A DNA stretch of 34,679 nt, taken from positions 1 through 34,679 of the forward strand of contig SUXN01000003.1 in the NCBI GenBank assembly GCA_015060965.1, given 5' to 3'. The position numbers and the translations under genes are program-made. Positions 1 to 34,679 of the stretch are shown piece after piece. The notes beneath the pieces were generated by a model. It was not told the DNA's origin, did not search any database, and saw only the letters and a program-made list of their open reading frames with translations. This stretch comes from Bacteroidales bacterium (GTDB lineage: Bacteria; Bacteroidota; Bacteroidia; Bacteroidales; Bacteroidaceae). The first letter of the stretch is position 1; every line of letters starts with the position of its first letter.

Positions 1-47
1 AAATTGGGTAACGAGATAGCAACCGTTCGTATTTCTGAGTTCTTCAT
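1..47 (-). CDS. Possible 5' end of a gene leaving the window
   Basis: An ATG on the minus strand at 47-45 opens a frame reading MKNSEIRTVAISLPN that runs off the left edge without a stop. A TACCTTTG sequence matching the Bacteroidota -7 box (81-88, minus) lies at a plausible distance upstream. Only 15 codons are visible, so no function can be named and the frame could be chance. Confidence 0.35.
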   Translation of the reverse strand, partial: MKNSEIRTVAISLPN

Positions 48-80
48 TGTTATGCTTCAATGTGATAACTCTTGATGGAA

Positions 81-88
81 CAAAGGTA
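81..88 (-). promoter_or_regulatory. Candidate -7 box for the gene leaving the left edge
   Basis: The minus strand reads TACCTTTG, an exact match to TAnnTTTG. No clear TTG -33 element lies 19-20 nt upstream, so support is partial. Confidence 0.35.
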
Positions 89-97
89 CAAAAAGAA

Positions 98-141
98 ATG
101 CAGACGAAAAGATAATGATGATAATTTTCTTTCGTCTGCAT
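98..141. terminator. Hairpin, possible minus-strand terminator
   Basis: A perfect 12-bp inverted repeat (98-109 with 130-141) encloses a 20-nt AT-rich loop. On the minus strand it is followed by a T-rich run (TTTCTTTTTG), as in an intrinsic terminator. No minus-strand gene is visible just upstream (142-1009), so it could instead be an attenuator or a relic. Confidence 0.45.
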
Positions 142-230
142 AAACTTATAGGGACTATCCATAATTTTGGTAAAAAAAGATTGTCTTCACATGCAGTTCC
201 ACAATAATTGACATTAAATGGTCCCATACA

Positions 231-292
231 ACACAAATTCCTCCTGCGACACCGTCGCTGGAGGAATTTGTGTCAATCATCAATGGTAATTA
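231..292. repeat. Palindromic repeat, copy A
   Basis: A 43-nt near-palindrome (231-273) has arms ACACAAATTCCTCC and GGAGGAATTTGTGT and an inner GCGAC/GTCGC stem with loop ACC. It is followed by a 19-nt flank (274-292) identical to the flank of copy B at 848-909. The 14-nt outer arms are also identical, but the core of copy A matches copy B in reverse complement. No coding content is seen. It is probably a dispersed non-autonomous element. Confidence 0.85.
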
Positions 293-335
293 ACGTGAGT
301 TCGATATAACAATTAGTACTGTAATTTAGCGTGTT

Positions 336-652
336 TGTCATCTCGAGCGAGCGTAGCGACGAGAGATCTCTCCTCCTTGCAGTCGTGGGGATGACAGGTC
401 CTCTGTTTTTAGATGCTCTACTCTAGCATGACAAGTCCAGTGGTTGTGTCATTCCGACCATACCTTAATGAAAAAATCAAAAGAGGTTTTTCGATGAGCT
501 TTAGCGAACCAGCGGTCGACGCCCGTAGGGGCTAAAGTCAATAACGTATGTGAGACGTGTTGTTGAGGGCTTTGCCCGAAAAAATCTCTTTCTTCGTGGT
601 TTTTGAGATCCCTCGTCGCTTTGCTCTGTCGGGATGACAGTATCCTCTGTTT
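336..652. repeat. Inverted pair of a dispersed intergenic repeat
   Basis: Bases 336-370 and the reverse complement of 605-639 agree at 29 of 35 positions by eye; the shared core reads AGCGACGAG. Each block is followed by or ends in a similar tail: GGGATGACAGG..CCTCTGTTT at 388-408 and a near copy at 631-652. Sequences of this GTCAT..CGA..GATCTC type are commonly scattered between genes in Bacteroidota. The stretch 409-604 between the blocks holds no convincing gene. Confidence 0.6.
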
Positions 653-700
653 ACCCCTCGCAGTCGGTAAACCGACCGTTTAGTCCTCCTCTGTTTAACC

Positions 701-805
701 CCTCAGTCACTTCGTGACAGCTCCCCTTGAAAAGTGGAGCAGCCCGGTGGCACAAGCGAAGCGCAGTGACGGAGGAGTTTTAAAAGTGGAGCAGCCCGGG
801 GGACC
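701..805. repeat. GC-rich repeat with two direct copies
   Basis: An 18-nt unit (AAAAGTGGAGCAGCCCGG) occurs at 730-747 and again at 782-799. A small palindrome, GTCACTTCGTGAC, sits at 706-718. Short frames cross this stretch on both strands, but they have no initiation context or recognisable protein, so I read it as repeat DNA. Confidence 0.55.
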
Positions 806-847
806 GCTCGCGGTGGAAGAGTTTGACAGAATAAAACGTATTGAAAA

Positions 848-909
848 ACACAAATTCCTCCAGCGACGGTGTCGTTGGAGGAATTTGTGTCAATCATCAA
901 TGGTAATTA
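848..909. repeat. Palindromic repeat, copy B
   Basis: This is the second copy of the element at 231-292. Outer arms and the 19-nt right flank are identical and in the same orientation. The core (AGCGAC GGT GTCGTT) corresponds to the reverse complement of the copy A core, with two differences. It still pairs, using one G-T wobble. The two copies bracket about 555 bp of other repeats. Confidence 0.85.
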
Positions 910-1009
910 TTGTATTACCAATACTTTGTTACTTTACAAGAACCTTAGCTTCGCGCAACTGCCTTGCGCTCGGCAATGCTTAATCAAGTAAACTCAGTAA
1001 TCATTGCTC

Positions 1010-1110
1010 TCACTTAATCAGCACTTTCTTGCCATTGATGATGTAGATACCCTTTGAAGGATTTTCTACCTTACGGCCCTGGAGGTCGTAGACAGTTTTT
1101 ACATTTCCGT
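1010..1110 (-). pseudogene. Orphan duplicate of a secretion-tail coding sequence
   Basis: The minus strand encodes GNVKTVYDLQGRKVENPSKG followed by IYIINGKKVLIK and a TGA stop at 1012-1010. This is almost the same as the last residues of the large sialidase ending at 1234, with E-N-P-S where the intact gene has E-K-P-T. No upstream coding sequence remains: the frame breaks into the inverted-repeat element at 1114-1191. It is a leftover 3' end, from duplication of the sialidase gene or from another gene with the same tail. Confidence 0.7.
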
Positions 1111-1113
1111 TTT

Positions 1114-1191
1114 GACAATGCCGTCTTTCCGCAACCCAAGCGGTATAACCTAAGGCTATACTTCGCTTGACAAGATGCTGCCGGCATTGTC
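1114..1191. repeat. 78-nt element with 10-bp terminal inverted repeats
   Basis: Ends GACAATGCCG (1114-1123) and CGGCATTGTC (1182-1191) are perfect inverted repeats. Inside, AAGCGGTATAACC and GGCTATACTTCGCTT form a second imperfect stem. The element sits exactly between the orphan tail fragment (to 1110) and the 3' end of the sialidase gene. It resembles a small non-autonomous inserted or REP-like element. Confidence 0.6.
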
Positions 1192-1233
1192 TAAACTTGG
1201 AGTTCTTTGATTATAGTTGATCATTCTGTAAAG

Positions 1234-4200
1234 TTACTTGATCAAGACCTTTTTGCCATTGATAATATAAATTCCTTTGGTCGGCTTTTCTACCTTCCTT
1301 CCTTGTAGGTCATAAACAGTTTTCACATTTACGTTTTCACCTTTCACCTCATCAATGCCGGTATCGATATCTGTTACGCTGATGCGAAAGAGATTACTGT
1401 AGTTGCTTGCATAGCCGATAGCATTTGAAAAGGAGTCAAAAGCGCCAGTGGCAGACATAATGACAATAGAACCGTCGGTTGTACCATCAGCACGTTTGCT
1501 TACAATGTAATATGTGTCGGCAACTGTTGTGCCGGCATCATTGATGCTCCAGTCGCAGTATGTAGCGTTATATGTGTCGAGAGTACCGGCGTTGTCGTTA
1601 TAGCCGTAATTTTTGCCGGCACGCCAAATCATATAAAGCTTCTTTGCCTCGTTGTAGAAGCTGTACTTGCCGCTCTCCTCTTTCTTACATACGAACTGCG
1701 CTGCCTCACCGAGTTCCTCGGCTGTAGAGGTGCTGACATTCAGTTTGTTGCTGTCGTCGATGTAAAGCACATACTCCTTACCGCTCTGCTGAACGTTGGT
1801 GAAGGTAAGCATCTTGCCGTCCCACTTGTCCGCAGGCTCCTCACCTGCAAGGAGTGCATAGATTGCGTCAACCTCGGCTGTCGTAGGCTCCTCGCTCAAT
1901 GCAGAAAGGGCTGCTGCCACGTTTGCCTGCAATGTCTCTGACACGGCTGCTTCCTCAACAACTGCTGTAAAGTAATCCTGAAGGAACGCACGACGGTCTA
2001 CATCGCGTTTGATGCTGTATTCACCGCCTGTGATGTACTCGAGGTCATATGCAACATAAAGATTGTCGAAGCCGTCGAAGTTATGCTGACCTGCACCTGT
2101 CGGGAAACTGGTTGATACAGGGTTATTGCGTTTACCGAAGCCTGTCAGTGTCTCCTCGTAGATGAAACCGATTCTGTTGTCGGCCTGGAGGTCCATTGAA
2201 CTGTAAGCCGATGCAGTGTTGCTAACCTGATAGAAGCCGTTCCAATCGATAGCGAAGTTTGCAACGCTGTTGAGGTCGGTCATATCGGTCAACTCCTTAT
2301 AGAAGATACCCACGTTTGTACGGCCGCTACCTGTAGGCAGTGACTGGAGCGCAAGGTACATCTCCTTGTTGTCGCTGTTACGCTTTACAGGAACGATGAG
2401 GATTTCACCGTTTGTTGAGTTACCGCCGGGTGTGAGGCCTGAGCCTGCGAATGTACTCTTTACTGATGTACTCCACTCGCCCTCACCCTCAAGGGTGTTG
2501 CTGTAGGTGTAGATGTTGTAGATACGTCCACCGCCTACACGGCTTGACACGATTACACGGCCGTCGGGCATCTCCTCGCACTTGGGCTCGTCACCACCTG
2601 GGACAGGCAGAGCCGATGCACCGCCGAGAGCCTGCCATGTGCGGCCGAAGTCATCGGAATAGATTACACGGTTACCGTTAGGACGTGCACACATGGCTGC
2701 GTACAGACGGTAATACTTATCCTTCTTGACTATACGGCTCTGGAACACCTTACCACCGCCGACAAAAGCTGCCTGAATAGGGTTTCCCTCATCGAAAAGA
2801 CTATAAATCTGCTCGGTTACATCAACTGGCTTTTCCCATGTCTCGCCGTTGTCCTTACTGTGGATTGTAGCAATCATATTAGGATTCTGGCGTGTTGTAT
2901 TCGCATTGCCGTAAACTGTACATCCGGCAACTGCAATGACAAGTACCTCGTCACTTGTACGGTCTGCCACGATTGCAGGGTCACCGAAAGCTGTATCAAA
3001 GTAGTTTACTGTGGCAGAAGTCTTGCCTGTACCCACAGCTACATCAATCATGTCGCTCCAAGTCTCACCATTGTCGTCACTTGTACGGCATACCACGTCT
3101 ACCTGACCGTAACCGGGGTCTGTTCCGCATACGAGACGTGCGGCAGCTGTGATAAGACGGCCGTTGCTTGCTGTTGTGATACCGGGGATACGGTATGGCG
3201 GAATGACACCGTCACCTTTACTTGTATTGTAGAGGTCCTGCTTTACAGGAACTGCCGCTGCATCGATGTTTGTGACCTTGATGGTGTTGCCATCGACTGT
3301 AATGTCGGCACCGTTGAGTATGTTTCCTACCATCGAAACAGAGAGTTTGTCGCTTGTAATAGGGGTTGAAGTGATGAAGAAACCACCGTTGAAAGCGTTC
3401 TCCACTGTTGCGCCGTTGGTATATGTAACATATACATCAGGGTTATTCTCGATGACAACCTCGAAAACGCTCATTCCCTCCATATCTACGCGCTCAAAAC
3501 GCCACTGGTTATCATCAGCAGATGGGCCGCCGTCGGTCCATGTAGTGAGGAAGTCAACACCACTCAACTTGAAGTTAGCGCCACCGTTGGTACAGTTCAG
3601 TGCCTCGGTGAAGTAATAGTAGCGGTACTCGCCCACATCATTTGTGGAACCGATGGTAAGTTCACTGTATGAACCAGCAATAGAACCTCCCCAGTTTGCA
3701 CCGGCAACAATATTGTTACCGTCACCATTCTTGATACCGAGCTTATTGTTGTCCTTTACCTCAATGTACCAGATACCATTGTTGGTATTTACCATAGAAT
3801 TTGACTGGAGTGTAAAACGCATGCTATTGCCGTTGAGAAGAGCATTGTTGTAGAGGTGCTCGGTACGTGCAGTAGCCTTGCTCACGAGGTGATAATAACC
3901 TGTCGTAACATCCTTTGCCTCGGGAATCTCTACCTCCTTGCCGTTGAGGAAATCCTCAAGGTCATTCACAACTGCTGCACACTCCTCACCAGCGATTGAT
4001 CCTGTAAAGCGTCCGAGGAGAGCATTCAATGCAGCAAGTTTCTCGGCATCGTTCTTATACTCCTCGCGCAGAATCTGGATCTTCTCGTATTGGTGTATAC
4101 CCTCGATAAGGCGCTCGAAGCGTACGCTTGAACGGTTACCCGGATAGTAGCAATAAGTATCGCCTGCACCGAACTTGCGGAAACGTGTATCGGTGAGAGG

Positions 4201-6255
4201 ATGCTCATCCCAGTTGATCCATGCCCAGTGCAGATAACCGTCAAGGTTCATTGCTGCAGCATAGATTGGCAGATATACAGCCTCTGCAGGGAATGAATTA
4301 CTGTAGATATTTGGCTCGCTGTTTGCGCAGCTTGTGTAGAAAGTGGTCACCTGACCTTTAGCCTTGCGGCTTGCAAGCTGATCTGCTGTAAAGAGGTGCT
4401 CCTGACCAAGCTGGACGCACTTGTCATGCAATATACTGCAAAGTGAACTGTGGTAGTTACCCGCCAAAGCCATCTTGAAGCCCAGCCCATTCGCAATGTC
4501 GTATGCCTTTAGCATAGCATCCTCGCCACGTTCATCAACAGCGATGCAGGTCTTCTCGAACCAACCTTTCTCAATCAAGTGAGCCTTGAATGACGTAAGG
4601 AAGTTTGTCCACAGATTCTTATACTCTGTAGATGAGTAATTTGTTGAAAGAACCTTATATTCACCGGCCTCATCATCAAAGTAACGGAAGCTCATGTCCC
4701 ATGGCAACATGCTGAAGCAGTTTATCTGCTTGTCGATACCATACTCTGCGCAAAGCTCAACGTATGCATCGAAAACAGCATAATCATATTCCCATGTACC
4801 GTCGGCAAGCCTGATAGTCTCTATCATAGGATCAAACAGGTCATGTGTCTGCTCGCCCCATGGCTCGTAGAAGAGGATTGCAGTCACCACGCGCTGACCG
4901 GCACGGCCCAAAGCCGCAAGGTAAGGACGCAGAGCCTCGAGGTGCTCATCGCTCCAACGCTCTACCTGATAGTAACGGCTAACCGAATATGGCTGCTGCC
5001 AGAAGTCGAGGTGGAATTTCTGGTCGGCAACTGTCGGCAGTGAGTGAGAATCGACAACAATGTTCAGAGCAAGGCTCTTCACCACATTGCCGTCGGCATC
5101 AACAACCTCAAGTGCTGTTGTATACTCACCGGCCTCGGCGTCGCGGGGAACCTCGATTGTACACCAAACGGGACGTGTCTCCATTGCAGGGACTGCATGT
5201 GGCTTATCCTGGTCAATGACATCGGCAACAAGCCACTGTGGCAATGTCATCGGGTGATTTCCACAAGCTACATAATCATCGGTGATTACATAGTTTACAA
5301 AGCGTGCGTCACCGCCGTTGATACCTGTAGAGGCACCGTCTTTCTTCCACTCTGTCATGCGCACAGTCATTGTGCCCTGGTCACTCTTGCTGTAGAGGAC
5401 AGCCTGGATGTTGGCGCGTTCGCCCTTCCATGCGTTGACGGTAGCCTCGTCCTTCTGGGTAACCTCAGGAACCTCGTGGAGTTTGTAGTGAACGTCGCGC
5501 GAAGCCCATGTAGCGTTCAAACCATCGGGAAGCGCATTCCAGGAAGCCTCATCAGGAGTTGTACCCACGCGTGGTTCATCGTACTCGTCAATAGGATAGC
5601 TTACCTCAATGTCACCGGCATCACCGCTCACCTTGAGCATAACGTCTATGATAGAACCACCGTCACTGATGAAGTTAGCATAGTTACCAGACGGGTCAAT
5701 ACAGTTCCACATTACTGCGTAACGCATACGGAACACAGCACCGTCCTCAACATCAGTAGGCACATTGAATGAACCCGGAGCAAGCACATCGCCGTTTGCC
5801 TGATAGATTCCGGCACTGTTCCAGCCTGTATCGCCGTTGGTATTCTTGCCATAGAGCGACCAGCACATAAGCTCGTTGCCCTCACCCTTTGTGTAAGGGC
5901 CCTCACCCTGGAGATTCACTTCGAACTGTTTGCTGTTATCCCAGTCAACGAATACATAACCGTGCATCCATGAACCGTTGATGGTGATGAGAGGAGTGAC
6001 AGTCTCACCACGCTTTACTTCAAAGACATTGTCAGTCTTGTCAAAGTACGCCGCACAACGTGGTGCCGAAGCAATATTGTTTACCTGCTGCTGAGCACTG
6101 TGTGTACCTACGATACCTACCGCTATCGGGTAGTGTGTACCATGGGTCACGTTCTCGTCAGCACCATGGACTACATAGTAGTCACTCTGGGCATTTGCAC
6201 CCGCACAAATGAATAGTGCAGACAACGCCGAAAGAATCAGTGATTTGATTTTCAT
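1234..6255 (-). CDS. Secreted GH123/DUF4091-GH33 sialidase fusion
   Basis: A 1673-residue secreted enzyme that probably removes terminal sugars from host glycans. It begins with a signal peptide (1-22, ending AGANA). A beta-rich N-terminal region leads into a GH123/DUF4091-like module (about 410-735) with the family's adjacent Asp-Glu pair (D574-E575, CIAVDERGED) and the typical DUF4091 ending YPG..SVRFERLIEGIHQYE. A lectin-like beta region follows (about 785-930). The GH33 sialidase (about 1005-1410) has YRIP (R1022), a candidate acid/base D1046, Asp boxes at 1059, 1133 and 1200, the CEEMPDGRVIVSSR stretch (R1239), R1312 and candidate nucleophile Y1351. Another lectin-like region (about 1480-1625) precedes a C-terminal tail (VYDLQGRKV..GIYIINGKKVLIK) resembling Bacteroidota sorting domains. 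GH33 releases sialic acid and characterised GH123 enzymes cleave beta-GalNAc, so the pair may act on GalNAc/sialic-acid caps such as Sda or GM2. That substrate is inference. Confidence 0.85.
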   Translation of the reverse strand: MKIKSLILSALSALFICAGANAQSDYYVVHGADENVTHGTHYPIAVGIVGTHSAQQQVNNIASAPRCAAYFDKTDNVFEVKRGETVTPLITINGSWMHGYVFVDWDNSKQFEVNLQGEGPYTKGEGNELMCWSLYGKNTNGDTGWNSAGIYQANGDVLAPGSFNVPTDVEDGAVFRMRYAVMWNCIDPSGNYANFISDGGSIIDVMLKVSGDAGDIEVSYPIDEYDEPRVGTTPDEASWNALPDGLNATWASRDVHYKLHEVPEVTQKDEATVNAWKGERANIQAVLYSKSDQGTMTVRMTEWKKDGASTGINGGDARFVNYVITDDYVACGNHPMTLPQWLVADVIDQDKPHAVPAMETRPVWCTIEVPRDAEAGEYTTALEVVDADGNVVKSLALNIVVDSHSLPTVADQKFHLDFWQQPYSVSRYYQVERWSDEHLEALRPYLAALGRAGQRVVTAILFYEPWGEQTHDLFDPMIETIRLADGTWEYDYAVFDAYVELCAEYGIDKQINCFSMLPWDMSFRYFDDEAGEYKVLSTNYSSTEYKNLWTNFLTSFKAHLIEKGWFEKTCIAVDERGEDAMLKAYDIANGLGFKMALAGNYHSSLCSILHDKCVQLGQEHLFTADQLASRKAKGQVTTFYTSCANSEPNIYSNSFPAEAVYLPIYAAAMNLDGYLHWAWINWDEHPLTDTRFRKFGAGDTYCYYPGNRSSVRFERLIEGIHQYEKIQILREEYKNDAEKLAALNALLGRFTGSIAGEECAAVVNDLEDFLNGKEVEIPEAKDVTTGYYHLVSKATARTEHLYNNALLNGNSMRFTLQSNSMVNTNNGIWYIEVKDNNKLGIKNGDGNNIVAGANWGGSIAGSYSELTIGSTNDVGEYRYYYFTEALNCTNGGANFKLSGVDFLTTWTDGGPSADDNQWRFERVDMEGMSVFEVVIENNPDVYVTYTNGATVENAFNGGFFITSTPITSDKLSVSMVGNILNGADITVDGNTIKVTNIDAAAVPVKQDLYNTSKGDGVIPPYRIPGITTASNGRLITAAARLVCGTDPGYGQVDVVCRTSDDNGETWSDMIDVAVGTGKTSATVNYFDTAFGDPAIVADRTSDEVLVIAVAGCTVYGNANTTRQNPNMIATIHSKDNGETWEKPVDVTEQIYSLFDEGNPIQAAFVGGGKVFQSRIVKKDKYYRLYAAMCARPNGNRVIYSDDFGRTWQALGGASALPVPGGDEPKCEEMPDGRVIVSSRVGGGRIYNIYTYSNTLEGEGEWSTSVKSTFAGSGLTPGGNSTNGEILIVPVKRNSDNKEMYLALQSLPTGSGRTNVGIFYKELTDMTDLNSVANFAIDWNGFYQVSNTASAYSSMDLQADNRIGFIYEETLTGFGKRNNPVSTSFPTGAGQHNFDGFDNLYVAYDLEYITGGEYSIKRDVDRRAFLQDYFTAVVEEAAVSETLQANVAAALSALSEEPTTAEVDAIYALLAGEEPADKWDGKMLTFTNVQQSGKEYVLYIDDSNKLNVSTSTAEELGEAAQFVCKKEESGKYSFYNEAKKLYMIWRAGKNYGYNDNAGTLDTYNATYCDWSINDAGTTVADTYYIVSKRADGTTDGSIVIMSATGAFDSFSNAIGYASNYSNLFRISVTDIDTGIDEVKGENVNVKTVYDLQGRKVEKPTKGIYIINGKKVLIK

Positions 6256-6329
6256 AAAAGGTTAATTATTAAGTTAAATTATAGAATATTCCAAAAGCCA
6301 CACAAATAGCCATTATATCAATTATTTTG

Positions 6330-6337
6330 CAAATATA
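6330..6337 (-). promoter_or_regulatory. Candidate -7 box for the sialidase gene
   Basis: The minus strand reads TATATTTG, matching TAnnTTTG, about 75 nt before the start codon. No TTG sits at the ideal -33 distance. It implies a leader of roughly 65-70 nt. Confidence 0.4.
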
Positions 6338-6388
6338 TAACTATAAAAAATACAATAACTAAAATTAATAAAAAAAAATTAAGTATAG

Positions 6389-6515
6389 CCTTGAATTCCT
6401 TTGAGTTCCTTGAGTACCTTAGGGTCCTTAAGGTCTTTAAAATCCTTAGAGTCTTTAGGGAGTGGCAACCTTAAGGACCCCATAGACCCTGCAGACCATA
6501 AAGACCCCGAAGCCA
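6389..6515. repeat. Degenerate 9-nt tandem array with inverted halves
   Basis: From 6389 to 6461 the plus strand is built of near 9-nt units of the form YCTTNRRRT (CCTTGAGTA, CCTTAGGGT, CCTTAAGGT, CTTTAAAAT, CCTTAGAGT). From 6471 to 6515 units end in GACC (TTAAGGACC, CCATAGACC, CTGCAGACC, ATAAAGACC), the same motif in reverse complement and near the same 9-nt period. A perfect 13-bp inverted repeat (6422-6434 with 6468-6480) joins the halves. It fills the gap between two minus-strand genes and could end transcription from the pseudouridine synthase gene, though no T-run is adjacent. Confidence 0.7.
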
Positions 6516-6533
6516 ATAGCCCGCAGCACCCAC

Positions 6534-8171
6534 TCAAAAAGGGACTTTTGCAGTAATAGAAACTTTTTCACCCGTCATAGGATGACGGAACTCAAGCGAT
6601 GCGGCGTGCAGCATGAGCCTGTCGGCAAGCCTGCCATAAAGCGCATCGCCTACGATGGGCACGTCGAGCCCGTCCTTGTAGGCAGAATGAACACGAAGCT
6701 GATGCGTGCGGCCTGTAAGAGGCTCAAAGCGAACCAGAGCACACTGTTTGCCATCGTAGCCTACAACATCAAGAATATCGTAACGTGTCACAGCCTCCTT
6801 GCCGTTGCGGTAATCGACCTTCTGACGCGGACGGGCATCATAATCAGCAGCAAGAGGCAGGCTTATTGTGCCCGAATTAGCAGACGGCACCCCGTCAAGC
6901 AAAGCTATATACTCCTTTTTCACATCTCTTGATGCGAACAATGCCTGCATAGCCTTGTAAACCTCCATTGATTTTGCCGCGACAAGCACGCCCGACGTTG
7001 CCATATCGAGGCGATGAACCACAAAAAGTTCATTACAACGAAGATACTCTTCGCGTAGCCACTGCTGCACCGATGTACCTCCTACAATACCGGGCACAGA
7101 GAGCACCCCACTCGGTTTGTTCACAGCAACAAGCCATTCGTCTTCATACACAACCTCCAAAGCATTGATATCACCACCGTGCTCAAGGGCGTTCTCCTCA
7201 ACATCAAGCCCTTGCAACATATACGTAAGTATCGGTTCGCATTTACTTTTACATGCACCATAGAAACAGCCGTCACGACGAACCTCGCCCACAGGTGACT
7301 CACCCACCCAGAACTCCGCCAATGCAAGCGGATGAAGCGAATTGGCATAGGCATACTGCATCAGTTTCGGACCTGCACACTCCCCTGCCCCCGCAGGCGG
7401 AATACAGCCACGATGCTCCTTGAAAATATCGAGCAGTGTACGCTCCCTGCCACGTCCGTCAAGCATCACGAACTGCCGGAAAAGCCACTGCTGCAACGCT
7501 GCTGAACGGCTGCGTCTTTCGGCAACATAGCAGGCCTTCTTGTCGGTAAATATTTTTAACAAAGTCTCCTTCTCAAGAACCTTTGCCTGCCAAGCACGTT
7601 GCGCGCGTTTAAGCTCCGCTTTCTCAAACTGGCTGGCTTTGATGAGCGTGGCCTCATCATCGGCTGTCAGCGTTCCTCCGGCACGCAGTTGCGCACGTCG
7701 GGCCTTGTTGGCAGCAAACCCTGCACGCATACCAGCCATGGCTTCATCGGCCGCATGCCTTACAGCATCAAGAGCGTCCTTTGCCGAGATATATTCGGCA
7801 GAAGCCTCAAGTCCCTTTATCTTAGCGTTGATTGCCGAAATCTCAGCCTCTTCACGTTTGAAATAGCCATCGGGATTTTGCAGGTCAAAGACCGGTGGCA
7901 CAAAGCCTTCTACATTGTTGCAACCCATGAAAAGCCCCGAGAAAGCCGCAAGGTAACCGATACTGCCCTCCTTGTCACGCACCACCAGCACACCGAACAT
8001 CTTTCCTTTGGCAGCCTCTGCGGCAACAGCCTCACCACTGAGCATATTTGCACGCACCTCATCGGCAGCAATCATGCACAACCGATGAGGTGAATAGTAG
8101 AAGGGATTATTGAAACGCAGCGGCAATTCAACATCCGAAATATCCTGTTTGAATCTATGCAGCAGCTGCAT
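6534..8171 (-). CDS. RluA-family pseudouridine synthase with long N-terminal extension
   Basis: Converts specific uridines of rRNA or tRNA to pseudouridine; the target base cannot be told from sequence. The C-terminal 210 residues are a standard RluA domain: EDEWLVAVNKPSG, the catalytic HRLD at about 386-389 (Asp nucleophile), GRTHQLRVH and the closing LMLHAASLEFRHP. The first 330 residues are an extension with a probable coiled coil (about 105-220), a PAGAGECAGPKLMQYAY segment and a cysteine cluster (CFYGACKSKC, about 302-311) that may bind a metal. A TTG one codon upstream is possible, but the ATG at 8171-8169 fits better: it overlaps the TGA of the GH110 gene by one base (TGATG), which implies translational coupling. 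The pairing of an RNA-modifying enzyme with a glycosidase looks like operon convenience rather than shared function. Confidence 0.88.
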   Translation of the reverse strand: MQLLHRFKQDISDVELPLRFNNPFYYSPHRLCMIAADEVRANMLSGEAVAAEAAKGKMFGVLVVRDKEGSIGYLAAFSGLFMGCNNVEGFVPPVFDLQNPDGYFKREEAEISAINAKIKGLEASAEYISAKDALDAVRHAADEAMAGMRAGFAANKARRAQLRAGGTLTADDEATLIKASQFEKAELKRAQRAWQAKVLEKETLLKIFTDKKACYVAERRSRSAALQQWLFRQFVMLDGRGRERTLLDIFKEHRGCIPPAGAGECAGPKLMQYAYANSLHPLALAEFWVGESPVGEVRRDGCFYGACKSKCEPILTYMLQGLDVEENALEHGGDINALEVVYEDEWLVAVNKPSGVLSVPGIVGGTSVQQWLREEYLRCNELFVVHRLDMATSGVLVAAKSMEVYKAMQALFASRDVKKEYIALLDGVPSANSGTISLPLAADYDARPRQKVDYRNGKEAVTRYDILDVVGYDGKQCALVRFEPLTGRTHQLRVHSAYKDGLDVPIVGDALYGRLADRLMLHAASLEFRHPMTGEKVSITAKVPF

Positions 8172-10009
8172 CAATCGTTGTATTTGACATCTTTCTCCGG
8201 ATCAAAGCCACCAGGAAAATCATTGCCCTCTATCGTTACGTTCGTAACCTTCTCAAGCAAGAAACGGTGTCTGTTCCAATGGAAAGGCTCATAATCATTG
8301 TTCTGAACAACCTTGTTCCCCTTGAACACAAGGCCGTCAAGCGACTTTGCATATACAATGGGTGCATCAAAGGTCTCAAATGTATTATTCTCGATGACAA
8401 CACCTTTGCCATTGCCGCCATGGAAATATTTCTGCTGGCCGGCAAGGTCAGGAATCTCGGGATAGATTGATATTATGGCATTTGTGAACTGGAACATGTT
8501 TGTGAGTGAATTCACAAAGCGGTTGTCACGTATTACCACATCGCGACAGGCACCCGTCTCGAACCAGCCGTTGCAATCGCCACAGAGCAGGATTGCCGTT
8601 CCCGACGTATGGTCGAAGAAGTTTCGCTCCACCAGCGTGCTCTTGGGAGTGCTGAACAGCGTACCACGCGCACGGTTGTTGCGGATGACATTATCGCTGA
8701 ACACAACCTCGGGTGTCCACTCAAGGTTCTCTATTCCATAACTGCCATTGGCTATGTCAGTGGGCAAAGGAGCGACAAACTTAATCTTGAATTCCTTGCA
8801 ACCGGCTATCTGTTCCTTGTCATGGGGAACAATATCCACAATGCGGTTACCCTCGGTAATCTCCATCACATCGGAACGCACGAACTGCACGCTGTCACCC
8901 GCACCGCCCCAATAGAAACCGTATGCCTGACCATGCATATAACGACCTACCAGAGTATGGTCATCCAACCTTTCAACAACACGCAGATATGTTCCGTGCA
9001 CGTTGATGGCATCGTCCATCATGCCCTCGTAAATACCGCCGGTTGAGACAATCTTTCCCTTGCAGCCCGAGAAGTGCGTTGCATCGGCCTGCGTGGAGAA
9101 ATAGCGTTCATTGCTGCGCCTGCCGACTATGAAACGCTCAAGTGTGATATTCTCGGTAACCTGAGCAAGAAGTCCCATACCCTCGGCATAATACACAGAG
9201 GTACTCTTTATTGTGATATCCTTGCAACCCGACACGAAGATTCCCGGTGTAGGGCGCGCATAGGAGCGCATTGCGATTACCGTACCCGGCACAAGACGGG
9301 CATCGCGCCACGGGGCGCGGATAACACGCGGCTCAACCTCCTCGACACCTCTTACACCCACACCGATGTCGCTTGTACGGTAAACAAGATGTCTCGTCTC
9401 ACCGTCAAAAGCAATACCGGCCTGAGGAACAAATTCCCAGTTACTGCCGTATGTAACCAGATTGCCGTCGACAATCCTGTAGTTTGCGTACGGAGCAATG
9501 CGGTATGTTATATAACCGTTCTCGGTATCGTTCTCAAGTACCTCTACCTGGGTAATCTGTGGCGAGCGCGTATCAATGCCGACAAAGTCGAGCTTGCAGT
9601 TCTCGCAACCCACCATGGCAATGGGAAGCATACGGCCATTCATCATGAAATCGGCACGGAGCGCATCCATACCCCTGTCACCACCCTTGAGAGTGAAGTT
9701 CTTCATCCCCTCGAGAACGATTGCCACCTTCTTGGGGTTGTCCTGGTCGTGATTGCTGATATAATACTCGCGCACATTGGCACTGTCGGGGTAGAAATCG
9801 TACTCACCGCCCTCGAAGAGCAGCACTGCCGGCTCACCGTTGCACTCGGCCTTGATTGTCTCAATGGCAAGCGCCACCTTGGCTATCATATCCTCGCCGG
9901 TGCCGGGCACAATGCCGAAATCACTCGCATAATAGACTTTTTCATTTGAGCCACAAGACACCACAAAGAGTATCAACACTGCAACAAGGCAAGAGAAAAT
10001 CTTTTTCAT
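8171..10009 (-). CDS. GH110 alpha-1,3-galactosidase, lipoprotein
   Basis: Removes terminal alpha-1,3-linked galactose, as on blood group B or linear alpha-Gal glycans. I place the start at 10009, giving 612 residues: MKKIFSCLVAVLILFVVSC is a lipoprotein signal with lipobox cysteine C19, and the codons upstream overlap the promoter and have no signal character. The mature protein is a right-handed parallel beta-helix with many repeated VxIxxN turns. GH110 hallmarks include YYASDFGIVPGTGED near the N terminus, DATHFSGCKG (309-318), and MDDAINVHGTY, whose D332-D333 pair lies where the family's catalytic aspartates are expected. The length agrees with Bacteroides GH110 enzymes of about 600 residues. 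It is probably surface- or periplasm-anchored. The nearby sialidase-GalNAcase fusion points to a shared role in foraging on host mucin or glycolipid. A or B subtype is not resolved. Confidence 0.88.
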   Translation of the reverse strand: MKKIFSCLVAVLILFVVSCGSNEKVYYASDFGIVPGTGEDMIAKVALAIETIKAECNGEPAVLLFEGGEYDFYPDSANVREYYISNHDQDNPKKVAIVLEGMKNFTLKGGDRGMDALRADFMMNGRMLPIAMVGCENCKLDFVGIDTRSPQITQVEVLENDTENGYITYRIAPYANYRIVDGNLVTYGSNWEFVPQAGIAFDGETRHLVYRTSDIGVGVRGVEEVEPRVIRAPWRDARLVPGTVIAMRSYARPTPGIFVSGCKDITIKSTSVYYAEGMGLLAQVTENITLERFIVGRRSNERYFSTQADATHFSGCKGKIVSTGGIYEGMMDDAINVHGTYLRVVERLDDHTLVGRYMHGQAYGFYWGGAGDSVQFVRSDVMEITEGNRIVDIVPHDKEQIAGCKEFKIKFVAPLPTDIANGSYGIENLEWTPEVVFSDNVIRNNRARGTLFSTPKSTLVERNFFDHTSGTAILLCGDCNGWFETGACRDVVIRDNRFVNSLTNMFQFTNAIISIYPEIPDLAGQQKYFHGGNGKGVVIENNTFETFDAPIVYAKSLDGLVFKGNKVVQNNDYEPFHWNRHRFLLEKVTNVTIEGNDFPGGFDPEKDVKYND

Positions 10010-10030
10010 AAACAATTCATTATTTTTTTG

Positions 10031-10060
10031 CGAAGATAAACAAAATGTGACAAAAACCAA
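10031..10060 (-). promoter_or_regulatory. Promoter of the GH110 gene
   Basis: On the minus strand, TTG (10060-10058) and TATCTTCG (10038-10031) are separated by 19 nt, close to the Bacteroidota consensus with one mismatch in the -7 box. The start codon at 10009 follows after a leader of about 15-20 nt. This also supports the shorter start chosen for the gene. Confidence 0.6.
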
Positions 10061-10204
10061 CAGCATGGAGAATCTTTTATGACATAATGCCATACGGCGC
10101 ATTCCATTTATGACATCCATGTTGCAATGGCACACTTTTTGCAATTTTAATGACGGAGGGAATAGTTTTTCTCTTTTTTATTATAAGAATTTATATTTTA
10201 TAAC

Positions 10205-10212
10205 TACCTTTG
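10205..10212 (+). promoter_or_regulatory. Candidate -7 box of the secA promoter
   Basis: TACCTTTG matches TAnnTTTG about 60 nt before the secA start. The expected TTG -33 element is not evident; the upstream stretch is AT-rich. Confidence 0.5.
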
Positions 10213-10269
10213 CATTTAGTGCGCATATACGCACATCGACGAAAAGGAAATAATAAATAATACACAATA

Positions 10270-13200
10270 ATGGGTTTTAACGAATTTATAAGCAAACTGT
10301 TCGGCAACAAGGCAAGCCGAGATATGCGCGAAATCCAGCCATGGGTAAACAAGGTAAAGGCCGTATACCCAAAGATTTCCGCATTGAGCAACGACGAACT
10401 GCGTGCAGCATCGGCAGCACTCAAAGAGAAGATACAGGGCAGCGCAGCCCCTCTGCGTGAAAAGATTGCAGCCCTCAAGGCAACTATCGAAGACACTGAA
10501 CTCGAGAAGAGAGAGAGTATCTTCAATCAGATTGACAAGCTGGAGAAAGAGGTTCTCGAGACACTGGACAAGGCTCTTGACGAGGCACTTCCCGAGGCAT
10601 TTGCCATTGTAAAGGATAGCGCACGCCGTTTCACAGAGAACGAGACTGTAGAGGTAACAGCAAATGACTTTGACCGCGAACTCGCCGTTAAGTTCGATTT
10701 CGTGACAATCGACGGTGACAAGGCAATATACAAGAACCACTGGCAGGCCGGCGGCAATGACACCGTTTGGAACATGATACACTACGATGTACAGCTGTTC
10801 GGCGGTACAGTGCTCCACAAGGGAAAGATTGCCGAGATGGCAACCGGTGAGGGTAAGACACTTGTAGCGACCCTTCCCGTGTTCCTGAACGCCCTCACAG
10901 GCAATGGTGTCCATGTGGTAACAGTCAACGACTACCTTGCCAAACGTGACTCGGAGTGGATGGGACCGCTCTACATGTTCCATGGCCTTAGCGTGGACTG
11001 CATCGACAAGCACCAGCCCAACTCTGATGCCCGCCGCAAGGCCTACCTTGCCGACATCACATTCGGTACAAACAACGAGTTCGGCTTCGACTATCTCCGT
11101 GACAACATGGCAGTACAGCCAAGCGATATGGTACAGCGTCAGCACAACTATGCCATTGTCGATGAGGTGGACTCAGTGCTCATTGACGACGCACGTACAC
11201 CGCTCATCATCTCAGGCCCGGTTCCACGCAACGAGGACCAGATGTTCGAGGAGTACCGCCCGTTGGTTGAGCGCCTTGTCGAGGCACAGAAGAAACTTGC
11301 CACACAGCTCCTTGCCGAGGCAAGAGAGAAAATATATTCAAGCGACAAGGACACCGTTGCCGACGGTTATCTTGCGCTGTTCCGTAGCCACAAGGCACTC
11401 CCCAAGAACAAGCCGCTCATCAAACTGCTCAGCGAGCAGGGCGTGAAGATGGGCATGCTCAAGACAGAGGAGTACTACATGGAGCAGAACAACAGACGTA
11501 TGCCCGAGGCTGTAGAGCCACTATACTTCGTCATCGAGGAGAAGATGAACAGCGTGGACCTCACCGACAAGGGTATCGAGCTCATTTCGGGCAGCACATC
11601 AGACCCGAACTTCTTTGTACTCCCTGATATTGCAACCGCAATGTCGGAGCTCGAGAACGACCAGACCCTCTCAAGCGAGGAGAAGAGCACCAAAAAGGAG
11701 CAGATGCTTACAGACTATGCAGTGAAATCGGAGCGTGTACATACCATAAACCAGCTGCTCAAGGCTTATACAATGTTCGACCGCGATGTAGAGTACGTCG
11801 TTACCGAGGACGGACAGGTGAAGATTGTCGACGAGCAGACAGGCCGTATCATGGAAGGCCGCCGTTACTCCGACGGTCTGCATCAGGCTATCGAGGCCAA
11901 GGAGCGCGTAAAGGTAGAGGCCGCATCGCAGACATTCGCTACCATTACACTGCAGAACTATTTCCGTATGTACCACAAGCTCGCCGGAATGACCGGTACA
12001 GCCGAGACAGAGGCTGGCGAGTTCTGGGATATCTACAAGCTTGACGTGGTTGTCATCCCGACAAACCGTCCGATAGCCCGTGATGACATGAACGACCGCA
12101 TCTACAGGACAAAGCGCGAGAAGTACAATGCGGTAATCGAGGAGATTGAGAAACTGGTAAAAGAGGGACGCCCGGTGCTCGTGGGTACCACATCAGTGGA
12201 AATCTCGGAGCTTTTGAGCCGTCTGCTCACAATACGCAAGATACCACACAACGTGCTCAACGCGAAGCTGCACCAGAAGGAGGCCGACATTGTCGCAAAG
12301 GCAGGTCTCTCGGGAACTGTCACCATCGCCACCAATATGGCCGGCCGTGGTACCGATATCAAGCTCAGCAAGGAGGTGCGCGATGCAGGCGGTCTTGCAA
12401 TCATCGGTACCGAGCGTCACGAGTCACGCCGTGTCGACCGTCAGCTGCGCGGACGTGCAGGACGTCAGGGTGACCCGGGTTCATCCGTATTCTACGTATC
12501 TCTCGAGGACAACCTCATGCGCCTGTTCGGTTCCGACCGCATAGCAAAGACACTTGACCGCCTTGGTTTCAAGGAGGGCGACATGCTCGAGCACTCAATG
12601 ATTTCAAAATCAATCGAGCGTGCACAGAAGAAAGTAGAGGAGAACAACTTCGGTATACGTAAGCGCCTGCTCGAGTATGATGACGTGATGAACAAACAGC
12701 GTACGGTAGTATACACCAAGCGCCGTCACGCACTCATGGGAGAGCGCATCGGTATGGACATCGTGAACATGATATGGGACCGTTGCTACAATATTGTAGA
12801 GAACTATCTGTACGAGGACGCGAAGATGGAGATTCTGCGCCAAATGGCAATCGAATTGCCACTCAACGAGCAGGATTTCAACAGCAAGGATACAGAAGAG
12901 AAGGCAGAGATATGTTTCGAGGCGGCTATGGCAAGCTTCAAGCAGCGCACCGAGCGCATGGCAGCACAGGCTTACCCGTTCTTTGAGTTCCTCAACAAGG
13001 AGCGCCCCGAGATGATGGACAAGAGCATAATTGTTCCCATCACCGACGGCCGCCACAAATACCACATCCCCGTGAATGCCAAGCTGGCATACGAGTCAAA
13101 GGGCAAGGAGATTATCAAGAGCTTCGAGAAGGCCATACTGCTCCACACCATCGACAACGCATGGAAAGAGAACCTGCGCGACCTCGACGAATTGAAGCAC

Positions 13201-13581
13201 TCGGTACAGAACGCAAGCTACGAGCAGAAAGACCCTCTGTTGATATTCAAACTGGAGTCGGTAACCCTGTTCGACAAGATGATAAACAAGATAAACGACC
13301 AGACCGTATCCATCCTCACCCGAGGACAGCTTGACGTACAGACACAGCAGGAGGGCAATGTGAACGTAGCACCCGACCCGAAGGCCAACAGACCCAAGCA
13401 GCAGTACAACGAGAGCAAGGTCGACCTTAACGATCCCAACCAGCAGGCTGCAGCGCAACACGACACACGCGAGAATGTAAAACGCGAACCTATCCGTGTA
13501 AACAAGACTGTAGGACGCAACGACCCGTGCCCATGCGGAAGCGGAAAGAAATTCAAGAACTGCTGCGGCAGAAACATTTAA
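10270..13581 (+). CDS. secA: Preprotein translocase ATPase SecA
   Basis: The motor that drives secretory proteins through SecYEG by ATP hydrolysis. All landmarks are present in 1103 residues: Walker A GEGKT (193-197), Walker B/DEAD-like DEVDS (298-302) followed by [15 protein letters not shown], the [10 protein letters not shown] segment, [12 protein letters not shown], and [16 protein letters not shown] of the second helicase domain. The C terminus carries the zinc-binding SEC-C motif ([19 protein letters not shown]) used to contact SecB or ribosomes. It is about 200 residues longer than E. coli SecA, with added helical or charged blocks near residues 60-160 and in the region between the Walker B motif and about 480; longer SecA proteins are usual in Bacteroidota. 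The downstream small gene follows after only 11 nt, so the two are probably co-transcribed. Confidence 0.98.
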
Positions 13582-13592
13582 AAAGAAGCATT

Positions 13593-14027
13593 ATGTCACT
13601 GAGCAGAGAAACACAGACACGTCTGCAGGACAGCATCGCAAAGATGGCGAAGAACTTTGTCACTGCAGAAGAGACAAGAGTAACCGATTTCTTCATCAAG
13701 GTAAACGGCGAGAACGGCGACATCACCATTATGGACGATGACGACAAGGAACTCGCGCGCGTACATATTATAGAGTGGGAAGGGGTACATGATGAGGAAG
13801 TATTCGAAAAAGAGCTCCGCAGCATCCTGAGCAAGATGCACGAAGCAGGTTCATTCGACAACCTCAATATTGCAAAGCCCTACTCTTTCGTGCTCGTCGA
13901 TGACGACAACCAGCCTATCGTTGACCTGCTCATTGTGGATGATGACACTCTCATCCTGAGCGAAGGCCTGCTCGAAGGATTCGACGAAGAGATGAACGAG
14001 TTCCTTAAACATCTGCTCGAAGACTGA
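13593..14027 (+). CDS. Small acidic protein of unknown function, downstream of secA
   Basis: A 144-residue cytoplasmic-looking protein that I do not recognise. The frame is open further upstream into the end of secA, but the ATG at 13593 is the sensible start, 11 nt after the secA stop; the residues before it are only an out-of-frame reading of the SecA tail. It has no signal peptide or membrane segment. It is rich in Asp and Glu (DDDDKE, VDDDNQP, VDDDTLI, ending EEMNEFLKHLLED) with a basic N-terminal stretch. The pattern suggests a small alpha/beta fold. Its place suggests co-expression with SecA, but any role in secretion is unproven. Confidence 0.8.
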   Translation: MSLSRETQTRLQDSIAKMAKNFVTAEETRVTDFFIKVNGENGDITIMDDDDKELARVHIIEWEGVHDEEVFEKELRSILSKMHEAGSFDNLNIAKPYSFVLVDDDNQPIVDLLIVDDDTLILSEGLLEGFDEEMNEFLKHLLED

Positions 14028-14036
14028 TATAAGACT

Positions 14037-14070
14037 GCGGCACGCTTTTGAAAGCGTGCCGCTTCTTTTT
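14037..14070 (+). terminator. Intrinsic terminator after the secA operon
   Basis: A perfect 10-bp GC-rich stem (GCGGCACGCT at 14037-14046 with 14053-14062) and 6-nt loop are followed by TTCTTTTT. It lies 9 nt after the stop codon of the acidic protein gene. Confidence 0.9.
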
Positions 14071-14228
14071 GAATTCCAGCCACCGGACTGCTAAGCGAAA
14101 ACCGACCGTACAATACCCACGTGCGCATTTTCACGGCGACATTTTTCACATTCACGGCTATATTCCGTTTACACTCACTAAAAAATATTAATTAGCGAAA
14201 ATTTTCCGCAATTATATAGAAAACTTTT

Positions 14229-14258
14229 TTGTCACAAAAAGTTTTCGCAGTATCTTTG
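14229..14258 (+). promoter_or_regulatory. Promoter of the tetR-efflux operon
   Basis: TTG (14229-14231), 19 nt, then TATCTTTG (14251-14258) is an exact match to the Bacteroidota promoter. The start codon at 14267 is only 8 nt beyond the -7 box, so the transcript is leaderless or nearly so. A TetR operator would be expected to overlap this site, but I do not see an unambiguous palindrome. Confidence 0.75.
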
Positions 14259-14266
14259 CAAACGAA

Positions 14267-14968
14267 ATGGAACATGTAAAAGTAAAAGAAGAGCACACAA
14301 AGGACGATGTGCGTAACATAATCATCGGGAAAGCACTTGAGCTTTTCACATCAAGAGGTATAAAAGATGTAAAGATGGATGACATCGCATCGGAGCTTTC
14401 CATATCCAAACGTACCATCTACGAGCAGTTCGCCGACAAGGAGCAGTTGTTGCTCGAAACGTTGAAGCTGCACAACAGTTGGATTCGCAAGGAGGCTAAG
14501 GAAAGAATCCGTAAGGCCGAGCATGTGCTTGACATCATCCTTTCCATTTACTCCCTCTACTTTGAGAGCCTGAAGAGAGTGAACATAAAGTTCTTCAAGG
14601 ACCTTGAACGTTACCCCAACATCAGGAAGCTGCATCAGGAGAAGGACCATGCCAATGACAAGAAATTCCTGGCTTGGGTGGAAATGGGACGTAAGCAGGG
14701 GCTTTTCCGCGAGGACGCGAACTTTGATGTTCTGATTTTCATCCTGCGCCGCGACCTTGAAACGATATTCACAGCCAACCTGAAGAATGAGGAGAATGAA
14801 TTGAGCAAATATACCCCAAACGAATTGGGACGAGCGCTTATCCTGTTCTATCTGCGCGGTATATCGACAATCAAAGGGCAGGAAATCATCGAAGAGTACC
14901 TGAATAATTCACAGAAAGAGAATAACGAAATCATTAATAACAACTATGAACCTGAAAATGCGATTTAG
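14267..14968 (+). CDS. TetR-family transcriptional regulator
   Basis: A 233-residue DNA-binding regulator, probably the local repressor of the efflux genes it precedes. The N-terminal half has the TetR helix-turn-helix pattern: IIIGKALELFTSRGIKDVKMDDIASELSISKRTIYEQFADKEQLLLETL (about residues 17-66). The C-terminal ligand-binding part is helical and not conserved enough to name an inducer. The last residues (NNSQKENNEIINNNYEPENAI) are Asn-rich and overlap the start of the outer-membrane channel gene by 23 nt, so the regulator is translated from the same message as the pump, which fits autoregulation. The ATG at 14267 sits directly behind a consensus promoter. Confidence 0.92.
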   Translation: MEHVKVKEEHTKDDVRNIIIGKALELFTSRGIKDVKMDDIASELSISKRTIYEQFADKEQLLLETLKLHNSWIRKEAKERIRKAEHVLDIILSIYSLYFESLKRVNIKFFKDLERYPNIRKLHQEKDHANDKKFLAWVEMGRKQGLFREDANFDVLIFILRRDLETIFTANLKNEENELSKYTPNELGRALILFYLRGISTIKGQEIIEEYLNNSQKENNEIINNNYEPENAI

Positions 14969-16265
14969 AACAGTGGTAGCGTTGCTGGCACTCATTGCAG
15001 TTACAGCACAAGCACAGGAGACCACACCTACAATGCACCTCACACTCGACAAGGCCATTGAGCTTGCCTTGAGCGAGAACCCGACAATGAAGGTTGCAGA
15101 GAAAGAGATTGAGTTGAAAGAGGTTTCAAAGACAGAAGCGTGGCAGAACCTTTTGCCTACAGTAAGCCTCAACGGTACAGTGACCTACAACATCAAGGTT
15201 GCCGAGATCAAGACCAGCATGGGTAGTTTCAAGATGGGTATGGATGACTCAAACACCTGGAACGGTGCTTTGCAGGTATCTCTGCCGCTGTATGCTCCCG
15301 CTGTATACAAGACCATGAGCCTCACAAAGAGCGACCTGGAACTTGCCGTAGAGAAAGGCCGCGGTTCAAAGATTGACCTTGTGAACCAGGTTACAAAAGC
15401 ATACTACCAGCTTATGCTCGCACAGGACTCATACAATGTACTCAATGAGAACTACAAGCTTGCAGAGACAAACTTCAACATCGTGAACGCGATGTATGAG
15501 CAGGGCCGCGTAAGCGAGTATGACAAGATCAGCGCCGAGGTACAGAAGAACAGCGCATGGCCATCGGTTGTAAGTGGCAAGAATGCCGTTGAGATAGCAA
15601 AGTTGCAGCTGAAGGTACTCATGGGTATCACAGCAGATGTAGACCTTATAATAGACGACAACCTCAAGAACCACGAGAACGAAATGGCAGAGGCGGCTGA
15701 CAGCGAGATTGACCTTGCCAACAACTCCTCATTGCGCCAGATTGACATGCAGGGCGAACTGCTCAACAAGCAGCGTAAGCTCCTCAAGACATCTTACCTG
15801 CCTACACTTGCTCTTGCAGGAAGCTACCAGTACCAGTCTATGTCAAATACAAACTGGGAGGTACATAACTTCAACTGGAGCAACGCATCGTCACTCACAC
15901 TCTCATTGAGCATACCCCTCTTCAAGGCCAGCAACCAGACAAGCCTCAAGAGCAACAAGATACAGCAGTACCAGCTTGCTGAGACAAGAATCAACACAGA
16001 ACGCATGCTTAACATGCAGGCACAGAGCTACATCGACAACATGACAAAGAGCGCCGAGCAGCTCCAGAGCAACAAGACAGCCGTTGAACTTGCACAGAAG
16101 GGCCTTGAGATAAGCCAGAAGCGTTATGACGTTGGCAAGGGCACTATCCTTGAGCTCACAAACTCACAGGTATCGCTCACAAACGTAAAGTTGTCATACA
16201 ACAACACAATCTACGACTACCTCGTAGCAAAAGCTGAATTGAACAAAGTTTTAGGTAAAGAATAA
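14946..16265 (+). CDS. TolC-family outer-membrane efflux channel
   Basis: The outer-membrane exit duct of the RND pump encoded downstream. A signal peptide (MNLKMRFRTVVALLALIAVTAQAQ) precedes a 415-residue mature protein built from two TolC-like halves of long amphipathic helices, for example LTLDKAIELALSENPTMKVAEKEIELKE near the N terminus and VELAQKGLEISQKRYDVGKGTILELTNSQVSLTNVKLSYNNTIYDYLVAKAELNKVLG at the end. The length of 439 residues is normal. An alternative ATG lies four codons downstream at 14958; either overlaps the end of tetR. The adaptor gene starts 15 nt after the stop, so a polycistronic message is likely. Confidence 0.93.
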   Translation: MNLKMRFRTVVALLALIAVTAQAQETTPTMHLTLDKAIELALSENPTMKVAEKEIELKEVSKTEAWQNLLPTVSLNGTVTYNIKVAEIKTSMGSFKMGMDDSNTWNGALQVSLPLYAPAVYKTMSLTKSDLELAVEKGRGSKIDLVNQVTKAYYQLMLAQDSYNVLNENYKLAETNFNIVNAMYEQGRVSEYDKISAEVQKNSAWPSVVSGKNAVEIAKLQLKVLMGITADVDLIIDDNLKNHENEMAEAADSEIDLANNSSLRQIDMQGELLNKQRKLLKTSYLPTLALAGSYQYQSMSNTNWEVHNFNWSNASSLTLSLSIPLFKASNQTSLKSNKIQQYQLAETRINTERMLNMQAQSYIDNMTKSAEQLQSNKTAVELAQKGLEISQKRYDVGKGTILELTNSQVSLTNVKLSYNNTIYDYLVAKAELNKVLGKE

Positions 16266-16280
16266 TAAAAACATATATCT

Positions 16281-17309
16281 ATGAAAAAGAATCTGACATT
16301 CATTGCAATGCTCGCAGTAGCTCTCATGAGTTCTTGCGGCAGTTCAGAGAGCACCGAGACTGCTGACAATGCAACAGCAGCACAGCAAACCGAGAAGCCT
16401 AAGGTAAAGATTGCGACTGTTAGCACCGAGGAGGTTATGCAGAGCGAGGAATACAGTACTACTGTTGAGGCCGAGGTAAAGAACAACATCATCCCCAATG
16501 CGCCATTGCGTATCGAGAAGATCCTTGTCGAGATCGGTGACAGAGTAAGAAAGGGCCAGACACTCGTTCATCTTGATGCCAGTAGCCTTGACCAGCTCAA
16601 GCTCCAGGTTGAGAACCAGACCATCGATTTCAAGCGTGTAGAGGAACTCTACAAAATAGGTGGCGCATCAAAGGCCGAGTATGATAATGCAAAGACACAG
16701 CTCGAGGTAAACAGAAAGAGCCTTGCCAACCGTTTGGAGAACACTGTGCTCGTAAGCCCCATTGACGGTGTTGTCACAGCACGCAACTATGACAACGGCG
16801 ACATGTACGGTGGCCAGCCTATTCTCGTTGTTGAGCAGATCTCTCCAGTAAAGATGAAGATCAACATCAGTGAGTCACGTTATGCCGAGACAAACAAGAA
16901 CCTTGACGTGAAGCTCCAGTTCAATCCTTACGGTGAGGAGGAGTTCGCAGGCAAGATCGACATCATCTACCCCACCATCAACGCAGCATCACACACATTC
17001 CCCGTTGAGATCAAACTCGACAACAAGGATACCCGCGTACGCCCTGGTATGTACGGACGTGCTACAGTGAACTTCGGTACAAAGAGCCGCGTCGTAGTAC
17101 CTGACGTTGCTGTCATAAAACAGGCAGGTAGCGGCGATTACTATGTATTCACATACGCAGACGGCAAAGTAAAGAACAACAAGGTTGAGTTGGGCCAGCG
17201 CCTTGGCGACCGTTACGAACTCATTTCAGGTATCGAGAACGGCAGCAAGGTTGTCATTGCAGGCCAGACAAACATCGCAGATGGCACTGAGGTTGAGGTT
17301 ATTGAATAA
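16281..17309 (+). CDS. RND efflux periplasmic adaptor (AcrA/HlyD-like lipoprotein)
   Basis: The adaptor that joins the inner-membrane RND pump to the TolC-like channel. MKKNLTFIAMLAVALMSSC is a lipoprotein signal with cysteine C19 followed by a Ser/Thr/Glu-rich linker. Family features occur in order: NNIIPNAPLRIEKILVEIGDRVRKGQTLVHLD (first lipoyl half), a short helical hairpin (SLDQLKLQVENQTIDFKRVEELYKIGGASKAEYDNAKTQLE), VLVSPIDGVVTARNYDNGD (second lipoyl half), then a beta barrel ending VRPGMYGRATVNFG and a membrane-proximal domain. At 342 residues it is at the short end of the family, consistent with a short hairpin. The pump gene starts 32 nt downstream. Confidence 0.95.
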   Translation: MKKNLTFIAMLAVALMSSCGSSESTETADNATAAQQTEKPKVKIATVSTEEVMQSEEYSTTVEAEVKNNIIPNAPLRIEKILVEIGDRVRKGQTLVHLDASSLDQLKLQVENQTIDFKRVEELYKIGGASKAEYDNAKTQLEVNRKSLANRLENTVLVSPIDGVVTARNYDNGDMYGGQPILVVEQISPVKMKINISESRYAETNKNLDVKLQFNPYGEEEFAGKIDIIYPTINAASHTFPVEIKLDNKDTRVRPGMYGRATVNFGTKSRVVVPDVAVIKQAGSGDYYVFTYADGKVKNNKVELGQRLGDRYELISGIENGSKVVIAGQTNIADGTEVEVIE

Positions 17310-17341
17310 GACACGGTTAAACAACAGAAAAATTTAGTAAT

Positions 17342-20300
17342 ATGAGTATATATGAAAGTGCTGTAAAGAAGCCGATCATGACATCGCTCTGTTTCTTGGC
17401 GATTGCTCTCTTTGGTCTCTTTTCATTCTCAAAGCTCCCCATCGACCTGATGCCGGACATTGAGACAAACACCATCATGGTGTTTACATATTACAACGGT
17501 GCGAGTGCCGAGGATATCGAGAACAACGTATCACGCCCGTTGGAGAACACACTCAACTCTGTTGAGCACCTCAAGCACATTACCAGCGACTCACGCGAGA
17601 ACGTATCGGTAATCACACTTGAGTTCGAGTTCGGATATGACATCGACGACCTCACAAACGATGTACGCGACAAGCTTGACATGGTTGCATCATCACTCCC
17701 CGATGATGCCAATAACCCTATCATCTTCAAGTTCTCTACCGACATGATTCCTATCATGATGCTTTCGGTAAAGGCCGAGGAGAGCCAGGCTGCGCTGTAT
17801 AAGATCCTTGACGACAACGTAGTGAACCCACTTGCACGTATCGACGGTGTAGGTACCGTATCCATTTCAGGTGCTCCCGAGCGTGAGATCAACGTATATA
17901 TGGACCCTGCAAAGATGGAGGCATACAACATCCCAGTGGAGTCTGTCAGTGCAGCCATCGGCGCCGAGAACCGCAACATCCCGGGCGGTACATTCGATAT
18001 CGGTAACAACACATACGCACTGCGAGTTGAGGGCGAGTTCAGCGACCCACGCGAGATGTATGACATTGTCGTAGGCAACTTCAACGGCGTGAACATCTTC
18101 CTCAAGGACGTTGCCACAATACATGACAACGTGCAGGAGCGCGCACAGGAGACATACACCGACGGCCAGCAGGGTGCGATGATTATCGTACAGAAGCAGT
18201 CAGGAGGTAACTCTGTGGCTATCTCACAGGCAGTACGAGACGCATTGCCCGACCTGCAGAAGCGTTTGCCTTCGGACGTAAAGATCGACATCATCGTTGA
18301 TACATCAGAAAACATTCTTCAGACCGTGGACACCCTTTCGGGTACAATCATGGATGCGCTTGTATTCGTGGTACTCGTGGTATTCATCTTCCTCGGACGC
18401 TGGAGAGCGACAGTCATAGTAGCCATCACAATTCCGTTCTCGCTCATCGCATCATTTGTATACCTGTATGCGACAGGCGGTTCAATCAACATGATTTCAC
18501 TCTCTTGTTTGAGTATCGCTATCGGTTCCGTTGTGGATGATGCCATTGTGGTACTTGAGAATGTGACAACACACATCGAGCGTGGTTCAAGCCCGCAGAA
18601 CGCAGCCATCCACGGTACAAACGAGGTGGGTGTATCGGTTATGGCATCAACATTGACAATGTTCGCCGTATTCTTCCCGCTGACAATGGTTACAGGTATG
18701 GCCGGTGTACTCTTCAAGCAGCTCGGTTGGATGATGTGTATCATCATGCTTATCTCTCTTGTGGCATCATTGACACTGACACCTATGATGTGTGCGAAGA
18801 TGCTCAAGTTGCAGAAGAAGCAGAGCAAGCTCTTCATCATGATATACAAACCTATCCAGAAGGTGCTTGACGGTATCGACAACGGCTACGCAGCCATCAT
18901 CAACTGGGCGGTACGTCACCGTTGGACTGTGCTCGCAGGCTGTTTCGGTCTCTTCGCTATAAGTCTTCTTTGTGCAAAGGGCATCAAGAGCGAGTTCTTC
19001 CCCGCAAACGACAGCGCCCGTGCAAGTGCAAAGATTGAGTTGCCTGTAGGCACACGCATTGACATTTCAAGAGACCTTGCACTCAAGCTGACTAACATCT
19101 GGAGAGAGCGTTACGGTAAGGATATCAAGGCCTGCAACTTCACTGTAGGTCAGGCCGGTGAGAACAACACCTTCGCTTCACTCAGCGACAACGGTACACA
19201 CATCATCAGCTTCAACATGTCATTCGTGCCGTCTGACCAGCGCGACCTCTCTATCGACGAGATCTGCGACCAGATGCGTGCCGACGTGAAGCAGTTCCCA
19301 GAGATTGCAAAATCAAATATCTCTACCGGACAGAGTGGCAGTATGGGCGGACAGAGTATGGCCACATTCGAGATCTACGGTTACGACTTCAACGAGACTG
19401 ACCGTATGGCAAAGGAGCTTGCCGGCGAGCTGAAGAAGAGCGACCTTATCACACAGGTCAACATCAGCCGAAGCGACTACCAGCCACAGTACCGTGTGGA
19501 GTTCGACCGTGAGAAACTGGCTATGCACGGTCTCAATTTGAGCACTGCCGCAACATATATCCGTAACCGCTACAACGGTGCCTTGGCAACATACTACCGT
19601 GAGGACGGTGACGAGTACGATGTTAAGGTACGTTACAACCCCGAGTCACGCCAAAGCATTGCCGATATCGAGAACATAAAGTTGATGGGCAAGAACGGCC
19701 CTATCAGCCTGAGAGAGGTTGGTAAGGTTGTGATGAACGACATGCCTCCTACCATTGAGCGTAAGGACCGCGAGCGTATCGTGACAGTAGATGCCGTTAT
19801 GGCTGCGGGTGCCGCACTCAGTGACGGTGTATCATACGGTGAGAGCATCATTGAGAAGATGGATATTCCATCGGGAATCGCAATTGAGGTTGCCGGTTCT
19901 TATGAGGACCAGATGGAGTCGAACCGCGACCTCGGCCAGCTTGCCGTCATCATCCTTGTACTTGTATTCATCGTGATGGCATCACAGTTCGAGTCACTGA
20001 CCTATCCGTTCATCCTCATGTTCTCGGTTGTGTTCGCACTCAGCGGTGTGCTTCTCGGACTCTTCATCACCGGTTCTAACCTGAATATCATGTCAATGCT
20101 CGGTGGTATCATGCTTATCGGTATGGTTGTGAAGAACGGTATCGTGCTCATCGACTACATCATGCTGTTGCGTGAGCGTGGATTGGGTATCATCGCTGCC
20201 TGCGTGGGTGCGGCAAAGAGCCGTCTCCGTCCGGTGCTCATGACAACCTGTACCACAATCCTCGGTATGATTCCTATGGCCGTGAGCCAGGGTGTAGGTG

Positions 20301-20509
20301 CCGAAATGTGGCGTCCGCTCGGTATTGCCGTTATCGGTGGTCTTACAATCTCCACCATCATGACAATGATCTACGTGCCAGCCATGTACAGTATCTTTGC
20401 CGCTGTAGGTGTAAAGCGTAAGCGCAAGAGCATCAAGAAGCAGCGTGAGCTCAACGAGTACTGGAGAGAGCACAAGCAGGATGAGCAGTTGAAGCACAAG
20501 GATAAGTAA
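17342..20509 (+). CDS. RND multidrug efflux pump, AcrB/HAE1-type permease
   Basis: The proton-driven inner-membrane pump of the tripartite system. At 1055 residues with the expected 12 membrane helices it is full length: helix 1 near residues 12-30, the first periplasmic porter domain with PIDLMPDIETNTIMV, helices 2-6 around 335-490, a central helix near 530-550 (TVLAGCFGLFAISLLCA), the second porter domain, and the last helices around 855-1020. The proton relay Asp pair is present in helix 4 (GSVVDDAIVVLE, D399-D400), and the matching helix-10 motif GMVVKNGIVLIDY keeps its lysine. The C-terminal tail is strongly basic and charged. Substrates cannot be told from sequence; the TetR neighbour fits an induced drug, bile-salt or metabolite exporter. 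Confidence 0.96.
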   Translation: MSIYESAVKKPIMTSLCFLAIALFGLFSFSKLPIDLMPDIETNTIMVFTYYNGASAEDIENNVSRPLENTLNSVEHLKHITSDSRENVSVITLEFEFGYDIDDLTNDVRDKLDMVASSLPDDANNPIIFKFSTDMIPIMMLSVKAEESQAALYKILDDNVVNPLARIDGVGTVSISGAPEREINVYMDPAKMEAYNIPVESVSAAIGAENRNIPGGTFDIGNNTYALRVEGEFSDPREMYDIVVGNFNGVNIFLKDVATIHDNVQERAQETYTDGQQGAMIIVQKQSGGNSVAISQAVRDALPDLQKRLPSDVKIDIIVDTSENILQTVDTLSGTIMDALVFVVLVVFIFLGRWRATVIVAITIPFSLIASFVYLYATGGSINMISLSCLSIAIGSVVDDAIVVLENVTTHIERGSSPQNAAIHGTNEVGVSVMASTLTMFAVFFPLTMVTGMAGVLFKQLGWMMCIIMLISLVASLTLTPMMCAKMLKLQKKQSKLFIMIYKPIQKVLDGIDNGYAAIINWAVRHRWTVLAGCFGLFAISLLCAKGIKSEFFPANDSARASAKIELPVGTRIDISRDLALKLTNIWRERYGKDIKACNFTVGQAGENNTFASLSDNGTHIISFNMSFVPSDQRDLSIDEICDQMRADVKQFPEIAKSNISTGQSGSMGGQSMATFEIYGYDFNETDRMAKELAGELKKSDLITQVNISRSDYQPQYRVEFDREKLAMHGLNLSTAATYIRNRYNGALATYYREDGDEYDVKVRYNPESRQSIADIENIKLMGKNGPISLREVGKVVMNDMPPTIERKDRERIVTVDAVMAAGAALSDGVSYGESIIEKMDIPSGIAIEVAGSYEDQMESNRDLGQLAVIILVLVFIVMASQFESLTYPFILMFSVVFALSGVLLGLFITGSNLNIMSMLGGIMLIGMVVKNGIVLIDYIMLLRERGLGIIAACVGAAKSRLRPVLMTTCTTILGMIPMAVSQGVGAEMWRPLGIAVIGGLTISTIMTMIYVPAMYSIFAAVGVKRKRKSIKKQRELNEYWREHKQDEQLKHKDK

Positions 20510-20517
20510 TAACAACA

Positions 20518-20549
20518 GTTTTCCATAGGGGCACACCCCTATGGAAAAC
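20518..20549 (+). promoter_or_regulatory. Perfect 14-bp intercistronic hairpin before the PII-like gene
   Basis: GTTTTCCATAGGGG (20518-20531) and its exact reverse complement (20536-20549) close on the tetraloop CACA. It starts 8 nt after the RND stop and ends 15 nt before the ATG at 20565. An upstream in-frame ATG (20541) lies within the right arm. No T-run follows, so it is not a classic terminator; it may protect the pump mRNA 3' end or control translation of the next gene. Confidence 0.8.
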
Positions 20550-20564
20550 ACAAAAATAAAAATC

Positions 20565-20858
20565 ATGAAAAGCGTATTCATCACTTTTGACATTTCACAT
20601 AAGGAGGCTGTGATTGACCTGCTGACACACAACAACTGTCGCGGTTTCTCATTCTTCGACCAGATGCAGGGACGCGGTAGCGTAAGCGGAGACCCTCACT
20701 ATGGTACACATGCCTGGCCTTCAATGTGCGGCTCCATAATAACAATTGTTGAAGACAAGGCTGTAGACAACATCCTTAAAGGTGTAAAGGCCCTTGACGA
20801 GGAGTCAAAGCAGTTGGGAATCAGAGCATTTGTCTGGGATATCGAGAAGAGCTATTAA
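20565..20858 (+). CDS. PII-like small protein linked to the RND pump
   Basis: A 97-residue cytoplasmic protein with a ferredoxin-like beta-alpha-beta pattern reminiscent of PII signal proteins: MKSVFITFDISHKEAVIDLLTHNNCRGFSFFDQ at the start, a loop QGRGSVSGDPHYGTHAWPSM in the place of the T-loop, then GSIITIVEDKAVDNILKGVKAL and a closing strand. I chose ATG 20565 because the ATG at 20541 is buried in the preceding hairpin and adds only MENTKIKI. Similar proteins occur behind RND pump genes in Bacteroidota. A sensor or regulator role for the pump is inference; no nucleotide-binding signature can be confirmed by eye. Confidence 0.8.
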   Translation: MKSVFITFDISHKEAVIDLLTHNNCRGFSFFDQMQGRGSVSGDPHYGTHAWPSMCGSIITIVEDKAVDNILKGVKALDEESKQLGIRAFVWDIEKSY

Positions 20859-20884
20859 GCGAACAGACAATCGTTATAACAACG

Positions 20885-20917
20885 GAATCCCCAGATGGCA
20901 ATGCCATCTGGGGATTC
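20885..20917. terminator. Bidirectional terminator-like hairpin between convergent genes
   Basis: GAATCCCCAGATGGC (20885-20899) pairs perfectly with 20903-20917 across a 3-nt loop. It lies between the PII-like gene (plus) and the phosphatase-fold gene (minus), 29 nt from the latter's stop. Neither side has a long T-run, so termination may be imperfect or factor-assisted. Confidence 0.7.
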
Positions 20918-20945
20918 TCTGTATCTGTACAGGATGTATATCCTA

Positions 20946-22487
20946 TCAGAAAACCCTCAGGCTGTTGTCGTTCGGACGGCGGATATGCAATATACGTGCC
21001 ATCTCTGCCGCCAGTATATTTGCAGGAGTCATATTCTCAATCACCTCAGGCTTTACTCCACAACCGTATATTATGATAGGGAACATCACAGGGGTGCGGT
21101 ATGTCATGTTGGACTCCGAGGCCACATCGGTAGCGATCTTCCAACCCGGCATGAGACGCAACCAGACATCACCCGAACTTGACGGGTTATAACCGTTCTT
21201 CACGTACTGCATCTCGGGGCTCAGCATACCGCCCAGACGATATATTGTAAAGACATCCTCAACACCTTCTACCGACTTGAGGAACTCTACTGTATGCGAA
21301 ACGACATCCAGCTTATCCAGTTTCATCCTCTCTATCGCCTTGCGGTTGAGGTAGAGCTGGGGGCCATAGACACCCTCCACATAATCACCCTTTCCGAACT
21401 GTGCGCCCAGATACACATTCAACAATCCTTCAATACGGTCCATATATATCGTACCCGAAGGGAGACGGTATTTTGCACCATCCTCGCTGTTCTCTATCAC
21501 ATACCCGGTAGAAGCTATCGACACAACTACATTCTCGAGGCCAATGCGCCTGTCCACATAGTTGAGCAAGTCGGCGATATTCCTGTCAAGGCGCACATAC
21601 ATATCCTGTATCTCAATGGGGCGTTCTTCCATTGACTGCCCGTTGTAGTTACCGGCATAATATGTCAGAGAGAGGCAATCAGCTATATCATCCTGCCCGG
21701 CAAGAGAGGACTCAAGGTAGGCCTTTGCCATCTCGTTTATCTCGTCATTGACACAAGCCGTGGTCTTGTACTCACGTATATTCTTCAAGCCATTGAAAGA
21801 GTAGCTGAAAGCATCGGGAGTCTCCTCACCGAAATTGTTGTACTTCTCTACCTCCAGCAGAGGCTCCCACTTGCTTGAACGGCCATGTACCTCTTTGTTC
21901 TTGTCGGCAGCCCACGAAGGATAGAGACCATAATAGCTCGAACTGCACCAATAACCTGTGATGTTGTTCTTCCACAGCACCTCATCGGCAGCATGACCGC
22001 CTGCAAGCACTGCTACATCCTCGTCGGGAGCAATGGAGCACACTATGGCATTGCCGCGTGTCGCACGTTTCATCTCATCGGTAACAGTGATTGCCTTGAG
22101 CCTTACAGGAGACATCGGAGCGTTGGTATACACACCCTGATATTTATGGTCTTCGACACAGTTCACTATGCGCAACGAAGAACGGTCGAGCCAACGCTCG
22201 CCCACGATGCCGTTCACATACGGCGATGTTCCTGTTGCAAGTGTTGCCACAGCCGACGCACGGTCGATGTTCTCGAACGCATAATAAGCATTAGGATACA
22301 CCTTACCGCCACCAAGCAGACGCTTGAAGCCATCTTCCCCGTAAAGTCCGCTGAACTCATAGAGAAAATCGGTACGCAACTGGTCTACAGTTATGTTTAT
22401 GTAGAGTTTAGGCGATTTCATATTCTGCTGGGCGAAAGAGGGAAGAAGGCCCAACAGCATCAGTATCATACAATATTTAATTCGCAT
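20946..22487 (-). CDS. Alkaline-phosphatase-fold protein, apparently catalytically dead
   Basis: A 513-residue exported protein with signal peptide MRIKYCMILMLLGLLPSFAQ. The backbone follows the PafA-type alkaline phosphatase family: LYINITVDQLRTDFLYEF (D35 aligns with a metal ligand), YGEDGFKRLL, LATGTSPYVNGIVGERWLDR, IEIQDMYVRLDRNIADLLNYVDRRIG, and the C-terminal YRTPVMFPIIIYGCGVKP. The catalytic positions do not match. The nucleophile Thr region reads NIDRASAVATL, the usual STDYxGH reads AGNYNGQ (Asp to Asn, His to Gln, about 280 and 284), and the usual TADHG reads ASTGY (about 325-329). Only one of the six usual zinc ligands is evident. The gene is long, intact and overlaps lnb by 22 nt, so this is not decay: it is probably a pseudoenzyme with a binding or scaffold role, perhaps with Lnb. 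Confidence 0.85.
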   Translation of the reverse strand: MRIKYCMILMLLGLLPSFAQQNMKSPKLYINITVDQLRTDFLYEFSGLYGEDGFKRLLGGGKVYPNAYYAFENIDRASAVATLATGTSPYVNGIVGERWLDRSSLRIVNCVEDHKYQGVYTNAPMSPVRLKAITVTDEMKRATRGNAIVCSIAPDEDVAVLAGGHAADEVLWKNNITGYWCSSSYYGLYPSWAADKNKEVHGRSSKWEPLLEVEKYNNFGEETPDAFSYSFNGLKNIREYKTTACVNDEINEMAKAYLESSLAGQDDIADCLSLTYYAGNYNGQSMEERPIEIQDMYVRLDRNIADLLNYVDRRIGLENVVVSIASTGYVIENSEDGAKYRLPSGTIYMDRIEGLLNVYLGAQFGKGDYVEGVYGPQLYLNRKAIERMKLDKLDVVSHTVEFLKSVEGVEDVFTIYRLGGMLSPEMQYVKNGYNPSSSGDVWLRLMPGWKIATDVASESNMTYRTPVMFPIIIYGCGVKPEVIENMTPANILAAEMARILHIRRPNDNSLRVF

Positions 22488-23650
22488 ATTCTGTCTTTAT
22501 ATATGTGGAACAATGAACGTACAAGGATAGCTACTGCACAGAAGTAGAGAGGAGCAGGATAGCACTGCAGACCGGCTATAGCCGACAGGAAGAAAAGAGA
22601 TACGAAGACAACCTGCACCCACATCACAACAGGCGACAGATGCTTTATAATCCTATAGATAGCCACAGGCATCAGCAAAAGCGCGATTGGATTGAGCAGC
22701 AGTATAACATAGTTCGCATCCACAGCCGGGTGTTCGGAGCAGAGTGCCATAAAGAGCAACAACGCCCCGGCAAGGCCCTGTACAGTCATAAGCAGCAGGT
22801 CATATCCCCAGAAGGTCTTCCTGCTGCGCAGTTCGCAGAGCATTACCACAAAAGTGAATATCAGCAACACCAATGCAGCATTGAAAGGGGTGAAATTACC
22901 GCGTTGTACCAACGGCTTGTTCTCCTCAAGCAACAGATTTGTAGATTCCACAGCCGGCAAACGGTTGCCGTCTGCATCCACAATGCATGCAACGGCGAGA
23001 TCATCCATCAGGTTCATCGGCGCGAACTGCAGTTCCTCACGGGTGGCATCCTTGTCGACATCGGACCCCATAAGCAGATCTATCCCGAATGAATACCAGG
23101 GGTGGGCGGCGGTATATGTGCGCAATGTCTCACGCAAGGTAGGCAACCATTCAGTCTCGTTTTCATAGACAAGGGCACTACCCTCTCCAATAGCCTCAAT
23201 GAACTTGTCACGTGCCTTAGTCGTGCAGTTGTTATAGAAATAGTTGTAGCGGTATATCCTATTGAGAGGATGACAATTCACCTCAAGAAGCGCGTGGAGC
23301 CTCTCTACCTGCTGCGGATTAAGGTTGAGCACCTGTTCCACAACAGATGAACCACGCTCGGCATACTCTATAATGAAAATGCGGTACGGGACTGAAGCCA
23401 CAAGATAATCGGTCTGTCCAAGGATGAAACGCCACACGAAATTCGGTGAGTCAAAACTGAAATAACCGTAATTGTAGACCTCATCGACCTCGTTCGCCTC
23501 ATCACAATAACGCAATGCTGTGTGCCCGAACAGAGAATAGGCCTCGTCGCCTGGAGAGCAGGTAAGAAGCGAGAAACGTGGTCCTTCCGCTCGCAAAGGC
23601 AATGCTGCCAGCATCATGAACAGGAACAATAGGATTGAAAACCTTTTCAC
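22466..23650 (-). CDS. lnb: Lipoprotein N-acyltransferase Lnb (DUF4105 family)
   Basis: The Lnb family of Bacteroides adds the third acyl chain to lipoproteins in place of the unrelated Lnt of Proteobacteria. This 394-residue protein has a signal sequence (MKRFSILLFLFMMLAALPLRA), a periplasmic domain with the family's putative catalytic residues in FGHTALRY (H43) and YNYFYNNCTTKARD (C142), and then about five hydrophobic helices (about 250-385) ending in a short basic tail. The architecture and length fit the family. The downstream phosphatase-fold gene begins inside its last codons (22-nt overlap), so the two are translated together. Recognition rests on motifs and architecture. Confidence 0.85.
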   Translation of the reverse strand: MKRFSILLFLFMMLAALPLRAEGPRFSLLTCSPGDEAYSLFGHTALRYCDEANEVDEVYNYGYFSFDSPNFVWRFILGQTDYLVASVPYRIFIIEYAERGSSVVEQVLNLNPQQVERLHALLEVNCHPLNRIYRYNYFYNNCTTKARDKFIEAIGEGSALVYENETEWLPTLRETLRTYTAAHPWYSFGIDLLMGSDVDKDATREELQFAPMNLMDDLAVACIVDADGNRLPAVESTNLLLEENKPLVQRGNFTPFNAALVLLIFTFVVMLCELRSRKTFWGYDLLLMTVQGLAGALLLFMALCSEHPAVDANYVILLLNPIALLLMPVAIYRIIKHLSPVVMWVQVVFVSLFFLSAIAGLQCYPAPLYFCAVAILVRSLFHIYKDRICELNIV

Positions 23651-23695
23651 TTTATAAATGACTTTGAAATTGTTTTATGATTACAAAAAAGTATG

Positions 23696-23726
23696 CAAAT
23701 ATACGATTATCTGCCGTAAGCGGCAA
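23696..23726 (-). promoter_or_regulatory. Promoter of the lnb operon
   Basis: On the minus strand, TTG (23726-23724), 20 nt, then TATATTTG (23703-23696) matches the Bacteroidota consensus. The lnb start lies about 45 nt downstream. It is back to back with the coaX promoter, 112 nt away. Confidence 0.65.
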
Positions 23727-23837
23727 GTATACAATATCACAAGATTCAAGATTACGCATAATAATTTATATTTATACAGGACTCGTTGCAATTTATGCAT
23801 AACCGCGGAATATACAGCAATAAACAAGGCATATATT

Positions 23838-23867
23838 TTGTAACAAAATTAATTTGCAGTATCTTTG
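23838..23867 (+). promoter_or_regulatory. Promoter of the coaX operon
   Basis: TTG (23838-23840), exactly 19 nt, then TATCTTTG (23860-23867) is a perfect Bacteroidota promoter. It settles the coaX start: an in-frame TTG at 23865 is part of the -7 box and cannot be the start codon. Confidence 0.8.
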
Positions 23868-23891
23868 CAAGGATTTTCAAAAGCCAACACC

Positions 23892-24620
23892 TTGAATCTC
23901 ATAATTGACATAGGAAACAACAGCGCAAAGTACTATCTCTTCAGCGGGAACCAGATTGTCCTGCATTCACGGAGAGCAAACGATTCATTCGGGATCCTCA
24001 AGGAATGGAACAATGAATTCAATATAAAAAAAGCAATAGTATCGTCTGTAATTGGCCTCAGTGATGCAATCAAGGCTGAATTTGAAGTACTTGACTGTCC
24101 CATAATATGGTTCGACAGCAGGACAAGTACTCCATTGACGATAAAATACCGTACTCCCGAGACATTGGGCAGCGACAGGCTTGCAGCAGCAGTAGGCGCA
24201 TGGGACAGAGCACCGGGGAACAACCTTCTGATAATAGACAGCGGCAGTGCCATAACTTTCGACTTTGTCGACCATAACGGCAATTACCTCGGAGGCAACA
24301 TCGCGCCAGGAATAAAGATGCGTCTGAAAGCGCTGCATGACTACACGGCCTGCCTGCCGAACATTGAGAAGGACGGAGAAGTGCCTTACATCGGCTACAA
24401 CACTGAAACCGCAATCCGCAGCGGAGTAATAAGTGGCATCTGTCACGAGATTGAAGGGTATATTGAGGATTTTAAGGAAAAATATGGCAATGTTTTTGTT
24501 TTTTTAACGGGCGGAGACGAAAAAACATTGATTAATCACATAAAAAGTCGCATCTTTGCAGATAAATACTTGGTCGCGAAAGGACTGAACAGAATATTAC
24601 AAGAACACAGCAATGAATAA
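23892..24620 (+). CDS. coaX: Type III pantothenate kinase CoaX
   Basis: Catalyses the first step of coenzyme A synthesis, phosphorylating pantothenate with ATP in a monovalent-cation-dependent reaction. I place the start at a TTG codon (23892), giving MNLIIDIGNN, the usual beginning of this family; no ATG is in frame nearby and the earlier TTG falls in the promoter. The 242-residue protein shows the ASKHA-type motifs: DIGNNSAK phosphate loop (D6), TPETLGSDRLAAAVGA (91-103), the catalytic-region IIDSGSAITFDFVD (114-126), GGNIAPGIKMRLKALHD (134-150) and FLTGGD near the end. It leads an operon in which the next gene overlaps it by 8 nt. Confidence 0.95.
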   Translation: MNLIIDIGNNSAKYYLFSGNQIVLHSRRANDSFGILKEWNNEFNIKKAIVSSVIGLSDAIKAEFEVLDCPIIWFDSRTSTPLTIKYRTPETLGSDRLAAAVGAWDRAPGNNLLIIDSGSAITFDFVDHNGNYLGGNIAPGIKMRLKALHDYTACLPNIEKDGEVPYIGYNTETAIRSGVISGICHEIEGYIEDFKEKYGNVFVFLTGGDEKTLINHIKSRIFADKYLVAKGLNRILQEHSNE

Positions 24621-25851
24621 AAAGATATTTGCACTGCTAATCATAATGCTCTCGTTTGCCGGAGCCAACGCCGACAACGGAAGCAACTCGCCATACTCGC
24701 GCTATGGTATCGGCTTGTTGTCAGACCAGAGTTTGGGCGTAAACCGCCAGATGGGAGGTTTGGGCTACGGACTATACAGCAGCAAGTACATAAACATACT
24801 GAACCCGGCATCGTTCTCGCAAGCCGATACACTGACAATGCTTTTCGAGGCAGGTTTCTCACTCCAGAACGTGAACTTCAAGGAGGGTAACAAGCGTATC
24901 AATGCAAAGAATGCGAGCTTCGATTACGTGGCAGTACAGTTCAGGATATGCAAGAACCTTGGCATGTCTGCAGGTTTTCTTCCCTACTCTACCGTAGGCT
25001 ACTCATTCAGCAACACATCGAACGACGGCACAAATGAGGCCAGCGTAAACAGCTACACAGGTACCGGAGGTGTATACCAGCCTTTCATAGGACTCGGTTG
25101 GAAACCATTCAAATGGCTGTCAGTTGGTGTCATGGGTTCTTACGTATATGGTGACATAACCCATGAGGTTGGAATAAACTTCACCAACAGCACCGACCGT
25201 TCAAGAACATATGATGTGTCAATGAAGAGCTATAAGCTTGATTTCGGTGCACAATACACCACAAAGCTCGGCAAGAAACATGACCTCACCGTTGGTGCGA
25301 CATACTCGCTCGGCCATGACATGAACGCCAAGGCAAAGATCACAGATGTAACATCCTCATCAAGTGTCACCGACAAAATCGAGAACAGTTTCAAGTTGCC
25401 TCATACATACGGAATCGGTTTCGTGTACGGCTATAAGGGTGAGTGGAAATTCGGAGCAGACTACACATTGCAGCAATGGAGTTCATCTTCATTCTTCGGA
25501 ATTGAAAAGGGTATAGACAGGAACAAGGTTTCTGTGGGTGCGGAATACACTCCATCAAGACTGTCGAACAACATATTCAAGATGATGAGCTACAGGGCCG
25601 GTGGATATTACGCAGGACCTTATACTGAAATCAAAGGCCAGAAAGGATGCGAGGAGTACGGCGTGAGCGCCGGTATCTCATTGCCGTTCTTCAACAACAA
25701 TAACAGGAACAGCCACGCCACACTGCATGTGTCGGGACAGTTCATACACATGGAGCCTAAATCAGCGGGAATGATTGCCGAGAACTATTTGAGGATAAAC
25801 CTCGGAATCACATTCAACGAGAACTGGTTCATGAAACTCAAAGTGAGATAA
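24613..25851 (+). CDS. Outer-membrane beta-barrel protein, unknown role
   Basis: A 412-residue protein with signal peptide MNKKIFALLIIMLSFAGANA followed by NSPYSRYGIGLLSDQSLGVNRQMGGLGYGLYSSKYINILNPASFS, a start typical of a set of Bacteroidales outer-membrane proteins. The rest alternates short aromatic, amphipathic strands with Gly/Asn turns (FKWLSVGVMGSYVYGDI, YKLDFGAQYTTKLG, WKFGADYTLQQWSS) and ends in a strand with Phe (NENWFMKLKVR). This fits a barrel of 14 or so strands. ATGAATAA overlaps the coaX stop by 8 nt. The operon places it with LPS-transport and folding genes, so a conserved envelope role is likely, but I cannot name it. Confidence 0.85.
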   Translation: MNKKIFALLIIMLSFAGANADNGSNSPYSRYGIGLLSDQSLGVNRQMGGLGYGLYSSKYINILNPASFSQADTLTMLFEAGFSLQNVNFKEGNKRINAKNASFDYVAVQFRICKNLGMSAGFLPYSTVGYSFSNTSNDGTNEASVNSYTGTGGVYQPFIGLGWKPFKWLSVGVMGSYVYGDITHEVGINFTNSTDRSRTYDVSMKSYKLDFGAQYTTKLGKKHDLTVGATYSLGHDMNAKAKITDVTSSSSVTDKIENSFKLPHTYGIGFVYGYKGEWKFGADYTLQQWSSSSFFGIEKGIDRNKVSVGAEYTPSRLSNNIFKMMSYRAGGYYAGPYTEIKGQKGCEEYGVSAGISLPFFNNNNRNSHATLHVSGQFIHMEPKSAGMIAENYLRINLGITFNENWFMKLKVR

Positions 25852-25882
25852 TAAAAGACAAAACTATAAGTAAAAAGGAAAA

Positions 25883-27307
25883 ATGATGAAGAAAATTATT
25901 TTTGCACTTCTTGTACTTGTAGCAACAAGTGCAAGCGCACAGAATGGTATCACCAATGACTTCCGTTTCGGTCAGGGTGAGGACAGTTTGAGATGTATCG
26001 AGACAATTACTATCGTAAATGTCAACCTTAACAACAAGGACTACGCTACAGCCTACACAGCTTGGAAGACTATCTTCAACGAGTTCCCCGTTGCACGTGT
26101 AGACACATACACCAATGGTGTCAAGCTCCTCAACGAGCTCATCAAGAAGGAGAGTGACCCCGCAAAGAAGAGTGAGTATGTTAAGGAACTCATGAATGTA
26201 TATGACCAGCAGATCAAGTACCTCGACAAGCTCCAGGAGATCACAAAGTCAAAATTGTCAGCAGGCAACATACTCGGAAAGAAGGCTTTGTCTTACATCC
26301 AGTATTACAACAACGCTCCGGTTGACACAATCTACTCTATGCTCGCCAAGTCAGTTGAGATGGAGAAGGGTCAGTCTGAGTATGCTGTAACAGAGCGTTT
26401 CATGAAGTATTCTGCTCTCAAGTACAAGCAGGACAAGAGCCACGGTGAGCAGATCATCGAGGACTACCTCAACGCTTCTATCTACATCGTAGAGGTACTT
26501 GACAAGTACCACGCAAGCATCGAACGCAGCGAGAAGAAGTATCAGGAGGAGGGCAACCCAAGGGATAGCCTCAATGCTATCGGCTATGGCAAGATGATTG
26601 ACGCATCACGTATCTCAAAGAGCAACATAGATGCTTACTTCATCAACAGTGGTGCAGCTTCTTGCGAGGACTTGAGCAAGATCTATGCTCCTACACTCGA
26701 GGCAAACAAAGACAATATCGAGTACCTGAACAAGGTCCTCTCTGTCATGAGTATGCTTAAGTGTACAAACGAGGACACATACCTCACTGCAGCGGAGTAC
26801 GCTCTTGCCATTGAGCCTACTGCCAAGGCTGCGATGGGTTGCGGTTACCGCTACTACAAGAAGGGCGAGATTGACAGAGCCCTCGAGTTCTTTGACCAGG
26901 CTATCGAGCTTGAGACATCTATCACAACAAAGGCAGAGCTCTGCTACAAGGTGGGTCTCATCCATTTCAGCTTGAACAACTACGGCAAAGCACGCGCTTA
27001 TGCAAACAAGGCACTCGGCTTCAACAACAAGTATGGCCAGCCACACATCCTTATCGCACAGTGCTACGGTGCTGCCAACAAATGGAGCGAGGATGACGTG
27101 ATGAACGCATGTACATACTACCTCTGCCTTGACCGTCTTGACCGTGCAAAGGCTGTTGACCCATCATCAAAGAGAGAGGCTGACAAACTCATCGCTATCT
27201 ACAGCAAGCACACTCCAAAGGTTGAGGACCTCTTCATGAGAGGTTACGAGGCCGGCAGAAGCGTAAAAATCGGCGGTTGGATAAATGAGACTACAAAGAT
27301 TCGCTAA
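25883..27307 (+). CDS. Exported tetratricopeptide-repeat protein
   Basis: A 474-residue protein with signal peptide MMKKIIFALLVLVATSASAQ (starts at 25883 or the next ATG). The mature part is helical. Clear TPR units lie in the C-terminal half: AMGCGYRYYKKGEIDRALEFFDQAIELE, KAELCYKVGLIHFSLNNYGKARAYANKALGFN and QPHILIAQCYGAANKWSEDDVMNACTYY. An N-terminal part carries a similar helical pattern (NKDYATAYTAWKTIFNEFP). TPR arrays usually bind partner proteins, and this one is predicted periplasmic. Its last 23 nt encode the first residues of LptC. The partner is unknown; the neighbouring barrel protein is a candidate by context only. Confidence 0.88.
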   Translation: MMKKIIFALLVLVATSASAQNGITNDFRFGQGEDSLRCIETITIVNVNLNNKDYATAYTAWKTIFNEFPVARVDTYTNGVKLLNELIKKESDPAKKSEYVKELMNVYDQQIKYLDKLQEITKSKLSAGNILGKKALSYIQYYNNAPVDTIYSMLAKSVEMEKGQSEYAVTERFMKYSALKYKQDKSHGEQIIEDYLNASIYIVEVLDKYHASIERSEKKYQEEGNPRDSLNAIGYGKMIDASRISKSNIDAYFINSGAASCEDLSKIYAPTLEANKDNIEYLNKVLSVMSMLKCTNEDTYLTAAEYALAIEPTAKAAMGCGYRYYKKGEIDRALEFFDQAIELETSITTKAELCYKVGLIHFSLNNYGKARAYANKALGFNNKYGQPHILIAQCYGAANKWSEDDVMNACTYYLCLDRLDRAKAVDPSSKREADKLIAIYSKHTPKVEDLFMRGYEAGRSVKIGGWINETTKIR

Positions 27308-27872
27308 AAAACTGATAGAACAGACAAGTACAACAACCGCCAATGTGGCGGTTGTTGTACTGATTTTCCTGACCTCGTGTCAGGAAAAACAGTTTAATGC
27401 CCCGGCAATAGAATGCCGCGACTCATTGGCGGTAATGAGCACTTACGGTGTAAGCACACTCATAAGCGATTCGGGGCGCATAAGCTACAAGATTGACGCA
27501 GAGGAGTGGTTCATCTTCGACAAGCGCCAACCGCCTTATTGGGCTTTCGAAAAAGGCGTATATCTGGAGAAATACGATCATGATCTCAACATTGAGGCAA
27601 CAATCAAATGCGATACCGCATATTATTACAGCGAACAGAAACTGTGGAAACTCATTGGTAACGTGGACATAAGGAACCCCAAAGACGAACGTTTCTTTAC
27701 AGATCTCATGTATTGGGATCAGGAAAAGGAGTTGATATACTCCGACGCATACATCAAGATTGAGCAGGAAGACCAGGTGACCGAAGGTATCGGCTTCTCT
27801 TCCAACCAAAGTATGACCGTTTGGGAAATCAAGAACACCAAGGGCATTTATGCAATAAAAGAAGAGGAATAA
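27285..27872 (+). CDS. lptC: LPS export protein LptC (lipoprotein form)
   Basis: LptC carries lipopolysaccharide across the periplasm between the LptBFG transporter and LptA. The 195-residue protein has an N-terminal signal whose hydrophobic core NVAVVVLIFLTSC ends in a lipobox cysteine (C32), so it is probably lipid-anchored; E. coli LptC has a membrane helix instead. The rest is the beta-jellyroll pattern of the LptC/OstA fold: GVSTLISDSGRISYKIDAEEWFIFD, WAFEKGVYLEKYDHDLNIEATIKCDTAYYYSEQKLWKLIGNVDIRN and the closing GIGFSSNQSMTVWEIKNTKGIY. The ATG at 27285 lies within the last codons of the TPR gene. Two strong hairpins overlie its signal codons (27327-27388). The next gene begins 2 nt after its stop. 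Confidence 0.9.
   Translation: MRLQRFAKKLIEQTSTTTANVAVVVLIFLTSCQEKQFNAPAIECRDSLAVMSTYGVSTLISDSGRISYKIDAEEWFIFDKRQPPYWAFEKGVYLEKYDHDLNIEATIKCDTAYYYSEQKLWKLIGNVDIRNPKDERFFTDLMYWDQEKELIYSDAYIKIEQEDQVTEGIGFSSNQSMTVWEIKNTKGIYAIKEEE
27327..27388 (+). promoter_or_regulatory. Two tandem hairpins inside the lptC signal codons
   Basis: The first is a perfect 16-bp stem (27327-27342 with 27346-27361, loop ATG). The second is a perfect 10-bp stem (TTTTCCTGAC at 27364-27373 with 27379-27388, loop CTCGT) that spans the lipobox Cys codon (27378-27380). They begin 19 nt after the stop codon of the TPR gene. They may act as an attenuator, an mRNA processing or stability element, or a translation brake for lptC. 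Confidence 0.7.
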
Positions 27873-27874
27873 AA

Positions 27875-29137
27875 ATGACAACAACCATACTTCTGCTTAT
27901 CGTAGTTATATTGTTCTCCGCACTCTTTTCGGGTATGGAGATTGCTTTTGTATCGTCAAACAAGCTCCTGCACGGCATCGACCGCAACGAAAGCTCGATG
28001 ACATCGAATGTAATCAACAAATACTACGAGAACAGCAACAATTTCATTTCCAGCCTGCTCGTCGGCAACAATATCGTGCTTGTCATATATGGTATACTTA
28101 TGGCAAAACTACTCAATGCGACAGTCCTTTCAGGACTTGCCGACAACGAGGGTGTACGCTTGTTCCTGGAAACACTGATTTCAACAATCGTAATCATTTT
28201 TACAGGAGAATTCGTACCAAAAGCGCTCTTCAGGATTGACCCCAACAGCGCACTCAAACGTTTTGCTCTATTTACATACCCGATATACATCATCCTGTAT
28301 CCATTTTCCAGGTTCACAACATTATGTTCATGTCTTATACTCCGTCTTTTCAACATAAAGATAAAGGACGAGGCAATGGATACCACATTCTCCAAAACCG
28401 AGCTGAACAACCTGATACAAAGCTCTTTAGACAACGCTGATGAAGAGCAGGAGATTGACAACGATGTACGTATATTCCAGAATGCACTCGATTTCTCCAG
28501 CATCAAGGTAAGAGACTGTTTTGTACCCCGCACTGAGATTGAAGCCGTTGAGATAAACACTCCTCTTGAGGAACTCAAATCGGCTTTCATAGAATCGGGA
28601 CACTCCAAGATTGTAGTCTACAAGGAAAACATAGACAACATCATCGGATACATACACTCATCGGAGCTTTTCCGACTAAACAAGAAATGGCAGCAGAAGA
28701 TTTGCAAGATGCCTTACGTTCCAGAAACACTATCGGCACAGAAACTGATGCGCACTCTCATGCAACAGAAGAAATCACTTGCAGTGGTAGTCGACGAATT
28801 CGGCGGCACATCGGGAATAATCTCGCTTGAGGACCTTCTGGAGGAGATTATCGGAGAGATCGAGGACGAGCACGACAATCAGAACCTTGTTGCCAAATCC
28901 ATCGGCAACAACGAGTATATCCTGTCAGGACGACTTGAAATTGAACGCATAAACGAGATGTTCGGAATAGACCTTCCCGAATCGGACGAATATCAGACAC
29001 TCGGTGGCCTGATACTGGTTCACCACAAGCGTTTCCCGCAAATGAACGAGACAATAACCGTTGGGAAATTCAGGATTAGAGCTATCAAATTAAGAAGCAC
29101 AAAGATTGAATTGGTTAAATTGACAGTCACAAATTAA
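27875..29137 (+). CDS. CNNM/CorC-type membrane protein with CBS domains
   Basis: A 420-residue inner-membrane protein of the CNNM/CorC (HlyC) group, linked to magnesium or divalent-cation transport. I start at ATG 27875, two bases after the lptC stop, because MTTTILLLIVVILFSALFSGMEIAFVSS is the standard DUF21 beginning; the frame is open upstream but only as a shadow of lptC. Domains in order: DUF21 with four membrane segments (about 1-160), including SSLLVGNNIVLVIYG and TGEFVPKALF; two CBS motifs (about 195-315, with VRDCFVPRTEIEAVEI and KSLAVVVDEFGGTSGIISLEDLLEEIIGEIEDEHD); and a C-terminal CorC_HlyC domain (about 335-420, GRLEIERINEMFGIDLPES..YQTLGG). It completes the coaX operon. Confidence 0.93.
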   Translation: MTTTILLLIVVILFSALFSGMEIAFVSSNKLLHGIDRNESSMTSNVINKYYENSNNFISSLLVGNNIVLVIYGILMAKLLNATVLSGLADNEGVRLFLETLISTIVIIFTGEFVPKALFRIDPNSALKRFALFTYPIYIILYPFSRFTTLCSCLILRLFNIKIKDEAMDTTFSKTELNNLIQSSLDNADEEQEIDNDVRIFQNALDFSSIKVRDCFVPRTEIEAVEINTPLEELKSAFIESGHSKIVVYKENIDNIIGYIHSSELFRLNKKWQQKICKMPYVPETLSAQKLMRTLMQQKKSLAVVVDEFGGTSGIISLEDLLEEIIGEIEDEHDNQNLVAKSIGNNEYILSGRLEIERINEMFGIDLPESDEYQTLGGLILVHHKRFPQMNETITVGKFRIRAIKLRSTKIELVKLTVTN

Positions 29138-29198
29138 CAATTCAAGAAAATCGTTTCAACATTTTTGCGGGACATCCGGAACTGCGCAAAGATAAGAT

Positions 29199-29239
29199 GG
29201 GCAAAATAATGCGGTTAATGCACTGTTTTGCCCTTTTTT
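29199..29239 (+). terminator. Intrinsic terminator after the coaX operon
   Basis: A 14-bp stem with one mismatch and one G-T pair (29199-29212 with 29220-29233), 7-nt loop, followed by six T. It lies 61 nt past the CNNM stop and ahead of the PpiD promoter. Confidence 0.85.
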
Positions 29240-29287
29240 ATTGCAAGTTTTTTAGGTATTTATAATAATAAATCCAAAGCATTTTAC

Positions 29288-29295
29288 TAACTTTG
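29288..29295 (+). promoter_or_regulatory. -7 box of the PpiD-like gene promoter
   Basis: TAACTTTG is an exact match to TAnnTTTG, 49 nt before the start codon and just after a terminator. A TTG at the ideal -33 position is missing. Confidence 0.6.
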
Positions 29296-29344
29296 CGACG
29301 TTTAATGCGAAAAAATTAAAAAACAAAAAAACAATATTTAATTT

Positions 29345-31534
29345 ATGGCTACACTACAAAATCTACGAAACAAAGGACCACTTTTGGTTATCTTTGTAGG
29401 TATTGCTTTGTTTGCATTCATTGCAGGCGACGCAGTAAAGCTTTTTGATTCACACTCAGTAGACACATCAGTCGGTTCTGTAGGCGAAAAGGAACTTGAT
29501 GCAATGGAGTACCAGCAGATCTACAACGAGTTCGATTGTTTCTGCAGAGTATCAGGCTTTGACGTGCCTGAGGAGAACAGAAAGGCTGTCATTTGGGAAC
29601 TTGCATCTAACAGCGCCCTTTACAATCAGTACGCAGAGGAACTCGGCATCACAATTACAGCCGAGGAGATGAACCACGTTCTGGCAAACGGCAAGAGCAT
29701 GTTCATCAGACAGACCGTTTCTCCACAGAACCCACTCAACTCAAGTGCAAACTTCAACATGGATTTCCTTGCACAGTTGACACAGGCATATGAGGAGCAG
29801 AAGGCAGCCGGCATGGTTGACCAGAATGTCGCAACATTCTACAACTGCTGGAAGTATATGGAGAGAGAGGTTACACTTGAGATTCTTCGCAACAAGATCA
29901 ACGCATTGGTTGCAAACAGCACAATTGCAAACCCGGCTGTTGCACAGAAGAATTTCGACCTCAACAACAACGTTTACACCCTTAACGTAGCTCTTTACCC
30001 CTACAACAGAATGAACGGTGACAGCATTGCTGTAAGTGACGAGGAAATTGCAAACTACTACAAGGAGAACAAGGAATTCAGTCCTATCTTCAAGAACGCC
30101 GAGGAGACACGTGACATCAAGTACGTGGTTACAAGAGTTGTTCCAAGCAGCACTGACCTTGAGAATCTCAAGAACGATATGATTTCATATGCTGACACAT
30201 TGAAGGCCGGCTATGACAACTATCAGAAGCTTGTACGTTTCTCACGCAGCATGGTACCCCACACCAACATCCTCCTCACAAAGGAGCTCATCGACGCTTC
30301 TGCAGCAAAGTATGTTGACACACTCGAGGTAAATGAGGTTTATGGTCCGGTAGACAACACTATCAACAACGGTAATAAGCAGATCAACACATACGATGTA
30401 TACATGAACATCGAGAAGGCATTGGTTCCTGACACACTCCTGGTTCGCGCCATCACAATCGATGCTTCAGTAGGTGATTTGGAGGCAAAGGCCGACAGCC
30501 TTGCAAACCTGCTCAACGGTGGTGCTGATTTCAAGGCAGTTGCAAGCAACTATCAGGCAACATTCGATTCATTGACAATCTGCACTTCAAACGCAAATGA
30601 TGTTATCGGTCTCTTCGATGATATCGACAGCCAGAAGGACATCTACAATGCACCTGTAGGCCAGTACCTTGTGACAGATCTTTCTGTACAGAGCTTCAAC
30701 GGCAAGATGATTTTTCAGGTAATCGAGAAGAAGGGCGAGGTTGCAGCATACAACACACTCGTTCTCCGTCGCGAGAAGGTATTCAGCAATGAGACATACA
30801 ACCAGGAGTACGACAAGTTCTGCAAGTTCGTAGGTTCATGCAAGAACCTCGCAGAGCTTGAGGAAAAGGCAAAGCAGGAGGGTACATACTTCGTTCTCCC
30901 CGAGAAGCAGGTTACAACAGGTGCTGCAAGCATCGCACGCGTTCCGAAGACCGGTGAGTTCATCGACTGGATATACAACGAGGCAACAAAACTCGGCCAG
31001 ATTTCAGACATCAGGAAGTGTGGCGAGGACGACTGCTTCATGGCTATCGCACTCGAGAATATCAACGAGAAGGGTGACAAGGCTCTTGAGACAGAGATCT
31101 ACAACGGACTCACACTCAAGGACTACATCAAGTCAGAGCTTCAGGGCGAAAAGGTTATCGCTCAGGCTATTGCAGAGATGGACGGCAAGAAGGTAAACGA
31201 CCTCAAGAACAACAGCAAGGTATCTACATACAATGTAGACAAAGTTGAGTTCAAGAAGCCAACAAACATCTCTCCTACAATGCAGGACGAGACAGTCATC
31301 GGCGCTGTTGCAGCAAAGATGAACGTTGGCGAGACAAGCGCTCCTTTCAAGGGCACAAACGGTGTATATGTAATCGAGGTTACAGCAAAGAATGCCAAGA
31401 ACGGTACATTCAATGCAACAGCCGAGAAGAACAGCATCGAGTCACAGCTCAACCCCAACTACTCAATGGGCGCACTTGAGAACACACTCAACAAGCTCTA
31501 TCCAAAGGAGAACAGAGCTTACATACACTTCTGA
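29345..31534 (+). CDS. PpiD-like periplasmic folding factor (SurA_N/parvulin)
   Basis: A 729-residue inner-membrane-anchored folding helper of the PpiD type. It begins MATLQNLRNKGPLLVIFVGIALFAFIAGDAVKLF with one membrane helix (about 11-30), then a SurA-type helical chaperone region (about 45-235, with GITITAEEMNHVLANG). A parvulin-like domain lies around 365-463 (LLVRAITIDASVGDLEAKADSLANLLNGGADFKAVASNY..GQYLVTDL). The isomerase core is weak: the family's RHIL start reads RAIT and its SDDPGSA..GGDLGW segment is not recognisable, so peptidyl-prolyl isomerase activity is doubtful. The length and order match PpiD-like proteins of Bacteroidota. It is expected to help outer-membrane proteins leave the Sec translocon. 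Confidence 0.9.
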   Translation: MATLQNLRNKGPLLVIFVGIALFAFIAGDAVKLFDSHSVDTSVGSVGEKELDAMEYQQIYNEFDCFCRVSGFDVPEENRKAVIWELASNSALYNQYAEELGITITAEEMNHVLANGKSMFIRQTVSPQNPLNSSANFNMDFLAQLTQAYEEQKAAGMVDQNVATFYNCWKYMEREVTLEILRNKINALVANSTIANPAVAQKNFDLNNNVYTLNVALYPYNRMNGDSIAVSDEEIANYYKENKEFSPIFKNAEETRDIKYVVTRVVPSSTDLENLKNDMISYADTLKAGYDNYQKLVRFSRSMVPHTNILLTKELIDASAAKYVDTLEVNEVYGPVDNTINNGNKQINTYDVYMNIEKALVPDTLLVRAITIDASVGDLEAKADSLANLLNGGADFKAVASNYQATFDSLTICTSNANDVIGLFDDIDSQKDIYNAPVGQYLVTDLSVQSFNGKMIFQVIEKKGEVAAYNTLVLRREKVFSNETYNQEYDKFCKFVGSCKNLAELEEKAKQEGTYFVLPEKQVTTGAASIARVPKTGEFIDWIYNEATKLGQISDIRKCGEDDCFMAIALENINEKGDKALETEIYNGLTLKDYIKSELQGEKVIAQAIAEMDGKKVNDLKNNSKVSTYNVDKVEFKKPTNISPTMQDETVIGAVAAKMNVGETSAPFKGTNGVYVIEVTAKNAKNGTFNATAEKNSIESQLNPNYSMGALENTLNKLYPKENRAYIHF

Positions 31535-31554
31535 TCACAGACAGTGAATAACGA

Positions 31555-31591
31555 AACAGCAGGCAACTTTTTTAAAAAGTTGCCTGCTGTT
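31555..31591 (+). terminator. Terminator after the PpiD-like gene
   Basis: A perfect 16-bp stem (31555-31570 with 31576-31591) encloses a 5-nt loop and starts 20 nt after the stop. The base of the stem is followed by an AT-rich stretch rather than a strict T-run. Confidence 0.85.
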
Positions 31592-31618
31592 CCTATTATA
31601 TATAAGGAAATATCAGCT

Positions 31619-31626
31619 TATTTTTG
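31619..31626 (+). promoter_or_regulatory. Candidate -7 box of the ECF sigma operon
   Basis: TATTTTTG matches TAnnTTTG 65 nt before the sigma-factor start; the -33 element is not clear. ECF operons often also have a promoter read by their own sigma factor, which I cannot identify here. Confidence 0.35.
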
Positions 31627-31691
31627 AAAAAATTGGAAAAAGCTGTTATATTTCCGATGTTTTCACGTTTACATGGTAGAGGACACAAAAG

Positions 31692-32195
31692 ATGAGCGAC
31701 AAGATACTGACAAACACCTTCACGGCACTGCGGAAGAAATTCCTCCGCATAGCGATGCACATCCTCCCCGACGAGGACGATGCAGCCGATGCCCTGCAGG
31801 ATGCTTTCTGCCGATTGTGGCCTCGGCGCGGCAACATAAACAGCAGCGCCGAGGCCGAAGCACTCACCACAACCACCCTGCGCAACATCTGCATTGACAA
31901 CGTACGCAAGCGGAAGATAGAGACAGTCCCCATTGACGAAGAACACGACCGTTGCGAAGAGAGCAACCAGAATGTACAGGAAGAGAGATACAAACAGGTA
32001 AAGAAGATTATCGAAAGCGAACTTACCCCACTGCAGAAAGAAATTATAGAACTTAAAGAGATTGAGGGCTACACCATAGAAGAGATAGCTGAGAGACTGT
32101 CGACCACTGAGAACGCTGTGAGGATGAACCTGTCACGTGCCCGCAAGAAGATAAGAGAGTGTTACAGAAAGGAGGCTGAGCATGAAAACCGATAA
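31692..32195 (+). CDS. ECF-type RNA polymerase sigma factor
   Basis: A 167-residue sigma-70 family factor of the extracytoplasmic-function group. Region 2 is visible as FTALRKKFLRIAMHILPDEDDAADALQDAFCRLWPR (about 10-47) and ...TTTTLRNICIDNVRKRK, region 4 as ELTPLQKEIIELKEIEGYTIEEIAERLSTTENAVRMNLSRARKKIRECYRK (about 110-162). Regions 1 and 3 are absent, as expected. Its last codons overlap the start of the next gene by 14 nt, which encodes a one-helix membrane protein read as its anti-sigma factor. It follows a terminator and so heads its own operon, which probably responds to a surface or envelope cue. Confidence 0.93.
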   Translation: MSDKILTNTFTALRKKFLRIAMHILPDEDDAADALQDAFCRLWPRRGNINSSAEAEALTTTTLRNICIDNVRKRKIETVPIDEEHDRCEESNQNVQEERYKQVKKIIESELTPLQKEIIELKEIEGYTIEEIAERLSTTENAVRMNLSRARKKIRECYRKEAEHENR

Positions 32196-32667
32196 AAAGA
32201 ACAATATTGCCAAATGGCTGCATATTGCAGAGAAATATTTCGACGCAACAGCAACCGCAGAAGAAGAGAAGGCATTAGCCTCCTTCCTTGCCACCGAGGA
32301 GAGCGACACACCTGAATTCGACGAGATCAAGGCTGTGATGGGATATCTTTATACTGCACGCGCTGTAGAGAAAAGGGATAACGCTCCGAATAAGGAAACA
32401 GACAGAAGATTCATCACACGCTGGATGACTGCGGCCGCAATGGTTGCCATCGTTGCAGGCATAGGTTTTACCGGCAACAGACTTTTCACCGGTACCAAAA
32501 GCGAAACAGGAGAACTTTACATTGCTAATATCAACGGTACAATTTACACCGACAAGGAACTTGTACTTGACAAGATGCACAGGACCATGGCAATGATAGG
32601 CAACACCACCCGAGGCAATTCCGTAGAAGAGCAAATGGGCTCAATGTTCAACATACCAAACGATTGA
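32182..32667 (+). CDS. Probable membrane anti-sigma factor
   Basis: A 161-residue protein with one predicted membrane helix (about 82-98, MTAAAMVAIVAGIGFTG). The cytoplasmic N-terminal part (KWLHIAEKYFDATATAEEEKALASFLATEES) has the helical, acidic pattern of anti-sigma domains that hold an ECF factor. The periplasmic part (about 100-161, SETGELYIANINGTIYTDKELVLDKMHRTMAMIGN) is short. The 14-nt overlap with the sigma gene supports the pairing. It lacks the long FecR-type periplasmic domain seen in SusC-linked systems. The assignment is from context and topology. Confidence 0.75.
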   Translation: MKTDKKNNIAKWLHIAEKYFDATATAEEEKALASFLATEESDTPEFDEIKAVMGYLYTARAVEKRDNAPNKETDRRFITRWMTAAAMVAIVAGIGFTGNRLFTGTKSETGELYIANINGTIYTDKELVLDKMHRTMAMIGNTTRGNSVEEQMGSMFNIPND

Positions 32668-32676
32668 AACAAAGAA

Positions 32677-33111
32677 ATGAAACAACTGATAATCACCATA
32701 ATTGCATGCATCTTTGCATTTGCTGCTGAAGCGCAGAGCGTGGAGGCGTCGCACATCTTCAAAGGCAGAAGCATGAAGCACCAGGAGAGCACATGCACCG
32801 AGGGGAACAGCCTCAAGCCATACAAGCTTACACTCTTCAGCACTGCCACCACACAGGACCGCAGGCATTTCAGATACATTGAAGAGGTCATCGAGGGCAA
32901 CGAGGATAAAGCCATAGACAAAGAGTGCGGTTACATCAACGGCAGGCTCTACTACGGCTTTTACCAGTTCAAACCCAACAAAAAGGGCAGATACAGGTAT
33001 ATATTCTACCGTAACAGTTCCTTGCGCGAAGATGAACCATGCGAGGTAACGGTAGTTTACATGGAGGGATACCCCACCCTTGCCGAACTGAAAAAAATGT
33101 TCCAGAAATGA
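32677..33111 (+). CDS. Small secreted protein in the sigma operon
   Basis: A 144-residue protein with signal peptide MKQLIITIIACIFAFAAEAQ. The mature 124 residues are basic and aromatic, with strands ending LYYGFYQFKPNKKGRYRYIFYRNSSL. Two cysteines (CTEG and KECGYINGR) could pair, and a third occurs near EPCEVTV. I do not recognise the family with certainty. It starts 9 nt after the anti-sigma stop and precedes an outer-membrane protein, so it is probably a periplasmic or surface part of the same envelope-response unit. Confidence 0.78.
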   Translation: MKQLIITIIACIFAFAAEAQSVEASHIFKGRSMKHQESTCTEGNSLKPYKLTLFSTATTQDRRHFRYIEEVIEGNEDKAIDKECGYINGRLYYGFYQFKPNKKGRYRYIFYRNSSLREDEPCEVTVVYMEGYPTLAELKKMFQK

Positions 33112-33163
33112 AAAGAGTTGCGACTTACTGATATTGGGATAACAAACAAAAACAGAATATACC

Positions 33164-34312
33164 ATGAAAAGATTTCTATTTGCGATGATTATGCTTGCCG
33201 GAGCTGTTTCCGTCCAGGCGCAGACAGAGAAAAGCGACATCAACACTCTTGCCAAGCAGTATGCCAAGAACAACGGTAACGCCTCACTTGAGATTGTTGA
33301 CCCACAGAGAGTTATGATAACCGAGTGCAGAGAAGGCTTTGTAATCGAGGCCAAAGGCAAGCATGACGGACAAGTGTACAACATTAAGATTACACACTTT
33401 ACAAACGGGTCGTCAGAGACCAATACGACACAGACAGGAAGAGTGGATTACAACCTTGAGAAAGGCGCTCTCTTTGAGGATGCCGACAGGATTGTACTGA
33501 CAAAATCGCCACAGAAAAGCAGCGTTCTTGTCCTTAAAGAAGGAGTCGACGGCTACAAGCTATCAATAGAACAGAAAAGCGATACAAAAGAGAACCGGAC
33601 AATTTATCAGCAGACAAGCTCCAGCTGGGACTTCAACATTCCGTTCAAGAATGCAAGTAAAGAGAAGAGGAGCATATACAGGCCACAGTCACGTTTCTCA
33701 TTCAATCTGCTGAGCGACCTTGAGTTCGGTATGGGACTCGTATCGGCACATTCACAGGCACCGGGCATGGATGTGGAGTTCGGAAATGCAGGATGGGAGT
33801 TCATTCTGAACAACATTTTCAATTGGGAGTACAGGCCTTTCAACAGGACATTCGTCTCTTTAGGGTTCGGTGTCGACTGGCGCAACTACCGTATGAAGGG
33901 AGACCGCAGGTTCCTCAAGGAAGACAACAAACTGACCGTTGCCCCCTACCCCGACGGTGCAGATATCAACTTTTCACGCGTCAAGGTATTCTCGATGACG
34001 CTTGAACTGATGCTACGTCAGGGCTTGAGCAGACATGTTGCAATAGAGGCCGGCCCTATCGTGAATTTCAACACCCACGCATCGATAAAGACAAGATACA
34101 CCATAGGCAGCGGCAAGGAGAAAGAGGGCTTCAAGGAGACAAGCAGCAACATACACCAGAAGCCGGTAACCGTTGATTTCAAGGCAGGCCTCATCATCAA
34201 TCCTATTGAATTCTATTTCAAATACTCCCCCACGAATACACTGGATACGGACTACGGCCCTGAGTTCAAGTCTATGTCGGCAGGTATAATAATAGGACTA
34301 TCAAATTATTGA
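33164..34312 (+). CDS. Outer-membrane beta-barrel protein in the sigma operon
   Basis: A 382-residue protein with signal peptide MKRFLFAMIMLAGAVSVQA. The N-terminal 150 residues are soluble-looking (SLEIVDPQRVMITECREGFVIEAKGK..VYNIKITHFTNGSSETNT). From about 170 on there are amphipathic strands of a small barrel: SRFSFNLLSDLEFGMGLVSAH, WEFILNNIFNWEYRPFNRTFVSLGFGVDWRNYRM, VFSMTLELMLRQGLSRHVAIEAGPIVNFN, and a last strand MSAGIIIGLSNY. It resembles PorT-like outer-membrane barrels with a front domain. The 52-nt gap and following terminator make it the last gene of the ECF operon and a likely target or sensor of that system. Confidence 0.8.
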   Translation: MKRFLFAMIMLAGAVSVQAQTEKSDINTLAKQYAKNNGNASLEIVDPQRVMITECREGFVIEAKGKHDGQVYNIKITHFTNGSSETNTTQTGRVDYNLEKGALFEDADRIVLTKSPQKSSVLVLKEGVDGYKLSIEQKSDTKENRTIYQQTSSSWDFNIPFKNASKEKRSIYRPQSRFSFNLLSDLEFGMGLVSAHSQAPGMDVEFGNAGWEFILNNIFNWEYRPFNRTFVSLGFGVDWRNYRMKGDRRFLKEDNKLTVAPYPDGADINFSRVKVFSMTLELMLRQGLSRHVAIEAGPIVNFNTHASIKTRYTIGSGKEKEGFKETSSNIHQKPVTVDFKAGLIINPIEFYFKYSPTNTLDTDYGPEFKSMSAGIIIGLSNY

Positions 34313-34322
34313 GTATTCAGGA

Positions 34323-34350
34323 GTGATTGCGGTCTTTTGACCGCAATCAC
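34323..34350 (+). terminator. Terminator of the ECF sigma operon
   Basis: A perfect 12-bp stem (34323-34334 with 34339-34350) with a TTTT loop begins 10 nt after the last stop codon and is followed by CATTTTAATA. Confidence 0.85.
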
Positions 34351-34453
34351 CATTTTAATAGGTGTAATGATTATAGAAAAACCGGTTACATTGAGCCAAA
34401 TCAAATCCCTCAACTTTTTACGTTGAGCCATAACATGCCCATCATACAAACAA

Positions 34454-34481
34454 AAAGCGGAAAACTTTCGTTTTCCGCTTT
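34454..34481 (-). terminator. Terminator after the first-listed tRNA-Asn gene
   Basis: On the minus strand, AAAGCGGAAAAC and GTTTTCCGCTTT form a 12-bp stem closed by a GAAA tetraloop and followed by TTGTTTG. It starts one base past the tRNA 3' end. Confidence 0.85.
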
Positions 34482-34482
34482 G

Positions 34483-34556
34483 CTCTTCAGGTAGGACTTG
34501 AACCTACGACCCCCTGATTAACAGTCAGGTGCTCTAACCGACTGAGCTACTGAAGA
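34483..34556 (-). tRNA. tRNA-Asn (GTT)
   Basis: On the minus strand the 74-nt sequence folds as a cloverleaf: acceptor TCTTCAG/CTGAAGA, D-arm GCTC/GAGC, anticodon arm CCTGA-CTGTTAA-TCAGG with anticodon GTT, variable loop GGGTC, T-arm GTAGG-TTCAAGT-CCTAC, discriminator G. CCA is not encoded. It is identical to the copy at 34604-34677. Confidence 0.97.
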
Positions 34557-34575
34557 ATATATTTGGAGTTTCTCA

Positions 34576-34602
34576 TTAAAAAAGCGAGGCCACTGCCCGC
34601 TT
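34576..34602 (-). terminator. Short terminator between the two tRNA-Asn genes
   Basis: On the minus strand AAGCGGGC and GCCTCGCTT pair across an AGTG loop (one bulge) and run into TTTTTT. It parallels the terminator of the other copy but differs in sequence. Confidence 0.65.
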
Positions 34603-34603
34603 G

Positions 34604-34677
34604 CTCTTCAGGTAGGACTTGAACCTACGACCCCCTGATTAACAGTCAGGTGCTCTAACCGACTGAGCTACTGAAGA
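34604..34677 (-). tRNA. tRNA-Asn (GTT), second copy
   Basis: The same 74-nt cloverleaf as at 34483-34556, with anticodon GTT and no encoded CCA. On the minus strand it comes first; 47 nt separate the two copies. Its promoter would lie beyond the window's right edge. Confidence 0.97.
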
Positions 34678-34679
34678 AT

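Follow-up and report, generated by a model that had tools for sequence, protein, structure and literature searches.

The closest described counterpart of the protein reported here is SiaBb3 of Bifidobacterium bifidum, which was published on 30 December 2025 (JBC, PMC12856340) and which overtakes a statement in the initial annotation of this locus that no described enzyme was known to combine a GH123 module with a GH33 sialidase. In the available part of that paper, SiaBb3 is a protein of 1,753 aa with a GH123 domain at residues 281–757 and a sialidase domain at 1229–1607, and it takes Neu5Ac first and GalNAc second, both off GM2 and off Sda on mucin (PMC12856340). The double substitution D617A/E618A kills the GalNAc activity, and the sialidase is killed by mutation of Y1574 or by mutation of E1430 together with Y1558 (PMC12856340, available part). 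SiaBb3 also desialylates glycans other than Sda, and its authors note that whether gut microbes can use Sda had been unknown (PMC12856340). Separate enzymes acting on Sda were described for Akkermansia in January 2025 (PMC11790493, excerpt). Among GH123 enzymes, GA2 and Gb4 are also accepted as substrates (PMC12856340, PMC7531118, excerpts), and BvGH123 was reportedly assayed on chromogenic substrates only (PMC7531118, excerpt). Besides SiaBb3, no GH123–GH33 protein appeared among the matches listed for titles and abstract starts of the open-licence literature, and the excerpts of PMC7531118 and PMC11323728 mention GH123 enzymes and no GH123–GH33 fusion.

The DNA analyzed here (the window) is a stretch of 34,679 nt on contig SUXN01000003.1 of assembly GCA_015060965.1, from a Bacteroidales bacterium (Bacteroidaceae), and all coordinates are those of the window. 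A single ORF with an ATG start and exact limits occupies positions 1234–6255 on the reverse strand and encodes 1,673 aa. GH123 is followed by GH33 in one secreted chain, which is the layout of SiaBb3, with the signal peptide judged by eye. Relatives were compared in a named collection in which the best 80 of 128 relative-encoding stretches were kept, corresponding to 76 loci. GH123 and GH33 lie in one ORF at 46 of these 76 loci, and the 46 fused relatives together with the window protein form the 47 rows of the conservation alignment. The features of the gene are as follows.

1234..6255, reverse strand: whole gene, with signal peptide, N-terminal domain, GH123, spacer, GH33 sialidase, C-terminal domain and sorting tail; relatives have the same architecture
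6190..6255, reverse strand: predicted signal peptide (residues 1–22), judged by eye from a hydrophobic start followed by ANA-QS
5548..6186, reverse strand: N-terminal domain (residues 24–236), weakly GEVED-like (PF20009, E 4e-4, below cut-off); present in 42 of the 46 fused ORFs
4027..5547, reverse strand: GH123 N-terminal beta domain plus catalytic domain (residues 237–743; PF22680, PF13320; 5l7r, E 5e-123)
4531..4536, reverse strand: GH123 catalytic pair D574-E575, aligned with the D-E-R of 5l7r and 5fqe and present in 47/47 rows
3301..4020, reverse strand: spacer of about 240 aa (residues 746–985), of a type found in 35 of the 46 fused ORFs
2056..3300, reverse strand: GH33-type exo-sialidase (residues 986–1400; NF052328, E 6e-80; 10qf, E 1e-67)
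1336..2055, reverse strand: C-terminal domain (residues 1401–1640), possibly a beta-trefoil; RicinB_lectin_2 matches below threshold only
1237..1338, reverse strand: C-terminal tail (residues 1640–1673), probably the sorting signal for type IX secretion; it recurs in the genome, where SprA and type IX sortase matches are also found

The first module had been read as GH123-like, with a Pfam search proposed as the check, and that search returned the complete GH123 catalytic domain far over its cut-off (GH123_cat, PF13320, residues 419–729, profile positions 1–324 of 324, E 2.3e-94, 317 bits against a cut-off of 23.1), together with Glyco_hydro_123_N_2 at residues 250–385 (E 3.7e-34). The best-scoring solved GH123 is 5l7r, which covers residues 237–743, and 5fqe also matches the GH123 half (E 3e-57). 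We take 5l7r to be the GH123 of Bacteroides vulgatus (BvGH123) and 5fqe to be CpNga123 of Clostridium perfringens. D574-E575 aligns onto the D-E-R motif of both structures and corresponds to the catalytic pair of characterized GH123 enzymes. The BvGH123 and CpNga123 chains are 563–610 aa long, and their matches to the window protein are confined to its GH123 part. In this part the window protein is comparable to them, and it is predicted from the sequence to release beta-linked GalNAc.

The second half matches the NCBIfam model NeuramTDE0471 (NF052328) at residues 981–1374, but since its score of 269.5 bits is below the equivalog cut-off of 900 it is not a TDE0471 equivalog. The generic Pfam models are borderline: BNR_2 scores 30.3 and narrowly misses its cut-off of 31.4, whereas BNR, at 27.1, narrowly passes its cut-off of 27. 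The structure of Treponema denticola NanH (10qf) matches residues 981–1373; the NanH chain has 531 aa and matches the sialidase part of the window protein only, the two having in common this domain, six catalytic residues and three Asp boxes (PMC12889680, available part). R1022, D1046, E1223, R1239, R1312 and Y1351 correspond one for one to the NanH catalytic residues R140, D165, E338, R354, R423 and Y463 given in the accessible text (PMC12889680), in a mapping counted by hand along the alignment; the numbering of the chain differs from that of the paper by 12 for every one of the six. In the variant NanH chain 10qi, A stands opposite D1046, where 10qf has D. The GH33 set is complete, with the arginines R1022, R1239 and R1312, the Asp acid/base D1046 and the Glu–Tyr nucleophile pair E1223/Y1351. 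The earlier residue set was right in R1022, D1046, R1239, R1312 and Y1351 and incomplete in lacking E1223, which has to be added. A whole-protein search also recovered the three canonical Asp boxes that had been described (at 1059, 1133 and 1200). By these matches the window protein would be an active sialidase. The initial annotation's central observation, two complete catalytic domains within one secreted chain, is therefore borne out by family matches, residue mapping and conservation, secretion being read from the predicted signal peptide, and every residue it named stands at the number it gave.

The spacer and the C-terminal region had been described as lectin-like, a description that the searches do not bear out: neither stretch has a Pfam match over a curated cut-off, and PDB profile searches returned nothing convincing. 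The C-terminal region reaches E 0.056 against RicinB_lectin_2 in the window protein (0.012 in the best of 10 relatives), and the window's spacer has no profile match, with RicinB at 0.015 in one of 10 relatives. Nor do the two regions align with each other (probability 0.5%). Of 36 rows matching the protein in its own genome, 18 cover only the last 83 residues or fewer, and thus the tail recurs in the genome. A match over cut-off to a type IX sortase model is found in the same genome, as is one to SprA, the latter split over two adjacent frames (contig G000:C10:24750-31915). None of the NCBIfam sorting-signal models matched the tail. Because the tail recurs and SprA and the sortase are matched, export by the type IX system is likely. 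An orphan second copy of the tail lies just downstream of the gene (1012–1116 against 1236–1340; 105 nt, 77% identical as DNA and 88% as protein over 34 residues), and the short stretch between the two copies looks hairpin-like by eye. The intergenic region 200–1233 is dense in dispersed repeats, with 97 match rows in the genome, its own copy included, and it holds a 43-nt hairpin-bearing unit twice, 617 nt apart.

The GH110 gene noted about 2 kb upstream is present, with both GLAA-B barrel domains over cut-off (8171–10144, reverse strand), its near end 1.9 kb upstream of the fusion gene. In the stretch 6534–10144 on the reverse strand, the frames of a pseudouridine synthase and of GH110 overlap by four bases with the listed starts. 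Of 95 loci checked, 12 have GH110 together with the RluA-type gene near the fusion and 15 have the pseudouridine synthase; at many loci the flank is too short for a call. Where the flank is long enough, SecA adjoins the pair in seven of eight loci. The block is absent from other loci with 7 kb of flank, for instance L059, L062, L065 and L071. GH110 was accordingly set aside as a functional partner. The block being missing at other well-flanked loci and lying beside SecA elsewhere, it says little about function, and it looks like a chromosomal place common to some relatives rather than a dedicated glycan locus.

The window protein is best explained as a secreted, probably surface-attached, two-step exoglycosidase for Sda/Cad-type and GM2-type caps, a reading to which we assign a probability of roughly 0.7. 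In this mechanism, the GH33 domain would first remove the terminal alpha-linked sialic acid and the GH123 domain would then remove the beta-linked GalNAc on the same galactose, so that Sda/Cad-type mucin caps, and GM2-type glycans, would be left with a bare galactose end and both released sugars could serve growth. Sda/GM2 is preferred here because SiaBb3, with the same domains in the same order, acts on both. The initial annotation's proposal of an enzyme for caps that carry both sugars on one galactose gains from this analogy, by which we also infer the order of sialic acid before GalNAc; Sda would presumably be the main target. The fusion would not be the only route to these sugars in this bacterium, since matches in the genome include six further genes of sialidase type and two in which GH123 stands alone. 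Two nanA-like matches in the genome, neither over cut-off, are uninformative, as 14 of 14 control genomes also match.

An alternative is that both domains are active on different glycans, in a broad decapping of mucin in which ordinary sialic acid and terminal beta-GalNAc (GA2, Gb4, asialo chains) are removed and Sda is incidental. We regard this as unlikely, though with several observations in its favor. SiaBb3 itself desialylates more than Sda (PMC12856340, available part), and the spacer varies widely in length and content. The spacer type of the window, with a gap of 238–246 aa, is found in 35 of 46 fused ORFs; of the other 11, nine have different sequence, 145–160 aa long, and the gap is 60 aa in L095 and 33 aa in L102. 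A range of 33–246 aa speaks against a fixed geometry that hands the substrate from one site to the other. The GH33 domain of the window also has a close relative in a long, otherwise different frame: L150 (G830, from position 5111 on the forward strand) has a sialidase domain 72% identical to that of the window in a frame of at least 2,963 aa, with stretches that look repeat-like by eye and no GH123 match in the open frame.

GH123 and GH33 are also found apart inside the same groups of relatives, a further point for separate substrates. A GH123 tree with long branches, built by a quick method from 115 rows of which 93 are distinct and rooted at the midpoint, places 63 of 63 fused rows inside one group of 78 rows with a support of 88 (not starred); the support is 99 (starred) once the GH123-only L104 is added, and 79 with 40 chosen rows of the 115. 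Forms without the sialidase are nested inside this group at several places. In L080, L082 and L083 the sialidase is missing from ORFs that end within the contig and that retain the N-terminal domain, GH123, the spacer and a tail, and L098, L114, L103 and L120 are GH123 alone; L078, L079 and L086 are truncated at contig ends and therefore uninformative. In a GH33 tree of 81 rows, with long branches, the 63 fused rows fall in one group of 67 rows (support 99, starred). Of the four rows of this group that are not fused in one frame, L024 and L077 are one split copy fetched twice, and L029 and L030 are sialidases without GH123 in the frame. The simplest reading, which these trees do not show strongly, would be one origin of the fusion followed by several losses of the sialidase half. 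The pairing would not be indispensable, because there are relatives with GH123 and without GH33, and L029 and L030 have the sialidase without GH123.

Separate substrates, however, fit poorly with fusions in the same order on two separate branches here, the second in a single assembly, and with the one published in another phylum, which together suggest a shared substrate that needs both domains. The second fusion, L126 (genome G026, genus g26, same family), is an ORF of 1,300 aa with GH123 followed by a GH33-like domain (BNR_2 98 bits, BNR_3 72 bits) whose best identity to a row of the GH33 tree is 35%. L126 and the window protein thus share the two families, their order and the single chain, but L126 belongs to another GH123 branch and has another type of sialidase. 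Its GH123 domain (tree row L037_solo, labeled solo because its sialidase scored below the labeling threshold) pairs with a GH123-only row on another branch. Forcing this domain into the fusion group of the window was rejected with a p-AU of 3.6e-9, in a test weakened by the group having been picked after the tree was seen. G+C is even along the L126 ORF at 61–70% from base 5500 on and lower in the first 300 bases. A fusion of this type was found in one of 120 genomes searched, that is, in one assembly.

A second alternative, that one domain is catalytically weak or mainly binding and the enzyme is in effect a sialidase or a GalNAcase alone, is very improbable. It could appeal to the BNR_2 score just under the Pfam cut-off and to the prediction of both activities from sequence, but no catalytic residue of either domain varies in the rows that cover it. 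Six of the eight catalytic residues are present in 47 of 47 rows, R1312 in 46 of 47 and Y1351 in 45 of 47, and the exceptions are gaps where contigs end. Also against it, both domains appear to be under strong purifying selection. The ratio dN/dS is 0.064–0.085 for GH123 (computable in four of seven pairwise comparisons) and 0.034–0.053 for GH33 (computable in five of seven), the ratios being rough because synonymous change is near saturation. In seven of seven pairs, the identity of GH33 is the highest or joint highest among the five parts.

An artefact of assembly or annotation is practically ruled out, for although the title of every one of the 46 fused named loci denotes a metagenome-assembled genome, the same architecture and domain order recurs in separate assemblies (46 of 76 loci, 45 isolates by title, many animals). 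The difference between loci and isolates is due to L057 and L069, which are from one isolate; the fused ORFs of L057, L069 and L070 are cut by the contig end. By title, 32 of the 46 fused loci come from the ruminant cecum, colon or rectum, two from the rumen and 12 from neither, although 32 of 46 is not a measured preference because the collection is rich in ruminant genomes. Bacteroidaceae is the titled family of 32 of the 46.

The distribution of the fused gene was followed at three further levels. A scan of 301 genomes of the family, own included, with scoring limited to the best two candidates of each genome and counts that are lower bounds, found it in one frame in at least 13 of 21 genomes of the genus, own included, among the matches listed; in G067 of the same genus it is split over two overlapping frames. 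Outside the genus, among the matches listed, it is full-length or nearly so in G259, G190, G134 and G263 and lies in three frames in G268. In the order (344 genomes, two candidates scored each), the listed matches that span both domains come from the window's own genome and from G830, a genome of another family. The G830 copy is 72% identical over the two-domain part, in a frame of 1,983 aa, and L093, which is within the family, is 59% identical; the GH123 domain of L093 is identical to that of L027, the copy of G263. That the G830 copy is closer than some copies within the family, such as L093, would fit horizontal transfer. A search of plasmids with the two-domain part returned 15 records with GH123 or sialidase matches, none covering 80% of the query. 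In a scan of 395 genomes of the phylum, GH123 was found at E <=1e-20 in 18, and a frame of this length only in the window's own genome. The next longest GH123 frame there, of 1,302 aa, encodes a GH89–GH123 protein. In L127 (G013, 4587–8492, reverse strand), an ORF of 1,301 aa joins GH123 to a GH89-type alpha-N-acetylglucosaminidase with NAGLU domains.

More broadly, and with somewhat less than even odds, the GH123–GH33 fusion could have arisen repeatedly, by convergence on one substrate, the doubly capped galactose of Sda/Cad mucin. It would have been built at least twice in gut Bacteroidales (the clade of the window and L126) and again in Bifidobacterium, and horizontal transfer would account for part of the spread of the window's clade among hindgut genera and families. 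New here are a large Bacteroidota lineage of such two-in-one proteins, sampled mainly in the ruminant hindgut, losses of the sialidase half that seem to have happened repeatedly, and a second fusion from other GH123 and GH33 branches. This raises the testable claim that one substrate selects for the pairing of GH123 and GH33, and the natural losses of the sialidase half would show when the pairing is no longer needed.

The two-in-one design is already known through SiaBb3, and the lineage of the window may be a separate build of such an enzyme. As far as the available part of PMC12856340 describes SiaBb3, the two proteins are similar in length (1,753 aa and, for the window protein, 1,673 aa) and share the order of GH123 before GH33 in a single secreted chain, the D-E pair of GH123, three complete Asp boxes and a gut habitat. 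The spacing of the Glu–Tyr pair is also the same, E1430–Y1558 in SiaBb3 and E1223–Y1351 in the window protein both being 128 residues apart, a match that is weak evidence because NanH has 125. SiaBb3 comes from Actinomycetota, whereas the window protein comes from Bacteroidota; SiaBb3 has a sortase anchor and a membrane span in place of the type IX-like tail; and its domains are separated by 471 aa, compared with about 240 aa in the window protein (PMC12856340).
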